The position numbers and the translations under genes were made by a program. The notes under the pieces are model-generated. The model had not been told where the DNA came from, searched no databases, and worked only from the letters and a program-made list of their open reading frames with translations. Shown piece after piece: positions 1-64,000 of a stretch of 64,000 bases of DNA (positions are counted from its first letter, which is position 1; each line of letters begins with the position of its first letter). The stretch covers positions 310,001 to 374,000 of the forward strand of contig CADEFU010000003.1 of assembly GCA_902826695.1 (NCBI GenBank). The letters are read 5' to 3'. Origin of the DNA: an uncultured Alphaproteobacteria bacterium. Lineage in GTDB: Bacteria > Pseudomonadota > Alphaproteobacteria > Micropepsales > Micropepsaceae.

Positions 1-943
1 GTGACGCCGGTTGTTGCGGCTGAGCTGGCGCCGCAGGTAAAGCAGGCGCCGCCGGTGCAACGGACGGCGCAGGTGCGGCGCCAGCAGGCTCTTGCGCTGG
101 GGCCGGGACCTTCGGTGCTTCCGCTTCAGGTAAGGCCGGCGCGGTGATGGCCGGAACCTCAGGCAGCGCCGCCTTCATCTTGTTGGTGTAATACCAATAC
201 GCGCCGACAGCCGGTACCAAAATGAGAAGGTAGATCCAAACGAACGTCAGGAAGAACGCACCGATCAGTCGCCACACATTGCCGTGCGTTATCTGCCAGG
301 GTTCGCTTGGAGAAATCCTGTTCGTCGCCACGACAGCCGGCGGCCACACCGCAAGCCGTAGGCTGACATAAATGATGAGCACATACGCCACGAAGTAGAA
401 GGTGAGAAACACCGTCAGCGCGCCGCCGCCCATGGCGCCGCTGATGGACTGGAAGGCCAAGCGCGGATCATCGATGATCTTTTGGAACATCCCGACCGGG
501 TCGCCGCCTGAGATAAACAGCACGAACGGTGCGATAACCGCTGCAAGGATCCCAAGGACAATGAGGGCGGTCAGTACGCCCATCAGGGCGTAGAGGAATT
601 CGGTCTTGCCGAAGGCGAAGTTGAAAAACTGGCCCGGCCTGCGGTCGCCGAACAGAATGACGCGATGAATAGAGACGGCGACGGCCGCCAGTGCGATCGT
701 TTGCAGAACAAGATTTGCGACGTTGAACGCAACGATTCTCTCGAGAACGAGTGCGACGGTGAGCGGGTTGGGCAATCCGCGCAACGTCTCACCGTCGATC
801 TGCATGATGTAAGCGCTCAACCCGATCTGGGCGGCGAACAACGCGACGATCGGGAACCAAGCCAACCGGAAAATCGTGAAGCAGTTCCACAGCGTAAAGC
901 CGATCGCACGCCCCGCAACGCGGAACACTGGCAACTTGTTCAT
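1..943 (-). CDS. Multi-pass membrane protein, partial (3' end outside window)
   Basis: The reading frame opens with ATG at 943 (MNKLPVFRVAGR) and stays open for 314 codons to the left edge, so the C-terminus is missing. About five hydrophobic segments can be read, near residues 17-47, 70-97, 115-148, 175-205 and 225-250. They are followed from about residue 255 by an Ala/Pro-rich tail that continues to the edge. The segment pattern resembles bacterial membrane proteins of unknown function with a long proline-rich cytoplasmic or periplasmic tail. No catalytic motif is visible and I do not assign a family. The next gene to the right is on the same strand, 121 bp upstream. Confidence 0.7.
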   Translation of the reverse strand, partial: MNKLPVFRVAGRAIGFTLWNCFTIFRLAWFPIVALFAAQIGLSAYIMQIDGETLRGLPNPLTVALVLERIVAFNVANLVLQTIALAAVAVSIHRVILFGDRRPGQFFNFAFGKTEFLYALMGVLTALIVLGILAAVIAPFVLFISGGDPVGMFQKIIDDPRLAFQSISGAMGGGALTVFLTFYFVAYVLIIYVSLRLAVWPPAVVATNRISPSEPWQITHGNVWRLIGAFFLTFVWIYLLILVPAVGAYWYYTNKMKAALPEVPAITAPALPEAEAPKVPAPAQEPAGAAPAPSVAPAAPALPAAPAQPQQPAS

Positions 944-1064
944 CGTCTCGTCCCCCACGCCCCCCGGCGCGGGCCCAATCAGGCATCCGAAGCGATGCAA
1001 CAGTCAAAGGGGCGCAAGCACCGCGATGCGGTTAACGCGGCGCAGCACAACTGGCGCACGATTT

Positions 1065-2084
1065 TCAACCGGCAAACGCATCCACATACGCACTCAGCGC
1101 CGCGGTCCCGCCCGTATGCAGGAACACCACGGGCTGCTTGGCGTGGAACGCGCCTTTGCGCACCTCGCCGATGAGCGCCGCCATCGCTTTGCCGGCATAC
1201 ACCGGATCGAGCAACAAGCCCTCCGTCCGCGCCACAAGCTCCACCGCCTCGCGCATCGCATCGGAGGCAATGCCGTAACCCGCACCCTGATAGCCGTCGA
1301 TCACCTGCACGCGCGGCGACACGTCGAGCAGCGGTATGCCCATCAAATGCAACGTCTCGATCGCCAGCGCATGGACCGTTTCGGCGATGTCCGCGCCATG
1401 CTTCTTATACACGTTCACGCCCATGATCCGCGTCGCACTGTCGGCAAGCGTCGCGCCCGCGACCAACCCGGCCTGCGTACCGCCGCTCGACGAGCCATGC
1501 ACGATCGCATCCACGGTGATGCCCATCGCCTCGGCTTGGCCCTCGATCTCGTTGAACGCATCGACATAGCCGAGCGAGCCCACCGCGTTCGAGCCGCCGA
1601 TCGGCACCACATACACCCCGCGGCCCGCCTGCGAATGCGCAGCGGCCGCCGCCTGAAACGCCGCGCTCGCCGCCTTGTCGTCCTTCACGACATGAACCCG
1701 CGCACCCAACAACCCGTCGAGAAGCACATTGCCCGACTGCCCGTACGCCGCGCTGTCGCGCGCCACCATCTCGATCAAGATCAGATCGCACGGCAGTCCG
1801 AGCTTCGCCGCCGCCGCTGCGGTCTGCCGCGCATGGTTCGACTGCACCGCCCCAAACGTGACGACGGCCCCAGCCCCTTGCGCCAAAGCTTCACCCATCA
1901 AAAACTCAAGCTTGCGCGTCTTGTTGCCCCCGGTCGCCAGCCCCGTGCAGTCGTCACGCTTCACATAAAGGGCAGGGCAGCCAGGCCCGAGCGCCGCCCG
2001 CAACCGCCCCATCGGCTCAAGCGGCGTCGGCAAATGCCCAAGCGAAACGCGGGGAAAGCGAGAGAGGTCCATGACGCGGCTCAT
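1065..2084 (-). CDS. PLP-dependent D-cysteine desulfhydrase / L-cysteate sulfo-lyase family enzyme
   Basis: A 339-residue fold-type II PLP enzyme of the ACC deaminase / D-cysteine desulfhydrase group. The signature GGNKTRKLE carries the expected Schiff-base lysine at about K55, AVQSNHARQTAAAAA follows as in this family, and the Gly/Ser-rich stretch HGSSSGGTQAGL fits the phosphate-binding loop. Family members release sulfide and pyruvate from D-cysteine, sulfite from L-cysteate, or ammonia from ACC; sequence reading does not decide between them. The length is normal for the family. The gene is divergent from the iron-sulfur protein at 2129, with only about 44 bp between starts, so the two may share a control region and sulfide metabolism could be linked to the iron protein (inference). 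M5 is a possible alternative start. Confidence 0.85.
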   Translation of the reverse strand: MSRVMDLSRFPRVSLGHLPTPLEPMGRLRAALGPGCPALYVKRDDCTGLATGGNKTRKLEFLMGEALAQGAGAVVTFGAVQSNHARQTAAAAAKLGLPCDLILIEMVARDSAAYGQSGNVLLDGLLGARVHVVKDDKAASAAFQAAAAAHSQAGRGVYVVPIGGSNAVGSLGYVDAFNEIEGQAEAMGITVDAIVHGSSSGGTQAGLVAGATLADSATRIMGVNVYKKHGADIAETVHALAIETLHLMGIPLLDVSPRVQVIDGYQGAGYGIASDAMREAVELVARTEGLLLDPVYAGKAMAALIGEVRKGAFHAKQPVVFLHTGGTAALSAYVDAFAG

Positions 2085-2128
2085 CGAAAGGGTTGGAGCG
2101 CGGCGCGCCCGTATGGCATCCCTATAGC

Positions 2129-4057
2129 ATGACCGCCGATATCGTCGTCCAAGACCGCGAAGAGCTCATCTACCTCCTGTGCGAGGCGGCGGAGTTCGAG
2201 CATGCCGTGATGTGCACCTACCTCTACGCGATGTGGTCGCTGAAGCGGGAGGAGGCCGAGGGCGTCACGAAGGCGGAGCTCGCGGCGATCGAGCGCTGGC
2301 GCCTCTTACTCCGCCAGATCGCGCGCGAGGAGATGCTGCATCTGGCCCTCGTCAACAATATGCTGACCGCTCTGGGGTCGGCGCCGCATCTTTGGAAGCC
2401 GGAGTTCCCCGTCCGCCCCGGCCGCTTCCCGGCCGACGTGGTGATGAAGTTGATGCCGTTCTCCCCGGCCGCCCTCGACCACTTCCTCTATATCGAGCGT
2501 CCCGAAGGCGTCGCGATCCCGGACGGCGCCGGCTTCGAGCACGCGCACTACCACCGCGTCGCGCGCGCCGATCTGCTCTCGCCCGCGTCGCAGGACTACG
2601 TCAGCCAAGGCCACCTCTATCACGGCATCATCAACGGCTTTGCCCGGCTGACCGAAACCTGCGGCGGCGAGAAGCGCGTCTTCGTGGGTCATGGCGACGC
2701 GCAAGTCGGCGCCGCCGAATTCGGTCTGCCCGGCCTCTTCAAGGTCACGAACCTCGACACCGCCCGCCGCGCGATCGAAGAGATCGTCATACAAGGCGAA
2801 GGCGCACCCGCGCACAGCGAAACCTCGCACTACGCCAAGTTCGCCGCGATCAAGGCTGAGCTGGCGCACATGAAGGCCGCGCGCCCTGATTTCGAACCCG
2901 CACGCAACGTGGCGGCAAACCCGACGCTCGGCGAGCCGCACGCCGACCTCACGCCGATCGCCGACCCCACGGCGGCAAAGGTTGTCGATCTCGGCAATGC
3001 GATCTACGCCCTGATGATGCGCGCGCTGGCGCAAGTGTTTTCACCCGCGCCGCTCCCCGCCGAGCTGCGCACCGGCCTCGCCGTCGGCTCGACGGAACTG
3101 ATGTACGCTCTCCAAATGGTCGGCGAAGCGGCGACGAAATTGCCAACCGGCAGCGGCACCACGGCTGGCCTCACGTTCACGCTCCCGCGCTCCGCCGGCC
3201 AGCTCGTGCAAAGCTGCGCCAGCCAAATCTTGAGCGAGCGCACGCAGGAACTGGCCGACGCGGCGACCGCACTCGAACGCCACGCCGCGCTCGCTGGTGT
3301 CGGCGAGCGCCTCGCCAAACTCGCCAAACGCTTCGACACGCTGCACGACCGCTACGAAGAACACATCGCTCTCACGGTGGAAGCAACGGCGCGCGCCAAG
3401 CCGAAGCCCATCGTCGAAGACAAGCCCGGCGACCCGAACGTCGCCCACACGAAGGACATCACCGTCCGCTTCGACACGAAGCGCTGCATCCACTCGCGCC
3501 ACTGCGTGCTGGAGGCGCCGAAAGTGTTCCGCGCCAACACGCCGGGCACCTGGATCCACCCGGAAGCGGCCACGATGGAACACCTCGTGCGCGTCGCACA
3601 GAACTGTCCGTCGGGCGCCATCACCTACGACCGCCACGACGGCGGCCAGGCCGAGCGCGCGCCGGACGTCAACGTCGTGCGCGTCCGCGAGAACGGCCCT
3701 TACGCCGTCAACGCCGCCGTCACGATGAACGACGCAGCACTCACCCGCGCCACGCTCTGCCGCTGCGGCCAGTCGAAGAACAAACCGTTCTGCGACAACT
3801 CCCATATCGCGGCCAAGTTCGCCGCCACCGGCGAACCCGAAACGATCGCCAGCGACCCGCTCGAATTCCGCGGCGGCGCGCTCACCATCGACCCGCTGCC
3901 CGATGGCCCGCTCCAGCTCATGGGCAACGTCGAAATCTGCGCCGGCACCGGCCGCACGGTCACCCGTGCCCAAAACGCCCGCCTCTGCCGCTGCGGCGGC
4001 TCGAGCACCAAGCCGTTCTGCGACGGCACCCACGCGCGCATCGGCTTCAAAAGCTAG
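2129..4057 (+). CDS. Ferritin-like / 3-Cys ferredoxin / double CDGSH multi-domain iron protein
   Basis: A 642-residue soluble protein with four iron-related parts. Residues 1 to about 230 look like the ferritin-like domain of the VioB / iminophenyl-pyruvate dimer synthase type, with paired E-x-x-H motifs at E22/H25 and E68/H71 that could hold a di-iron or mono-iron centre. Residues about 445-505 form a divergent ferredoxin domain with C453, C459 and C493 (NCPSGAI). Two CDGSH-type domains follow, CRCGQSKNKPFCDNSH and CRCGGSSTKPFCDGTH, each able to bind a 2Fe-2S cluster through three Cys and one His. No signal peptide is seen, so it is probably cytoplasmic. I chose the ATG at 2129; an in-frame TTG at 2093 would add 12 residues but lacks a well-spaced ribosome site. 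It is divergent from the sulfide-releasing type enzyme at 1065-2084. The domains are recognisable, but the role of the combination is not known to me. Confidence 0.85.
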   Translation: MTADIVVQDREELIYLLCEAAEFEHAVMCTYLYAMWSLKREEAEGVTKAELAAIERWRLLLRQIAREEMLHLALVNNMLTALGSAPHLWKPEFPVRPGRFPADVVMKLMPFSPAALDHFLYIERPEGVAIPDGAGFEHAHYHRVARADLLSPASQDYVSQGHLYHGIINGFARLTETCGGEKRVFVGHGDAQVGAAEFGLPGLFKVTNLDTARRAIEEIVIQGEGAPAHSETSHYAKFAAIKAELAHMKAARPDFEPARNVAANPTLGEPHADLTPIADPTAAKVVDLGNAIYALMMRALAQVFSPAPLPAELRTGLAVGSTELMYALQMVGEAATKLPTGSGTTAGLTFTLPRSAGQLVQSCASQILSERTQELADAATALERHAALAGVGERLAKLAKRFDTLHDRYEEHIALTVEATARAKPKPIVEDKPGDPNVAHTKDITVRFDTKRCIHSRHCVLEAPKVFRANTPGTWIHPEAATMEHLVRVAQNCPSGAITYDRHDGGQAERAPDVNVVRVRENGPYAVNAAVTMNDAALTRATLCRCGQSKNKPFCDNSHIAAKFAATGEPETIASDPLEFRGGALTIDPLPDGPLQLMGNVEICAGTGRTVTRAQNARLCRCGGSSTKPFCDGTHARIGFKS

Positions 4058-4196
4058 GCGCACGCCGCGTCTCGGTTTCCGAACGATCTGTCGACTGTGA
4101 TCGATCTCAGCAAGGTTTCATTTACACTCTTGTCCGAAACTGCGACGAGAATTGCGAAATTCCAGGAAAATAGTGACCAACAGGAGATCGCTGGGT

Positions 4197-4679
4197 ATGC
4201 GCTCTAACATTCTCGCCGTGCTTGCCGCGGGGCTTATCGCCGCCGGCGCCGCCTATGCCGCTTCACCGATGTCGGTCGTCACCACGATCGAAAAGGAAAT
4301 CGTCGTCAAAGACAGCAAAGGCGCGGTCAAAGTCACGCGCGTGCCGGCAGCAACCGTCGTGCCCGGCGACACCGTCGTCTACACATACCACCTGAAAAAC
4401 GCCGGCAAGGCACCCAGTGAAAACATTATCGTCGTTGCGCCGATCCCCGCGCAGCTGAAATACATCGACAAAAGCGCGCAAACCCAAACGGCGATTGTCA
4501 CGTTCTCGGTAGATGCGGGCAAATCCTTCGCCGACGCCGCCAAGCTTCAGGTGACCGGTCCCGACGGCAAGCGCCGCCAGGCGGAAGCGGGCGACTACAC
4601 CCACATCCGCTGGGTGCTGAGCGTCCCTGTCGAGGGCGGAACGACCCGCGATGTCGCCTTCCGCGCCGTCCTTAAATAG
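4197..4679 (+). CDS. Secreted DUF11-like repeat protein, small
   Basis: The start is ATG 4197, with AGGAG at 4182-4186, ten bases upstream; a TTG at 4152 is less likely. The 160-residue product has a clear signal peptide (MRSNILAVLAAGLIAAGAAYA). The mature part reads as one beta-sandwich of the DUF11 / conserved-repeat type: VVPGDTVVYTYHLKNAGKAP, then ENIIVVAPIPAQLKYID. It is predicted periplasmic or cell-surface. It is followed by a strong terminator and lies upstream of two further DUF11 genes on the same strand, which suggests a shared surface structure (inference). There is no cysteine and no anchoring motif. Confidence 0.75.
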   Translation: MRSNILAVLAAGLIAAGAAYAASPMSVVTTIEKEIVVKDSKGAVKVTRVPAATVVPGDTVVYTYHLKNAGKAPSENIIVVAPIPAQLKYIDKSAQTQTAIVTFSVDAGKSFADAAKLQVTGPDGKRRQAEAGDYTHIRWVLSVPVEGGTTRDVAFRAVLK

Positions 4680-4710
4680 CAGTCCCGGATACTCAACTCG
4701 TTTGAACCTT

Positions 4711-4741
4711 AGCGCGCCCGCAATCGTGGGCGCGCTTTTTT
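4711..4741 (+). terminator. Rho-independent terminator after the small DUF11 gene
   Basis: GCGCGCCC (4712-4719) pairs perfectly with GGGCGCGC (4728-4735) across an 8-nt loop, followed by six T residues. It lies 32 bp past the stop of the 4197-4679 gene, so the next DUF11 gene probably has its own promoter. Confidence 0.9.
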
Positions 4742-5018
4742 ACGTGTCCCCGTAACGTCGGGTTCACATACCTCGCGCGCAACGGCACCAGCGCCGGCGA
4801 CAAAACCGCCCAACGCCGCCATCGGTAAACTTGGACTAAATCAACGTCACGCCTCTCTTATCGTCCGCGCCGTGCATTAGCTTTCTGTTCACCACTGTGG
4901 ACCCGGAACTGCGCCGAATCGTGTCGTTTAATAACCGAATTTTAGTAGCACTCGTGAGATTTTTACCGTTATGGCGCGGCCTTTAAGCGTCAAAGCTCAC
5001 ACACGGGTTCAACAAACA
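4742..5018. other. Intergenic leader before the second DUF11 gene
   Basis: This stretch has no credible gene. It begins with one copy of the dispersed ACGTGTCCCC sequence (4740-4757, TTACGTGTCCCCGTAACG). It becomes AT-richer near 4925-4970, where a promoter for the downstream gene would be expected; I cannot pick a convincing -35/-10 pair. Confidence 0.5.
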
Positions 5019-6050
5019 ATGAAATCACACCACGTAAGGCTGTCGCGCTGGCTGACCGCGGCAGTCCTCGCAACCGCGGCGTTTCTGACGCCGCAGTCTG
5101 CCCAAGCTGCCGGCACAGTCGCCGGCACGACGGTAACGAACACGGCGACGGTCAACTTCGACGTCGGCGGCGTTCCGCAAACCGCCGTTCAAGGTGTCGC
5201 GACCTTCGTGGTCGACGACAAGGTCAACCTGACCGTCACGAACAACTCGGGCGCGACGGTCGTTCCCGGTTCGACGAACCAGGTTCTGGCCTTCACGCTG
5301 CAGAACACCGGCAACAAGACGCACGGCTACTCGCTTGCGGCTTCGCTTGGCGGCGGCATCACGATGAACAACGTCCGCATCTATCGCGACGTGAACGGCG
5401 ACGGCAACTTCGACGTTGGCGACACGCTCTACACGGGTGGCACGAACTCGGGCGACCTCGCCCCGGACGCGACCGCGCGTTTCTTGATCGTGGCTGACAC
5501 GCCGGGCACCGCCACGAACGGTCAGGTGTCCAACTACCGTTTGATCGCGACCACGCTGAACGCTGGCACGACGACGGTTACGGCGCATGACAACGCCATC
5601 GTCGACGACAAAGACACGCAGCAAGTCGTGTTCGCCGACACCGCGGGTCCTGCGGACGCCAACCGTGACGGTGCTCACTCGGCAACGGGCACGTACACGG
5701 TTTCGACCGCGACGCTGACCGTTGCGAAGACGTCGACGGTCATCTCCGATCCGTTCAACGGCGTGACGAACCCGAAGCGTATCCCGGGCGCGGTTGTCCG
5801 TTACTCGATCGTGGTGACGAACTCCGGTGCGGCGAACGCGACGAACGTCGTCGTGCGCGACGGCATCCCGGCGAACACCACCTATGCGGCCAGCACGATC
5901 ACGCTGAACGCAGTCGGTCAGACCGACGCAGGCGGCGACGACTCGGGTGACATGGGTGCGACGAACCCGGGCGAAGTGACCGTAGCGGTCGGCGCTCTGG
6001 CGAGCGCTGGTGGTTCCGCCACCGTCACCTTCGACGTCACCGTCAACTAA
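5019..6050 (+). CDS. Secreted DUF11 repeat protein
   Basis: The product has 343 residues from ATG 5019; an in-frame ATG at 4971 would add 16 residues ahead of the signal peptide. The signal peptide MKSHHVRLSRWLTAAVLATA is followed by LTPQSAQAA with a good cleavage site. The mature chain is Thr/Asn/Gly/Val-rich, almost without Cys, with two to three beta-sandwich modules. The last is a textbook DUF11 repeat: GAVVRYSIVVTNSGAANATN, then VVVRDGIPANTTYAAS. A segment near residues 125-150 (DVNGDGNFDVGDT) looks like a calcium-binding dockerin-like or EF-hand-like loop. It probably forms part of a surface layer or fibre. It is followed after 41 bp by the 1356-residue outer-membrane protein in the same direction. 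Confidence 0.75.
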   Translation: MKSHHVRLSRWLTAAVLATAAFLTPQSAQAAGTVAGTTVTNTATVNFDVGGVPQTAVQGVATFVVDDKVNLTVTNNSGATVVPGSTNQVLAFTLQNTGNKTHGYSLAASLGGGITMNNVRIYRDVNGDGNFDVGDTLYTGGTNSGDLAPDATARFLIVADTPGTATNGQVSNYRLIATTLNAGTTTVTAHDNAIVDDKDTQQVVFADTAGPADANRDGAHSATGTYTVSTATLTVAKTSTVISDPFNGVTNPKRIPGAVVRYSIVVTNSGAANATNVVVRDGIPANTTYAASTITLNAVGQTDAGGDDSGDMGATNPGEVTVAVGALASAGGSATVTFDVTVN

Positions 6051-6091
6051 CAGCAGTAAGCCGAAGCGCAACTGCTAAGCAGAGTAGGGCC

Positions 6092-9000
6092 GTGGGCAAA
6101 CACCTGACCTTCATCGGAATGGTGTTGCTCGCGGCCCTGTCGCTTATAGCGGCGGCTGTCGCCGCCCCGACCACGCCCCCCGGCACGGTCATCTCCAACA
6201 TCGCCCAAGTCGACTTCACGCTCGGCGGCCTCTCGTTCAGCGAGTGGTCGAACGAGGAAAACTTCGCCGTCGTGGCCGCCGGCATCGGCAGCGGCCCCAC
6301 CGATATGCGCATCACCAAGCGCGCGAGCCGCATCGTCGCCGGTGTCGGCGAAGTCGTGATGTATACGCTGCGCGTCGACAACATCGGCGCCGACGCGACG
6401 AACGTCACCGTCCAAGATCAATTGCCCGGCGAACTCCGCTTCCGCGGCACCGTGCCCGCAAGCGGCACACTCGTTGAAATCACGCCCACGACAGCAGACG
6501 GCAAGTTGCTGCTCTTCGCCATCGGCCCGCTCGCGGCGGGCGCGTCGGTCGAGTTCGCTTACTTCGCCGAAGTTGTCGCCGGCGCCGAATACGGCTTTGC
6601 GACGAACAAAGCACAAGTGTTCGACATCGTCTCCGGCCGCACCTCGAACATCGGCATCGCGACAATTCTAATCCGCCAAGATATCTTCAGCGACGTCAGC
6701 TTCGTCGCCGGCCGCGTCTACGCAGGTGGCTGCGAAGGCGAGGGTAAAGGTGTCCCCGGCGTGCGCGTGTACCTCGAAGACGGCACGCTCGCTGTAACCG
6801 ACCCGTTGGGCCGTTATCACCTCGAAGGTACGAAGCCCGGCCTTCACGTCGTCGCGATCGACAAATCGAGCCTTCCCCCGGGTCTTGAGCCCGTGCAATG
6901 CCGTACCAACACGCGCAACGGCGGCGCGGGCGACATCCAATTCGTCGACACGCAAGGCGGCGCGCTCTGGCGTGCCGACTTCGCGCTCCAAGGCACCGCG
7001 ACGCCCGTGCAGAACGTGCCGATGTCCGGCCCGACGATCGACAACGGCAACTGGAGCGAAGATCGCCTGAAGAAGTGGATCGCGACCGCGCCGCAGAAAT
7101 TCGGCTTCGTCGCGCCCGGCGAAGGCTTCTATCCGCCGTTGGGCAGCATCACGATCGTCGTCGCGCACAGCCCCGATGACAAGATAGAGCTCACGCTCGA
7201 CGGCGAGCCCGTCTCCGGATTGAACTTCGAAGGCACCGTCTTCAACGCCGACAGGTCGTGGGCGGCCTCGCGCTGGCGCGGCGTGAACATCCACCCCGGC
7301 GACAACCTGCTCATGGCGGTTGCGGTCGGCAAGTCGGGCGAGAAAGGCGAGCGGGCGGGGCGGACCGTGCACTTCTCCGCGCCACCGATCGACGCCGCGC
7401 TCGATCAATCGCGCTCCAGGCTGATCGCCGACGGCAAGACCGTTCCAATCGTCGCCATCAAGCTGACGTCGCCCGGCAATCACGCCGCACGCCCCGGCAC
7501 GTTCGTCGACGTCAACATCGAGCCGCCCTATCAGCGCCAACAAACCGTGGCAGCTGAATCGATTTCGCACATCCTGCCGTCGCGCTTCCCCGTGGGCGAA
7601 GGCGGCGTGATCCTCGTCCCGCTCGCACCGACAGTCGTCTCCGGCGAGGCGCGCATCCGGGTGAAACTCGCAAATGGCGACATGACGGTGAAGGCGTGGC
7701 TGTCCGCCGGCGCCTCCTCGACGTTCCTTGTCGGCCTCGCCGAAGGCACGTTCGGCGCGAACGCGGTCTCCGGCACGCCGGACAGCAAGGTTCCCAAGAA
7801 CGCGGCCGAAGACCTGTTCGCCGACGGCCGCATCGCCTTCTTCTTCAAGAGCATGATCTTGGGCGACTGGCTTTTGAAGGCGGGCTACGACTCCAAGCGC
7901 TCCACCAAAGAAAACGCGGGCGGCCTAGGTCGTGATATCGAACCGCGCCGCTTCTTCCCGGTCTATGGCGATAGCTCGAAGACCGAGCACGAGATGGACT
8001 CGTCCGGCCCTCTTTTCGTGCACGTCGAGCGCAAGAACTTCATGATCCGCTACGGCGACTTCGACACCGCATTGTCGACGGCCGAACTGGCGCGCTACGA
8101 GCGCCGCCTCCACGGCCTGCAGTCCAGCTTTCGGGGTGAAAACGTCGGCTACAAGGCTTTCGTCAGCGACACCGCGAACCGTTTCATCAAGGACGAGATC
8201 AAAGGCAACGGCACGTCGGGCCTCTATCGCTTGTCCACGCACCCGGTGCTGATCAACTCCGAACGTATCGCGATCGAAGAGCGCGACCGCTTCCGCAACG
8301 GCCAAGCGCTGAGCGTCCGCAATCTCGTGCGCAACATCGACTACGAAATCGACTACGAGTTCGGCACGCTGTTCTTCAAAGAGCCGGTGGCGAGCCAAAG
8401 CACGAACCTGAACCCGCTCGTGATCGTCGCCGACTACGAAACCTCCGGCGCCGGCAAGCGCGCGCTGAACTACGGCGGCCGCGTCGCCGCGTACGCCTTC
8501 CAAGGCGGCCTCGAACTCGGCGCCAGCGCCATTCACGAAGGCAATACCAGCGGCAAGGACGCGACGCTCTATGGGGTCGATGCAACGGCAAAGCTTGGTC
8601 CGGGCACGATCGTGCGCGCCGAATACGCAAGATCGCGCGACGGACCGAAGGGGCCGGGCACCGCCGATGCCTACACCGTCGAAGTCAAGCACGACACGCA
8701 GGCGTTCTCCGGACGCCTGTACGCGCGCGAGCAAGACGAGTTCTTCGGTCTGAACCAGCAGAACGCAGGTCTCTCCGGCGGCCGTGAGTACGGCGTCGAG
8801 GCGCGCGCGCGTCTTGACGACGTGGCCAAGGGTCTGGGCGTTGAGGCCAAGGCCTACCACCGCGAAAGCCCACGCATCGCCGGCGCGCGCGAGTTCGGCG
8901 AGTTCTTGTTCACCTGGACGACACCGGAAGCGGAGCTGGGCCTGGGCGCCCGGCGCGTCAAGGACAGTACCGGCGGCTCGGAGGCCGTCACGGATCAGAT

Positions 9001-10162
9001 CCTCGCCCGCGCCATCTATCACATCGACGAGCGCTTGAGCGTTCGCCTAGCTCAAGAAGTATCAATCAGCGGCCGCGACGCGAACCCGGACTACCCGACG
9101 CGCACCTTGCTGGGGCTCGACTACCGCATCACGGACGAGATCACCTTCGTCGCGACCCACGAGATCTTGGACGGCGCAAACGACAAAGGCACGATCACGC
9201 GCGCGGGTTTCGAAGGGAGCCTCTGGCAAGGCGGCCGCTTCAAGACGTCGGGCCAACGCGACCTCGACGCCATATCCGAACGCGTCTTCGCCAATGTCGG
9301 CTTGAGCCAGGATTGGCAAATCGAAGACGGTTGGTCGGTCTCCGCCAGCGTCGATCGCCAGCAGCGCGTCTATGCGACCGGCGAAGACAACGGCGGCGCC
9401 GCCGGGGCAGGGGACCGCGAAAGCTTCACCGCGATTTCGCTAGGCACGGCCGTGGAGACCAAGCTCGGCAAGATCACCGCCCGCGCCGAAGCGCGTCTCG
9501 GCACGCATGAGCGTTGGAACTTCGCGCTCGGCCACTACCTCTCGCCCTATTCGAATCTGAGCTTCGCCAACAATCTCCGCTTCCTCTACGAGAAACCGGA
9601 GGCCGGCTCCGAAATCGTGACGGCGATGATGCAGCTGGGCTTTGCCTACCGCCCGAACCGTGGGCCCCTGATCCTGAACCGCATCGACTTCGGCTATGAG
9701 TCCGACCCGCGCGCCGAGGCCTTAAGCGGCGTGTCGCGCAGCACCTGGAAGTTCGTGGACAACACGTTGATCAACTTCCAGCCGTCGAACGACTTCGAAA
9801 TGTCGGTGATGTTCGGCCTGAAATACGCCGTCGACGAGGTAATGGGCATGACCCATGAGACGTTCTCGACGATGACGGGCATGGAAGGGCGCTACGACAT
9901 CACCGAAGACATCGACATCGGCCTGCGCGGCAGTGCGCTCGTCAACTGGACGACGCAGACGATCCTCTACACCGTCGGCCCTTCGATCGGCTATTCGCTG
10001 TCCGACGCGATCTGGGTCAGCGCGGGCTACAACCTATTCGGCTACGACGAAAAAGACTTCACCGCCGCGGGCTACACGTCGTCCGGCTTCTTCGTCCAAT
10101 TCCGCGCCAGGCTGGATTCCGACGACGCCGAAAGCGCCGCGAAGTGGTTCACCGAGCAGTAG
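6092..10162 (+). CDS. Giant DUF11 / SdrD-B-like outer-membrane beta-barrel protein
   Basis: 1356 residues, GTG start. Order of parts: a signal peptide (about 1-25); an N-terminal module starting PPGTVISNIAQVDFTLGG that resembles the start of the preceding DUF11 protein; a DUF11 repeat (about 70-195); a SdrD-B / Cna-B-like module (GVPGVRVYLEDGTLAVTDPLG, near 225-260); an Ig-like region (about 345-450); then a long region with FVHVERKNFMIRYGDFDTAL and NIDYEIDYEFGTLFFKEP. That last motif resembles linker domains of large outer-membrane proteins such as SprA. From about residue 780 the chain shows alternating amphipathic strands rich in Tyr, Trp and Arg to the end, typical of a beta-barrel. I infer an outer-membrane protein with a large periplasmic or surface N-terminus acting with the two DUF11 proteins upstream. 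The specific function is unknown. Confidence 0.7.
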   Translation: MGKHLTFIGMVLLAALSLIAAAVAAPTTPPGTVISNIAQVDFTLGGLSFSEWSNEENFAVVAAGIGSGPTDMRITKRASRIVAGVGEVVMYTLRVDNIGADATNVTVQDQLPGELRFRGTVPASGTLVEITPTTADGKLLLFAIGPLAAGASVEFAYFAEVVAGAEYGFATNKAQVFDIVSGRTSNIGIATILIRQDIFSDVSFVAGRVYAGGCEGEGKGVPGVRVYLEDGTLAVTDPLGRYHLEGTKPGLHVVAIDKSSLPPGLEPVQCRTNTRNGGAGDIQFVDTQGGALWRADFALQGTATPVQNVPMSGPTIDNGNWSEDRLKKWIATAPQKFGFVAPGEGFYPPLGSITIVVAHSPDDKIELTLDGEPVSGLNFEGTVFNADRSWAASRWRGVNIHPGDNLLMAVAVGKSGEKGERAGRTVHFSAPPIDAALDQSRSRLIADGKTVPIVAIKLTSPGNHAARPGTFVDVNIEPPYQRQQTVAAESISHILPSRFPVGEGGVILVPLAPTVVSGEARIRVKLANGDMTVKAWLSAGASSTFLVGLAEGTFGANAVSGTPDSKVPKNAAEDLFADGRIAFFFKSMILGDWLLKAGYDSKRSTKENAGGLGRDIEPRRFFPVYGDSSKTEHEMDSSGPLFVHVERKNFMIRYGDFDTALSTAELARYERRLHGLQSSFRGENVGYKAFVSDTANRFIKDEIKGNGTSGLYRLSTHPVLINSERIAIEERDRFRNGQALSVRNLVRNIDYEIDYEFGTLFFKEPVASQSTNLNPLVIVADYETSGAGKRALNYGGRVAAYAFQGGLELGASAIHEGNTSGKDATLYGVDATAKLGPGTIVRAEYARSRDGPKGPGTADAYTVEVKHDTQAFSGRLYAREQDEFFGLNQQNAGLSGGREYGVEARARLDDVAKGLGVEAKAYHRESPRIAGAREFGEFLFTWTTPEAELGLGARRVKDSTGGSEAVTDQILARAIYHIDERLSVRLAQEVSISGRDANPDYPTRTLLGLDYRITDEITFVATHEILDGANDKGTITRAGFEGSLWQGGRFKTSGQRDLDAISERVFANVGLSQDWQIEDGWSVSASVDRQQRVYATGEDNGGAAGAGDRESFTAISLGTAVETKLGKITARAEARLGTHERWNFALGHYLSPYSNLSFANNLRFLYEKPEAGSEIVTAMMQLGFAYRPNRGPLILNRIDFGYESDPRAEALSGVSRSTWKFVDNTLINFQPSNDFEMSVMFGLKYAVDEVMGMTHETFSTMTGMEGRYDITEDIDIGLRGSALVNWTTQTILYTVGPSIGYSLSDAIWVSAGYNLFGYDEKDFTAAGYTSSGFFVQFRARLDSDDAESAAKWFTEQ

Positions 10163-10178
10163 CTCTAAAACCACTTCG
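10140..10178. terminator. Shared hairpin between convergent genes
   Basis: CGAAGTGGTT (10140-10149) pairs perfectly with AACCACTTCG (10169-10178). The hairpin spans both stop codons of the convergent genes ending at 10162 and 10165, and there is no T-tract. Both proteins end in a Lys-Trp-Phe-containing segment encoded by the two arms. It could stop transcription from both sides. Confidence 0.45.
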
Positions 10179-11154
10179 TCCACTTGAACACCAGCACTTC
10201 AAGCGCGACGATCACGCCAAGCACCGCCAGCAGCACCCAAAACGCGTTTGGATCGCTCGCCAAGGGGATCCCTTGCAGGCTCACCCCGAACAGCGACGTC
10301 ACGAACGAGAGCGGCAGCATGATCGCCGCAACGACCGTAAGCACATAGGTGTTGCGGTTCTGCCGCTCGGTGAGCCGGTTCAGCACTTCGTCCTGCACGA
10401 CGCTCGCCCGCTCGCGAACGCTGTCGATTTCTTCGATATAGCGCGTCGTCTCGTCGGCAAGTTCGCGAAAATGCGCCGAGTCGATCGCGTCCAGCATCTC
10501 GTGCCGCTCGCCCGTCAGCCGCGCCAGCGCCTCGCGTTGCGGCGCCAAGTGGCGGCGGATCGCGATCGCCCGTTTGCGCGCATGCGCCAGCTCCTCGCGC
10601 ACTTTGCTGAGCGTGCCCGACACAACCTGGTCTTCCAGCGCGTCCACCGCGTCCGACAGTTCCTCGACCACGTGCCCCACGCGCACAAGCAACGCCTTGG
10701 CGAGTTCGAACAGACAGTCGACCTCGTCCTTGGGGCCGACGCCCCGCGCAAGGCGCGCCTCGACATCGCGCGTCGCCATCAGGCTGCGCGCACGCGTCGT
10801 GATGATGCGCCGCTTCTGGATCCAACCGCGCATCGAGATCATGTCTTCGGGATCGGCGCCGGGATTGAAGTTGACCCCGCGCAGATTGACGATCAGTCCC
10901 GGCCCCTCCGGCACGACGCGCGGCCGCGTATCGGGCGCCAGCAGCGCTTCGACGACGACGTCGTCCAGTCCCGCTTCGCGCCGGACATAGGTTTCGGCAT
11001 CGTCCTTCGTGCGGTTGAGATGCAGCCACAGCACGCCGGCCTCCGGCGTCCAGGCGCGGATCTCCGGCCAACCGACCTCCCGCGCCCCGCCTTTGCCGTC
11101 GAACAAAAGCCCGACGATCAGCCCGTCGTCGCGGTCCTGTATCTTCATATCCAT
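10165..11154 (-). CDS. CorA/ZntB-type divalent cation transporter
   Basis: 329 residues, typical of the CorA superfamily. A soluble N-terminal funnel domain with a long coiled-coil-like helical section (about 130-265) is followed by two C-terminal membrane helices (about 268-290 and 302-322). The family GMN motif between the helices is replaced: the sequence there reads FGVSLQGIPLASDPNAFW, closer to ZntB-type variants (GIN/GVN) than to CorA, and further altered to GVS. The acidic patch expected between the helices is weak. The likely role is zinc or magnesium flux across the inner membrane. It shares strand with the LysR gene but is separated by 33 bp; no operon signal is obvious. Confidence 0.85.
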   Translation of the reverse strand: MDMKIQDRDDGLIVGLLFDGKGGAREVGWPEIRAWTPEAGVLWLHLNRTKDDAETYVRREAGLDDVVVEALLAPDTRPRVVPEGPGLIVNLRGVNFNPGADPEDMISMRGWIQKRRIITTRARSLMATRDVEARLARGVGPKDEVDCLFELAKALLVRVGHVVEELSDAVDALEDQVVSGTLSKVREELAHARKRAIAIRRHLAPQREALARLTGERHEMLDAIDSAHFRELADETTRYIEEIDSVRERASVVQDEVLNRLTERQNRNTYVLTVVAAIMLPLSFVTSLFGVSLQGIPLASDPNAFWVLLAVLGVIVALEVLVFKWTKWF

Positions 11155-11187
11155 GAGGTCCGCCTATAGCACGATTTCGAGCACGCC

Positions 11188-12102
11188 TCAGCGCTTGTTG
11201 CGCAGCGCGTCGAGGCTCGCGCGCAAGCGTTCGGCCGCGAAGTCGAGGAACACCCGCGTCTTGAGCGCCAACGCCCCTTGCCCGGGATAGACCAGGTTGA
11301 CGGGCAGAGGCTCCGGCTCGAATTCGGTCAAGATGGTCGCAAGCGTACGGTCTCTTAACTCACGCTCGACCTGATAGCTGAGCACCCGCGTGACGCCGAG
11401 ACCGGCCACCGCCGCGTCGATCGCCGCTTCCGCCGTGTTGACGACAAGCCGCGACCGCACGGGCACCGACAGACGCGTCTTGCCCTTGCCGAACGTCCAC
11501 TGCGTGGGTGAGGTCAGCCCCTCGAACGCAATGCAGCTGTGCCCTTTCAACTCGCTGGGGTGCTTCGGTACCGGCGCATGCGCGCTCAAGTACGAAGGGC
11601 TCGCACACACGACGCGCCGCACGTGGCCCACGCGCAAGGCGATCAGCCCGCTATCCGGTAGCGCACCGATCCGCAGCGCAACGTCCACCTGATCTTCGGA
11701 GAAGCTGGTCACGCGGTCCGTCAGCATCAAGCGGATGTTGATGTCGGGATGCGTGTCTAAGAACGCGACGATGGCCGGAAGTACGTGCAGCCGTCCGAAC
11801 ACGATCGGCGCCGTCACCGAGATGTTGCCGCGCGGCGCCGCATACTCGCCCGCCGCCGCACGCTCCGCCTCGTCGACCGAGGACAGGACATCGCGGATCG
11901 CATGCACATAGGCACGCCCCGCGTCGGTCAGCTCAAGCTTGCGGCTCGTCCGCACCAAGAGCTGCGCGCGCAGATGTTGCTCCAGGTCCGACACGCGCCG
12001 GCTCACCGTGGCAAGCGGCACGCGCATCTTGCGCGAGGCGGCCGACAGACTGCCGGCATCGACGGCCGCCAAGAGCGTGGACATGGCTTCCAACCGGTTC
12101 AT
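11188..12102 (-). CDS. LysR-family transcriptional regulator
   Basis: 304 residues from ATG 12102, supported by GAGAGG just upstream. The N-terminal winged helix-turn-helix (MNRLEAMSTLLAAVDAGSLS, then AASRKMRVPLATVSRRVSDLE) is typical of LysR regulators of the LtrA/DmlR-like subgroup. The C-terminal periplasmic-binding-like effector domain follows with FGRLHVLPAIVAFLDTHPDI. It is divergent from the AhpD-like gene at 12216 with 113 bp between starts, the classic arrangement for a LysR protein controlling the neighbouring row (12216-14934). The effector is unknown. Confidence 0.9.
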   Translation of the reverse strand: MNRLEAMSTLLAAVDAGSLSAASRKMRVPLATVSRRVSDLEQHLRAQLLVRTSRKLELTDAGRAYVHAIRDVLSSVDEAERAAAGEYAAPRGNISVTAPIVFGRLHVLPAIVAFLDTHPDINIRLMLTDRVTSFSEDQVDVALRIGALPDSGLIALRVGHVRRVVCASPSYLSAHAPVPKHPSELKGHSCIAFEGLTSPTQWTFGKGKTRLSVPVRSRLVVNTAEAAIDAAVAGLGVTRVLSYQVERELRDRTLATILTEFEPEPLPVNLVYPGQGALALKTRVFLDFAAERLRASLDALRNKR

Positions 12103-12215
12103 CGGACGTCCTCTCGGAAAACGGAAGTAAGGCTCCACAAAATACGGACTTATTGCCGAACGTGGAAGGGACTACATCCACCCCATCGACACACCGAACC
12201 CGAAAGGACAAACCC

Positions 12216-12770
12216 ATGTCTCGCCTTCCCATCCCCGCCACGATTAACGATGCCCCGGCCGCCGCACAGCCGCTTCTTGAAGCGGTGAAGAAGCAGCTGG
12301 GCTCCGTGCCCAACCTGTTCCGTCTGGTTTCGACAAGCCCCGCCGCCCTCGAGGGCCATCTGGGACTGGCCGGCGCACTCGCGAAAGGCAAGTTGCCGCC
12401 CGCAACGCGTGAGCGCATCGCGCTCGCCATCGCGGAGATCAACGGTTGCAACTATTGCCTCTCGGCCCACACTTATCTCGGCAAGAACCTGGCGAAGCTC
12501 GACGACGCCGAGATCGCCGCCAACCGCAGTGGCGCCTCGACGGATCCGAAAGCCGACGCCGCCGTTCGCTTCGCGGCAAAGGTTGCACACGCCCGCGGTC
12601 ACGTCGCCGACGATGATGTCCGCGCGGTCAAACTCGCCGGCTACGACGACGCCCAAGTGATCGAGATCGTGCAGCACGTGGCGCTGAACACCTGGACGAA
12701 CTACATCAACGAAGTCGCAAAGACCGTGATCGACTTCCCCGCCGTGACACCCGCGCGCCACGCCGCGTAA
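12216..12770 (+). CDS. AhpD-like carboxymuconolactone decarboxylase family peroxidase
   Basis: 184 residues from ATG 12216, with AAAGGA seven bases upstream. The AhpD-type active site E74...C78-x-x-C81-x3-H85 (INGCNYCLSAH) is complete, which favours a thiol-dependent peroxidase over a decarboxylase. The N-terminal stretch (PLLEAVKKQLGSVPNLFRLV) is the usual lead-in for uncharacterised peroxidase-related enzymes of this family. It is the first gene of a row facing away from the LysR gene and is probably induced by it. It is expected in the cytoplasm. Confidence 0.88.
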   Translation: MSRLPIPATINDAPAAAQPLLEAVKKQLGSVPNLFRLVSTSPAALEGHLGLAGALAKGKLPPATRERIALAIAEINGCNYCLSAHTYLGKNLAKLDDAEIAANRSGASTDPKADAAVRFAAKVAHARGHVADDDVRAVKLAGYDDAQVIEIVQHVALNTWTNYINEVAKTVIDFPAVTPARHAA

Positions 12771-12831
12771 CAAGCGAGGCGGCTTCGTCACCACGGCGAG
12801 GCCGCTTCCTTCGCTAGAATGAGGTGACTCA

Positions 12832-13311
12832 ATGACGACTACCGACACGCCGCGCCCGCCGCTGCCACCGTTTGACGATGCGACCGCCGTGCAAAAGGCG
12901 CGCCTGGCTGAAGACGCCTGGAACAGCCGCGACCCGGCCCGCGTCGCGCTGGCCTACACGGTGGACTCGCGCTGGCGCAACCGCGCCGAGTTCGTCGCAG
13001 GTCGCGCCGAAATCGAAGCACTCCTGAAACGCAAATGGGCCCGCGAGCTCGACTACCGCCTGATCAAAGAAGTTTGGGCGCACAAGGAAAACCGCATCGC
13101 CGTGCGCTTCGCCTACGAGTGGCGCGACGACGCCGGTCACTGGTTTCGCAGTTACGGCAATGAAAACTGGGAGTTCGACGCGAACGGCCTGATGCGCCGC
13201 CGCATCGCCAGCATCAACGACCTGCCGATCGCCGAGAGCGAACGGAAATTCTTCTGGCCGCTTGGCCGCCGCCCGGACGATCACCCGGGCTTGAGCGACC
13301 TTGGATTGTAG
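12832..13311 (+). CDS. DUF1348 / nuclear transport factor 2-like protein
   Basis: 159 residues with GAGGTGA just upstream. The sequence fits the DUF1348 (SnoaL-like, NTF2 fold) family throughout: [32 protein letters not shown], then [20 protein letters not shown]. Members are small alpha+beta cone proteins of uncertain function, often near oxidoreductases and LysR regulators as here. There is no signal peptide. It lies 61 bp after the AhpD-like gene and 11 bp before the next gene, so co-transcription is likely. Confidence 0.85.
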
Positions 13312-13322
13312 AGGACACCGCC

Positions 13323-13937
13323 ATGACCACCGCCTACACCAGCGACATCGCCTTCACGCCCACCGTCAAGGCGATCCAGACGAAGAGGGGCTCGCGCGAA
13401 AACTACGCGCGCATGGAAGAGCGCGGCGCCTGGGCCGACACGATCACGCCCGATCTCGAAGCCTTCATCGCCGAACAGCGCAGTGTCTTTCTGGCGACGG
13501 CAAGCACCGACGGCCAGCCCTACATCCAGCACCGCGGCGGACCGCCGGGCTTCCTGCGTGTGCTCGACGACAAGACGATCGGCTTCGTCGACTTCGCGGG
13601 CAACCGCCAGTACATCTCGACCGGCAACCTCAGCGACAACCCCAAGGCCTACCTCTTCTTGATCGACTACGCCCACCGCCGTCGCATCAAGATTTGGGGC
13701 ACCGCGCGCGTGGTCGAGGCGACCGATGATCTGCTCAAGAAGCTCATGCCCGAAGGCTACAAGGCGCGGCCGGAGCAGGTGATGCTGTTCACCGTCGGCG
13801 CGTGGGACACGAACTGCCCGCAGCACATCCCCCAACGCTTCGAAGCCGCCGATGTGAAAGCGGCCCTCGACGAACGCGACGCCCGCATCGCGGCGCTGGA
13901 GGCGGAAATCGCGCGCCTCAAGGCGGGCGGCGCTTAA
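13323..13937 (+). CDS. Pyridoxamine 5'-phosphate oxidase-like flavin-binding protein
   Basis: 204 residues; GAGGAC upstream of ATG 13323. The central split-barrel (FLATASTDGQPYIQHRGG, FVDFAGNRQYISTGNL, YLFLIDYAHRRRIKIWGTAR) is typical of the PNPOx-like FMN-binding superfamily. The C-terminal 30 residues form a short coiled coil (VKAALDERDARIAALEAEIA). It is not the vitamin B6 enzyme itself, which is found at 58440. The likely role is flavin-dependent redox chemistry; the substrate is unknown. It is part of the row with the AhpD-like and DUF1348 genes. Confidence 0.85.
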   Translation: MTTAYTSDIAFTPTVKAIQTKRGSRENYARMEERGAWADTITPDLEAFIAEQRSVFLATASTDGQPYIQHRGGPPGFLRVLDDKTIGFVDFAGNRQYISTGNLSDNPKAYLFLIDYAHRRRIKIWGTARVVEATDDLLKKLMPEGYKARPEQVMLFTVGAWDTNCPQHIPQRFEAADVKAALDERDARIAALEAEIARLKAGGA

Positions 13938-13986
13938 AGACCGGGCGGGGGCAGGGCGCCCTCGTCCACTTGCCCCGCGCGCCGCG

Positions 13987-14934
13987 ATGACGGAAACTCA
14001 TCGCATGACCACAGCGCTCTTCACCCATTCCGCCTGCCTCTATCACGAAACCCCGCCGGGCCACCCGGAGTCGTCCGACCGCTTGCGTGCCGTGCTGCAC
14101 GCGCTGGAGGACGAGGCGTTTCAATACCTAGCGCGCGAGGAGGCGCCGCCGGCCGCCCGCGAAGAGATCAGCCGCGTGCACCCGGCTTACTACGTGGACG
14201 CGGTGCTGAAGGCGGTGCCGGAGACGGGCTACGGCTCGCTCGACCCCGACACGCATCTCTCGCCGGGTTCGGGTGAGGCGATGCTGCGCGCTGCCGGCGC
14301 CGTCGTCGCCGCGGTCGACCGCGTGATGTCGGGCAAAGTCGCCAACGCGTTCTGCGCCGTGCGCCCGCCCGGCCACCACGCGGAGCCGACGCGCGCGATG
14401 GGCTTTTGCATGTTCAACAACGTCGCGATCGGCGCGCTGCACGCCCGCGCGCGCCACGGATGCAAGCGCGTTGCCGTCGTCGACTTCGACGTGCACCACG
14501 GCAACGGCACGCAAGCGATGTTCCAGGACGACGAAGACCTGTTCTTCGCCTCCAGCCACCAAATGCCGCTCTACCCCGGCACAGGCCGCCCGCAAGAACG
14601 CGGCCGCGCGCACAACATCGTCAACGCCGCCCTAGACCCCGGCGCCGGCAGCCACGAGTTCCGCCAAGCCTGGGACAACGACGTGCTGCCGAAGCTCGAA
14701 GCGTTCAACCCCGACTTCATCCTGATCAGCGCCGGCTTCGACGCCCACCGCCGCGACCCGCTCGCAAACCTAAACCTGGTCGAAGCCGACTACGCCTGGG
14801 TGACGAGCAAGCTCTGCGCCATCGCCAAAACCAAATGCGCCGGCCGCGTGGTCTCGACGCTGGAAGGCGGCTACGACCTGAAGGCGCTGGCCGATTCAGC
14901 AAGCGCACATGTGAAAGCCTTGATGGCGGGGTGA
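13987..14934 (+). CDS. Histone deacetylase family (class II-like) amidohydrolase
   Basis: 315 residues. All catalytic elements of the arginase/deacetylase fold are present: the charge-relay pair in RPPGHHAEP (H130, H131), zinc ligands in DFDVHHGNGT (D168, H170) and GFDAH (D252), and the tyrosine in EGGYD (Y296). Bacterial members act on acetylated polyamines, acetoin-related substrates or small acyl-amides; the substrate is undetermined. ATG 14005 is an alternative start. In many alphaproteobacteria the homologue sits directly upstream of xseB and dxs; here xseB lies 24 kb away, so this gene may mark one edge of an inserted region (inference). Confidence 0.9.
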   Translation: MTETHRMTTALFTHSACLYHETPPGHPESSDRLRAVLHALEDEAFQYLAREEAPPAAREEISRVHPAYYVDAVLKAVPETGYGSLDPDTHLSPGSGEAMLRAAGAVVAAVDRVMSGKVANAFCAVRPPGHHAEPTRAMGFCMFNNVAIGALHARARHGCKRVAVVDFDVHHGNGTQAMFQDDEDLFFASSHQMPLYPGTGRPQERGRAHNIVNAALDPGAGSHEFRQAWDNDVLPKLEAFNPDFILISAGFDAHRRDPLANLNLVEADYAWVTSKLCAIAKTKCAGRVVSTLEGGYDLKALADSASAHVKALMAG

Positions 14935-14970
14935 GATCGAAGCGCTCAGCCTCATCGAGGACGCACTCTC

Positions 14971-15002
14971 CCTGGGACCGCGGGCGTCCTCGCCCGCTCT
15001 TT
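14971..15002 (+). repeat. Family A palindrome (copy 1)
   Basis: The GC-rich palindrome GCGGGCGTCCTCGCCCGC, preceded by CTGGGACC and followed by TCTTTC, lies 37 bp after the histone-deacetylase-like stop. Near-identical copies occur at 16299, 41817 and 47912. It may work as a terminator-like hairpin. Confidence 0.7.
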
Positions 15003-15081
15003 CAGTGCCCGCCGCTGCTACAGAGTCTGTGACAGATTACGGCTCCATTTTCGGCGGGTAAAGCACGAGGAGTTAGTAGGA

Positions 15082-16032
15082 ATGGGCTCCACAAAGTTGT
15101 CAACGAGCGCCCGCATCAAAGCCGTTGTCGAGCAGATGTTCCCTGGAGCGACCATCGCCCACGACCACTATGGCGGTCTGCTCGCTGATTTCTGGGAGTC
15201 GGGACTAGCAACACCGCACCTTCTCAAGGAGATCGAGTGTGGCGATGAGGGAAAGTTTTGGTCCTACACCTGGGAGGCGATGTTGTTCCGCCACCTTAGT
15301 TTCATTGGCTGCTGTTTCGATCGGCGAGCGCTCAGAAAGAGTGAGCAGGCAGGGCCCGACTTCGGCATTGTTCACAAAGGGAAGACAATTTGGATCGAGG
15401 CCGTTGTGCCTGAGCCCAAGGGAATTCCATCTGACTACCTAGAGCCGCCACGGCGCCCAACTGGCGACTCGATCGACCTGGAAATGCGCACTGTACCGCA
15501 CGAGGCCATTCAGCTCCGCCTGCTCAGTGTGGTGGCAGACAAACAAAGGAAGATTGCCGAATACATTGCAGCCGGTACGATCGCCAAAGATGAGTGTACT
15601 GTCATAGCGGTAAACGCGTGCAGACTGTCAGGTACCAACATTTTTGACCAAGGATTGAGCCAGCTCCCGCTAATCGTCGAGACCGTTTTTCCGATCGGGC
15701 CGCTAGCTGTTCCGCTATCAACTGACACACGTTTGCCGGACGGCGATCCAGTACGACTGCCGCGGTACTCAATCCCCAAGAAAAGCGGCGTGCACGTTCC
15801 AACGACGACGTTCTTGAACCCTGACTGCGCTCATGTCAGTGCCGCCATGGGGTGTGTCCGAAAGCACATGCTCGACCATGTCGGGCAGCCGACAAACGAC
15901 CTTTGCCTTACACTCGTTCACAACCCTCTCGCTGCAAATGCGTTGCCAAGAGCAATCCTCGCGGCAGCTAGGGAATTCGTTGCCGATGAGCAAGGTCCCG
16001 ACACGTTTCTTGTGCACCCCCTCAACGAGTGA
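15082..16032 (+). CDS. Orphan protein, possible PD-(D/E)XK-like fold
   Basis: 316 residues; GAGGAG precedes ATG 15082. I do not recognise a named family. The segment GPDFGIVHKGKTIWIEAV (D93, E106) resembles the core of PD-(D/E)XK nuclease-like folds, but the usual Lys two residues after the Glu is Val. An acidic helix upstream (YTWEAMLFRHLS, E65) could supply another ligand. A second half without recognisable motifs follows. Base composition is lower in GC than the neighbours and codon use is less biased, which suggests transfer. Repeats and a toxin-antitoxin pair follow downstream. A nuclease or defence role is only a guess. Confidence 0.6.
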   Translation: MGSTKLSTSARIKAVVEQMFPGATIAHDHYGGLLADFWESGLATPHLLKEIECGDEGKFWSYTWEAMLFRHLSFIGCCFDRRALRKSEQAGPDFGIVHKGKTIWIEAVVPEPKGIPSDYLEPPRRPTGDSIDLEMRTVPHEAIQLRLLSVVADKQRKIAEYIAAGTIAKDECTVIAVNACRLSGTNIFDQGLSQLPLIVETVFPIGPLAVPLSTDTRLPDGDPVRLPRYSIPKKSGVHVPTTTFLNPDCAHVSAAMGCVRKHMLDHVGQPTNDLCLTLVHNPLAANALPRAILAAAREFVADEQGPDTFLVHPLNE

Positions 16033-16050
16033 GTTAGAATTCTGAGGGCG

Positions 16051-16096
16051 CGTAACAAACTCCAACAACAGCTTTTGAATTTGTTACGTGTCCCCA
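16051..16096. repeat. Family C repeat (ACGTGTCCCC), with inverted repeat
   Basis: CGTAACAAA (16051-16059) and TTTGTTACG (16080-16088) are perfect inverted arms, and the right arm runs on into TGTCCCC. Related sequence is seen at 4740, 26736 and 34680. It lies just past the stop of the orphan gene. Confidence 0.6.
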
Positions 16097-16222
16097 TAAT
16101 TCGTCCAATGCATCGCGAATCTTTGTTCGTTCATCTGCGTTTTCGAACAACCACCATGTGTCAAAGAAAATCTTCGTGCGCACGGCCAACTTGGCAGCGA
16201 GTGTAATACGGTGACTGAATAC

Positions 16223-16278
16223 GGTGACAGCATACCTATTCCCTCGATGGCAGGCTGGGGAATAGGTAAGCTGTCACC
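16223..16278. repeat. Family B long inverted repeat
   Basis: The arms at 16223-16243 (GGTGACAGCATACCTATTCC plus C) and 16258-16278 pair over 20 of 21 positions around a short loop. Related sequence occurs at 25001 and 27841. It may be a remnant of a REP-type or small non-autonomous mobile element. The rest of the 16033-16466 interval holds only the family A and C copies and no gene. Confidence 0.65.
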
Positions 16279-16298
16279 TATTTCGAACAGCAGCGCAG

Positions 16299-16328
16299 CC
16301 TGGGAGCGCGGGCGTCCCGCCCGCTCTT
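16299..16328 (+). repeat. Family A palindrome (copy 2)
   Basis: CCTGGGAGCGCGGGCGTCCC followed by GCCCGCTCTT is nearly identical to the copies at 14971, 41817 and 47912. It sits next to the family B inverted repeat. Confidence 0.7.
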
Positions 16329-16466
16329 CTCCCAACAACTTCACCACGTCAGAGAATAGACATACCGCCAAAACATTGTCGCCAATTGTCGCGAACCCCG
16401 TTCGCTGATACAGGCCGTTACAATTGAAAGCTGGGCACAGAGCCCGCTCAAGCCCAATCCTAACGC

Positions 16467-16497
16467 TTGACAGATCGTATTATGTAGCTACATAATA
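16467..16497 (+). promoter_or_regulatory. brnTA promoter with palindromic operator
   Basis: TTGACA (16467-16472) is a consensus -35, and CATAAT (16491-16496) is a good -10 with an 18-bp spacer. The perfect 20-bp palindrome TATTATGTAGCTACATAATA (16478-16497) covers the spacer and the -10. It lies 9 bp before the toxin start. BrnA antitoxins with a DNA-binding domain repress their own operon, so this is the expected operator. Confidence 0.85.
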
Positions 16498-16506
16498 GGT
16501 GATCAA

Positions 16507-16773
16507 GTGTACGAATGGGACGAAGACAAACGCGGCTTAAACCTCGCCAAGCACGGCATCGATTTCGCGATCATCGAAGGGTTCGATTGGGAGCATTCGC
16601 TAGCGGATGAAGATGACGGCGCCGAAGGCGAACCGCGCTTCATCTCGATCGGCCCGATTGGTATCAGACTCTACGTCCTCGTTTGGACACCGCGCGGCGA
16701 AGATATCGTACGCGTCATCAGTTTACGACCGGCGAACAAACCCGAAAGAAGACGCTATGAAAAAGAATTCTAA
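16507..16773 (+). CDS. brnT: BrnT family ribonuclease toxin
   Basis: 88 residues from GTG 16507. The opening YEWDEDKRGLNLAKHGIDF is the BrnT signature (W-D-x-x-K...N-x-x-K-H-G-I-x-F), and the C-terminal VRVISLRPANKPERRRYEK matches the RISxRxAxxxExxxY ending. BrnT is a RelE-like type II toxin that cleaves RNA and blocks translation. It overlaps the antitoxin gene by 17 bp, so the toxin comes first, as is usual for this family. It is under the palindromic promoter at 16467. The length is normal and it appears intact. Confidence 0.92.
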   Translation: MYEWDEDKRGLNLAKHGIDFAIIEGFDWEHSLADEDDGAEGEPRFISIGPIGIRLYVLVWTPRGEDIVRVISLRPANKPERRRYEKEF

Positions 16774-17041
16774 GAAGCGAACCATCGATCCCGACAATCC
16801 CCCGCTAACGCGCGCGCGGCTGGCACGCTTTCGCCCGGCGATCGAAGTCGTACCCAACATCGTCGCGGCCTACCGCAAACGCCTCGGCCGCCCGCCGGAA
16901 GGAACCGGCACGAAGGTGCAAGTAACGCTCCGCCTCGACCCCGCCGTGATCGCGCACTTCAAGGCAACCGGCGAAGGCTGGCAAAGCCGCATCAACGAAA
17001 CCCTGGCAAAAGCCATCGCCCCAAAGCGGCGGAATTCGTGA
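16757..17041 (+). CDS. brnA: BrnA family antitoxin
   Basis: 94 residues from ATG 16757, inside the end of brnT. The C-terminal part, KVQVTLRLDPAVIAHFKATG then GWQSRINETLAKAI, is the ribbon-helix-helix DNA-binding domain of BrnA antitoxins. The N-terminal part is the toxin-binding region and is rich in basic residues. It is expected to neutralise BrnT and repress the operon by binding the palindrome at 16478-16497. It appears intact. Confidence 0.9.
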   Translation: MKKNSKKRTIDPDNPPLTRARLARFRPAIEVVPNIVAAYRKRLGRPPEGTGTKVQVTLRLDPAVIAHFKATGEGWQSRINETLAKAIAPKRRNS

Positions 17042-17123
17042 CGTGATGAAGTGGACGGCCTCCGCTTCCGGCATCTAGGTGCCATAGTGTGGTTGTTGCA
17101 AAGCCACGCAAGGAGAGCCGTCC

Positions 17124-17420
17124 CTGGGCAAGATTATCACAATCGGTTTGGATATTGCGAAGAACGTTTTTCAGGTTCACGCCGTCGATGCAGCTGGTGC
17201 GGTTGTTGTTCGGCGCAAGCTGCGGCGTGCGGACGTTCTGGATTTCTTCAAGGCAACGGAGCCCTGCCTAGTCGGCATTGAAGCCTGTGCGACTGCGCAC
17301 TACTGGGCGCGCTCGATCATGGCATTGGGGCACACCGTCAAGTTGATGCCGCCGAGCTATGTGAAGCCCTACGTGGTGCGCAGGCAATGGCCCCATACTG
17401 GTGCAATGACAAAGGGATAA
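17124..17420 (+). pseudogene. Truncated IS110-family transposase
   Basis: The frame reads LGKIITIGLDIAKNVFQVHA, then CLVGIEACATAHYWARSIMA and MPPSYVKPYV. This is the N-terminal RuvC-like DEDD domain of IS110-family transposases with its first Asp and the following Glu. Similarity stops after about 90 residues, near 17385; the frame then reaches a stop at 17420 and the C-terminal serine domain is missing. A ribosome site AAGGAG lies at 17110. This is a decayed insertion, not a functional element; no ends could be defined. Confidence 0.85.
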
Positions 17421-17786
17421 AACTCTCCACCAAGCGCGATGATACGGACAGGCTTGCCTCCCGTCGCGCGGTCTTAGCTTCGACACTGGCAACGCGGCCG
17501 TAGCCGACCGCGAGATTGTTCTTGGCAATGACAGAAGTGTCGAGGCCGCGGGTAGGCGGAGGCTGAAAAGGGGGGAATACGCGCGCAGGACCCATCCCCA
17601 TCCAAGCGAAATCTTCCGCTGAGACACAACCATTTGGCGAAAATCGTGGTGTCGAGAGCAAGATGACGGACGAAAATCGCGTGCTGCGCCCTAAAGCGGG
17701 TTGACGCCGGAGTAGGGGGAAATCGCTTTCCCGGAAAAATTGCCCACGTGAGTTGAATTTCGTGGCGGCGTGTCAGCTCCAGGTGG
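17421..17786. other. Gene-free stretch between IS110 remnant and RTX gene
   Basis: About 365 bp with no reading frame that resembles a protein on either strand. It is probably decayed insertion-associated DNA plus the promoter region of the RTX gene. It ends in an eight-G run at 17813-17820, directly before the RTX start. Confidence 0.5.
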
Positions 17787-17825
17787 TTGAGTAACGTAAC
17801 CGCATCGATACCGGGGGGGGCCAAA

Positions 17826-20800
17826 ATGCCGACTCTAACAAGCAACTTGGTGATCGGACCTGGTGAAGTCGTCAACCTCAGCAACGGCTACATTGTCGGC
17901 GTCGGGGCAAGCGTTTCGTTTACGAGCGAGGGAACGGTCAACGTCGAAAACAACACCGCGGTCGGCGGGGTCTTCGGCTTCTGGAGTTTTCTCGGAGACG
18001 CACCGAATACGTTCTTCTGGAACAAAGTCGGCGCTACATTCAGGGTGTCGGGTCTGGGCGCAGAGGGCCAGGCGAGGGGCATTAGTGGCGCCAGTGGCGG
18101 CGGCAACGCCCCTGATATCACCAACGACGGTTTGATCGAGGTGTCGGGCGGTCTCAACGCGATCGGTATCGACAATACCTCCGACGTGATCCACACGACA
18201 ATCAACAATGGCGTGCTTCGTGTCACCGCGACGATCGACTATGCCATCGGGGTCCAGACCCGTGGCGCTCTCAACAACACGGGCCAAATCGACGTATCGG
18301 CGGGAGGCAAGGCTGTCGGCGTCCTTATCGACACGCCAACCGCCAGCGTGACGAACTCTGGTTTGATCAGAGCGACCTCCGTCGGCGCACAGCCAAGCAT
18401 CGCTGTCGAACTTTTCACCGGCCCGAATTGGGATTTGACCATCACCAACACCGCCTCCGGCACAATGGAGGGCGACTATGTCTTCAAGGAGCGCCTCGGA
18501 TCGTTCTCGGATCAAGGCGGTCGGCATACGATCGAGAACGCGGGCGCGATGAACGGCATAGTCGACGTCGGTCTGGCCGATGATCACGTTCACAACACCG
18601 GCGCGATCACAGGCGCCGTCGCTCTCGGCCAAGGCGACGACGTCTACGACGGCGGGGGCACACTCGTCGGCGCACTCTACGGCGGCTTCGGCGCCGACAC
18701 GATCACGGGTGACGCGGGTGAAGAGGTCTTCCACGGCGAAGAGGGGAACGACGTCATCGACGGAGCCGGAGGCAACGACGTGCTCGACGGCGGCCATGGC
18801 GCCGACACCCTAAACGGAGGCCTGGGCGCAGATCAACTTTATGGTGGCTACGAAGACGACGTCCTGCACGGCGGCGACGGCGCCGATGAGCTCGACGGCT
18901 GGCAAGGCGCGGACACGCTGCACGGCGACGCCGGGGCCGATACGATCGTCATTTCCAATGCCGCTTACTCGACCGGCGCAACCTTCGACACCGCCGTCGG
19001 GTTCGACTTCGCAGAAGATACGATCCGCCTGACGACCGCGCCGACTGTGATCGATGCAGAGGTTGCGGCCGGCGCGCTTTCGTTGGCGACGTTCGCGACG
19101 GATCTGGCCACCGCGGTTTCACCCGCGCAATTGAGCGCAGGTGGCGCACTGCTGTTTTCGCCGACCACGGGTGACTACGCCGGGAGCTCTTTCCTCGTCG
19201 TCGACGCGAACAACGTCGCCGGATACCAAGACGGCTTCGACATTGTCGTCCGCCTTCAAGCGCCCACAAATCTGAATCAATTCGGACTTTCGACTTTTGT
19301 CAGCGGAGCGTCGACCTATCAGCCGCTCGCCCTCGAATTCACGTCCTCGCCACTGCACGGACAGGGGCGCGAGATATACGGCGACTTTACGATCCACGAC
19401 GGCGAAACGCTGCACACGACGCAGCAAACCTTCGTGATGGGAATCGCGGTTGCCAATCAAGGCTCCTCCGGGCCGCCGATCGTCGTCACCAATTCCGGCG
19501 ACGTGTTGATTGAGAATGCGCCTGGATTCTTCGGCCTGGTGGGCATCGGCCTCACGCAGGACACCGCGAATTTCGAGCTTACGCTGGCGAACACCGCCAC
19601 CGGCGACTTCGTTGTCGACGCGGACTTTACGATGTTCGGAACGATTTGGGCCAAAGGCGCGATCGTCCGGCACTTCGATAACGCTGGGCACTTCGCAGTC
19701 ACTTCAAACAAGAACGCGACGGGCGTTGAGCTAACCCGTCCTAATGCCACGTTCAGCAACACTGGCGAGATCGAGGTTGCGGCTACAGTGAGCGCGCTCG
19801 GCGTTCTCATCGACCAGTCCACCAACAGAACAGCGGCCTTCGAAAACCACGGCATTCTGACGGTGCATAGCGGTCTGAACGCGCAGTACGCGGAGGGTGT
19901 CCGCATCAACGCTGACACGACCACCTTCGAAAATTCTGGGACGATCCAAGTGACCGCCGACAATGCCGCCGTCGACAGCATCGCCATCAACTACGACAGC
20001 ATGGTCAACGGCGGCCCAAACGCGGTCCTGCATATCGAGAACTCTGGGCTGCTGGAGGCCGAGTTCGCCCTCGTAGCGGACGCGCGCACCATCCTGACGA
20101 ACACCGGCACGGTTCTCGGCAAGATCACTTTCAGCGGCGCCGACGACGTCTACGACGGCGCGTTGGGAACGCTTGTAGGCCTGCTTTCGGCTGGCGACGG
20201 CAACGATACGCTCGGCGGCGGTGCGGGAGCCGAAACGTTCGACGGCGGAAACGGCAACGATTTCATCCAAGGCCGCGGCGGCGCCGATAACATGCAAGGC
20301 GGCGACGGCGACGACTGGCTCGACGGCGGCGCCGGCGGCGACACGATCGACGGCGGCAACGGCGTGCTGGACGTCGCGGCCTACGGTGCCTCGCCCTCCG
20401 GCGTGAACCTCGACCTGCAGGCGAACACGTTCTCGGGCGGCGATGCTGCGGGAGATGTGCTAACGAACGTCGAAGGCGTCTCGGGCTCGAACTTCGCCGA
20501 CCAGCTGTTCGGCAACGGCAACGCGAACCGGCTCTTCGGCCAAGGCGGCGCCGACTTCATCCAGGGCCGCGGCGGCAACGACACGATCGACGGCGGGGAC
20601 GGCGACGACTGGCTGGACGGTGGTGCAGGCGCGGATCAGATCTTCGGCGGCGCGGGCACAAACGATATCGTCGCCTATGGCGCCTCGACCGCCGCGATCA
20701 ACGCGGACCTTGCCGCGTTCACGTTTACCGGGGGCGACGCAGCCGGCGACACCTACTCCGGTGTCGAGGGCGTCTCAGGCTCGAGCTTCGGTGACCAGAT

Positions 20801-21719
20801 CTTCGGCGATGCCAATGGCAACCGGCTGTTCGGCCAGGGCGGCAACGACTTCATCCAAGGCCGGGGTGGCAACGACATCATCGACGGCGGCCTTGGCGAC
20901 GACTGGCTCGACGGCGGCGCGGGCGCGGACCAGATCTTCGGCGGTGCGGGCACGAACGACATCGCGGCTTACGGCGCATCCACCGCAGCGGTGAACGCCG
21001 ATCTTCAGGCCTTCACCTTCACCGGCGGCGATGCGGCAGGCGATACCTATTCCGGCATCGAAGGCGTGTCCGGCTCAGGTTTCGGCGACCAACTGTTCGG
21101 CGACGGCAACGCCAACCGGCTGTTCGGCCAGGGTGGCAACGACTTCATCCAGGGTCGTGGCGGCAACGACATCATCGACGGCGGCCTTGGCGACGACTGG
21201 CTCGACGGCGGCACGGGCGGCGACCAAATCTTCGGCGGCGCAGGCACGAGCGACGTCGTGGCCTACGGTGCCTCGAATGCCGCGGTCAACGCCGACCTGC
21301 AAAGCTTCACGTTCTCCGGCGGCGACGCCACGGGCGACACTTATTCCGGTATCGAGGGCGTTTCGGGGTCGGCGTTCAACGACAACCTTTCGGGCGACGC
21401 GAACGCGAACCGCCTCTACGGCCAAGCGGGCGTCGATACGCTCGCCGGCCGTGGCGGCAATGACTACCTCCAAGGTGGCAACGACAACGACATCTTCGTC
21501 TTCGCCAATAACGGCGGCGTGGACACGGTCGCGGACTTCGACGACTTCGGCAACGACACTATCCGGTTGTCGATCACGGGCGTGACCACGTTTGGCCAAG
21601 TTCAAGCGGTGATGACCCAATCGGGCGCCGATGTCCTCATCGGCTTCGCGACCACCGACATCATCCTCACGAACACGACGCTTGCGTCGATGGGCGCAGA
21701 CGACTTCGCGTTCGTCTGA
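17826..21719 (+). CDS. Giant RTX calcium-binding protein with tandem 98-residue units
   Basis: 1297 residues from ATG 17826; a TTG at 17787 is an alternative start. There is no Sec signal. Residues 1 to about 280 have N-x-G-x-I type turns suggesting a beta-helix. Residues about 285-375 form a first RTX block (GGxGxDxLxG nonapeptides). Another beta-helix-like part follows (about 485-780), then a second RTX block (about 790-1220) built from near-identical 98-residue units. The two halves are paralogous: DDVYDG...GTLVG...G.GADT recurs at both block starts. The C-terminal 60 residues (DTVADFDDFGNDTIRLSI, then LTNTTLASMGADDFAFV) fit an uncleaved type I secretion signal. No ABC exporter lies in the window. 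It is probably an adhesin or surface protein. Confidence 0.85.
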   Translation: MPTLTSNLVIGPGEVVNLSNGYIVGVGASVSFTSEGTVNVENNTAVGGVFGFWSFLGDAPNTFFWNKVGATFRVSGLGAEGQARGISGASGGGNAPDITNDGLIEVSGGLNAIGIDNTSDVIHTTINNGVLRVTATIDYAIGVQTRGALNNTGQIDVSAGGKAVGVLIDTPTASVTNSGLIRATSVGAQPSIAVELFTGPNWDLTITNTASGTMEGDYVFKERLGSFSDQGGRHTIENAGAMNGIVDVGLADDHVHNTGAITGAVALGQGDDVYDGGGTLVGALYGGFGADTITGDAGEEVFHGEEGNDVIDGAGGNDVLDGGHGADTLNGGLGADQLYGGYEDDVLHGGDGADELDGWQGADTLHGDAGADTIVISNAAYSTGATFDTAVGFDFAEDTIRLTTAPTVIDAEVAAGALSLATFATDLATAVSPAQLSAGGALLFSPTTGDYAGSSFLVVDANNVAGYQDGFDIVVRLQAPTNLNQFGLSTFVSGASTYQPLALEFTSSPLHGQGREIYGDFTIHDGETLHTTQQTFVMGIAVANQGSSGPPIVVTNSGDVLIENAPGFFGLVGIGLTQDTANFELTLANTATGDFVVDADFTMFGTIWAKGAIVRHFDNAGHFAVTSNKNATGVELTRPNATFSNTGEIEVAATVSALGVLIDQSTNRTAAFENHGILTVHSGLNAQYAEGVRINADTTTFENSGTIQVTADNAAVDSIAINYDSMVNGGPNAVLHIENSGLLEAEFALVADARTILTNTGTVLGKITFSGADDVYDGALGTLVGLLSAGDGNDTLGGGAGAETFDGGNGNDFIQGRGGADNMQGGDGDDWLDGGAGGDTIDGGNGVLDVAAYGASPSGVNLDLQANTFSGGDAAGDVLTNVEGVSGSNFADQLFGNGNANRLFGQGGADFIQGRGGNDTIDGGDGDDWLDGGAGADQIFGGAGTNDIVAYGASTAAINADLAAFTFTGGDAAGDTYSGVEGVSGSSFGDQIFGDANGNRLFGQGGNDFIQGRGGNDIIDGGLGDDWLDGGAGADQIFGGAGTNDIAAYGASTAAVNADLQAFTFTGGDAAGDTYSGIEGVSGSGFGDQLFGDGNANRLFGQGGNDFIQGRGGNDIIDGGLGDDWLDGGTGGDQIFGGAGTSDVVAYGASNAAVNADLQSFTFSGGDATGDTYSGIEGVSGSAFNDNLSGDANANRLYGQAGVDTLAGRGGNDYLQGGNDNDIFVFANNGGVDTVADFDDFGNDTIRLSITGVTTFGQVQAVMTQSGADVLIGFATTDIILTNTTLASMGADDFAFV
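20232..21407 (+). repeat. Four tandem 294-bp repeats inside the RTX gene
   Basis: Units begin with the codons for Asn-Arg-Leu-Phe-Gly-Gln-Gly-Gly at 20526, 20820 and 21114, with a partial fourth start (NRLYGQ) at 21408, giving spacings of exactly 294 bp. A more divergent unit precedes them from about 20232. Each unit has RTX nonapeptides, then VAYGAS, then GGDAAGDTYSG(V/I)EGVSGS. Confidence 0.9.
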
Positions 21720-21893
21720 AGTCCAAAGGTCGGGGCGCGAAGGGGGAATGAGTTAAGTGCCCGTTTTCGAGGGCATTTGCCGTTTCGACGCCTTTCGCGC
21801 GCGGGGGAGCTTGCGCCGAGGCAAAGGGCATCCGATATGTTCGTATCACCCGAACCGCCATAGGATTCGCCATGCCAACACTCCGGCCCCCAT

Positions 21894-23258
21894 ATGTGGC
21901 GTAAGGCGCGCGAGCTGGCGCAGATGACGCCGCCTGAGCGCAACCGCTGGGTCGATTTCCTGCGCGCGCTCTCGATCATGGCGGTGGTGTGCGGCCATTG
22001 GCTGATGGCCGGGGTCTATGTCGATGCGGCGGGCGAGCTGCAACGCGGCGACCTGCTCAGCGTTTCCACCTGGGCGCACTGGCTGACCTGGGCCTTCCAG
22101 GTGATGCCGGTCTTCTTCCTCGTCGGCGGCTATTCGAACGGGGTCAGCTGGGACGCGACGCTGCGCAAGGCCGAGCCCGGACAGATTGGCAAGTACCGCG
22201 ACTGGTTTGCGAGCCGGGTGCAGCGCCTCATCAACCCGATCTTTCCGCTGCTGATGCTGTGGGCGGTGCTGGCCGTGATCCTGACGCAGGCCGGCTTCCC
22301 GCGCGAACAGATCCGCATGGCGACCGAAGCCGCCCTGATCCCGGTCTGGTTCCTGGCGGTCTATCTGCTGGTGACCGGCTGCACCCCGCTGACCTTCTGG
22401 GCGTGGAAGCGTTTCGGGTGGGCGAGCTTCGCGTGGTTCATCCCCGCGGCCGTGCTGACCGACTGGCTGACCTTCACGGCGCAAGTGCCTTACGTCAATT
22501 TCACCAACTTCCTGTGGGTGTTCCTTGCGCTCCATCAGCTGGGCTTCGCCTGGCGCGACGGCAAGTTCGACAACCGCCTGTTCGCGCTCGGCTGGTTCGC
22601 GGTCGGGCTGGCCGTGCTGATTTCGATCACGGTCTACGGCTTCTATCCGGTGTCGATGGTGTCCCCGCCGGGGGAGCTGTCCAACTCGCTGCCGCCGACG
22701 CTGGCGCTGTTTGCGCTGGGTGTCGCTCAGGTCGGCCTCGTGCTCGCGCTTGAGCCTTGGGGCCGCAAGATGCTCGACAATCTCAACATCTGGACCGCGA
22801 CGGTGCTGATGAACGGGATGATCATGACCGTCTATCTGTGGCACCTCACCGCCTTCGTGCTGGTGATGACGGTGTGCTGGACCCTGCTCGGCGGGGTGGG
22901 CTTGGATCAGGTCCCCGGATCGCCCACGTGGTGGGCCTCGCGCCCGCTGTGGTTCCTGGTCTACATCGTCGTGCTGCTGCCGATGATCGCGGTGTTCGCG
23001 CGGCACGAGCGCAGCTTCGGCCCGATCAGAGGCGGGCGGACAGTGCCCAAGGCGCGCGTGGTGGCGGGCGTCCTGCTGATCTGCGTGGGGTTAGCGGCAA
23101 CCGCCGGCGTAACGATCACGAGCCCCGACAGCCTCTCGGGCATCCGCGCGTCGGTGGTCGCGGCACCCTTCGTCGGCGCAGCCTTGATGGGCTTCGGACC
23201 GATATACAACATGATCGTGCGGCGCCGCGAAAAACGCGATGCAGCGCGGCGGCAATGA
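21894..23258 (+). CDS. Acyltransferase 3 (OafA-like) integral membrane protein
   Basis: 454 residues with about ten to twelve membrane helices. The N-terminal RNRWVDFLRALSIMAVVCGH carries the arginine and histidine typical of the acyltransferase 3 family, which transfers acyl groups to surface sugars, lipids or peptidoglycan from the inner membrane. The later WHLTAFVLVMTV helix with a conserved histidine also fits. There are two possible starts, ATG 21894 and ATG 21924 (MTPPERNRWV); the second begins closer to the first helix. The region 21720-21893 upstream has no gene. A short hairpin (TGCCC/GGGCA near 21757-21776) may end the RTX transcript. Confidence 0.85.
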   Translation: MWRKARELAQMTPPERNRWVDFLRALSIMAVVCGHWLMAGVYVDAAGELQRGDLLSVSTWAHWLTWAFQVMPVFFLVGGYSNGVSWDATLRKAEPGQIGKYRDWFASRVQRLINPIFPLLMLWAVLAVILTQAGFPREQIRMATEAALIPVWFLAVYLLVTGCTPLTFWAWKRFGWASFAWFIPAAVLTDWLTFTAQVPYVNFTNFLWVFLALHQLGFAWRDGKFDNRLFALGWFAVGLAVLISITVYGFYPVSMVSPPGELSNSLPPTLALFALGVAQVGLVLALEPWGRKMLDNLNIWTATVLMNGMIMTVYLWHLTAFVLVMTVCWTLLGGVGLDQVPGSPTWWASRPLWFLVYIVVLLPMIAVFARHERSFGPIRGGRTVPKARVVAGVLLICVGLAATAGVTITSPDSLSGIRASVVAAPFVGAALMGFGPIYNMIVRRREKRDAARRQ

Positions 23259-23337
23259 CTAGGTGACAGCAGGACATTTTCCTGATCGCACTGACGGTAG
23301 TGTATGCTGCGATGCTGGGCAACTCTGGGAGAGACCG

Positions 23338-23904
23338 ATGACAAAGCGCACCTTGATCTTGATCGCGGCCGCAATCGCAATGTCTGGCGCCAGCGCCATC
23401 GCTAGACCGGGAACGGAAATCCTGACCGCGCCCAGAGCGTCGACCGCGCCGCTGACGAAAGTCGAGAGCACGCAGTTGCTGAACGGTTTGACACCTTCAG
23501 ACGAGATCGCGCCGCGGTTGAAAAAGATCAAAGCCTCGATTCAGGCGCTACAAAACCCGCGCGCGACCAAGCAATCGCAGATGGCGTCGCTGAAGCGGGG
23601 TCATGCTGAAACAGTCGCCCTCGATCAGACGCTCGTGAAACTGCGGAAGGGGTTCGATGCTGCCGAACAGCGCGTCGGGTCAAAGGGAGGCCAGGCGTCC
23701 GTCGACGCCAATCGTGCCGCGCTCGATGCGCTCCGGTCACGCTTTGAAAGCGCGACCAAAGACCTTGAATCGAAAGACAAGTTAGGAAATTTCGAAATTC
23801 AGGGTTTGATGTCGAGCTACAACCGGGCGGAGACTACGGCGTCGGATGTCAAGAAGAAGGTGGATGATACACAAAACGGCATCGTCCAGAAAATCGCAGG
23901 ATGA
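23338..23904 (+). CDS. Secreted coiled-coil protein of unknown function
   Basis: 188 residues from ATG 23338, with GGGAGA a few bases upstream. A signal peptide (MTKRTLILIAAAIAMSGASA) is followed by a highly charged, Ala/Lys/Gln-rich chain predicted to be almost all helix, with heptad-like spacing (LRKGFDAAEQRV, LDALRSRFESATKDLESKDK). There are no cysteines. It is predicted periplasmic. No family is recognised. Confidence 0.7.
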   Translation: MTKRTLILIAAAIAMSGASAIARPGTEILTAPRASTAPLTKVESTQLLNGLTPSDEIAPRLKKIKASIQALQNPRATKQSQMASLKRGHAETVALDQTLVKLRKGFDAAEQRVGSKGGQASVDANRAALDALRSRFESATKDLESKDKLGNFEIQGLMSSYNRAETTASDVKKKVDDTQNGIVQKIAG

Positions 23905-23946
23905 GGTCGTGGTGTCCGGCGTGAAAGCTCGCAGTGTTCGAGTGTC

Positions 23947-24834
23947 TCACGCGTCCGCGGATTTTTTCTTGCGCGCGAGCCGCTTGCGATCGCGCTTGGC
24001 CATCTGCCGGTAGAATTCGGCCCGCTCAGAGGCATACTGCGTGTAGGGATTGTCGTCGCTCGCTTTCGCCGACTGGATCGCTTGCGAACGCCAGTAGTCT
24101 TCGCTGTCTTGGTTGGTGGGAAACCGGCCGGGCAACCGCGCCGGTTCTGCGCGGGGCTGTGAGTCGCTTTTCGGCGTGAACGGCTTCGGTCGGCGCGTGC
24201 GAAGCTCAAATGTCTGGGCAAAAACACCGGCGGAAATGTCGATCGACACCGGCCGTCGCGATTGCTTTATGCCGGTCACCGCCGCCGTCAGACAGTCAGC
24301 CAGATCTTGGGCGAACATGGCTTTGCCGGCAAACGGCGCTGAGAAAAATCCTGTTTCAATCTCCAGCAGCTCGCGTGGTTGCCTTTGCGCGCGCTGAGGA
24401 TCGCGGCCCTGGGGAAGGGCAACGACACTGTAATAACGCAACAATACTGGCATGTACTGACGCGCCAAGAGTCTCGTCCTTTCGCGCGTTCCCCAGCTGT
24501 CGACATCGCGCAGCGCTCTTCGCCGAACCTGCCAAAAGAAACGCTCGGTGACGGTTTGTTCGTCCACCTGAATATGAAAAAACGGAGCGCGGGGAAGAGC
24601 TGCAAGCGCACAGCCTGCTGTCAGCAGCAGCCAGAGAGCAGTGCACCCAGCCACCAACACCGCGCCCGCAAAGCTCAACGTCAATTGCGGCGTCATCAGA
24701 AGTGCCGCAATCGGTGAGTTCGGCTGCAAGCAGAACGATGTCGCGGGGATAGACACAGCGCCCCAAGCGAGCGTCCACAAAAGCACCCGTACGCGGTTCG
24801 GCCGAATGCGAATTGGCAAAGTCACCGATGGCAT
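23947..24834 (-). CDS. Membrane protein of unknown function
   Basis: 295 residues from ATG 24834; a longer form to 24921 is possible but lacks a ribosome site. Two hydrophobic segments near residues 15-40 and 50-80 form a hairpin (VLLWTLAWGAVSIPATSFCL and LSFAGAVLVAGCTALWLLLT). A soluble PH-like part follows (residues about 85-190, FFHIQVDEQTVTERFFW) and then a basic, disordered C-terminal tail ending RDRKRLARKKKSADA. The layout resembles YcxB-like or bPH-domain membrane proteins, but I cannot name a family. It is convergent with the secreted coiled-coil gene. Confidence 0.6.
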   Translation of the reverse strand: MPSVTLPIRIRPNRVRVLLWTLAWGAVSIPATSFCLQPNSPIAALLMTPQLTLSFAGAVLVAGCTALWLLLTAGCALAALPRAPFFHIQVDEQTVTERFFWQVRRRALRDVDSWGTRERTRLLARQYMPVLLRYYSVVALPQGRDPQRAQRQPRELLEIETGFFSAPFAGKAMFAQDLADCLTAAVTGIKQSRRPVSIDISAGVFAQTFELRTRRPKPFTPKSDSQPRAEPARLPGRFPTNQDSEDYWRSQAIQSAKASDDNPYTQYASERAEFYRQMAKRDRKRLARKKKSADA

Positions 24835-25000
24835 GGGCAACACCTGGGCGGGTCTACATGAAGCCGTCGCGGTGCTGTGATCTTCGCGGTTCTCAGGCGC
24901 GCACCAAACCTGAGCGGCCACTCTAACCGAAGCCCGGTTAAGACATTTTTACACTGTCAAAGCGTGATTGCGCCCCCGCCTCGGTCTTGGTTCGCAGCGT

Positions 25001-25015
25001 AGGTAAGCTGTCACC
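25001..25015. repeat. Family B half-element
   Basis: AGGTAAGCTGTCACC matches the right arm of the inverted repeat at 16223-16278. The left arm is missing. It lies in the 240-bp gap before the acyl-CoA ligase gene. Confidence 0.5.
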
Positions 25016-25110
25016 CATTTCAACGGGCCGCGCCAGCGGCGCTCGCGCTTGCGCCATGAACGGGGAATGCTAGGGTGAAAAAAAAACGAACATCATCTGG
25101 AGGATCGCCT

Positions 25111-26691
25111 TTGACCTACCAACCTGAAATCCGCTCGATGGGCGACGTGCCGCGCTTTCATGCGCGCGTGCGCGGCCATGCGACGGCGCTGGTGTTCGAG
25201 GGCGAGGCGCAGACTTATAGCGAACTCGACGAGCGCTCATCGCGCATCGCCAACGGGCTCATCGCCGAGGGCGTGGGGCCGCAAGATCGCGTCGCGTTTC
25301 TCGACAAGAACTCTGCCGCGTTCTTCGAGCAGATGCTGGGCACGGCGAAAGCGAACGCGGCGATGGTGGCGGTGAACTGGCGGCTCGCGCCGCCGGAGGT
25401 CGCCTACATCGTCAACGACGCGAAGGCCAAGGTGCTGTTCGTCGGCGCGCCGTTCTACGCGCTGATCGACCAGATCAAGCACGAGCTGAAAACCGTGACC
25501 AAGATCGTCGCCATCCATGGCGGGCGGCCCGATTGGGAGAGCTATGCGCCGTGGCGCGACCGGCAAGCGGCGCAAGACCCGAAGGTGCCCTCCGGCAACA
25601 GCGACGTCTGCCTGCAGATGTACACGTCGGGCACGACCGGCCTGCCGAAGGGCGTGATGCTGACGAACCAGAACTTCCTCGACCCGCGCTCCGCCTTGAT
25701 CAGCGACGAACTGCCGAGCAACGCGTGGTCATCGGACGACGTGAGCCTGATCGCGATGCCCGTGTTCCATGTGGCGGGTGCGGGCTGGGGTTTTGCCGGG
25801 CTCTATGCCGGGGCGAAGAACTTCGTGATTTCCGAGTTCATGCCGGCGGCCGTGCTGGAGACGATCGCGCGCGAGCGTGTCAGCAAGATCGTGCTGGTGC
25901 CGGCCGCGATCAAGTTCGCGATCGAGCATCCGGCGGCCGCGACGACCGACTTCTCGTCGCTGCAATACGTGCTCTACGGCGCCTCGCCCATTCCGCTCGA
26001 ACTCTTGAAGAACGCGATGCACGTGATGAAGTGCGGCTTCATTCAGGTCTACGGCATGACGGAGACGAACGGCGCCATCACCTATCTGCCGCCGGAGGAC
26101 CACGACCCGAACGGCAACCGGCGCATGCGCTCCGCGGGTAAGCCGATGCCGGGCGTCGAGATCAAGATCGTCGACGACAACGGCGGTGCGCTGAAAGCGG
26201 GCGAGATCGGCGAGGTGTGCATCCGCTCGGTGCAGAACATGAAGGGCTATTGGAACCTGCCCAAGGAAACCGCAAAGACCTTGGACGCTGAGGGCTGGGT
26301 CCACTCCGGCGATGCGGGCTATGTGGACGACGACGGCTACGTCTACATCCACGACCGCGTGAAGGACATGATCGTGTCGGGCGGCGAGAACGTCTACGGC
26401 GCGGAGGTCGAGAGTGCGATCTTCGGGCATCCGGCCGTCGCCGACGTCGCCGTCATCGGTGTGCCCGACGACAAGTGGGGCGAGTCGGTGAAGGCGATCG
26501 TCGTGCTGAAACCGGGCCAGCAAGCGAGCCCCGACGACATCATCGGCTACGCCCGCGCCAAGATCGCCGCCTACAAATGCCCGAAGACGGTCGACTTCAT
26601 CGCCGCGTTGCCGCGCAATCCCACGGGGAAGATCCTGAAGCGCGAACTACGCGCGCCGTACTGGGCAGGCCGCGACCGGCAGGTGAATTGA
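25111..26691 (+). CDS. Long-chain acyl-CoA ligase (AMP-forming)
   Basis: 526 residues from TTG 25111, chosen because GGAGG at 25099-25103 is ideally spaced; GTG 25075 would add 12 lysine-rich residues that are not family-like. The adenylate-forming core motifs are present: P-loop YTSGTTGLPKG, QVYGMTETNG, HSGDAGYVDDDGYVYIHDR, and the C-terminal catalytic lysine in PRNPTGKILKRELR. The family activates carboxylic acids to acyl-CoA; medium/long-chain fatty acids or an aromatic acid are plausible substrates. It is cytoplasmic. No other beta-oxidation gene is adjacent; an acyl-CoA thioesterase-like gene lies 2 kb downstream. Confidence 0.9.
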   Translation: MTYQPEIRSMGDVPRFHARVRGHATALVFEGEAQTYSELDERSSRIANGLIAEGVGPQDRVAFLDKNSAAFFEQMLGTAKANAAMVAVNWRLAPPEVAYIVNDAKAKVLFVGAPFYALIDQIKHELKTVTKIVAIHGGRPDWESYAPWRDRQAAQDPKVPSGNSDVCLQMYTSGTTGLPKGVMLTNQNFLDPRSALISDELPSNAWSSDDVSLIAMPVFHVAGAGWGFAGLYAGAKNFVISEFMPAAVLETIARERVSKIVLVPAAIKFAIEHPAAATTDFSSLQYVLYGASPIPLELLKNAMHVMKCGFIQVYGMTETNGAITYLPPEDHDPNGNRRMRSAGKPMPGVEIKIVDDNGGALKAGEIGEVCIRSVQNMKGYWNLPKETAKTLDAEGWVHSGDAGYVDDDGYVYIHDRVKDMIVSGGENVYGAEVESAIFGHPAVADVAVIGVPDDKWGESVKAIVVLKPGQQASPDDIIGYARAKIAAYKCPKTVDFIAALPRNPTGKILKRELRAPYWAGRDRQVN

Positions 26692-26735
26692 CGATTGGGT
26701 ATATTGTCCCTGGGACCCGGGGCGGAGCCAAACTC

Positions 26736-26793
26736 GGGGGACACGTGACAAACTGAATTACGAAACTGCGAGAGTTTGTTACGTTTCCACCCC
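26736..26793. repeat. Family C inverted repeat
   Basis: GGGGGACACGTGACAAACT (26736-26754) and AGTTTGTTACGTTTCCACCC (from 26773) form imperfect arms, related to the sequences at 4740, 16051 and 34680. It lies 45 bp after the acyl-CoA ligase stop and may act as a hairpin there. Confidence 0.6.
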
Positions 26794-26873
26794 GATCCAT
26801 CCCGGGGTGTCCCCCGATCTGGGGGCTTTACAGGTGGTGCCGTAAGGCACGGCGGAGGTAGGGAGGCTCTTTC

Positions 26874-27827
26874 GTGGCAGCGTGCTCCAGGTGCGGTGGA
26901 AGCGGCAATTTGCAGTGCGAGTACTGCGATGGCTCAGGTTGGCCGACCTGCACGTCGTGCAATGGCCGGCGTACGCAAACTTGCACAGGCTGCCATGGCC
27001 AGGGCGGCCAGTGGCGGTTCGGCTACAACGGCGCGAGCAACGAGTGGACGACGTGCTCGTCGTGCGGCGGAACGGGCAACGGGGCCTGCCAAACTTGCAA
27101 CGGATCGGGCACGTGCAAGTGCTACTACTGCGCCATCGGCACCGTGACCTGCGTGCGCTGCCGAGGCACGGGCATCGACAATGGCGAGCCGCAACACTTC
27201 GCGCCGGTTCGTCCGATGGCGGCGCCTAAACCGCTTTCGGAGGAAGAGCGGCGATGGCGGCGAAATTTCTGGCTCGGCGCGTTGGGCGTTGCAGCCGTGG
27301 CGGTGCTGATCATGTACTGGAACATGATGGCCGCCGAGACGGCACGCCGAGCCGCTGACGCCGCGCGCGCTGCCGAGCTCTTGCGTCAGTCGCAAGAGCT
27401 TGTGCGCTTCTTGCCGGAGCGGGCGGGACGTTATCGCCGCACGGGCGTCGTTCGTCCCAATCCGGGCGCGGTCGCCGCCGCCACCGCGGATTACACGCTC
27501 GCCAGCGACCCACGAGTTTCGGTGAACGTGCGCGTGACACGATGGGAATATCCCGACATGGTCAAGATTTTCCGGGACCGGTCGGGTTCGTTCGGCCTCG
27601 TCAACGGCCGTCACGCGCACGAGTCCTACCGTGGCTTGCCGGCTGTTCTGTTCACGGCGGGCAACAACGCGCAAAACTACTTCGCATCGTACACCGTTCT
27701 GGTGGCGGAGAGCATCGAGGTCAACGCCTCGTCCGGCGGCGCCCCCGAGCAGGCAAAGCAACATTCACGCGCCGTCGTGCAGGCGATGCCGCTCGGCGCG
27801 ATCTCGGCTTGGAAGCGGGCGAACTGA
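26874..27827 (+). CDS. Membrane-anchored protein with DnaJ-like cysteine-rich zinc domain
   Basis: 317 residues, GTG start after GGGAGG. Residues 1 to about 102 contain eight CXXC motifs (CSRC, CEYC, CTSC, CTGC, CSSC, CQTC, CYYC, CVRC), many as CXXCxGxG, as in the zinc-binding centre of DnaJ; DnaJ itself has four. No J domain is present. A single membrane helix (about 133-150, LGALGVAAVAVLIMYW) follows and then a C-terminal domain of about 150 residues (VRFLPERAGRYRRTG, SYRGLPAVLFTAGN) with no recognised family. There is no signal peptide, so the zinc head is probably cytoplasmic and the C-domain periplasmic. Function unknown; protein quality control or redox sensing is only a guess. Confidence 0.75.
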   Translation: MAACSRCGGSGNLQCEYCDGSGWPTCTSCNGRRTQTCTGCHGQGGQWRFGYNGASNEWTTCSSCGGTGNGACQTCNGSGTCKCYYCAIGTVTCVRCRGTGIDNGEPQHFAPVRPMAAPKPLSEEERRWRRNFWLGALGVAAVAVLIMYWNMMAAETARRAADAARAAELLRQSQELVRFLPERAGRYRRTGVVRPNPGAVAAATADYTLASDPRVSVNVRVTRWEYPDMVKIFRDRSGSFGLVNGRHAHESYRGLPAVLFTAGNNAQNYFASYTVLVAESIEVNASSGGAPEQAKQHSRAVVQAMPLGAISAWKRAN

Positions 27828-27840
27828 GAAGCTCCAGCGG

Positions 27841-27927
27841 GAATAGGGTGATGGGAATAGGGTGACAGGAATAGGGTGACAGCATACCGATTCCCATCAG
27901 CACAATTCGTGGGGAATGGGTATGCAG
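27841..27927. repeat. Family B element with direct repeats
   Basis: Three near-tandem copies of GGGAATAGGGTGA-like sequence (27841-27880) lead into an inverted repeat, GCATACCGATTCCC (27882-27895) against GGGAATGGGTATGC (27912-27925). It lies between two convergent genes. Confidence 0.6.
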
Positions 27928-27945
27928 CCCCCCGCACGCACGCCG

Positions 27946-28746
27946 TCACGCGGTGCGGATTTTCAGCGGGCCATTGGCTTGTCGGTCGAATTTGTGCGGG
28001 TTCAGTTTGCGGAAGGCTTCGCGATAGGCGTGGCTGCGGAACTTGAGGCCGAAGGCGTCGCCCTCGGTGGGCGAGCCCGCGAATTCGACGCGGCCGAAGG
28101 CGACGCCGTTACTATGCGCTGCGCAATGGGGAATGCCGTGCGCGAGGAGCGTCGCCTTGGTCTCGAGCGCGCGGCCTTTGATCAGCACCTCGGCGGAGGC
28201 CGCTTCGCTCTGCGTCGCTTGGGCGCCGCAGACTGAGCAGCCGGGTGGCCATTTGTCGATCACGCGCACGCCGGCATTGCGGGTGATGAGTTCGCTCAGC
28301 TTGTCCATCGCCACGTCTTGGGCGGAGAACGCGACCGTCTTGCCCGGGTTCTCCACGACGTCGTCCCAAGGTAGCGCGGCCGGATAGGCAGGCACGTCGG
28401 CGACGTTCGTCATAGGCAAGAGCGTCAGCGTCTCGTTCGACGCGGTCGCGCACGCGGCACATGACGGGCAGACCAAGAGCGCGTCCGCAGCCTGCCAGAA
28501 GCTGTACATCTTCGCGCCGCAGAGCGGGCACGGGCCGGAGGAGGGACGCGGCATGAACGGCGCGGCGACGACCAGCATCGGCCCCGCAAGCAACGCCGCG
28601 CCCGAGAGGACGACGATCACCGTCTCTTCCGAGCCGAGCCCGTAGTATCCGAAATAGGCCATCGCGGGGCCGATGATCCAGGCGGTCAAGACGGCGAGCG
28701 CGTGCAAGCCCCAGGACTTCGGGAACGGCGTCGATTGGTCCGGCAT
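27946..28746 (-). CDS. Membrane protein with zinc-ribbon-like cysteine pairs
   Basis: 266 residues. Two hydrophobic segments lie near residues 13-35 and 42-65. Then come CPLC and CPSCAAC (about residues 74-102), likely one zinc site, and CSVC plus HCAAH (about 175-215), a possible second. The C-terminal half, ending NPHKFDRQANGPLKIRTA, is soluble. No family is recognised. It is convergent with the CXXC-rich membrane protein at 26874; both pair cysteine-rich zinc-type modules with membrane segments, which may or may not mean a shared role. Confidence 0.6.
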   Translation of the reverse strand: MPDQSTPFPKSWGLHALAVLTAWIIGPAMAYFGYYGLGSEETVIVVLSGAALLAGPMLVVAAPFMPRPSSGPCPLCGAKMYSFWQAADALLVCPSCAACATASNETLTLLPMTNVADVPAYPAALPWDDVVENPGKTVAFSAQDVAMDKLSELITRNAGVRVIDKWPPGCSVCGAQATQSEAASAEVLIKGRALETKATLLAHGIPHCAAHSNGVAFGRVEFAGSPTEGDAFGLKFRSHAYREAFRKLNPHKFDRQANGPLKIRTA

Positions 28747-28842
28747 GGCGGCTTAGCTCCATGGACTCAGTGCGGGCCAGTATACGTCACCCGCCTTTGT
28801 TCACCCAATCGCAAGCGCGCGTCGGCCCACCTGCGTTGCGGC

Positions 28843-29631
28843 CTACCGGAACCAGCAGAGTTGGTCGCTCGTCGCCAACAATTTGCCGGCGCGGCTCCAG
28901 TGGCGGGCGTGGCTGCCGGCTTGGCTTTGTTCGATGCGCGTTGCGGTTACTTCGTTCAGGATCCAGTCGTCGCCGACCGCCGCCAATTCGTCGGGTCCGG
29001 CGAGGATGCTCAACGACATGGTCACGGTCGACGTCGGGCGCGGTCCCTTGCTGATGTGGAAGACCCTTGGCGCGTAGACGTCGCACAGATAGGCCAATTG
29101 GATCGCATCGCATGTGCGTCCCGAGGTCTCGCGCACCCAACCGTGCGACACGGTATCGGGCGCGTCGAACAGCCTTTCGCCGCGCGCGATCCTGTTTTCC
29201 GTCCGCTGACCGAAGGGTCCGGGCGGCGAGAACGGCGGCAGCGTCTCCGGTGCGGCGGCTTGCGGCATTTGGCATTCGCTGCGCGCATCGCTTGCGTGGC
29301 GATGCGCCAAGACGACGGTGCCGATCGTCGAGGGGAACGGCGCAGCCTCCGGCGCCACTTCGACTTGCCACGCGGTGAGGGACTTGCTGCCGCCCACGGG
29401 CCGCGTCGTGACGCGCAACGCCGAGCCCGGCGGGATCATCTTGAGGAAATGCATCGACAGCGACGAGCAGGAACCGCTCGCGCGGCCGTCCGACAAAGCC
29501 GCGTTGACCATCAACGCCGCCGTCCAGCCGCCGAACATGCCGCTGTTGGCCTCATAGGCGGGATCGGCAAGAGCGGCGAAGACGCCCTCTTCCAGAGGCT
29601 TCAGCGCCAGGCTGGCGGTCAATCGCGACAT
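28843..29631 (-). CDS. Acyl-CoA thioesterase-like (hotdog fold) protein
   Basis: 262 residues from ATG 29631. The opening EEGVFAALADPAYEANSGMF, then GGWTAALMVNAAL, and the later HWSRAGKLLATSDQLCWFR are typical of double-hotdog thioesterase family proteins (TesB-like / 4HBT_3). The expected action is hydrolysis of acyl-CoA thioesters in the cytoplasm. A longer upstream extension in frame is not family-like and overlaps the next gene. It has the same strand as the CPBP protease gene, 38 bp downstream of it. Confidence 0.85.
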   Translation of the reverse strand: MSRLTASLALKPLEEGVFAALADPAYEANSGMFGGWTAALMVNAALSDGRASGSCSSLSMHFLKMIPPGSALRVTTRPVGGSKSLTAWQVEVAPEAAPFPSTIGTVVLAHRHASDARSECQMPQAAAPETLPPFSPPGPFGQRTENRIARGERLFDAPDTVSHGWVRETSGRTCDAIQLAYLCDVYAPRVFHISKGPRPTSTVTMSLSILAGPDELAAVGDDWILNEVTATRIEQSQAGSHARHWSRAGKLLATSDQLCWFR

Positions 29632-29669
29632 GCGTCGAGTTCCCTTCCTTGTCGTTGTGGCATGCAGCG

Positions 29670-30356
29670 CTATCCGGCGACGTTGTAGCCATTGAGAAAC
29701 AGTAGCCCCATGCCGGCGTTCGCGATCGTGTGAGCGACGATTGCGGGCGCAAGCCGGCCCGAGGCGACGGTCAGTATCCCGAGGATTAGGCCCACCAAGA
29801 ACGTGTGCGGCAGATAGGCCGGTGTGCCGACGTGCCAGATCGCGAACGCCGCGGCGGTGAGGACGATTGTCACTGCGGCTGGAAGATGGTTTGCGATTCT
29901 CGTCATCATGCCGCGAAAGTACAGCTCTTCGCAGACGCCCGGCACCACAGCCCCGATCGTCATGAAGTAGAGATGCACCTCCGGCGGCATCATGTGCATC
30001 GCCGGAACATCCATATACCGCGACGCGGTCTGCAGCGACACGATCGCGACGCCGATGCAGGCTATGCCGGCAAATGCACCGAGCAGCGCGTCGCCGGGCA
30101 GCGTGTTTGCAGACAAACCGGTGCTGGCCCAAACGTTCTCGCCGGCGAGTTTCAACCTAACGACCGCGAGCGCGCCAAGCATGAGCGGAAAGACCGGGCT
30201 TATGTAGATTAGGTTTTGCAGCACCGATGGGGGCGCCGCGGCGACACTGCCGTACAAGGTGGCGAGACCGAAAACGATGATGGCTTCGCTCTTCGTGGCA
30301 AGAAAATAGGCAACCACGGACCATACAAGCACTTCGGCAAGTTGATGAACCTTCAC
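29670..30356 (-). CDS. CPBP (CAAX-like) intramembrane metalloprotease
   Basis: 228 residues, GTG start, about six to seven membrane helices. The conserved motif E143-E144-x3-R148 (CEELYFRGM), H175 in the next helix (FAIWH), and H209...N213 (AHTIANA) are all present, so the active site of the Abi/CPBP family is intact. The family includes eukaryotic Rce1 and bacterial proteins involved in bacteriocin self-immunity or membrane protein processing. No bacteriocin gene is visible nearby. It is transcribed toward the thioesterase gene and may be co-transcribed. Confidence 0.88.
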   Translation of the reverse strand: MKVHQLAEVLVWSVVAYFLATKSEAIIVFGLATLYGSVAAAPPSVLQNLIYISPVFPLMLGALAVVRLKLAGENVWASTGLSANTLPGDALLGAFAGIACIGVAIVSLQTASRYMDVPAMHMMPPEVHLYFMTIGAVVPGVCEELYFRGMMTRIANHLPAAVTIVLTAAAFAIWHVGTPAYLPHTFLVGLILGILTVASGRLAPAIVAHTIANAGMGLLFLNGYNVAG

Positions 30357-30718
30357 GATGGCCCCCCGGCTGGATACAAGGCAGAAGCGAAAGCCGCATT
30401 GCGCGTTCCCGCCACCCGGCTATAGCACATTCATGTGCCTTGTGGCTGCCGGGCCGACTTTGCCGCCGGTGCCGCGAATTCGGGGGACACCGGCGCCTGG
30501 CTGGAACTGGGTCGGTCACGTTGTCTTGTTGATGATTGTGACACGGCGCCGGTAGCGCAAGGATGAAGCACACGAACATCTTGGGGGGAACGGCGGTGCT
30601 CGCCGTCGCGACGAACGCCACGCCGCGGTAAGGGGTGGCGCACGATTGTGTGCGTTAGCGCTGCAACGTGCCGAGCTTTGGAGCGTCATCCGTTTCCACT
30701 CGCGGGGCTGACGCCGGC
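30357..30718. other. Gene-free stretch before the cyclase relic
   Basis: About 360 bp without a credible gene. A 22-codon frame from ATG 30563 (MKHTNILGGTAVLAVATNAT) looks like the start of a signal peptide and stops at once; it may be a fragment of a secreted-protein gene. Confidence 0.4.
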
Positions 30719-30893
30719 GCGAGCGGTCAGATCCGCCGGTTGCGCTGGCGTCGGATTCGAGACGACGATGTCCTCGCCCGAAGATTGCGCCATGATGCGG
30801 GCCGCCTCGATAACGATCGAGTTCGCCGCGCATGCTTTCGAAGTGAGAAGACAAAGCGCCCGCCAAGCCCTATCGCCAAGGCGGCTCGTCACT
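30719..30893 (-). pseudogene. Decayed copy of the cupin-cyclase gene
   Basis: The DNA matches three separated pieces of the intact gene at 33683-34540: 30719-30748 with 33662-33691, 30743-30809 with 33791-33857, and 30810-30893 with 34043-34127. About 105 bp and 185 bp are missing between the pieces, each junction lying at 2-4 bp of shared sequence. One base is also lost in the AAAA run near 30855. The piece includes sequence downstream of the intact gene's stop, so it arose by DNA duplication. Nothing translatable remains. Confidence 0.85.
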
Positions 30894-32100
30894 CCGCCGC
30901 TTCCTCCCGGGCCATCGCCGAAGCGGGCAGCGGCGGTGACGGCATGCGGGCGGTCCGTCCGGCTTCGACCATCGCATCGATCAGGTCCGCGCGGCTGGCA
31001 ACACCGAAACGCTCGCAGAGGCGGCCGACCATGGTTTCGGCGGAGCTTGCCGCGATGCCGATCTCGGCCGCAGCGTTGACAAGCGATTGGCCGGCGTCGA
31101 GTTGGCGCACGAGATCGATCTCGCGCCGCGGCGCTTGGCCGACGGTGAGCGCGCGCGCGAGCAGCACGGCCCGCGGCCCGTATTGTCTCAAGCTGCCAAG
31201 GACGCGGATCGCACCGCTGGGCTCGGCTGCCGCGTTAAGTGTGAGTTCGAATCTGCCGAAGGCCGAGGTCGCAAGATGGCTCCGCGCGATCGGCCGCGGG
31301 CCGGAATCGCGCAGGCGGAACAGGCCGCGACGCAGATCGGCTTCGCCTGCCGGTCCGCCGATGACGGAAGGCGGCGCACGCCCCGCAACCTGATCGAGCA
31401 GTGCACGCGCCATCGCCTCGGCGCGCGCACGCATCGCGCTGACGGCGCCTGCGCCGCCGCCGCCCGCGTCGCGCAACATTTCAGCGCAATCGACGCCGAG
31501 CGAATCCATGTGACCCGACGGCGCGAAACCAAGATGCGTATCCTTGAACAAGATCTCGGGGCTTGCCGAAGCTCGTTGCTGCCGGTCGAGAACGCCAGCG
31601 ATGATCTCCGACAGCGCTTCGCCCATTTCGATCGGCCGACGGGTATCTTCCGGTACGTCGCCGCAATTGTAGAGCCCGATGGCGGCGCGGCCAGCTTCAG
31701 AAATGGCCGTAAGCATACACCCGTAGTGCACGCCGCGCTCGCGCCACATCTGCGTCCAAGGACCTTCGTCCGGACATCCCGCGCCCCAAAGTGGCCCCGC
31801 GAACAAACGTTGCTTCATGCCGCGTGCGGCGATCTCTTCGACCGAGGGATACGACGACGGCGCAGGCCAAATCCCCGCCGCTCGCAGCGAGCGCAAAGCC
31901 TCGGTCGTGCCCTCGGACCCGTTCAAAACCACGAAATCCGCGGGCGCATTTTTCGTCAAATCGACGACATAGGAGCACGAAGCCGGCGACAACGCCGCGT
32001 CCTGCGCGAGCAGAAAGAAAAGTTCGGGGACCAGCAGTTCGTACGGCAACGGGAACGCGGCAATCGCTGCCGCACGGCTCGCGAATCTTTTGATCGTCAT
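30889..32100 (-). CDS. Regulator with C-terminal HTH and unknown sensor domain
   Basis: 403 residues from ATG 32100. The C-terminal 70 residues (TVGQAPRREIDLVRQLDAGQ, then SLVNAAAEIGIAASSAETMV and GRLCERFGVASRADLIDAMV) look like a LuxR/GerE-type helix-turn-helix, although divergent. The N-terminal 300 residues contain no domain I can name; PLPYELLVPELFFLLAQDAA, in the position of an effector domain, is seen near the start. It is divergent from the secreted protein at 32215 and may control it. Its stop codon lies at the edge of the duplicated cyclase fragment, so the end of the gene may have been changed by that duplication. Confidence 0.65.
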   Translation of the reverse strand: MTIKRFASRAAAIAAFPLPYELLVPELFFLLAQDAALSPASCSYVVDLTKNAPADFVVLNGSEGTTEALRSLRAAGIWPAPSSYPSVEEIAARGMKQRLFAGPLWGAGCPDEGPWTQMWRERGVHYGCMLTAISEAGRAAIGLYNCGDVPEDTRRPIEMGEALSEIIAGVLDRQQRASASPEILFKDTHLGFAPSGHMDSLGVDCAEMLRDAGGGGAGAVSAMRARAEAMARALLDQVAGRAPPSVIGGPAGEADLRRGLFRLRDSGPRPIARSHLATSAFGRFELTLNAAAEPSGAIRVLGSLRQYGPRAVLLARALTVGQAPRREIDLVRQLDAGQSLVNAAAEIGIAASSAETMVGRLCERFGVASRADLIDAMVEAGRTARMPSPPLPASAMAREEAAE

Positions 32101-32214
32101 GATCCCCACCCGGACTGCCGAAACCGAAGCGTTTGTCCTGCCGCACATGACAGACGGACGCTCCTCTATACCCTAGAACGACTAGAGCTACGAGCAAACT
32201 AGGGGCTGTGTGAC

Positions 32215-32601
32215 ATGCGAAACACTATTGCTACGCTTGCGTTGACGGCATTTGCGCTCGGCACGGCCGCTGCCGCGGACAATCCGCTTGCGCCGGCCTT
32301 CGGGAATACGCTCGTCGTCAAAAGCGCCGACGGCGAGGTCACGAAGCTCCGCCTTTCCGAGGACGGCACCTACACAGGCGAAGGCCCGGCCGGGGATGCA
32401 TTTACCGGGACATGGTCGCTGAAGGCGCAAAACACAAAGTTCTGCTGGAAAAACAACGAGCCGCCCAAGGGCAAGCCGAAACGCCCACCCGCAGGATGCG
32501 CGCCGCTGACCCCCGAGACGAAAGAGGAAGGCAAACCCTGGAAGCAAAAGGACTTCGACGAAAGCCAAGAAATCACGATCGAAATCGTTCCGGGCACATA
32601 G
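32215..32601 (+). CDS. Small secreted protein, unknown function
   Basis: 128 residues. The signal peptide MRNTIATLALTAFALGTAAA is followed by a short beta-rich domain (TLVVKSADGEVTKLRLSEDG, YTGEGPAGDAFTGTWSLK) that resembles small lipocalin-like proteins with one Cys pair (FCWKNN and AGCAPL). It is predicted periplasmic. It faces away from the regulator gene at 30889-32100. Confidence 0.7.
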   Translation: MRNTIATLALTAFALGTAAAADNPLAPAFGNTLVVKSADGEVTKLRLSEDGTYTGEGPAGDAFTGTWSLKAQNTKFCWKNNEPPKGKPKRPPAGCAPLTPETKEEGKPWKQKDFDESQEITIEIVPGT

Positions 32602-32711
32602 GTGGGCGGCATGTGATTCCGGCAGTGGCCGGCTTTCGCCAGCGGCCGCTACCGCCTGATTACGGTGCGGTGAAAAGATATTGGATGCTAGGACAAAAGG
32701 AAGCTCACGAT

Positions 32712-33611
32712 ATGAATGTTCGAATCTCGATATTCGCCGTCACCGCTCTGGGTCTCGCATCGGCCGCAGTCGGTCAATCGGGTGCGCAGTACCTGGAAGT
32801 TGAGGCTTATTATGGCAATCTCGTCGGCGGGATCACCGGCAACGGCATTCAGGTGGAACTCAATTCCGTTCCAGGCGTCACCGTGTCGGCGCCGCAGCGA
32901 ATTGAGTTCGCCGTCTCATCGGTCTGTGCCGACGGCAGCGTCGCAAGCGGATCGTCATGCCCGGCATCGGCGCCCGCCGTTGGCCGCCTGATGACGGGGG
33001 CGGTCGATGCGGCACTAGCCGGCGACGCGACGTTTCTGGGTATCAGCAAAGTCGACTCGGTCTATCCAGGCGACAAGTACATCGTGAAGGCCTCCAGCAG
33101 CGGATCGAAGATCTTCTCCGGCGGCGCCGTTCGCATCACAGCGGGGCCCGGCGGCAATCCCTGGGTGGTCAACTCAAGGAACGAGATCTGGCGCTGGACC
33201 GGATCGGAATGGAACCTGTTGCCGGGTGCCGCAACGGACATCGGCGGAAACGGCACCGGCGCAGTCTGGGTCATCGGAATGGACGGCGCGCCCTACCGGT
33301 GGGACGCGAGCGGCGAGGCGTGGGTCAAGGGCTCTGGTGCCGGCGTTTCGATCGCCGGCGGCCCCGACGGCAATCCCTGGATGACAAACTCGATCAACAG
33401 CATTTGGAAGTATGACGGCAGCGCTTGGGTGAAACTGCCGGGAGCGGGCACGGATATCGCCGTTGCCGCCGACGGTACCGCGTACGTTGTCGGCACGGGT
33501 GGCAGTGTCTTCAAGATGGCCGCTGGAAGCTCCACATGGGTCGCCGTCCCGGGCGCGACCGGCGTCCGCCGCATCGCCGCCGGCAGCAGCAGCTTCGTGG
33601 CGGTCAAATGA
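32712..33611 (+). CDS. Secreted tectonin-like beta-propeller protein
   Basis: 299 residues from ATG 32712, after AAGGAAG. The signal peptide MNVRISIFAVTALGLASAAV leads to an N-terminal domain (about 22-135, with two Cys) and then at least four tectonin-type blades of about 35 residues: GNPWVVNSRNEIWRWTGSEW, AVWVIGMDGAPYRWDASGEA, GNPWMTNSINSIWKYDGSAW, TAYVVGTGGSVFKMAAGSST. Tectonin propellers bind lipopolysaccharide or sugars in known cases. It is probably exported and surface- or host-facing; no operon partner is certain. Confidence 0.8.
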   Translation: MNVRISIFAVTALGLASAAVGQSGAQYLEVEAYYGNLVGGITGNGIQVELNSVPGVTVSAPQRIEFAVSSVCADGSVASGSSCPASAPAVGRLMTGAVDAALAGDATFLGISKVDSVYPGDKYIVKASSSGSKIFSGGAVRITAGPGGNPWVVNSRNEIWRWTGSEWNLLPGAATDIGGNGTGAVWVIGMDGAPYRWDASGEAWVKGSGAGVSIAGGPDGNPWMTNSINSIWKYDGSAWVKLPGAGTDIAVAADGTAYVVGTGGSVFKMAAGSSTWVAVPGATGVRRIAAGSSSFVAVK

Positions 33612-33682
33612 GAGGGCGGCTTGGCGTCCAGGACGGGTGGGCCGCTGCGGCCTGAGCAGGTGCGAGCGGTCTGATCCGCCGG

Positions 33683-34540
33683 TTACGCTGGCCCGCTTCC
33701 GCAAAGGGCGTGGAGGCGCCAATCGCCTGGTAGGCCCTTCAGCACATGCACGCCGCGATCCTCGAACGAGAAGCCTGCGGCCGCGGCAATCGCTCGCGTC
33801 AGATCCGAGACGACGATGTCCTCGCCCGAAGATTGCGCCATAATGCGGGCCGCCTCGTGAACGGCAATCCCGCGGACGTCGTTGCCGACGCGCTCTATCT
33901 CGCCGACGTGAACGCCGATGCGGATCTTGAGGCCGTCGCGAACCGCCACGCGCCGCATCGCCGTCGCGCAGGAGAGCGCAAGGGCAGGTCCGTCGAACGT
34001 GGCAAGCAGCCCGTCGCCGGCCGTCTTCACTTCCCGGCCGCGATAACGATCGAGTTCGCCGCGCATGCTTTCGAAGTGAGAAGACAAAAGCGCCCGCCAA
34101 GCCGTATCGCCCAGGCGGCTCGCCATCTCAGTCGACCCGACGATATCGCTGAACAGAATCGCCGCAAGCATCCGTCCGGAACCCGATTGAGCTGTGATAA
34201 AAGCGCGTGGCCCAGTCCATTCGATTTGCACGCACGGTTCGTCACCAACGGTGTAGCCGTCATGCCCGGGCGGAATCTCGAAGACTTCATTTGGACCGAT
34301 CTCGGCGGTCGAACCATCGGGAAACGTGAGCCCCAAACGGCCCGACAAAATGACGCCGACGTGGCGCGCCTGACACCAATCGCCGCCGACGCGCGGCCGA
34401 ACGTGAGTCGACCAACGCCAGCCGGGCTCTGTCACGATGTGCCCGACTGTAAGGTCGCCGATCTCGACAACATGCTGAACCAGCTTTTCAAAGCTATGTG
34501 TATCGTCGGGATTGGCGAAGTTCTTCGATTGAATCTTCAT
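33683..34540 (-). CDS. Cupin-class III adenylate/guanylate cyclase fusion
   Basis: 285 residues. The N-terminal cupin barrel (residues about 30-110, HVGVILSGRLGLTFPDGSTA, then EIPPGHDGY) is fused to a class III nucleotide cyclase (about 122-280). The metal-binding aspartates D132 (LFSDIVGST) and D176 (KTAGDGLLATF) and the transition-state arginine R232 (HEAARI) are present, but the usual transition-state Asn is His228, a variant that occurs in some bacterial class III cyclases. I infer a small-molecule-controlled second messenger synthase in the cytoplasm. A damaged copy lies at 30719-30893. Confidence 0.85.
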   Translation of the reverse strand: MKIQSKNFANPDDTHSFEKLVQHVVEIGDLTVGHIVTEPGWRWSTHVRPRVGGDWCQARHVGVILSGRLGLTFPDGSTAEIGPNEVFEIPPGHDGYTVGDEPCVQIEWTGPRAFITAQSGSGRMLAAILFSDIVGSTEMASRLGDTAWRALLSSHFESMRGELDRYRGREVKTAGDGLLATFDGPALALSCATAMRRVAVRDGLKIRIGVHVGEIERVGNDVRGIAVHEAARIMAQSSGEDIVVSDLTRAIAAAAGFSFEDRGVHVLKGLPGDWRLHALCGSGPA

Positions 34541-34679
34541 GGCGGGATATTGCCGCAGCGGGGTGTCGCGTCAAGTGCCGGACCTCCTGCCTCGCAGAGT
34601 CAGAGCCGGCTGGCTGTGTCGTCCCAATCAACCCACGGGCAATGCTGCGACCGCTAAGACTCGCCATTGTCGTTAATCA

Positions 34680-34696
34680 GGGGACACGTCACAAAG
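34680..34696. repeat. Family C half-element
   Basis: GGGGACACGTCACAAAG matches the left arm of the family C repeat at 26736. It lies between the cyclase-fusion gene and the SDR gene. Confidence 0.5.
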
Positions 34697-34712
34697 CACC
34701 ATCCCCACCGCC

Positions 34713-35477
34713 TTAGTAACTCTCCCCCCACGGCCGCACGTCCAGCTCTTGCGTCCACGCGCTCCGGTGTTGGTGGTGCAGCATCCAATAGGCCTCTGCG
34801 ATCGCGGCGATGTTGAGCATGCCGTCCGGCCCCTTCTGGTCCTTGGCTTGCGGCCACAGCGTGAGCAGGCGCTCGCCCTCGATCATGCCGTCCACGACGA
34901 CGTGCGCGACGTGGATGTTCTGCGGCCCGAACTCGCGCGCGATGCTTTGCGCAGTCGCGCGCAGTGCGGCCTTCGCAGCCGCGAACGCGGCAAAGTTCTG
35001 CTTGCCGCGCAGGCTTCCGCTGGCGCCGGTGAAGAACAGGCTGCCGCGCCCGTGCCCGGTCAAGACCGGCAGCGCCGCTTGCGCGAGCTGAAACCCGCCC
35101 AAGGCATGCTCGCGCCAAAAACTCGTGTAGAGGTCCTCCTCCGTCTTGAGGAACGGCACCATGCGGTTTCCGCCCGCGTTGTGCACCGCGATCGCGAGCG
35201 GCGCGACGCGCTCCGCCGCCGCCACGAACCGCTTCGCATCCTCGGCGTTGGACGCATCGCCGACGGCGATCGTGACCGCGGCACCCGCCGCTTTCATCTC
35301 GGCCGCGGTCGCCTCGAGCTTGGCCGCGTTGCGCCCCGCGATGACGACGGGAAAGCCGCCCGCCGCAAACCGCCGCGCGATCGCAGCCCCAAGCCCATAA
35401 GAAGCGCCGACGCCCACGACGAGCAAACTGCCCTTCGGCGCCCGCGGATCGACGATGGCGGGAGGGATCTGTGTCAT
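34713..35477 (-). CDS. SDR family oxidoreductase lacking the catalytic tyrosine
   Basis: 254 residues, a Rossmann-fold short-chain dehydrogenase. The nucleotide loop VVGVGASYGLGAAIARRFA, NAG (HNAGGN) and the serine of FFTGASGS are present. At the place of the catalytic Y-x3-K the sequence reads F165-A-A-A-K169, so the tyrosine is Phe. Oxidation/reduction by the standard SDR mechanism is therefore doubtful; an altered catalytic or binding role is possible. Single gene; the partner is unknown. Confidence 0.85.
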   Translation of the reverse strand: MTQIPPAIVDPRAPKGSLLVVGVGASYGLGAAIARRFAAGGFPVVIAGRNAAKLEATAAEMKAAGAAVTIAVGDASNAEDAKRFVAAAERVAPLAIAVHNAGGNRMVPFLKTEEDLYTSFWREHALGGFQLAQAALPVLTGHGRGSLFFTGASGSLRGKQNFAAFAAAKAALRATAQSIAREFGPQNIHVAHVVVDGMIEGERLLTLWPQAKDQKGPDGMLNIAAIAEAYWMLHHQHRSAWTQELDVRPWGESY

Positions 35478-35530
35478 GGGTCGTGTCTCCGCGTGTTAGC
35501 GCCGGCCGATCTGCAGCCGTCGCACCCAGC

Positions 35531-36316
35531 CTAGCGCACGATCGAGCAGTTCTCCATGTGCACGTATTGATACTCGAAGCTCGCGACCGTGCAGCGGAAG
35601 CGGAACTTCGCGCCTTCGGTGATATCGCGTACTTCGTTCAGGTCGGCGAACGTGAGAACCAGCGCGCGGGCCGTGAACCCGTCGGGAACGTGAATGGCCG
35701 CGCCGCCGTTGCTGAGTTCGATCAGCGCGCCGCGCAAGCCCTCAAGCTCGAGCGTCTGCCCGCGATAGCGCGCGAGTGCGGTAGCCTCGTCCTGCTTGAA
35801 CGCGCGATAGAGCGTGACGGCGGACAGGACCGGTCCGTCGCTTCCCGGGGCTTTCGGCGGTTTGATTTTGCCGTCCCGCGTCATGCGCGCCCGATAGAGC
35901 ACCTGCGGGTCGCCTTGCCAGCTCTTCGGCAGGTCGATCGCAAGCTCGCCCGCGCTGGCCTGCGTCCAGGTGAAGGCGCTACGTCCCACCGTGGCGAGAT
36001 CGATCTCGCCCGAGCCGTCGGGCGCGAAGCGGCCCGACGCGCGCTCGCTTCCCGTCAGCGTGCACGAATACGTGCTGAGCCCGTAAGCGCCCGGAAAAGC
36101 GGTGCAGAAGTACCGGCCCCACGTACCGCGGAAGCTGCCATCGTTCGCAACGTCGATGTTGAGATGCATCTCCGCGCCCGTCATGTACGGGTTCGTATAG
36201 GTGCCGTGCCCGGGCGATTGCCAGTGGCCGGTCGGAACGTTCGGCGCCGCACCGCACGCCGCGAGCGCCATCGCGGCCCACACAGCAAGGATCGTCAAGC
36301 GAGCAAGCATGCGCAT
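35531..36316 (-). CDS. Lipoprotein of unknown function
   Basis: 261 residues from ATG 36316, eight bases after GGAGG. The lipobox LAAC sits after a hydrophobic stretch (MRMLARLTILAVWAAMALAA), so the mature N-terminal Cys should be lipid-anchored. The mature domain is beta-rich with several Cys (YFCTAF, YSCTLT, RFRCTV, ENCSIV), possibly in disulfides. No family is recognised. It follows an AraC gene on the same strand, 148 bp downstream. Confidence 0.7.
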   Translation of the reverse strand: MRMLARLTILAVWAAMALAACGAAPNVPTGHWQSPGHGTYTNPYMTGAEMHLNIDVANDGSFRGTWGRYFCTAFPGAYGLSTYSCTLTGSERASGRFAPDGSGEIDLATVGRSAFTWTQASAGELAIDLPKSWQGDPQVLYRARMTRDGKIKPPKAPGSDGPVLSAVTLYRAFKQDEATALARYRGQTLELEGLRGALIELSNGGAAIHVPDGFTARALVLTFADLNEVRDITEGAKFRFRCTVASFEYQYVHMENCSIVR

Positions 36317-36464
36317 CTGTTGGCCTCCGTCGGGCGACGCAGCGCGCACTGTAACACCGCGCCCGGTCGTGCCTTGTCGCAGCCGTCACAACAACGCCGC
36401 TTCAACCTGTGCGCGGGTCGGGCAGGAACACATGCGAACGGAAAGCGGCGAGACGGCAGCCACG

Positions 36465-37244
36465 TCACGCCTTCTCGAACCGGCCAGGCGTCACGCCAAA
36501 CTCGTGGCGAAATGCCGAGACGAAAGCGCTCACGCTTGTGTAGCCCACGTCGAGTGCCGCGGTCGTCACGCTGCCGCCGCGCCCAAGCCGCTCGACCGCC
36601 GCGAGCAGCCGCAAACGCTGGCGCCACCGGACAAAGCTCATCCCGGTCTCGGCGGTGAAGAGCCGCTGCACCGTCCGCGTGCTCGCACCCGCGCGCTGGG
36701 CGAGCCGCCGAAGGTCCTCGCCGTTTGCCGGGTTCTTCTTGAGCCGCTCCGCAATCGCAAGCGCGCGCGGATCGCGCGGCATCGGCAGGTTTTGCGACGG
36801 CATGGGTTCAAGAAGTGTCAACCGATCCACGATCACCTGCGCGAGCCGCCGCTGCCCCGGCACCGCCGCATCGAGTACGCCATGCGCTGTCGCTTCCAGG
36901 ATCAGTTCGCGCAACAGCGCGGGCACATTGATCACCGCGCAGGCGCGGGGCAGGGCGCGCGCGATACCGGTGGCGAGATAGAGGCTGCGCATCGTGCCTT
37001 CGCCGCGCATCTCCTCGCGATGCTCGATGCCGGCGGGAATCCAGACCGCTCGGTTCGGCGGCACGATCCACGCGTTGTCCGCCGTCGCCACGCGCAGTAC
37101 CCCGGCCGACGCGTAGCTAAGCTGATGCCACGCGTGATCGTGCGCGGCACTCGCATAGCCGTTCGTGAAGCGCACAGGAAACGTTCGAACCCAAACGGAT
37201 CCGTCCGGTTTGGCGGGAATCTTTGCTTGGCGCATTCGCGACAT
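36465..37244 (-). CDS. AraC-family transcriptional regulator
   Basis: 259 residues with an N-terminal cupin-like sensor domain (AHDHAWHQLSYASAGVLRVA, then WIVPPNRAVWIPAGIEH) and the C-terminal double HTH of AraC (STRTVQRLFTAETGMSFVRW; TTAALDVGYTSVSAFVSAFR; EFGVTPGRF). The cupin part is of the type seen in regulators such as YdiP or NimR. It is divergent from the VOC gene at 37338 with 93 bp between starts, which makes that gene its likely target. Confidence 0.9.
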   Translation of the reverse strand: MSRMRQAKIPAKPDGSVWVRTFPVRFTNGYASAAHDHAWHQLSYASAGVLRVATADNAWIVPPNRAVWIPAGIEHREEMRGEGTMRSLYLATGIARALPRACAVINVPALLRELILEATAHGVLDAAVPGQRRLAQVIVDRLTLLEPMPSQNLPMPRDPRALAIAERLKKNPANGEDLRRLAQRAGASTRTVQRLFTAETGMSFVRWRQRLRLLAAVERLGRGGSVTTAALDVGYTSVSAFVSAFRHEFGVTPGRFEKA

Positions 37245-37337
37245 TTATTGGCATTTTATCGCAAGACCGGTGGTGCGTATACCGCCTACAGAAGACGCAG
37301 ATCTGCGTTTCATCGCTTTCTTATCTTCGGAGGATCC

Positions 37338-37715
37338 ATGGCCCACGTCGCCCACTTTGCCGTCAACGCCAACGATATGGAACGCGCAAAGGCCTTCTAC
37401 GCCGGCGCGTTCGGCTGGTCGTTTCAGGCTTTCGGCCCGCCCGGCTTCTACATGATCCAAGGCGCCGGCGGTCCGGGCGGCATGTACGCAAGCCTCCAGC
37501 AACGCCGCGAAATCGTGCCGGGCAAGCCGATCTACGGCCTCGAATGCTCGCTCTCGGTCGAGAACAGCGAGAAAGCGGAAGCCGCGATCAAAAAGGCGGG
37601 CGGCAAGATCGTCATGCCGCGCACGGTCATCGCCGGCGTCGGCAAGCTCTTCTTCTTCGAGGACACCGAAGGCAACATCATGGGCGCTATGGAGTACGAC
37701 GCGGCTGCCCGCTAG
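37338..37715 (+). CDS. VOC (glyoxalase/bleomycin-resistance fold) protein
   Basis: 125 residues from ATG 37338 with GGAGG just upstream. The repeated beta-alpha-beta-beta-beta units, AHFAVNANDMERAKAFYAGA then FGWSF and KLFFFEDTEGNIMGAMEY, are those of the VOC superfamily; the metal ligands H6 and E119 would fit a metal-binding form. Members range from glyoxalase to resistance proteins. It is divergent from an AraC regulator and convergent (4-bp overlap of ends) with the hydrolase gene. The substrate is not predictable. Confidence 0.9.
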   Translation: MAHVAHFAVNANDMERAKAFYAGAFGWSFQAFGPPGFYMIQGAGGPGGMYASLQQRREIVPGKPIYGLECSLSVENSEKAEAAIKKAGGKIVMPRTVIAGVGKLFFFEDTEGNIMGAMEYDAAAR

Positions 37716-38569
37716 GCGGCGACGCGCGCTATCCACCGGCCGAGGTTAGCCACCACCTCTTCGCGGTTCGTCTCATTCAGCATCTCGTGCCGGCCGTCGC
37801 GGTAGAAATCGTGCGTCACGTCCTTGATGCCCGCCGCGCGATAGCGCTCGATCAAGGGCGTCAGCCCGGCGAGGTTGCTGTTCAGCGGGTCTTTGTCGCC
37901 CGCGAAGAGATAGATCGGAAGCTCTGGCCGGATCCGCTTCAACGCATCCGGCTCGAACATCACCTGCGCCGCCGTGAACACGCTCATTAGCGACTCCGGC
38001 GTCGCATCGAACCCGCACAGCGGATCGGCGATGTACTTGTCGACTTCGGCCGGATTGCGGCTCAGCCAATCGAACGGCGTGCGCGCCGGCTCGAACGCTT
38101 TGTTGAACGCCTTCAAGCCGCCTTCGCCGTCGGGCGGTGGCAACATGTCGAGCGCAGCCGACCCCGACAGCACCGCGCCGTCGATCAGCGCGCTATGCTT
38201 CACGAGATAAATCTGCAGCGCAAACGATCCAAGCGAGTGCCCGAGCAGGATCACCTTCCGCCCCGGATTCTCGCGCCTGGCGATCTCGCTCAAGCGCGCC
38301 ATGTCATCGACGATCGAGGCAAACCCACCCGGTCCAAAGTCGCCGAGCTTGTCCGGTGACGTCCGCCCATGCCCGCGATGGTCCTCCGCGTAGATCGCAA
38401 TCCCTGCCTCGCGCAACGGCTGAAGCGGCGCGAGATAGCGAAGCGCGTGCTCCCCCATCCCATGCGAAATCTGCAGCACGGCATTCACCGGCCCGTGGGC
38501 GCCCCAACGGTAAGCCGCAATCCTCGCCCCGTCGCTGCCTTCAAAGTGAAACTGCTCGTCGCTTCCCAT
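37712..38569 (-). CDS. Alpha/beta hydrolase, monoacylglycerol lipase-like
   Basis: 285 residues; AAGGAGC upstream. The fold's features are clear: the oxyanion region (LQISHGMGEHALRY), the nucleophile elbow G-H-S-L-G-S (ILLGHSLGSFALQI), then the acid (LFAGDKDPL) and the histidine (YRDGRHEMLNE). This matches the serine aminopeptidase / monoacylglycerol lipase subgroup. No signal peptide, so a cytoplasmic esterase or lipase. Confidence 0.88.
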   Translation of the reverse strand: MGSDEQFHFEGSDGARIAAYRWGAHGPVNAVLQISHGMGEHALRYLAPLQPLREAGIAIYAEDHRGHGRTSPDKLGDFGPGGFASIVDDMARLSEIARRENPGRKVILLGHSLGSFALQIYLVKHSALIDGAVLSGSAALDMLPPPDGEGGLKAFNKAFEPARTPFDWLSRNPAEVDKYIADPLCGFDATPESLMSVFTAAQVMFEPDALKRIRPELPIYLFAGDKDPLNSNLAGLTPLIERYRAAGIKDVTHDFYRDGRHEMLNETNREEVVANLGRWIARVAA

Positions 38570-38674
38570 GGTTGCGCTCCTTCGTGATTGGGCCGAATCA
38601 ACACCGCAAAAACAGGTGACCTTCGCCCCTCAACCCAGTATACCCGGCGCAGCCAAAACCACCCCGGAAACCCG

Positions 38675-38917
38675 ATGGCCGCCGACGCCAAAAACGACAT
38701 CGCCGCCCTAACATTCGAGCAGGCTTTGCAGCAACTGGAGCAAATCGTCCAGCGGCTGGAAAAAGGCCAGGTCGACCTCGAAGATTCCATCGAAATCTAC
38801 GAGCGCGGCAGCAAGCTGAAAGCCCATTGCGAGGCCAAGCTCAAGGACGCCGAAGCCCGCATCGAAAAGATCGTGATCACCCCCTCGGGTCCCGCGACCG
38901 CTCCGTTTGAGAAATAG
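38675..38917 (+). CDS. xseB: Exodeoxyribonuclease VII small subunit
   Basis: 80 residues from ATG 38675. The sequence IAALTFEQALQQLEQIVQRL then EDSIEIYERGSKLKAHCEAK is the XseB helical hairpin. With XseA (not in the window) it forms exonuclease VII. It is 3 bp before ispA and starts the isoprenoid block. The longer frame from 38588 is not family-like. Confidence 0.95.
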   Translation: MAADAKNDIAALTFEQALQQLEQIVQRLEKGQVDLEDSIEIYERGSKLKAHCEAKLKDAEARIEKIVITPSGPATAPFEK

Positions 38918-38920
38918 CCG

Positions 38921-39814
38921 ATGACCTCCGCCATTGAACCCGCTTTGAACGAAGCGCGCGCGTTCATGGAAGACGCGCTAAACGAGGTTCTGCCCGAACC
39001 CGTAGGACCCCAGGCGCGCGTGATCGAGGCGATGCGTTACGCGACCCTGGGTGGCGGCAAGCGCGTCCGCGCGTTCTTGGTGCTACAGTCCGGCCGCCAG
39101 TTCGGCGTGGACCGCCGTGCGCTCTCCCGCGTCGCCGCGGCCACGGAATGCGTCCACGCCTATTCGCTCGTCCACGACGACCTGCCCGCGATGGACAACG
39201 ACGACTTGCGCCGCGGCAAACCGACGACGCACAAGAAGTTCGACGAGGCGACGGCGATACTCGCCGGTGACGCACTGCTCACGCATGCGTTTGCAATTCT
39301 GGCCAGCGTCGAAACCCACGCTGACCCTTATGTTCGCGCCGAACTCGTCGCCCGCCTCGCGCAAGCCGCCGGTTGGAACGGCATGGTCGGCGGCCAAATG
39401 ATCGACATTGCCACTCAAGCCGACGACATCAGCGATATCGGACACATCACGCGCCTTCAGCGCTTGAAGACCGGCGCGCTGTTCTCCTTCGCCTGCGAGT
39501 CGGGCGCGATCATGGGCAAGTCCTCCGCCCAGATGCACCGTGCACTGACGAATTACGCGCAGGATCTGGGCCTTGCCTTCCAAATCACCGACGACCTTCT
39601 CGATGTCGAAGGCGACGCGACGTTGATGGGCAAAGCCACGCGCAAAGACGAAAGGGCAGGCAAGGCGACGTTCGTCACAGTGCTCGGTCCCGAGCGCGCG
39701 CGCGCGCAAGCGGATTTGTTAGCCACGCAAGCCGCACAACACCTTGAAGTCTTCGATGAAAAAGCGGACCTTCTGCGCGGATTGGCAGCCTATGTCGTTA
39801 ATCGCCGTGCCTAA
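38921..39814 (+). CDS. ispA: Farnesyl/geranyl diphosphate synthase (polyprenyl synthase)
   Basis: 297 residues. Both aspartate-rich motifs are present: the first DDLPAMDNDD and the second DDLLD. Conserved lysine and arginine residues occur at the N-terminus (GGGKRVRAFL). The size and context with dxs indicate IspA, which adds isopentenyl diphosphate to DMAPP to give farnesyl diphosphate. Cytoplasmic. It is directly between xseB (3 bp) and dxs (83 bp), the standard alphaproteobacterial order. Confidence 0.93.
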   Translation: MTSAIEPALNEARAFMEDALNEVLPEPVGPQARVIEAMRYATLGGGKRVRAFLVLQSGRQFGVDRRALSRVAAATECVHAYSLVHDDLPAMDNDDLRRGKPTTHKKFDEATAILAGDALLTHAFAILASVETHADPYVRAELVARLAQAAGWNGMVGGQMIDIATQADDISDIGHITRLQRLKTGALFSFACESGAIMGKSSAQMHRALTNYAQDLGLAFQITDDLLDVEGDATLMGKATRKDERAGKATFVTVLGPERARAQADLLATQAAQHLEVFDEKADLLRGLAAYVVNRRA

Positions 39815-39897
39815 ATGCCGCTAGAATCCGCTGTCATGCTGCACTACCTTCCTCAACAGGCGGACGTCACGAGTTTCTGTAAGGCTTGAAGGGTCAA

Positions 39898-41811
39898 ATG
39901 CCCGCAACCCCGTTGCTTGACAAGGTCAAGTCGCCCGCCGACACCCGGCATTTCACGCGCGACGAACTAAAACAGCTGGCCGACGAACTGCGCGCCGAAA
40001 CGATTGATGCCGTCTCGGTCACCGGCGGCCACCTCGGCGCGGGCTTGGGCGTTGTCGAACTGACCGTCGCGCTCCACCACGTCTTCAACACGCCCCATGA
40101 TCGCCTGATCTGGGACGTCGGCCACCAAGCCTATCCGCACAAAATTCTAACCGGCCGGCGCGACCGCATCCGCACGCTACGCATGGGCGGTGGGCTCTCG
40201 GGCTTCACCCGCCGCGCGGAGAGCGAATACGACCCGTTCGGCGCCGCGCACTCTTCGACCTCGATCTCCGCCGGCCTCGGCATGGCCGTGGCCCGCGATC
40301 TGAAGCGCGAAAAGCGCAACATCATCGCCGTCATCGGCGACGGCGCGATGTCGGCCGGCATGGCGTATGAGGCGATGAACAACGCCGGCGCCGCGCGCTC
40401 GCGTCTGATCGTGATCTTGAACGACAACGACATGTCGATCGCCCCGCCCGTCGGCGGCATGAGCGCCTATCTCTCGCGCATGGTCTCGTCAGAGGGCTAC
40501 ACGACGCTGCGCAACTTCGCGAAGCAGCTGGCCAAGAAGTTCCCGCACTTCATCGAAGAAAGCGCGCGCCGCGCCGAACGCTATGCGCACGGCTATTGGA
40601 TGGGCGGCACGCTGTTCGAAGAACTCGGCCTCTATTACGTGGGCCCGGTTGACGGCCACAACCTCGACCACCTTCTCCCCGTACTGCAGAACGTGCGCGA
40701 CCAACCGATCGATCGCCCGATCTTGGTCCACGTCGTGACGAAAAAGGGCAAAGGCTACGGCCCTGCCGAGGATGCGGCGGACAAGTACCACGGCGTCGTC
40801 AAGTTCGACGTCGTCACCGGTGCGCAAAAGAAGGCCCCCTCGAACGCGCCGCAATACACGAAAGTCTTCGCCGACAGCCTGATCGCGGAAGCCGAAGCCG
40901 ACGAGAAGATCGTGGCAATCACCGCGGCGATGCCGTCCGGCACCGGCCTCGACCTCTTCCAAAAGCGCTTCCCGGACCGCACGTTCGACGTGGGCATCGC
41001 CGAACAACACGGCGTGACGTTTGCCGCGGGCCTTGCCACCGAAGGTTACAAACCCTTCGCCGTGATCTACTCGACGTTCCTTCAGCGCGCCTACGACCAG
41101 GTCGTGCATGACGTCGCGATTCAGAAGCTTCCCGTCCGTTTCGCGATGGACCGCGCGGGCCTCGTCGGCGCCGACGGCGCAACGCACGCGGGCTCCTTCG
41201 ACACGACATACCTGGCGTGCTTGCCGCATTTCGTCGTCATGGCGCCATCGGACGAACTCGAACTGAAGCACATGGTCGCGACCTGCGCCGCGATCGACGA
41301 CTGCCCGTCGTCGGTGCGCTACCCGCGCGGCGAAGGCGTCGGCATCGAACTCCCTGCGAAGGGCACGCCGCTCGAGATCGGCAAGGGCCGCATCATCCGC
41401 GAAGGTTCGAAGATCGCGATCTTGAGCTTCGGCACCCGCCTCGCCGAAGCTCTGAAAGCGGCCGACGACCTCGGCGCCCGCGGCCTGCCGACGACGGTCG
41501 CCGACGCGAGATTCTGCAAGCCGCTAGACGAAGACCTGATCCGCCGCTTGGCCGCCAACCATGAAGTCCTGATCACGATCGAAGAAGGCGCGATCGGCGG
41601 CTTCGCCTCGCACGTGATGCAGTTCATGGCCAAAGCGGGCCTCTTCGACCGCGGCTGCAAATTCCGCCCGATGACGCTGCCCGACATCTTCATCGACCAC
41701 GACACCCCGCAAAAACAGTACGACATCGCCGAACTCAACGCCCCGCACATCGTAGCAACCGCACTGACGGCGCTGGGGCACGAAGCAGCAGCCGGCGGTC
41801 TTCGCGCATGA
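39898..41811 (+). CDS. dxs: 1-deoxy-D-xylulose-5-phosphate synthase
   Basis: 637 residues from ATG 39898, with AAGGGT upstream; a TTG at 39886 is less likely. The thiamine diphosphate motif [16 protein letters not shown], the histidine of [27 protein letters not shown] and [18 protein letters not shown] are all intact. It catalyses pyruvate plus glyceraldehyde 3-phosphate to DXP, the first step of the MEP pathway. It is directly followed by a family A palindrome; the tlyA gene often found next in alphaproteobacteria is absent here. Confidence 0.97.
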
Positions 41812-41816
41812 GCAGT

Positions 41817-41843
41817 CTGGGAGCGCGGGCGTCTCGCCCGCTC
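41817..41843 (+). repeat. Family A palindrome (copy 3)
   Basis: CTGGGAGCGCGGGCGTCTCG followed by CCCGCTC begins 6 bp after the dxs stop. It could act as a terminator hairpin. Confidence 0.7.
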
Positions 41844-41907
41844 CTCGATGACCATCAACGCGTATATGCGATGGGAATAGCCCAGCCCTTCTCGAACTGA
41901 CGGCCTC

Positions 41908-43146
41908 ATGAACCCTTACGACTTCACTCCCCGCACCGTCGAAATCCTCCGCATCGGCCATAAGGGCGACGGCGAAACGGGGCAGGGCGTGTTCGTGCCC
42001 TTCACCGTGCCGGGCGACAAGGCGGCGGTGGCAGACGACGGCGATCGCGTACGCATCGTCGAACTCGTCGTGAAGGGCCCCACGCGCGCAACGCCACCCT
42101 GCAAGCACTTCACTTTTTGCGGCGGCTGCGCGTTGCAGCACGTTGAGGCGGAAGCCTACCGCGCCTGGAAGCAAGAACAAGTCGTACAAGCGCTCGCACA
42201 ACGCGGTATCACGGACGTCGAAGTCGCACCGCTCGTCGCCGTCGCCCCCCGTACGCGCCGCCGCGCCGTACTCACGGCCAAGCTCGTTGAAGGCGCGGTC
42301 ATGATCGGCTTCCAAGAACGCGGCAGCCATCACATCGTGGACATGGCCGAGTGTCACGTCCTGCACCCGGACCTATTCGCGCTCGTCGCCAAACTGCGCG
42401 CGCAACTGGCCAGCATTCTGCCCGAACATGCGCGCGCCGAAATCGACATCATGCGCGCCGACAATGGGATCGATATGTCGCTGGGCGTCGGCCGCACGAC
42501 GCTCGACCCCGCACTGCGCTCGAAACTCGCCAACCTCGCCGCACAGCTCGGCCTCGTCCGCCTCACCGTGAACGGCGAGCTCGTCGCGCAATCGACGCCG
42601 CCCATCATCCGCTGGGCGGGGGCCGAAGTAACGCCGCCCCCAGGCGCGTTCCTGCAAGCCGTGCCCGAAGCCGAAGAGATACTGCAGTCGCTCGTCACCG
42701 AAGCCGTCGGCAAGGCCAAGCGCGTGGCCGACCTGTTCGCCGGCTGCGGCGCCTTCACGTTCGCGCTCGCCCGCCACGCCGCGGTCGCCGCCTTCGACAG
42801 CGAAACCGACGCGATCGCGGCCTTGACCGCCGCGCGCAACGCGCCGGGCTTGAAACCCATCACCGCCGAACGCCGCGACCTCTTCCGCCGCCCGCTGCTG
42901 CAGCACGAGCTGGACGCCTTCGACGCCGTGGTCATCGACCCGCCCCGCGCCGGCGCCAAAGCCCAAGCTGAACAGCTCGCGACGTCGAAGGTCAAAACGA
43001 TCGCCGCCGTCTCCTGCAGCCCCGCGACCTTTGCCAGAGATGCCCGCATCCTCATCGACGGCGGCTACAAGCTCAAATCCGTGACCCCGGTCGACCAATT
43101 CCTCTGGTCACCGCACATCGAACTTGTGGCGATATTCGGCCGCTAG
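41908..43146 (+). CDS. TRAM / 4Fe-4S class I SAM-dependent RNA methyltransferase
   Basis: 412 residues in the TrmA/RlmD family. A TRAM-like N-terminal OB domain (IGHKGDGETGQGVFVPFTVP) is followed by the cluster cysteines in CKHFTFCGGCALQH and a fourth in AECHVL, which fit a 4Fe-4S cluster. The SAM site follows (RVADLFAGCGAFTFALARHA) and the catalytic region VIDPPRAGAKA with the nucleophilic cysteine in AAVSCSPATFARDA. It methylates uridine in rRNA or tRNA to m5U; the target is not predicted. Its stop codon abuts that of the convergent gene. Confidence 0.9.
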   Translation: MNPYDFTPRTVEILRIGHKGDGETGQGVFVPFTVPGDKAAVADDGDRVRIVELVVKGPTRATPPCKHFTFCGGCALQHVEAEAYRAWKQEQVVQALAQRGITDVEVAPLVAVAPRTRRRAVLTAKLVEGAVMIGFQERGSHHIVDMAECHVLHPDLFALVAKLRAQLASILPEHARAEIDIMRADNGIDMSLGVGRTTLDPALRSKLANLAAQLGLVRLTVNGELVAQSTPPIIRWAGAEVTPPPGAFLQAVPEAEEILQSLVTEAVGKAKRVADLFAGCGAFTFALARHAAVAAFDSETDAIAALTAARNAPGLKPITAERRDLFRRPLLQHELDAFDAVVIDPPRAGAKAQAEQLATSKVKTIAAVSCSPATFARDARILIDGGYKLKSVTPVDQFLWSPHIELVAIFGR

Positions 43147-44358
43147 CTACTTCGCTTCACCGTGCAACGGATCGCCGACATGCGTACCGAGGCGCCTGCG
43201 AAAATCTTTGGCCATGCCGGCCGCATCGAAGTCGAACACCGTGTTCTTCTTCATGATCAGTCGCGCCGCCTCGGCTTCGGCAAACAGTTCTTTGAGCGCT
43301 TTGTGCCGCAGTCGGTGGAGCGGGTTCTCCGGGTCGATCGCAAAGACCCCGTTGCGGCTTTCAGCGTAGCTTTTCACAGCGCCTTTGGCGACTTTTTTGA
43401 TCTGCTGACTTGTCTTGGCCAGATTCTCGAACAGCACGATCGACACACCGAGGTGCGAGTTCGTGTCCGTAAGCCCTACCCGGATGCCGCACATCACGGG
43501 TGAGCCTTCTCCGGTCGGATACGCAATCTGCATTTGCTCGTGAACGATCCTGTTGCCGCCGGTCTTCTTCGACATCGACGTGTGCAGCAGGTCGTTGTCC
43601 ACAAAACCGCTGCAATCCCATCGGTCTTCGGTCTTGGTTCGCAAATTGTTTGGGACGCCGCCGAACTCATAGTAAGTGCCGGAGAATCCGAAGCTGGTGT
43701 TCTTGGGCGCGGCAATCTCGAAGAGTTCGGCAATGAAGCTGTCGTCGTTGTCGTCGGAGCGATGGCGATAGACCCTGTAAAGTCCCTGAATGTCGCTTAG
43801 CCAGGCGGCTTTGTTTTCCCGAATTGTATCGACCAGATGGTTGATTTGGACGGTCGCCAAATGCGACGTCCCCTGCGGGAAGATCGAGTCGGTCGCGTTC
43901 TTGAGCGCCGTTTCGAACCTCTTTTCCCTTCCCGCCTCAGGTAAGCGTGAGAGCATCAAGATGCGGCGCGCGGCAGCCTTTACCTCGGCGCTCAGCTGCC
44001 GCCGCTTGGGCTCTCGCTTCTTCCAAGCAAAGACGAACCAGAACATGAGCGCGGACGCGGTGCCCGCTTGCATGTGATGGATCTTGTTGAGCCAGTCTTC
44101 GAACTTCCTTTCGTTGAAGGTCTGTTGCAGGTTGACGACGTCTAATCCGTCGGGATTTGCCGCGTGCAGGAGCCAGATATTTGGCCTGTTCTCTTCGATC
44201 GGCAGCGTTTCGATCTGTTTGCAAATCAGATTGGCGACGAGAGCGGCGTCTTTCCTTGTTGCGGGTGTTTGCTTCGAAAATTTTCCAAGCTCCAGACAGT
44301 TCGCGATCACTGCAAGGACATCGCCGAGCGTATCGGCGTGAGGCTTTTCATCTGCCAT
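43147..44358 (-). CDS. Orphan protein, unknown function
   Basis: 403 residues from ATG 44358. No domain is recognised. It has an N-terminal helical half (IANCLELGKFSKQTPATRKD, then ARRILMLSRLPEAGREKRFE) and a C-terminal beta-rich half (FGFSGTYYEFGGVPNNLRTK, IVHEQMQIAYPTGEGSPVMC). The stretch ASALMFWFVFAWKKREPKR may be a single membrane or buried helix. Codon use is looser and GC lower than in the adjacent housekeeping genes, suggesting transfer. It is divergent from the membrane protein at 44652. Confidence 0.6.
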   Translation of the reverse strand: MADEKPHADTLGDVLAVIANCLELGKFSKQTPATRKDAALVANLICKQIETLPIEENRPNIWLLHAANPDGLDVVNLQQTFNERKFEDWLNKIHHMQAGTASALMFWFVFAWKKREPKRRQLSAEVKAAARRILMLSRLPEAGREKRFETALKNATDSIFPQGTSHLATVQINHLVDTIRENKAAWLSDIQGLYRVYRHRSDDNDDSFIAELFEIAAPKNTSFGFSGTYYEFGGVPNNLRTKTEDRWDCSGFVDNDLLHTSMSKKTGGNRIVHEQMQIAYPTGEGSPVMCGIRVGLTDTNSHLGVSIVLFENLAKTSQQIKKVAKGAVKSYAESRNGVFAIDPENPLHRLRHKALKELFAEAEAARLIMKKNTVFDFDAAGMAKDFRRRLGTHVGDPLHGEAK

Positions 44359-44651
44359 GCGGGGTCAAAGGCGCCGTTCGAAAGTTTCAGAAATAGTTGC
44401 GCTAGTTTTGGATATTTCTGAGTTTTGTCCAGACTATCTTGAACCGTGTCCCCGCACGAAATCCCGGAGAATGAGCGTTTTGCTCGTTCGCAAGAATATT
44501 GCGCAATAAACTTTTTCAGCGAAATGAAGGCCGTGTATCCACAGGCTCTAGACTATGATTCGAACTTTTCGCCCTAAAGCTCCGCTGCGGCTTGTGAGAG
44601 ACGGGATGCATGGCGTGCACGCCCGCACGCTCCCAAATGAGGTGAAATGTC
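44359..44651. other. AT-richer divergent intergenic region
   Basis: About 290 bp with no gene. It contains a run of AT-rich sequence and the hairpin-like GAGCGTTTTGCTC (44471-44483), then AATATTGCGCAATA. A copy of CGTGTCCCC (44446-44454) recalls family C. Promoters for both divergent genes are expected here. Confidence 0.5.
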
Positions 44652-45299
44652 ATGAGCTCCTCCAAATCAAGTATCTCGCGCGGCGGCCGGATTCTTCGCG
44701 TTGGATTTGCCGCCCTGATCGTTTTGCTGAGCCTGTCCCCTGAAATGTTGGCTCTTTCGCTTGGAATGGCGGGAGATGCCGATTTGGCCCGGCTTTCGAA
44801 ATGGAAGTTGGGCGCCACGTCGTCATTGATCGTAATTTTGTCGTTGCTTGAATTGCTGACGTCGAGCTTCCTGCATCGCGCCGATCACGGCACGGATTCC
44901 CCCGTAAAGTACAAACGCGACTCCGCAATCGAAGCTCTCTTGAGTGTAACCCGCATGCAGGTGTGGCGGCAGGCGACGATCCTTACGCTTTCGGTTCTGG
45001 GGTTGTTAAGCCTTGGAACGTATGCACGGCTCGATGAGACCCTGTACCTCCTCGCCTTGGGATCATCCGTCCTGGGCTTTGCGGTTGTGCTCTGGAGCGC
45101 GCTAGCACCGGTCGACATGGTCATTTCCAGGGCGATCTCCGACCTCATACAACTGATCACGGGAGCTGGCGCACGCACCGTTCAGGCGTTTTCGACCGCT
45201 AACTTCCTGGGCAGTCTGTCCGGCAAGGCGGTCCGCACGGGGACGGTGGCCGCCACAATGATGCTCGCCTCGAAGAATCTGCATTTGCTGGTGCTGTGA
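44652..45299 (+). CDS. Membrane protein, unknown function
   Basis: 215 residues with four likely membrane helices (near 17-38, 52-72, 106-126, 130-150) and amphipathic regions near the ends. The start is ATG 44652 after GAGGTGAAATG. No family is recognised. GC is lower than in neighbouring core genes. It faces away from the orphan gene at 43147-44358 and could be its partner, but no shared motif supports that. Confidence 0.65.
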   Translation: MSSSKSSISRGGRILRVGFAALIVLLSLSPEMLALSLGMAGDADLARLSKWKLGATSSLIVILSLLELLTSSFLHRADHGTDSPVKYKRDSAIEALLSVTRMQVWRQATILTLSVLGLLSLGTYARLDETLYLLALGSSVLGFAVVLWSALAPVDMVISRAISDLIQLITGAGARTVQAFSTANFLGSLSGKAVRTGTVAATMMLASKNLHLLVL

Positions 45300-45385
45300 C
45301 CTCGCCGCGAATTGCCTTACGCCCGACGACGCAAAGCGCCGTCGGGCGTGCTACACTTCAGGCCCGTCCGTGACTTGTGACCGCC

Positions 45386-46426
45386 ATGCCCAACCCGATC
45401 GCCCGTGCCGCCTATCGCCTGACGCAGACCGCGCGTGTCGCCTGGTACGGCGGCCATCACCTCATCGCAAACCGCATGGGCCGCGGCACCGCGTTCGCGG
45501 ACCGCAAGGTCGAGGTCGAGAACGACTACCCGAACCGCAAGAAATTCCTTGGCGAGCTGCAGGCGCTGTTCGAGCGCGATTGGAAGAACATCGAGCTGGG
45601 CCTCTACGCCGCGCCGTCCGCGCTCGACCGCAGCGCGCTTCAAACGCTTCAGCAGTCGCTCGACTTCCTGCGCGACGTGCCGAAGGTCGCGCGCCGCCGC
45701 CGCGATCACGTGCACGACGAAGTTCTGTCGGATGAGTTGCGCAAGGACTTCCCGCGCTACTACCTCCAGAACTTCCACTACCAAACCGGCGGCTGGCTGA
45801 CCGAAGACTCGGCCAAGCGCTATGACTTCCAGGTCGAAGCTTTGTTCGCCGGCACCGCCGACGCGATGCGCCGCCAAGCGCTGGTTCCGATCGCCGAACA
45901 CATGAAGGGCCGCGACCAGCGCAAGCTGAAGCTGCTCGACGTGGCAACGGGCACCGGCCGCTTCCTCACCTTCGTCAAAGACAACTGGCCGCGCCTGAAG
46001 ACGACCGCGCTCGACCTCTCGCCCGCCTACCTCGACGAAGCGCGCAAGAACCTGAAACCCTGGCACGATGTCGCCTTCGTCGAAGCGAACGCCGAAGCGA
46101 TGCCGCTCGAGGACGAAAGCCAAGAAATCGTCACCTGCATCTATCTCTTCCACGAACTGCCGCCGAAGGTCCGCCCCGTGGTGGCGAAAGAAATCGCCCG
46201 CGTCCTGAAACCCGGCGGCGTCTTCGTCTTCGTGGAGTCGATCCAACCAGGCGACACGCCGGGCTTCGAGGCGCTGACCGAGTTCTTCCCGCAAGCGTTC
46301 CACGAGCCCTATTACGAGAGCTACTTGAGCTGGAACGTGGCGGATGCGTTTGCGACGGCAGGCTTGACGCTGCGCACCGAAACGCCCGCCTTTCTGTCGA
46401 AGGTGGTCTCGTTCGCCAAGCGTTGA
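45386..46426 (+). CDS. Class I SAM-dependent methyltransferase
   Basis: 346 residues from ATG 45386; GTG 45377 is an alternative. The SAM-binding domain starts near residue 190: KLLDVATGTGRFLTFVKDNW, TTALDLSPAYLDEARKNL, FVEANAEAMPLEDESQEIVT, then RVLKPGGVFVFVESIQPGD. The first 185 residues, rich in helical charged segments (FLRDVPKVARRRRDHVHDEV), have no recognised domain and may bind the substrate. The substrate is unknown. Confidence 0.85.
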   Translation: MPNPIARAAYRLTQTARVAWYGGHHLIANRMGRGTAFADRKVEVENDYPNRKKFLGELQALFERDWKNIELGLYAAPSALDRSALQTLQQSLDFLRDVPKVARRRRDHVHDEVLSDELRKDFPRYYLQNFHYQTGGWLTEDSAKRYDFQVEALFAGTADAMRRQALVPIAEHMKGRDQRKLKLLDVATGTGRFLTFVKDNWPRLKTTALDLSPAYLDEARKNLKPWHDVAFVEANAEAMPLEDESQEIVTCIYLFHELPPKVRPVVAKEIARVLKPGGVFVFVESIQPGDTPGFEALTEFFPQAFHEPYYESYLSWNVADAFATAGLTLRTETPAFLSKVVSFAKR

Positions 46427-46491
46427 CGGTTCGTTAAGGCGCCCGTGCCAGCGTCGCTGCAACGCTATTCTGGGTCATAAGACGCTCCGCT

Positions 46492-47910
46492 ATGGAGACG
46501 AAATTCGCCACGCTGCGCCCGTTATTCGGCCGCCCGATAGGACCCGACGATGGCACGCCGTCGGCGGCGGAGCTGCAGATCCACGCGGTCATGGTCAGTG
46601 CGCCGCTGGTAGCGATCTCCGGCGTGATCATCATGGTGGCGATCGTCGCCGCGTTTTGGAGCGCGGTGCCGGCCCCCATGCTCGCGACATGGGCGCTGCT
46701 CGTGTGCGCGGTGAGCGTTGTGATCCCGCGCCTGCTCCATGGATTGGGACAGCGCGTCCTCAACGACGCCGAATCCGCGCGCATTGTCGATATCATTGTG
46801 AAGTTCAGTGTGGTCCGCGCCCTCATTTGGGGTGGCGGCGCCGTCATGTTCTACCAATACGCCTCGCCCGCACAGTTGACGTTGCTGTCCGTCCTCGTGC
46901 TCGGCAACGCGATGGGCGGCGGCGCGGCGCTGATGCCGATCCCGCGCGCCGCGATGTACTATGCATTGTGCACCGTTGTCCCGCTTGCCGTCGCCTTTGC
47001 CGTGACCGGCGCGTTCGAAGGCATCTTGGCGGCGGCCCTTCTCCTGGTCTACGCGTTGGGCCAGCGTAGCGCTGCGGGCCAGGTTCATTCCTTCGTCGTC
47101 GCCGAGGTGAAGCTGCGCCAGGCCCTGATCGACAAGCAGCAGGAACTCACGCGCGCCAAGCTCGATGCCGAAGGCGCAAACCGTGCCAAGTCCGAATTCC
47201 TCGCTCATATGAGCCACGAACTGCGCACGCCGTTGAATGCAATCATCGGCTTCTCGGAGACCATCGGTAACGGCGTCTTCGGCCCGGTGAGCGAGCGCTA
47301 TGCGTCTTACGCCAAGGACATCAACGACAGCGGCATCCACCTCTTGAGGTTGATCAACGACGTCTTGGATCTGTCGAAGGTCGAGGCCGGCGCGCTTGTG
47401 ATCAGCGAAAGCGAATTCGCCGTCGAAGATTCGGTCGAAGCCGCGCTCCGTCTCGTGCGCGAGCGGGCGGCGCGCAAGAACATCGCCCTCGAATGGCACG
47501 CGCAATCCCTACCAAAGCACGTGAGGACGGACGAACGCCTGTTCCAACAAATCCTCATCAACCTCGTCACAAACGCGATAAAGTTTACGCCTGAAGGCGG
47601 CCAAGTCGCCGTCGTCGCCGCGATCGAACCATCGGGCGCGCTTCGCATAACGGTCGCCGACACCGGCGTCGGGATGACGGCAGGCGAGATCGATGTCGCG
47701 CTCACACCCTTCGGTCAAGTCGGCGACAGCATGAAAGCCCGCGTCGAGGGCACGGGCCTAGGCCTGCCGCTCTGCAAACGCTTCGCCGAAGCGCTCGGCG
47801 CCACGTTCAAGATCGAGAGCAAGCCGGGGCAGGGGACAACAGCGACGCTGATCTTGCCGGCGAAACGCAGCTCGACGCCTATCGCGGTGCACCAAGCACT
47901 AAGCGCCTAA
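46492..47910 (+). CDS. Membrane sensor histidine kinase
   Basis: 472 residues. About six membrane helices (near 35-57, 63-82, 106-122, 128-148, 156-172, 175-190) are followed by a short coiled linker and the HisKA domain, with phospho-acceptor H242 in [20 protein letters not shown]. The HATPase domain follows ([38 protein letters not shown]). No HAMP or PAS domain is seen, and no adjacent response regulator is present, so this is an orphan kinase. The stop is followed by a family A palindrome. Confidence 0.92.
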
Positions 47911-47911
47911 G

Positions 47912-47943
47912 CCTGGGAGCGCGGGCGTCTCGCCCGCTCTTTC
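47912..47943 (+). repeat. Family A palindrome (copy 4)
   Basis: CCTGGGAGCGCGGGCGTCTC followed by GCCCGCTCTTTC begins immediately after the histidine kinase stop. Same orientation relative to the upstream gene as the copies at 14971 and 41817. Confidence 0.7.
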
Positions 47944-47962
47944 TGCTCGCTGACGCAAGGCG

Positions 47963-48673
47963 CTAACTTGACGGACGCTCACAGCGCTCGATGGCGGCCG
48001 TGACGCCATTGAACACCGCTGTGCCGGCTGTGTCCGCAGGAGTCGCGGGACGCAGATACTTGAACTCATCGACCGCAATCTCGCGGATGGCGTTACTGCT
48101 AGAATTGTAGATCCCCGGTGGACCAACACGACCGACAATCTCGACAACGGCGTCATAGAGTGCGGCGCTATTGAGTATCGTGGGTTGCTTGGGAAATGGC
48201 GCATTGAGTTCCTTCCAGCCAACTTTGCCGGGGACCACCTGCCACATCTCATCTTTTTGATCGAACGGAACAAAGCCATAGGACTCAGGCCCCATGAGTA
48301 CAATGCCTTGGTAACGACGTGAAACATGCGCCACCTTCGTACTCTCACCCCACTCGACGGTGGGCGGGTCCTCGATCCTAACGACATTGAACTGTCTAGC
48401 GTGCTGACCGAAGAAGCCGTCTTTCGGCTCGTTCGAAACCGTACCGATCAACACAACATGCACCGTCATCCACGCCGAACCGGGGTTCTCCAGGTAATTG
48501 GCACGGCGCAGCGCATCAGACATGTTCACAAACCACCTCTCGCGCACGTCAACTTGTTGGACGTACCGGTCACCGCAGCCAAACGTAAGATAGCCGTCGA
48601 TCCGCTGCTCCCGCGGCGTGCAACCGAGCAGTGCAAGCGTCGATGCAAGCGTGACCGAAGCGATTGACCTCAA
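47963..48673 (-). CDS. Lipoprotein of unknown function
   Basis: 236 residues from TTG 48673, which lies 5 bp after the stop of the next gene upstream; no ATG is available. The frame then reads RSIASVTLASTLALLGC, a short lipoprotein signal with lipobox LLGC. The mature domain (YVQQVDVRERWFVNMSDALR, then DFFGQ-like turns) is not recognised. I treat the start as coupled to the upstream gene. It is the last of four genes transcribed left from aroC. Confidence 0.65.
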   Translation of the reverse strand: MRSIASVTLASTLALLGCTPREQRIDGYLTFGCGDRYVQQVDVRERWFVNMSDALRRANYLENPGSAWMTVHVVLIGTVSNEPKDGFFGQHARQFNVVRIEDPPTVEWGESTKVAHVSRRYQGIVLMGPESYGFVPFDQKDEMWQVVPGKVGWKELNAPFPKQPTILNSAALYDAVVEIVGRVGPPGIYNSSSNAIREIAVDEFKYLRPATPADTAGTAVFNGVTAAIERCERPSS

Positions 48674-48678
48674 GGCGT

Positions 48679-48894
48679 CTACCCGGTGATCTTCTTGATC
48701 GCCGCCGTCACCATACCTTCGACGACGTTGCCGACCGCGCGCTCGACGGCGTTCTCGACCTTCTTCGCCGCACTCTGCGGCTTGCGCCGTTTGCGCGGCG
48801 CGGGCACGCCCAGCGCCACCTCCAAAGCCGACCGCTTCTTCGCCGGCCGCTTGCGCTTCTTTTTCGGCTTCCCAAAAAGATCGTCGAGAACCAT
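48679..48894 (-). CDS. Small basic helical protein
   Basis: 71 residues. The first half is Lys/Arg-rich (FGKPKKKRKRPAKKRSALEV) and the second is a helix with Val/Ala/Glu pattern (ENAVERAVGNVVEGMVTAAI). It resembles neither a known ribosomal protein nor a histone-like family that I can name. It may bind nucleic acid or membranes. Directly upstream of the lipoprotein gene. Confidence 0.5.
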   Translation of the reverse strand: MVLDDLFGKPKKKRKRPAKKRSALEVALGVPAPRKRRKPQSAAKKVENAVERAVGNVVEGMVTAAIKKITG

Positions 48895-48978
48895 GACGGC
48901 ATCTCACTTGTTCAAGGTTCCAACAAGATTATCACTGATCGGCAACGGGTCGCTAGCTCAAGCACTGTCCGAAGCACC

Positions 48979-49173
48979 TTAAAGGTCAACAAGATCGCCA
49001 ATCGCCTCGATGAGTCCGCCGATGGCATCGATGGCGGCGTTGAGAGCTTGGTCGGCGGCTGCGTTCGCAGCCGAATCGGCAACATTGCTCGCGAGGCTCT
49101 GTTTGGCGCGCCGTTTTGATGATTGGTTGTCTCTTCTTTGACGCGACTGTTGCTTTCGCGAGGGCTTCTTCAC
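48979..49173 (-). CDS. Small basic-to-acidic protein, unknown function
   Basis: 64 residues from GTG 49173, which lies 6 bp after the aroC stop. A basic N-terminus (MKKPSRKQQSRQRRDNQSSK) is followed by an Ala-rich amphipathic helix ending in IGGLIEAIGDLVDL. Its layout, basic start and Ala/Val-rich helix end, resembles the 71-residue protein next to it. Function unknown; possibly co-translated from the aroC transcript. Confidence 0.5.
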   Translation of the reverse strand: MKKPSRKQQSRQRRDNQSSKRRAKQSLASNVADSAANAAADQALNAAIDAIGGLIEAIGDLVDL

Positions 49174-49179
49174 AAGCGG

Positions 49180-50280
49180 CTACCCCACTTGCCCCCGATG
49201 CCGCAAAATATGATCCGCCAGCACCGCGGCCATCATGGCCTCGCCCACCGGCACCGCGCGGATGCCGACGCAGGGGTCGTGGCGGCCTTTGGTTTGGATG
49301 TCCGTCTCTTGCCCGTCGCGCGTGATCGTCTTGCGGGGCGAGAGGATCGACGACGTCGGCTTCACCGCAAACCGCACCACCACGTCTTGGCCCGTCGAGA
49401 TACCGCCTTGGACGCCGCCGCCGTGGTTTGCAAGGAACGTGGGCTTGCCGCCCGCCATACGCATTTCGTCCGCGTTCTCTTCGCCGGACAAAGCCGCCGC
49501 CGCAAACCCGTCGCCGATCTCGACGCCTTTGACCGCGTTGATCGACATCATCGCGCTCGCCAGATCGGCGTCGAGCTTGCCGTAGACCGGCGCGCCCAAC
49601 CCCGCGGGCACGTTCTCCGCCACGACCTCGATCACCGCGCCGCAGGACGAGCCCGCCTTGCGCCGCTCATCGAGATACGTCTCCCAAAGTGCGGCCGCCT
49701 TTGCATCCGGCGACCAGAACGGATTGCGCTCGACCTCCGCCCAATCCCAGTTGCCGCGATCGATCTTGTGCGAGCCCACTTGGATCAGCGCACCGCGAAT
49801 CCGCACGCCGCCCGGCACGATGTGGTCGAGCACCTTGCGCGCGATCGCTCCGGCCGCAACCCGCGCCGCCGTCTCGCGCGCGCTCTGCCGTCCGCCGCCA
49901 CGATAGTCGCGCACGCCGTACTTGATGAAATAGGCATAGTCGGCGTGACCGGGGCGGAACTTGTCCTTGATGCCCTCATAGTCCTTCGACTTCGCGTCCA
50001 CATTGTCGATGTGCAGCGCAATCGGCGTGCCGGTCGTGACCTGACCGCCGGTCGTGTCGTCGGAGAACACGCCGGAGAGAATCTTGACGACGTCCGTCTC
50101 CTGCCGCTGCGTGACGAACTTCGACGTGCCTGGCCGGCGCTTGTCCATCCACGGCTGAATGTCGGCCTCGGTCAGCGCAATGCCCGGCGGCGTCCCGTCG
50201 ACGACGCAGCCCAGCGCCGGCCCATGGCTCTCGCCCCAGGTCGTGACACGAAACAAATGGCCGTAGGTGTTGTGACTCAT
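49180..50280 (-). CDS. aroC: Chorismate synthase
   Basis: 366 residues. The signatures are complete: [17 protein letters not shown] at the N-terminus, [17 protein letters not shown] in the middle, [18 protein letters not shown] toward the end. It makes chorismate from EPSP with reduced FMN, the last step of the shikimate pathway, in the cytoplasm. It is 31 bp after the phosphatase gene and the third gene of the fabI operon; this order is common in alphaproteobacteria. Confidence 0.97.
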
Positions 50281-50311
50281 GACGATAGCTCTAACCCGAC
50301 TCGGGCCAAAC

Positions 50312-50899
50312 TCACAGTGCGGCTTCGGTGCCGTTCCAAAAACGGTAAACCCGGTCGTTTTCCGGCGTCGGTAAACCCGGCATCTCAGTCACCGGCATGC
50401 CCCCATTGAGGCCGCGCAATGCGCGCCCGACGGCGCCATGCGCGACGACGACGACATCGCCCGAGAGGTCGGCGAGCCACATCTTCAAGCGGCCGGCAAG
50501 TTGCGCATAGCTCTCGCCGCCGCAGGGTGCGCCGTTCCACGGCGCTTCCCGGAAAGAATCCCAGGCCTCGGGCGCGGCCGCCTTGATCTCGCGCGCCGTC
50601 ATGCCCTCCCAGTCGCCGAACCCAAGCTCGGCCAGCCGGTCTTCGACGGCATAGTCATGCTCCGGCAGGTTCAACCGCGCGCGAATGATGTGCATCGTCG
50701 CGCGCGCACGGCCAAGCGGACTCGAGACGAAGGGCAGGGCGTGGAGATCGGGCACCGCGGCAAGCAGCGTCTCTGCGTTCGCCCGCGCATGTTCGCGCCC
50801 GGCATCGGTGAGAGGGCTATCCTTGCGCCCTTGCCACCGCCGCTCGGCGTTCCACACCGTCTCGCCATGCCGCACGAAGTAGATCGTGTGCGGCGTCAT
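50312..50899 (-). CDS. Histidine phosphatase (phosphoglycerate mutase-like) family protein
   Basis: 195 residues from ATG 50899, which overlaps the fabI stop by 4 bp (ATGA). The catalytic RHGE motif ([18 protein letters not shown]), the second histidine in [11 protein letters not shown], and the acid in [12 protein letters not shown] are present. It belongs to the broad phosphatase group; the substrate is undefined. Translationally coupled to fabI. A longer N-terminal extension in frame overlaps fabI and is not real. Confidence 0.9.
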
Positions 50900-51735
50900 T
50901 CGTCCGGTGAGAGCGTCTTCAAGAGTTCGGCGCTTTCCGCAACCTTGTCGACGGCGGCCAGACCGATCATGTGATAGCCGCAGTCCACGTGGTGGGTTTC
51001 GCCGGTGACCGCGCGGCCCAAATCGGACAGCAAATAAAGCCCCGAACTGCCGACTTCTTCCAAAGTCACGTTGCGGCGGAGCGGCGCGTTCAACTCGTTC
51101 CACTTCAAGATGAAACGGAAGTCGCCGATACCCGACGCGGCCAGCGTTTTCAGCGGCCCCGCCGAAATCGCGTTGACGCGAATACCCTTCTTGCCGAGAT
51201 CCTCGGCGAGATAACGCACACTCGCCTCAAGCGCGGCCTTCGCGACCCCCATGACGTTGTAGTGCGGCATCACCTTCTCGGAACCGAGATAGGTGAGCGT
51301 CAAAAGCGAGCCGCCGTTCGGCATCATCTTCTCGGCCCGCTGCGCGATCGCCGTGAACGAGAAGCACGAGATGTTCATCGTGAGCGTGAAGTTGTCGAGC
51401 GAGGTGTCGACGTAACGTCCGCGCAGCTCGTCCTTGTTCGAGAAGCCGATCGCATGCACGACGAAGTCGAGCGAGCCCCACTCCTTCTTCAAGGTCTCGA
51501 ACACCGCGTCCATCGAGCCCTGTTCGGTCACGTCGCACGGGAGCACGATCTTCGAGCCGACCGAGGCCGCAAGCGGATCGACGCGCTTCTTCAGCGCATC
51601 GCCCTGATAGGTGAAAGCAAGCTCGCCGCCCTGGTCGTGCACTGCCTTCGCAATGCCCCAAGCGATGGAACGATCGTTCGCAACCCCCATGATGAGGCCG
51701 CGCTTGCCCTGCATTAACCCTTTGATTTGGCTCAT
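50896..51735 (-). CDS. fabI: NADH-dependent enoyl-ACP reductase
   Basis: 279 residues. The NADH-binding opening GLIMGVANDRSIAWGIAKAV is the classical FabI form, and the catalytic pair Y159-x6-K166 (YNVMGVAK) is intact. It reduces trans-2-enoyl-ACP, the final step of fatty acid elongation, and is the target of triclosan in sensitive species. It is the first gene of the operon fabI-phosphatase-aroC, leftward. Confidence 0.97.
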   Translation of the reverse strand: MSQIKGLMQGKRGLIMGVANDRSIAWGIAKAVHDQGGELAFTYQGDALKKRVDPLAASVGSKIVLPCDVTEQGSMDAVFETLKKEWGSLDFVVHAIGFSNKDELRGRYVDTSLDNFTLTMNISCFSFTAIAQRAEKMMPNGGSLLTLTYLGSEKVMPHYNVMGVAKAALEASVRYLAEDLGKKGIRVNAISAGPLKTLAASGIGDFRFILKWNELNAPLRRNVTLEEVGSSGLYLLSDLGRAVTGETHHVDCGYHMIGLAAVDKVAESAELLKTLSPDE

Positions 51736-51829
51736 CTTCTGCCGCCCGTTCGCCGTGCGATCTGGAACAATTTCGACAAGCGCGGGACGCTAGTCAAATT
51801 CGCGCGCCTGGTCAAACCGGCGAGGGGCA

Positions 51830-52228
51830 TTAGTTAAGGTCGATCGCGAACTTCTTGAGGTCGGCAAGCGCCGCATGTTCCAGCGCGCCTTCCTGCGTGG
51901 CGGCGAGCACGACCTTCGGCGCATGCCCCGCGAGGAACGCTTCCTGCCAGCGCGGCGCGCACAAGCACCACCGGTCGCCGGGCTTCAACCCAGGAAACTC
52001 GTACGCCGGCATTGGCGTCGATAAGTCGTTGCCGCGCGATTTCGAGAACGCCAGAAACTCCGCCGTCATGACGGCGCAAACCGTGTGCGAGCCAACGTCT
52101 TGCGGCGCCGTATTACAACATCCGTCGCGGAAGAATCCGGTGACAGGATCGCTGCCGCAGTGCGCGAGTTCGCCACCCAGCACGTTCCTCTGCGAACGCC
52201 GCCGCCCGCCGGTGTTTTGATACGCCAT
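51830..52228 (-). CDS. DUF2237 family protein
   Basis: 132 residues from ATG 52228. The sequence fits DUF2237 along its length: NVLGGELAHCGSDPVTGFFR, DGCCNTAPQDVGSHTVCAVM, FPGLKPGDRWCLCAPRWQEA. Conserved cysteines are present (HCGS, GCC, CLC). Function is unknown in the family. It is separated from fabI by 94 bp and shares its strand. Confidence 0.9.
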   Translation of the reverse strand: MAYQNTGGRRRSQRNVLGGELAHCGSDPVTGFFRDGCCNTAPQDVGSHTVCAVMTAEFLAFSKSRGNDLSTPMPAYEFPGLKPGDRWCLCAPRWQEAFLAGHAPKVVLAATQEGALEHAALADLKKFAIDLN

Positions 52229-52359
52229 GGCCGTCTCCAACTTATCGCCTAACCTGCACCGCGCCGGAACCCGAGTAAAGCGCGGGTGCGCGGCTATGAC
52301 ACCCGTTGAGTTGTCGCGCGCAAGGGCGCACTGTCGCCGATTGAGAGAAGGACAAGACC

Positions 52360-52788
52360 ATGATCTTCGGCCTGCTTGCACTCATGACGGCTGCGGCCTT
52401 TGCCGGCGCCGCAATCTACATCAACGTCGCCGAGCATCCCGCAAGATTGAAGTTGGAGGACGGCCCGCTGCTGACCCAGTGGAAGCCCGCCTACCACGCG
52501 GGCTTCATAATGCAGGCATCCCTCGCCGTCGTCAGCGGCGCGTGCGCGATCGTTGCGTTCTTCTTCGATTGGGATTGGAAGTGGCTGCTTGGCGCCGTGA
52601 TCATCCTCGCGAACTGGCCCTACACGCTCTACTTAATCATGCCGACCAATCACAAGCTGAACGCGATCGACCCGGCAAGCGGCAGCCCCGACATTCGCCC
52701 GCTGCTCGTGCGTTGGGGCCATCTCCACGCCGTCCGCAGCGCGCTCGGCACGATCGCCGCGGTTCTGTTCCTGGCAGCGGCACTTTAG
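52360..52788 (+). CDS. DUF1772 membrane protein
   Basis: 142 residues with four helices. The family pattern is clear: FAGAAIYINVAEHPARL at the first helix, WKPAYHAGFIMQASLA, WPYTLYLIMPTNHKLNAID, then HAVRSALGTIAAVLFL. Members are small inner-membrane proteins of unknown function. AAGGA upstream of ATG 52360. It is divergent from the DUF2237 gene and convergent with the aminotransferase gene, with the two stops 2 bp apart. Confidence 0.9.
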   Translation: MIFGLLALMTAAAFAGAAIYINVAEHPARLKLEDGPLLTQWKPAYHAGFIMQASLAVVSGACAIVAFFFDWDWKWLLGAVIILANWPYTLYLIMPTNHKLNAIDPASGSPDIRPLLVRWGHLHAVRSALGTIAAVLFLAAAL

Positions 52789-52789
52789 G

Positions 52790-53959
52790 TCAACGATCTG
52801 CCCAGCCGTGCCGGTCGAGCGCCGCTATGCCGCGCTCGAAGTCGGCGCGCTCGACATAGATCTGCGCCGACAGCCTTAGCAGTAGCTTGCCCTGAAACAC
52901 CGAAGAAGCCACTTGCACGCGGTGCTTCTCCCAAAGCCCTTGCATCAGCTGCAACGCATCGTCCGGCACCGCTTCGCGCCGCTGCGGCAGCGCATAGGCG
53001 CGCATCGCCGCGATCATCGCGTCGGGTGCAATCGGTTCGGCGCCAAGGCGCGCCGTGAGCGCGACGCCCTCACGCGACAGTCGCGCGAGATAGTCGCGAA
53101 CCTCCGCTGCGCCGAACCGCTCCACGAAATCAATCGCCGCAGGCGCGCTGAGGAACGCGCTGACGTCGCGCGTACCGACATAGTCGAACGCACGCGGAAA
53201 CTTAAGCTCGTGCCAGTGACTGACGGAGAGCGGCACGGTCTCGCCCGCAACCTCCTCGGTCGCATAAAGAAACGCGGTCCCCTTCGGCGCGAACAGCCAC
53301 TTGTGCGCATTCGCCGTGTACCAGTCCGCCCCGATCGCCGGCAGATCGAGCGCAAGCTGCCCAAGCGCATGCGCCCCGTCGATCAGCACGCGCACGCCCT
53401 TGGCCTTCAGGGCCTGCGTGATTTCGGCCACGGGAAACACGACAGCGGTGGGAGAGGCGATGTGATCGATGATCGCGAGCCGTGTGCGCGGCCCAGCAGC
53501 ATCGGCAATGCGCTCCACGACATCGTTTGCCGTAATCGGAATCGGCAGCGAAACCTTCACAACCTTGGCGCCGGCCGCCTTGCACACCTCTTCCGCCGCA
53601 AGTCTGACCGCATTGTAGACGCAGTCGAGCACCAAGATCTCGTCGCCCGCCTGAAGCCGCAGCGACCGCAGCACGGTGTTCACCGCCTCGGTCGCGTTGG
53701 TGACGAACGCAATCCGCTCGCCGTCGGTGCCGACGAACCGCCCAAGCCGCTCCGCCGCAACACGAAGTTCGTTGTTCATTGCGCGCGGTGACACGGTGTG
53801 ACGGAAGAACCAGTCCGGCTGGCGCTCCATCAATAGCCGCCATCGCGCCTGTTCGGCGAGCACATCCTTCGGGCACGCGCCGAACGATCCGTGATTGAGA
53901 AACGTGCCCTCGGGCTCGAGGTGCCAAAGCGAGCGAAGTTGTCTGCCGAACTGTGTCAT
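52790..53959 (-). CDS. Class V aminotransferase (isopenicillin N epimerase-like)
   Basis: 389 residues from ATG 53959; ATG 53971 or a longer TTG form are alternatives. The PLP lysine sits in TANAHKWLFAPKGTAF, the cofactor contacts in FVTNATEAVNTVLRSL and AIIDHIASPTAVVFPV are typical. The start LNHGSFGACPKDVL matches isopenicillin-N-epimerase-like enzymes, which include cysteine desulfurase relatives and racemases. The substrate is unknown. Cytoplasmic. Confidence 0.85.
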   Translation of the reverse strand: MTQFGRQLRSLWHLEPEGTFLNHGSFGACPKDVLAEQARWRLLMERQPDWFFRHTVSPRAMNNELRVAAERLGRFVGTDGERIAFVTNATEAVNTVLRSLRLQAGDEILVLDCVYNAVRLAAEEVCKAAGAKVVKVSLPIPITANDVVERIADAAGPRTRLAIIDHIASPTAVVFPVAEITQALKAKGVRVLIDGAHALGQLALDLPAIGADWYTANAHKWLFAPKGTAFLYATEEVAGETVPLSVSHWHELKFPRAFDYVGTRDVSAFLSAPAAIDFVERFGAAEVRDYLARLSREGVALTARLGAEPIAPDAMIAAMRAYALPQRREAVPDDALQLMQGLWEKHRVQVASSVFQGKLLLRLSAQIYVERADFERGIAALDRHGWADR

Positions 53960-54121
53960 GGCTGGCGGCATAAACGCTTGCGCCGTCCCGCGCAAGAAAA
54001 TGGCCGCAGCGGTCGTTACCCAGAACAACCGCTGCGGCCTAAACGGCGGACGCGAGGAGATGAGCTGCCGGAGAAGGGCACTACTCCGATGGAGGCAGCT
54101 CGTGGTGTCCCGCCGTTGTCG

Positions 54122-54781
54122 CTACCGGGGCAAACCTTCCGGCCCGAACGCGCGCATAAAAATCTCCGCACAGAAGCGCGAACGCCGCTCGATCTCCGTC
54201 GGCGACATCTCGACATCGAGCCCAAGGAGCCCGCGCGTCTCGATGCGCGCCGTGATCAACCCTAAGAAGTGCTCTGCCGCGAACTGCGGATCGCCGCCCG
54301 TGTCGAGCCGGCCGATGCGTTCTTCGCGCCCGATCCACTGCGTCAGCGCTTCCAAAATCTGCTTCGGCCCGGCCTCGTAATATGCCTCGCCGATTTCCGG
54401 GAACTGTTGGCTCGCGCCAATGATCATGCGCGTATAGCTGAGTTCGTAAGGCGTGCACGCGTGGCTGTAGTACTGCCGCGCCACGTCGGCGAGCATGTCG
54501 CGCGGATGTCGCTCCAGTGCCGACACGTTCAGCGGCGCGCGCATCGCGGCTGCCCGGTCGGCAACCATTGCCTTGAACAGGTCCTCCTTCGAACCGAACT
54601 GATTGTAGAGCGTCTGTTTCGACACGGTCGCGGCGGTCGCGATCGCATCCATCGACACGTCGTAGCCTTGGGAGCGGAACATCTCCGCCGCCGCTTCCAG
54701 AATGCGCGCCCGGATCGACAGAATCGCGGAATGCGACACCGGGATGTTGTTGAGATTCACGGCTGTTGCTGAACGGCTCAT
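54122..54781 (-). CDS. TetR-family transcriptional regulator
   Basis: 219 residues from ATG 54781. The N-terminal HTH (RARILEAAAEMFRSQGYDVS, then MDAIATAATVSKQTLYNQFG) is typical of TetR. The C-terminal region (YELSYTRMIIGASQQFPEIG) resembles the TetR C-terminal domain found in AefR-like regulators. Two inverted repeats lie within 95 bp upstream of the start and are likely operators. The target may be itself or the aminotransferase gene downstream on the same strand. Confidence 0.9.
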   Translation of the reverse strand: MSRSATAVNLNNIPVSHSAILSIRARILEAAAEMFRSQGYDVSMDAIATAATVSKQTLYNQFGSKEDLFKAMVADRAAAMRAPLNVSALERHPRDMLADVARQYYSHACTPYELSYTRMIIGASQQFPEIGEAYYEAGPKQILEALTQWIGREERIGRLDTGGDPQFAAEHFLGLITARIETRGLLGLDVEMSPTEIERRSRFCAEIFMRAFGPEGLPR

Positions 54782-55097
54782 CGCACCAATCACACCTTGT
54801 TGGCCCCCACGGCCGAATCAATCTGATTCGTCCTTTAATTATGGTGCCGAATCACTTTTGGACTGAGAAGTCCAATAAGCCTGTGTGTTACGAATTTCCT
54901 AACAGGTAATCGCGACCCCGAATGATTCACGAGCGATTCACAGCGCACAGCAACGAAATCATCAATCTGTGGACTCGCGAGCGTCAGGGTGTGGATCACG
55001 TCGCGACGAAACGACTCAGCCTGAGTCCAGTGTTCGTGCGAGTGAGCGGTCCAAACGCTGGACCATCAAGTCAAAAAGAGCCTAAGCAGTTGAATTG
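54782..55097. other. Intergenic region upstream of the TetR gene
   Basis: About 315 bp without a gene. The left third holds the operator-like inverted repeats described next. The remainder, up to the end of the Cys/Met PLP enzyme gene, shows nothing recognisable. Confidence 0.5.
54814..54875. promoter_or_regulatory. Two inverted repeats, likely TetR operators
   Basis: CGAATCA-ATC-TGATTCG (54814-54830) is a perfect 7-bp arm repeat 33 bp before the TetR start. TTGGACT-GAGA-AGTCCAA (54858-54875) is a second perfect repeat. A further CGAATCA occurs at 54848-54854. Such spacing fits autoregulation by the TetR protein. Confidence 0.65.
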
Positions 55098-56213
55098 TCA
55101 GAGTTTATCGAGAGAATTTTCGATCGCGCGGCAGAGAGCATTTGACGGTTCAAGCCCCACGGACAACCGGACGAAACCGTCGGGTACACTGTCGCCCCAC
55201 CGCGCGCGTCTTTCCGCGCACGTCCTCACGCCGCCAAAGCTCGTGGACGGTTGGACCAACGGACAACTCTCGATGAACCGCTCGGCGGACGAAGCGTCTC
55301 GTAATGTGAGTGAGATCATCGACCCGAACGTCACCATCTGCTTCGCCGCGATCGCATGCGCCGGATCGCGTGGCAAACCCGGGTAGCGAACCGATTGAAC
55401 CTTCGGATGCTCGGCAAGCAGCGCTGCCACGGCGCCCGCCGTCTCGCACATCCGTGCGAACCGGACCTCAAGCGTCTCAAGTCCGCGAAAGGTGAGCCAC
55501 GCCTCGAACGGCCCGGGGATCGTGCCGGAATACTTCCGCCACTCCTTGAACCGCTCCATCAAGTCGCCGCGCCGCGTCGCCACGTGACCCATCAACGTAT
55601 CTGAGTGTCCGCTAACGGCTTTGGTGTCCGAGCAGACGACAACATCCGCGCCGAGCTCCAGCGGCCGCTGCCCAAGCGCCGTCATTGTCGTGTTATCGAC
55701 GGACAGGATCGCCCCGGCGGCCTTCGCCTGCACCGCTGCCGCGCGCAAGTCGCAAACGTCGAGCCCCGGGTTCGAAGGTGTCTCGATGTGAACAAGCCGA
55801 TATCCCGCGAACCCGCCATCGAGAAACCGCGCTGTCGGTCGCGTATCGACACCGACACCAAGCGGCGCCAAAAACTTCTCCGCGAGCGCACGCACCGCGA
55901 AGTACCCGTCCGCCGGCAACAGCACGCGATCGCCTGCACGCGGAATCGTCATGAGCACCGCACCGATCGCGGCCATCCCCGACGGAAACGTCAACGTCTC
56001 CGCACCCTCGAGCACGCCGAGCGCGCTCTCAAGCGCCTCCCATGTCGGATTGTGATAGCGCCCATAAACATACGGCGCGTTGGTCGGGTCACCCGGAAGG
56101 TGAAACACCGCCGTCGGCACGATACTTGGAACAACCGACTGCCCAGGCTGAAGCCCAAGCCCGAAGTGATGAAGCAATTTCGCGGCCAGCGCGTCGATAT
56201 TGTCTTGGACCAT
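55098..56213 (-). CDS. Cys/Met metabolism PLP-dependent lyase/synthase
   Basis: 371 residues from ATG 56213. The Cys/Met family motifs are present: YGRYHNPTWEALESALG, then LTFPSGMAAIGAVL, DNTTMT, and the PLP lysine in VVCSDTKAVSGHSDTLMGHV. The likely activities are cystathionine beta-lyase or gamma-synthase; sequence reading does not separate them. It lies 32 bp downstream of the DnaJ-type gene on the same strand. Confidence 0.88.
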   Translation of the reverse strand: MVQDNIDALAAKLLHHFGLGLQPGQSVVPSIVPTAVFHLPGDPTNAPYVYGRYHNPTWEALESALGVLEGAETLTFPSGMAAIGAVLMTIPRAGDRVLLPADGYFAVRALAEKFLAPLGVGVDTRPTARFLDGGFAGYRLVHIETPSNPGLDVCDLRAAAVQAKAAGAILSVDNTTMTALGQRPLELGADVVVCSDTKAVSGHSDTLMGHVATRRGDLMERFKEWRKYSGTIPGPFEAWLTFRGLETLEVRFARMCETAGAVAALLAEHPKVQSVRYPGLPRDPAHAIAAKQMVTFGSMISLTLRDASSAERFIESCPLVQPSTSFGGVRTCAERRARWGDSVPDGFVRLSVGLEPSNALCRAIENSLDKL

Positions 56214-56245
56214 GCGCGACCTATAGCGCGCGCACGCCCCCAACG

Positions 56246-57244
56246 TCACGCGTCGCCGAACTTCCGCCGCGGCTGATAGGGGTGCGCCGTCTCCCAGCGC
56301 TTTACGATATCGCTCAAGTTCTGATCCGCCTGCTCGGGCAGTACGAGCTGCACCGTCACGATCTGATCGCCGGCCGGCTGCAGCCCCTGTCCGGGAACGC
56401 CCTTACCTTTAAGCCGGAACTGTTGCCCCGCATTCGCCCGCGGCGGGATCGCCATCGTGATTTGCCCCTGCAGCGAAGGCACCTTCACCTTCGACCCATG
56501 CAGGGCCTCGTTCAGGGTGATCGGAAGTTCGAGGTAAATGTCCTTACCTTCGCGCTTGAAGTAAGGATGCGGCTCGATCGAAATTGTAATCAAGGCATCG
56601 CCCGCGGGCCCGCCGGGTAGCCCTGCTTCGCCGAGCCCGCGCAGCCGGATCACCTGACCCTCGCGCACGCCGACGGGAACCCGCACGTCAAAGCGTTTGC
56701 CGTCGGGCAGCTTCACCCGCCGCGTGCCGCCAAGGGCGGCTTCTTCGAACGTAACGTTCAAATCGTAATGTGTATCGAGCCCCTTACCGGGTGCTGGCCG
56801 CGTTCGGTTCCCGGAACGCTCGCCGAAGAATTCGGAAAACAGGTCTTCGACCCGGCTCTTGCGTTCCGCCGCAGGCCCAAGGCCGAATGCACGCTCAAAC
56901 GCACCGCGAAACCCGCTTGCCGCTTCGCCGTTGCTCTTCGGTTTCTCCGGCCGGGTGATCGTTTCGGTGTCGCCGGCCTCTTCTTCCTGGGCCTCAGGCA
57001 TGGGTACGTACCCGGGCCGCGGATTGCCGTGCGCATCGATCGCGCCCCGGTCATAGAGGTGGCGCTTCTTGCGATCGCCCAAGATCTCATAGGCAATGGA
57101 AAGATCTTGGAAGCGCCGGCCCTTGTCGGCCGACCCTTCGGGCGTGTCCGGATGAAAGCGCTTCGCGAGCGCGCGAAACGCCTGTTTGATGTCGTCGTCG
57201 TTCGCCGAACGGGAAACGCCAAGTACCGAATAGGGGTCGTACAT
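56246..57244 (-). CDS. CbpA-type (class B) DnaJ co-chaperone
   Basis: 332 residues. The J domain at residues 1-70 carries the HPD motif (KRFHPDTPEG). A linker rich in Glu/Pro (QEEEAGDTETITRP) follows, and then the C-terminal DnaJ substrate domain from about 140 (KGLDTHYDLNVTFEEAALGG, VGVREGQVIRLRGLG). There is no cysteine-rich zinc domain, so it is CbpA-like rather than DnaJ proper. It stimulates DnaK. It sits between the pdxH side and the fabI side, the known order in the class. Confidence 0.92.
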   Translation of the reverse strand: MYDPYSVLGVSRSANDDDIKQAFRALAKRFHPDTPEGSADKGRRFQDLSIAYEILGDRKKRHLYDRGAIDAHGNPRPGYVPMPEAQEEEAGDTETITRPEKPKSNGEAASGFRGAFERAFGLGPAAERKSRVEDLFSEFFGERSGNRTRPAPGKGLDTHYDLNVTFEEAALGGTRRVKLPDGKRFDVRVPVGVREGQVIRLRGLGEAGLPGGPAGDALITISIEPHPYFKREGKDIYLELPITLNEALHGSKVKVPSLQGQITMAIPPRANAGQQFRLKGKGVPGQGLQPAGDQIVTVQLVLPEQADQNLSDIVKRWETAHPYQPRRKFGDA

Positions 57245-57365
57245 ACGCAGGGGCTCACACGCCGAGGGGGAGGCGCAAGTCCAACAACAGCTTTACAGAA
57301 ATTCCTCAGACCCGGCAATACTACGCGCGTTGTTCAAACCGCAAATTACAAATTAGAACAATATA

Positions 57366-58334
57366 TTATGGCGCGTTCTTGGGTTGGTTTTTCTGCGCTT
57401 TTACCAAGGAATCCGCGATCACACGCTCGGACGGCGCCAGCGCCTTCGCAACTTCGGCAACTTCGACTACAGCCTTTGGTTGGCCCTGGTTGGCAGACAG
57501 TTTCAACCACCGGTAGGCCTCAATCATATCTTGGGAAGTCCCCTCGCCGCGCGCGTACATGAGCCCGATACGCAGCTGCGCCTCCGGGTTCCCCTGTTCG
57601 GCCACCCCGCGCCACACCGAGAAAGCGCGCGCCCTGTCGCCGGCGACATAGGCGTCGAACCCCGCATTCATCAGCACCGTATCGGCGGCTGGCATCGCAC
57701 GCGCCACGTCGACGTTCATCGGATCGCCCGGCGACATCCGTGTTTGCCCGGGCTTCGGGGCGCCGTCGTTCGGGATGGGCGTATTGCTGACTGTGCCGCC
57801 GCCCATCATCTGGAGCTTCGCTCGCGCAGGCGCATAGCCGTTGCGCGCCGCACGATCCAACAGCGCGCGCGCCCGGTCCAGGTCGCGCGGAACCCCGATC
57901 CCCTGCTCGTAAAATTCCGCAAGCCTCACCTGCGCAATCGAAAGGCCGGCGGTGGCCGCCCGCGCATACCACGTAATGGCCGTTTCGATATTTTTCTCGA
58001 CGCCTTCGCCGACGTAGTACATGTCGGCGAGATTCGCCATCGCCGTAACAAGCCCCTTGTCGGAAGCTTCTTTGAACAGCTTGAACGCCTTCACGCTGTC
58101 CTTCGCCACGCCCTTGCCCTGGCGCAAAAGATTGGCCGCATTTCGCATCGCGGCCACGTCGTTTTCGTCGGCGAGCTCGGACCAAATCTCATACGCCCGC
58201 GGATAGTCGCCTGCATCGTAGGCTGCGGTCGCCTGCTCGAACCGCGCCGCCTTATCGGCAACGACGTTGGTTGCGCACGCGCTGATCGTGAGCGCAATGA
58301 CGGTGAGCACAGTGATGCGCAGTTTACCAAGCAT
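57366..58334 (-). CDS. Sel1-repeat lipoprotein
   Basis: 322 residues. A lipoprotein signal with lipobox SAC (VLTVIALTISACATNV) is followed by four or more Sel1-type alpha repeats (LLRQGKGVAKDSVKAFKLFK, MYYVGEGVEKNIETAITWYA, FYEQGIGVPRDLDRARALLD and, after a linker, MYARGEGTSQDMIEAYRWLK). Such proteins act as scaffolds in the envelope, for example in exopolysaccharide regulation or stress signalling. Expected in the periplasm, membrane-anchored. It is divergent from pdxH. Confidence 0.88.
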   Translation of the reverse strand: MLGKLRITVLTVIALTISACATNVVADKAARFEQATAAYDAGDYPRAYEIWSELADENDVAAMRNAANLLRQGKGVAKDSVKAFKLFKEASDKGLVTAMANLADMYYVGEGVEKNIETAITWYARAATAGLSIAQVRLAEFYEQGIGVPRDLDRARALLDRAARNGYAPARAKLQMMGGGTVSNTPIPNDGAPKPGQTRMSPGDPMNVDVARAMPAADTVLMNAGFDAYVAGDRARAFSVWRGVAEQGNPEAQLRIGLMYARGEGTSQDMIEAYRWLKLSANQGQPKAVVEVAEVAKALAPSERVIADSLVKAQKNQPKNAP

Positions 58335-58439
58335 GGGCGTTGCGACCGGTTCTCAAAATCGCGCGACAAAATCGAGCGGCGACAGCTCGACCGACCCTAT
58401 ATACTGGACCGCCAAGCCACAGCGTGAGCCTCAAAACCC

Positions 58440-59066
58440 GTGGACGTGAAGGCAAACCCAGACGCCGCGCCCGAAATCACCGCCAAAGACAGCCCTTTTT
58501 TGCTGTTCGACGAGTGGTTTGCGCAGGCCGCCGCGAAGGAACCGAACGACGCCAACGCCATGGCGTTGGCGACGGTCGATGCCGACGGCCTGCCCAATGT
58601 GCGCATGGTGCTGCTCAAGGGCCAGGACGAGCAGGGCTTCGTCTTCTACACGAACTACGAAAGCGCGAAGGGCAGGGAACTGCTCGGCCAGAAGAAGGCC
58701 GCGCTCTGCTTCCATTGGAAGTCGATCCGCCGTCAGATCCGCGTGCGCGGTACGATCTCGACTGTCAGCGACGGTGAAGCTGACGCCTATTTCGCGAGCC
58801 GTCCGAAGGACAGCCAGATCGGCGCCTGGGCCTCGCGCCAATCGCGCGCGCTCAAAGGCCGCTTCGAACTCGAAACCGAGGTCGCGAAGTACGCCGCGCG
58901 CTACGGCCTGACCAAAGTCCCGCGCCCGCCGCATTGGTCCGGCTTCCGGCTGAGCCCCGTCGAAATCGAATTCTGGCGCGACCGTCCGTTCCGCCTGCAC
59001 GACCGCCTCGTCTATCGCCGCGAGAGCGCGAACGCACCGTGGCGCACGGAGCGCCTGTTCCCATGA
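58440..59066 (+). CDS. pdxH: Pyridoxamine 5'-phosphate oxidase
   Basis: 208 residues from GTG 58440. The FMN-binding and active-site segments [20 protein letters not shown] and [16 protein letters not shown] are present, as is the conserved C-terminus, [19 protein letters not shown] then [11 protein letters not shown]. It oxidises pyridoxine or pyridoxamine phosphate to PLP, which many enzymes in this window need. Its stop overlaps the next gene's start by 4 bp (ATGA), indicating coupling. Divergent from the Sel1 gene. Confidence 0.95.
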
Positions 59067-59998
59067 CGAGCGCCGACACCGTTGCGGCAAACAACACGAC
59101 CGGGGCCGAAGCCGAACGACTGAAGCGCCTCGCGACCTATGCCGCCGTTGCGGTTGCCGCAACGCTGATTGCGATCAAACTCTGGGCTTGGGCCACGACG
59201 AACTCGGTCGCGATGCTGGCCTCGCTCGTCGACTCGACGCTCGATCTCGTCGCGTCGGGACTGAACCTTTTCGCCGTCCGCCACGCGCTCACGCCCGCCG
59301 ACAAAGAGCACCGCTTCGGACATGGCAAAGCCGAAGCGCTCGCGGGCCTCGGCCAAGCCGCCTTCATCGGAGGCTCGGCTGCATTTCTCTTCTTCCAGTC
59401 GCTGGAACGCCTCGCTGCGCCGGAGCCGGTGCACCAGACGACCATAGGACTCGCCGTCATCGCGGTGTCGCTCGTGCTCACGCTCGCGCTCGTCCTCTTC
59501 CAGCGTTACGTCATCGCCCGCACGCGCTCGCTCGCGATCGGTGCCGACCAGCTGCATTATACGACCGACATTGCCACGAACCTCGCCGTCGTGGCTGCAT
59601 TGGTTGCGGCAGGCCTCTGGGGTTGGACCATAGCCGACCCGATCCTGGGCCTCGCCATCGCCGCCGTCATCGCCTGGGGCGCGTTCAAGATTCTGCGCGG
59701 CGCCTACGACGAACTTATGGATCGCGAGTTTGACGACGCCGAGCGTCAGCGCATCAAGGACATCGTGAACCGCCACGCCGGTGTGGAAAGCCTGCACGAC
59801 TTGCGCACGCGCCGCGCCGGCCACCGCGCATTCATTCAGCTCCATCTCGAGCTACCGCCGCAGATGACGCTGCTCGAAGCTCACCGCATCAGCGACGAGG
59901 TCGAAGAAGCGATCATGGCGGCCTTCCCCGACGCCGAAGTGATCACCCACCAAGACCCCGCCGGTATCGAAATGACCCACTCGTTCGCGAAACGGTAA
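59063..59998 (+). CDS. Cation diffusion facilitator (FieF/ZitB-like) transporter
   Basis: 311 residues from ATG 59063, overlapping pdxH by 4 bp. Six helices are followed by a C-terminal cytoplasmic domain ([20 protein letters not shown], then [20 protein letters not shown]-like text near the end). Helix 2 carries [12 protein letters not shown] and helix 5 [16 protein letters not shown], giving the paired Asp metal site of CDF exporters; [12 protein letters not shown] is the histidine-rich loop. It exports zinc, iron or similar divalent ions by proton antiport. Confidence 0.92.
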
Positions 59999-60003
59999 CG
60001 CGA

Positions 60004-60318
60004 ATGCTCAGCCCCGCGATGAACAATACGAAGTGGGATGAGCTTAGGCTCGCGATGTTTGCCCTCAGTCCGGCGCCTCTCTGGAGCACGCTGTCAACCA
60101 ATGGGTATCGATCGCCGCCCGAGAGAGGATGGTTCTACCATTTCAGGGCAGGCGGATATGCAGACATCCTCCACGTCGACATTTTCGCCGACAGCCCCGA
60201 ACATCGAAAAGAGATCTTCGCCGAGCTCAAACGAATCCACCTTCCCGGAAAGGAAACAGCGGACGGATTTCGAGTCTTCGGCTACATCCCTGACGGAGAG
60301 GCCATCGACTATTTGTGA
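60004..60318 (+). CDS. Small DUF6678-like protein
   Basis: 104 residues from ATG 60004; ATG 60019 would give the family-like start MNNTKWDELRLAMFAL. The motif W-x-x-L, then GWFYHFRAGGYADILHVDI, matches the small DUF6678 proteins as I remember them; I cannot verify the family number here. No signal or membrane segment. Function unknown. It follows the cation exporter by 5 bp and may be co-transcribed. Confidence 0.6.
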   Translation: MLSPAMNNTKWDELRLAMFALSPAPLWSTLSTNGYRSPPERGWFYHFRAGGYADILHVDIFADSPEHRKEIFAELKRIHLPGKETADGFRVFGYIPDGEAIDYL

Positions 60319-60345
60319 GTCGTTGAGCCGCGACACCAGAAATAG

Positions 60346-60458
60346 TCGTGATGGCCGGGCTTGACCCGGCCACCCAGGGCCACCGCCCATGCATCTCAGC
60401 CGCTCTGCTTTGGTCCCTGGGTGGCCGGGTCGCGCTTCGCTTGCCCGGCCATGACGAA
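60346..60458. repeat. Pair of REP-like GGCCGGG palindromes
   Basis: ATGGCCGGGCTTGACCCGGC (from 60351) is a stem-loop, and its inverted counterpart GGTGGCCGGGTCGCGCTTCG, ending CCCGGCCATGACG, lies at 60419-60455. The two halves are inverted copies of each other. This is the type of extragenic palindrome common in alphaproteobacterial genomes. Lies between two convergent genes. Confidence 0.8.
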
Positions 60459-60468
60459 GTGATTTGGG

Positions 60469-61869
60469 CTATTGTGGAGCTGCAGCCTTACCGCTGTAAA
60501 CGACCGGCCCTTCGACCGCCACCTTCGCGTCCTTGAACAAGATCCAGTCCGCGACCAGCCGGAAGTAGCCCGCCGAGAAGCGCGTGTGCTCGCGCTCGCC
60601 GTTCTTCTCCTCGAACTCGATGATGCCGTGATCGGCCGTTGGGAACATGACGATATCCAAATTCGTCCGCGTAGCCTGAACTTCGCGCAGGATGCGCAAC
60701 GTGTTCGTGGCCGGCGCAGAACTGTCGCGGCCCGCGAGCACCCAAAGATGCGGCTTCTCATACGCGCGCAATGTGGGCACCGGGTCGTACTCCCACGACG
60801 TGCCGACATCGACCATCGGGCCTAGCAGGCGAAGCGCCCAGTTGGGATAGGCGAGAAAGTCGCCCGTGTATTCGCCTTCGATCTTCGAATACCAGGGCTC
60901 CTTCCCGTACTTCGCTCGCACCGCGTCGAGTGCCCCGAAGCCTTCCTCGAAGTCCGACGCCATCACGCGGCCCGTCGCCTCCGTAATCTCGCGCGCCTTA
61001 GCGATGACGTCTTCGCTATCGAAGCCCGCCTTGCGCAGGTCGTCGAACACCTCTTCCCGATCTTCGGCAAGCGGGCTCTCGGCCAATCCATAACCGACAA
61101 CGACAAAGTCGGCGTCGGCCTTGCGCCCAGCTAGCGGCGCAACCCAGCCCGCCTGGCTCCCGCCTTCGAAGCCCACTTCGCGAGCGAGCGTGCCGGCAAG
61201 CGCGCGCGCCTTTTTCAGGGCCGCTACCGCGTCGTCCGACAGCAAATTGAAATCCTGCGAGTAGCTCCCTTGCGACTTGCCGGTTCCGCGCTTGTCATAA
61301 ACGAACACGCCGACGCCGCTGGCCGGCAGCAGATACTGCATGCGGTTGAACAGGATCGCACTGTCGCGCTCGGATCCGTGCACCATCACCGCAACCGGAA
61401 TGGCGCCCTCAAGCCGCGGCATAACCAGCCGTCCCGCAAGTTTCAGCCCGTGACTTTCGAAGGTCGCTTCGGTGATGTCGAACGTCTGTCGCCGCCCGGT
61501 ACCCGCGAAAGCGCCGCCAACGATCGTTACGGTGGCCTCATCGCAAGCCGAGAATCGCACCGCGACCCCGTCAACCGGCGCATCGGTCCAGCCAACCGAA
61601 GGCAAGAACGCGAACGGCACGGACTCATAAGTGACCGCAGGATCGGCCTTGAGCCGCCAGGTCTCGCCGCTCATGAACGTCATGCGCAGCGTCTGCGGCC
61701 CACTCGTCGGCGTCACCGCCGCAACGCGGCCATTGCCCAAATCATAAGCGCCGTAGTGGCAAGCAAGGCGCGCATCCGGCGGCGCTGCGGGGCGGACGAA
61801 AAACGCCCACGCTGCAAGAGCGCCCAACCCCAGAAAGATCGGAATCAAAAGTAACCGACGAACCCACAT
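60469..61869 (-). CDS. Alpha/beta hydrolase with N-terminal signal anchor
   Basis: 466 residues from ATG 61869, with GGGGGA just upstream. A signal anchor (RLLLIPIFLGLGALAAWAFF) is followed by an N-terminal domain of about 130 residues, then the hydrolase fold: PVAVMVHGSERDSA, the nucleophile elbow EGGSQAG, and AGRDSSAP plus ADHG near the end for the acid and histidine. Size and layout are like secreted peptidases/esterases of the S9-related alpha/beta hydrolase group. Expected in the periplasm. The substrate is unknown. Confidence 0.82.
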   Translation of the reverse strand: MWVRRLLLIPIFLGLGALAAWAFFVRPAAPPDARLACHYGAYDLGNGRVAAVTPTSGPQTLRMTFMSGETWRLKADPAVTYESVPFAFLPSVGWTDAPVDGVAVRFSACDEATVTIVGGAFAGTGRRQTFDITEATFESHGLKLAGRLVMPRLEGAIPVAVMVHGSERDSAILFNRMQYLLPASGVGVFVYDKRGTGKSQGSYSQDFNLLSDDAVAALKKARALAGTLAREVGFEGGSQAGWVAPLAGRKADADFVVVGYGLAESPLAEDREEVFDDLRKAGFDSEDVIAKAREITEATGRVMASDFEEGFGALDAVRAKYGKEPWYSKIEGEYTGDFLAYPNWALRLLGPMVDVGTSWEYDPVPTLRAYEKPHLWVLAGRDSSAPATNTLRILREVQATRTNLDIVMFPTADHGIIEFEEKNGEREHTRFSAGYFRLVADWILFKDAKVAVEGPVVYSGKAAAPQ

Positions 61870-61940
61870 GGCGTCCCCCAAAGAGAGGTCAAGAGACTAG
61901 CGACTGTCGCGGCGCGCTGCAGTCACGCCGCCGTGAAGAT

Positions 61941-63323
61941 TCAACCGCGAAGCTTTTCGCGCCGCACCCATTCTTCCGTTTTGTCGAGGGCCCGTACAAA
62001 CTTATCGAACATCTCGTCGATTTCCGCCTCGGTGATGATGAGCGGCGGGCAGAACGCGAGCCGGTCGGCAAGCATGGCCCGCGTGAAAATGCCTTCCTCC
62101 TGCGCAAATCCCGCGCACGCCATGCCGACGGCTTTGTCGGCGGGGAAGTTCCGCCGCGCCGCTTTGTCGGCCACGAGTTCCACGCCGCCGAGCAATCCGA
62201 CGCCCACGGCTTCGCCGACCAGCGGATGCTCGTTGAGCGCCTTCAGCCGCTTCGCAAACGTCGGCGCCACGCGCCGCACATGCGCCACGATGTTGCGCTC
62301 CTCGTAGATCCTCAGCGTCTCGACCGCGACCGCCGCCGCAACCGGATGCGCACTGTAGGTGAACCCATGCCCGAACGTGCCGATCGCGCGGCTTTGATCG
62401 AGCATCGCTTGATACATCTCTTCATGCATCAGCATCGCGGATATCGGCAGATACGCCGACGACAACGCCTTCGCGCACGACAGCGTGTGCGGCCGCATGT
62501 TGTAGGTCTGCGCACCCCAATAGTTGCCCGTGCGCCCGAAGCCGCAAATCACCTCGTCGTCGATGAACAGGATGTCGTGTTTCTCAAGCACCGGCTGAAT
62601 GCGGTCGAAATAGGTCGGTGGCGGAATGATCACGCCACCTGCGCCCATCACCGGTTCGGCAATGAACGCCGCGATCGTCTCCGGCCCCTCGCGCTCGATC
62701 AGCGCCTCCAGGTTACGTGCGAGCCGCGCCGCGAAGTCGTCGTCGCTCTCGCCGGCTTCGGCGCTGTGATAGGCGTGCGGACAGTCCGCATGCAGAATGC
62801 CACCGAACGGCAAATCGAACCCACGGTGGTTGTTCGGCAATCCGGTCAAGCTGGCGCTCACCAGCGTCACGCCGTGATAGCCCTTCGTCCGGCTAATGAT
62901 CTTCTTCTTGGCTGGCTTGCCCTTCGCGTTCCAATAATACCAGGCGAGCTTGATCTGCGTGTCGTTCGCCTCCGACCCGGAGTTCGCGAAGAACACCTTC
63001 GAGGCCGTGAACGGCGCCACCTCCTTCAACTTCTCTGCCAGCTCGATCCCCGGCTCGTGACTCCTGCCCGCAAAGATGTGGGAGTAGGGCAGTTCCCGCA
63101 TCTGCTTCGCGGCCGCCTCGATCAGCCGCTCCTCGCTGTAGCCCAGGCTCACGCACCAAAGCCCTGCCATCGCATCGATATAGTCGCGGCCCCGGTTGTC
63201 GAACACGCGGATCCCGCGTCCCCGCTCCAGGATCAACGGCCCCACCTCCCGATGCCGCGCGAGGTTGGTGTACGGATGGATCAGCGCCTCGACATCGCGC
63301 GTCTGAGCATTGGTGAGGGTCAT
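61941..63323 (-). CDS. Class III (omega) aminotransferase
   Basis: 460 residues. It carries [20 protein letters not shown], the PLP-phosphate site in [39 protein letters not shown], and the catalytic lysine in [19 protein letters not shown]. This fits the pyruvate/beta-alanine-type omega transaminase family. The amine substrate is not predictable. Cytoplasmic, PLP-dependent. It is separated by 4 bp from the partial gene upstream on the same strand. Confidence 0.92.
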
Positions 63324-63327
63324 AAAA

Positions 63328-64000
63328 TCACTCTTTCCTTAGTGCTTGGCTTCGTTTGTACGCGTCGCTTTCCATGGCCTCGCTTCTCAACCGCTCATTC
63401 GCTTGGAGCAATGCTCCGAACGTAGGGACGAAATCGTCTGCGAATTTGACCGATCCCACAGTTCGATTCACCTCATGCAGTAGGTCCATCACGCCAAGCG
63501 CCACAGCCGTAGTGAACCAGAGATCGCTCCGCACAACAAAGTCATCTTCAATGTCAAAGAACGTCGTAGGAAATCGCTCGCCTGTTGTCTCAAGGTTCAA
63601 TGTGAGCGTTGTGTTGATAACGCTGGCGTGCGCAGCGGATAGGTTGATTTGATCCTTTAGGTTCTTGATCATGTTGGAGCCAAGTGGGTAGTGCTTTTCC
63701 AACCACTTGTATCGCTTGGTGTTGAGCTTCTGGGACGCATCGAGAGTTCCGTCGGCCAAGGTCTCAGCGAAGTCGGCGCTGTCAGTGTGGGCTATCGCAT
63801 ACGCGGCCGCAGCGCCAGCCTCAAGAACTTGCCGCAGGTTCATCATTGCTTGCACGTGATGCAACCGGACCGCAGAGAGTGTCGCGAGGAGATGGTGCTT
63901 GCGGGTAAGCGAAAGGAATCCGGCGAAAATGAACCGGTCGGCATCTATCGACTTTATCGACCTCCCCAGTAGACCATAAGCGTGAATAGCGTTGTCAAAG
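63328..64000 (-). CDS. Orphan gene, partial (5' end outside window)
   Basis: The frame is open from the right edge to the stop at 63328, 223 codons seen, with no start before the edge. The visible part is mainly helical: [20 protein letters not shown], then [19 protein letters not shown] and [20 protein letters not shown]. No family is recognised. GC is lower and codon use looser than in the aminotransferase gene. An internal TTG at 63864 or ATG codons just after would be the next possible starts, but coding continues upstream of them. Confidence 0.65.

Follow-up and report, generated by a model that had tools for sequence, protein, structure and literature searches.

Genes B, C and D, which lie together in a 64,000-nt stretch of contig CADEFU010000003.1 (assembly GCA_902826695.1) from an uncultured alphaproteobacterium of the Micropepsaceae, here called the window, probably encode a fibre of the form B-(C)n-D, in which the subunits would be joined by donor-strand exchange and intermolecular isopeptide bonds, and D would serve as the anchor and probable exporter. 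Judged from the sequences, a DUF11 domain is split between proteins, such that one protein begins with the piece that another lacks at its end, and the residues of the isopeptide bond are split like the domain, with Lys and Asp in the acceptor and Asn in the donor hairpin of the next protein.

Gene B (4197..4679, plus strand) codes for an exported protein of 160 aa with one DUF11-type domain, gene C (5019..6050, plus strand) for an exported subunit of 343 aa and gene D (6092..10162, plus strand), which has a GTG start, for a 1356-aa protein that is the candidate anchor or translocon. The ORFs of B, C and D were confirmed, all three genes are in frame on the same strand and a signal peptide is apparent by eye at the start of each product. 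The three-gene DUF11 set of the original prediction is borne out, with DUF11 scores above the Pfam cut-off of 24.6 bits in B (29.6), C (29.6) and D (48.3) and matches of TIGR01451 to all three. C is made up of an orphan hairpin, a first Ig/DUF11-like domain and a C-terminal DUF11 domain without its last hairpin. An intrinsic terminator with an 11-bp stem and a T-rich tail, the strongest of the scan, is located after gene B (4711..4736, plus strand), as predicted. The reading of B as a separate transcript, if taken to mean an unrelated one, is not supported, since B belongs to the conserved unit, is tightly spaced with C and with gene A (a paralogue of C) in related loci, and is gained and lost with C and D. 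The B-C gap of a same-genus relative (L016) contains no good T-tailed terminator at the corresponding place.

Many Sphingomonadales-type genomes, and others besides, carry the three genes together with their order conserved. A search with D found one close relative among same-genus genomes, in G007 (72% identity), where all three genes occur in order. Two layouts are observed. In the first, represented by the window-like loci, the genes run (A)-B-C-D; B, C and D, often as A-B-C-D, were counted in approximately 20 loci with a C-D gap of 11-183 bp, using A/C and B profiles built partly from loci later counted. The B and C profiles also recognise loci outside the profile-building set, for example in Acinetobacter, cyanobacteria and Deinococcus. 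In the second layout, a giant DUF11 protein (~1500-4000 aa, with up to 30 DUF11-type domains) is encoded directly before a shorter barrel protein. A same-strand ORF is found just upstream of the barrel gene in 48 of 54 cases, and mostly codes for a DUF11-type protein. The barrel profile is present in 51 of 398 sampled Pseudomonadota genomes (~13%) and in 12 of 387 alphaproteobacterial genomes, and the barrel family also occurs in cyanobacteria and Deinococcota. A tblastn search of plasmids recovered relatives in Novosphingobium, Acinetobacter, cyanobacteria, Deinococcus, Thermus, Rhodobacterales and Burkholderiales. With relatives also in Acinetobacter, cyanobacteria and Deinococcus, the set extends beyond the alphaproteobacteria.

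In both the window and G007, the B-C-D block sits between a ferritin-like/CDGSH protein gene and corA, while in the same-genus genomes G002 and G006 these flanking genes lie 109 and 2 bp apart with no B-C-D between them. The presence or absence of the block between the same two flanks indicates that B, C and D come and go together. The flanking gene in the window (2093-4057) codes for a 654-aa protein that combines a ferritin-like (VioB-type) domain, a Fer4_19 ferredoxin domain and two CDGSH fingers, and which adjoins CorA where the block is absent. The 109-bp gap in G002 (L147), where the window has B-C-D, is filled by a GC-rich inverted repeat.

Mature A, C and D open, right behind the signal peptide, with a hairpin that follows the pattern (I/V)xNxAxVxF...SNxVxxxV. 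In C this orphan hairpin occupies positions 5109..5219 (plus strand; AGTVAGTTVTNTATVNFDVGG...FVVDD) and in D positions 6179..6274 (plus strand; GTVISNIAQVDFTLGG...EWSNEENFAV). The originally noted likeness between the N-termini of C and D is real and family-wide. The hairpin is homologous to the last hairpin of the DUF11 domain. A profile of the hairpin segment, cut by alignment columns only and without the motif, was compared with the giants and placed 29 of its 40 top matches on DUF11 terminal-hairpin nodes, which hold 12.3% of the residues (p=2.5e-18). The same test with other A/C segments and with all of B gave no comparable terminal-hairpin signal. As the hairpin is short, single matches are low (best 19 bits), and the case for homology is carried by this enrichment in position. 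The terminal-hairpin profile of the giants likewise gives low scores on B, C and D, with the best match at the mature N-terminus in many C, in some D and in no B protein; the comparison in the opposite direction, given above, is the cleaner of the two.

The counterpart of this hairpin is missing at the other end of C. Its C-terminal acceptor DUF11 domain (5697..6047, plus strand) stops at strand F with TVTFDVTVN, directly followed by the stop codon, at profile node 95 of 145 with 0 residues left. Among C-type proteins, 39 of 50 end no more than 8 residues from strand F, and the terminal-hairpin nodes are reached by 4 of 50 C-type terminal domains versus 220 of 232 DUF11-type domains of giants (Fisher p=8.7e-37). 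In the giants the same hairpin follows 0-12 residues after the end of the C-like domain (TFEVTVN, then TGTATGTVISNQGSVTA), and the giant DUF11 proteins beside related barrels carry both domain halves joined in one chain. The single DUF11-type domain of B also ends at strand F without the terminal hairpin, and B has no N-terminal orphan hairpin. In 59 of 59 acceptors, the tail scored higher against DUF11 when joined to a donor hairpin of its own locus than when joined to control segments (p 4e-6 for B and 2e-12 for C), a gain inflated by the choice of donors by motif. A fold search with C returned generic tandem Ig matches, including fimbrial complexes, none of them specific. By its parts, C is donor and acceptor, B acceptor only and D donor only with no incomplete domain, which is the balance that a chain B-(C)n-D requires. 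The proposal of a surface structure whose subunit and anchor share an assembly module is supported, and the module can be specified as the orphan terminal hairpin of DUF11, its last two strands.

The DUF11 isopeptide bond joins a Lys on the first strand to an Asn on the penultimate strand, with Asp as the catalytic residue (PMC12617251); in the CLIPPER (DUF11) structure these are Lys715, Asn806 and Asp748 (PDB 9IFR; PMC12617251). In C, the corresponding codons are divided between the hairpin (Asn, 5139-5141) and the C-terminal domain (Lys, 5727-5729; Asp, 5859-5861; all plus strand), and D has its donor Asn36 (6197-6199, plus strand) in the orphan hairpin. In 19 of 19 A/C proteins all three residues are invariant, with Lys and Asp located in the C-terminal domain and Asn in the hairpin at the N-terminus, and they are frequent, by pattern, in the wider A/C set. 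Among 195 domains of the giants, Lys is found in 185, Asp in 189 and Asn in 150, with all three together in 149. The B family has lost the triad (Lys in 3/23, Asp in 3/23), and B of the window is without it. Only the internal domain of D, among the three proteins, is complete with Lys (76), Asp (109) and Asn (172) in one chain, at spacings of 33 and 96 residues versus 33 and 91 in 9IFR. The Asn or the hairpin is missing in four D relatives, and likewise in both cyanobacterial D proteins. The N-terminal hairpin of D lacks the Asn in loci L101, L103 and L104, where some C-D joints may be non-covalent, and keeps it in L100.

The N-terminal part of D comprises the orphan hairpin, the complete DUF11/CLIPPER domain (6302..6697, plus strand; profile nodes 4-136), an SdrD/CarboxypepD_reg-like segment with a weak profile match (6704..6991, plus strand) and an Ig-like segment (7094..7771, plus strand) recognised from the AlphaFold2 (AF2) model and from weak family matches among 25 D relatives (Invasin_D3 in 12, Big_1 in 8). 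The 6704..6991 region is matched by CarboxypepD_reg at E 0.013 only, and the SdrD-like match is not significant in D itself. Positions 70-267 of D are homologous (E 8e-11) to residues 431-639 of C17a, the C-terminal DUF11 and SdrD-like region of the giant at a second locus of the window genome; D thus looks like a fusion of the end of a giant with a barrel. This second locus (G000:C17:63629-68130; L015 8627-14427) is of the second layout, with a DUF11 protein of at least 759 aa, truncated at its start by the contig end, and a 1201-aa barrel protein that is ~30% identical to D across 313 residues.

The C-terminus of D is confidently predicted to form a giant outer-membrane barrel of ~32-38 strands, the exact number being uncertain, in agreement with the barrel originally proposed. 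Neither of the two original grounds for refutation, a missing C-terminal barrel or a lack of joint conservation of the three genes, applies. The AF2 model of aa 330-1356, based on an alignment of 25 sequences, has a mean pLDDT of 80.0 and a pTM of 0.70, and places 32 successive strands in aa 775-1341 after about 6 long strands. The barrel-forming region (7814..10114, plus strand) includes a short SprA-like stretch, DYEIDYEFGTLFF. The best Foldseek matches of the model are mostly outer-membrane barrels (SlpA, TonB receptors, SprA, LptD and FimD) at low TM-scores (0.23 or below), and the barrel core of the family lies outside all Pfam and NCBIfam models. Some relatives of the barrel carry OmpA-like, peptidoglycan-binding domains, and in Acinetobacter such a domain is encoded by a separate gene downstream, which suggests that D begins, at its N-terminus, on the side of the periplasm. 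No significant match, not even to 9IFR, came from sequence searches of the PDB with D, its DUF11 domain, the joined C tail and hairpin, and profiles.

In the proposed fibre, C would be exported by Sec and its N-terminal hairpin would fill the C-terminal DUF11 domain of the preceding subunit by donor-strand exchange. As an acceptor without a donor, B could occupy one chain end only, as a tip or cap, or might shield the donor hairpin before assembly in the manner of a chaperone. D, a donor without an acceptor, would take the opposite end, where its giant barrel would anchor the fibre and probably also provide the pore for subunit passage. With Lys and Asp in the acceptor and Asn in the donor, the C-C and C-D joints would seal themselves by an intermolecular Lys-Asn isopeptide bond, while joints to B, in which these residues are lost, would be non-covalent. 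The B-C-D unit contains no chaperone gene. A bolder description, advanced here tentatively and falling a little short of probable, is that of an autocatalytic Gram-negative fibre needing neither sortase nor chaperone, composed of split CLIPPER subunits with Lys-Asn locks and a barrel with over 30 strands, which would supply the last donor hairpin and act as both exporter and anchor, for which related loci encode one giant chain and a separate barrel.

The hairpin of C could instead fold back on the C-terminal domain of the same molecule. For A and C the sequence constraints would be satisfied equally well by such a closed monomer, which would form no fibre, and AF2 models C with a pLDDT of 79.6 and with good confidence in its N-terminal strand (80-92). 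B as acceptor only and D as donor only would, however, still need partners in trans, and this reading is considered improbable. Slightly more room is left for the hairpin as a mere export signal read by the barrel of D, comparable to the TPS domain and TpsB, with B and C as independent, unpolymerised surface proteins. In A, C and D the hairpin comes directly behind the signal peptide, and the giants beside related barrels resemble exported partners, both of which favour such a signal. It accounts, however, neither for the precise end of B and C ahead of this hairpin nor for the homology between the hairpin and the piece that the domain lacks, and it leaves the split of the isopeptide residues and the presence of the signal on D itself unexplained; it is thus regarded as unlikely.

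The fibre may pass out through the barrel or may be kept in the periplasm. DUF11 repeats are also present in OmcB of Chlamydia, which is believed to act as a scaffold in the periplasm, beneath the outer membrane. A scaffold of this kind anchored by D, in place of a fibre outside the cell, would fit the OmpA-type domains of some barrel relatives and of the separate Acinetobacter gene. DUF11 proteins are, however, mostly stalks of cell-surface adhesins (PMC12617251), and a barrel of over 30 strands goes far beyond the needs of an anchor, such that a wholly periplasmic structure is about as unlikely as the export signal. The succession of N-terminal Ig-like domains and a C-terminal barrel in one chain would also suit a monolithic, autotransporter-like adhesin beside which the DUF11 genes are incidental. 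The conservation of B-C-D as a unit across phyla and its loss as a block, a barrel more than twice the size of type V barrels and the split-domain evidence all speak against this explanation, and very little probability is assigned to it. The B-(C)n-D fibre is accordingly the preferred reading.

Donor-strand exchange is itself a known principle; neither the components nor the split covalent domain nor the barrel fits any of the known systems tested. The set is not a chaperone-usher, type IX, two-partner or type V secretion system, and in its predicted working it is most like the donor-strand pili. Chaperone-usher pili (Fim/Pap/Csu) have Ig-like subunits completed by the N-terminal strand of the next subunit, as is predicted for B-C-D on strong sequence evidence, and share with it the large outer-membrane barrel encoded in the locus and the acceptor-only terminal subunit. 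In B-C-D, by contrast, the donor is a two-strand DUF11 hairpin with the isopeptide Asn and the barrel itself carries a donor. No Usher (PF00577) match is found in D, the usher gene of the window genome sitting on another contig, and no PapD-type chaperone family is present in the locus, B being a single DUF11-type domain. The type V pili of Bacteroidota are likewise donor-strand fibres of Sec-exported Ig-like subunits, assembled outside the chaperone-usher pathway. They are made from lipoprotein precursors by protease-triggered strand exchange and are not known to have a giant barrel partner. No type V pilin Pfam family is matched by B, C or D. The archaeal threads (Saci_0406) are head-to-tail donor-strand fibres for which intermolecular isopeptide bonds have been proposed (PMC9715654). 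They differ from B-C-D in their subunit family, for which there is no Pfam domain, in the absence of an outer membrane and in their bond chemistry, the bond there joining the N-terminal amino group to Asn57 two subunits away (PMC9715654). The CLIPPER fibrillar adhesins have the same domain and the same Lys-Asn-Asp isopeptide (PDB 9IFR, PMC12617251), but there the domain is complete and the bond intramolecular, whereas in B-C-D both domain and residues are split between proteins.

SprA/Sov of type IX secretion (T9SS) is, like D, a very large barrel, with weak local similarity around a DYxIDY motif. The TIGR04189 (SprA) model scores 11.8 bits on D (E 0.024) against a cut-off of 200 bits, the SprA-like stretch lies at E 0.024-0.035, and matches at E<=0.1 occur in 4 of 25 D relatives (best 1.8e-5). 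D was consequently rejected as a SprA homologue, the local matches being weak and none significant in the window protein, and a firm SprA or SdrD assignment of its segments, as originally made, is not upheld. The D barrel measures ~800 aa versus the 2319 positions of the SprA model; a comparison of its ~32-38 strands with the 36 of SprA is limited by the imprecise count and the low Foldseek TM-scores. Neither CTD-type substrates nor further T9SS components were seen, and a comparison of PF14349 with the genome gave no match, an uninformative result as the control gave none either. No TpsB-type/POTRA barrel or TPS-domain family was found in any member, and D matches no 12-strand autotransporter barrel family of type Va, its barrel being far larger. 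The fil operon of Acinetobacter was considered as a named relative and set aside, since the descriptions of its products make FilD a porin for fatty-acid transport and give FilF a length of 641 aa. An F-ENA preprint, in which DUF11 and donor strand occur in one text, concerns an unrelated mechanism.

No paper describing the B-C-D set or the barrel family was found in a search of the open-access literature. If the model is correct, these loci represent an unrecognised and widespread route by which bacteria build fibres on the outer membrane, adding to the assembly routes of Gram-negative fibres and giving a function to many unnamed DUF11 genes. The fibre would be a natural split-isopeptide polymer, an evolved counterpart of SpyTag/SpyCatcher, and may yield new orthogonal protein-ligation pairs. 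The model makes the specific prediction that an identified Lys of one protein is bonded to an identified Asn of another.

Several related loci depart from the arrangement in the window. Two or three C-type genes precede D in L100, L101, L103 and L104. On the mobilizable plasmid p4 of Acinetobacter haemolyticus (CP085288.1; L022), a B-like protein, a NEW3 protein, a C-like protein, a 2008-aa D, an OmpA-family protein and a further DUF11 protein are encoded. A single chain of 4545 aa in L060 (G228:C38), in which only two DUF11-type domains were found, has a barrel in its last ~870 aa and is a full fusion of giant and barrel. In L057, L098, L101 and L104, a response-regulator gene lies divergently upstream of A/B, with a histidine-kinase-like gene beside it in L101 and L104, and regulation of the set by this response regulator is possible.
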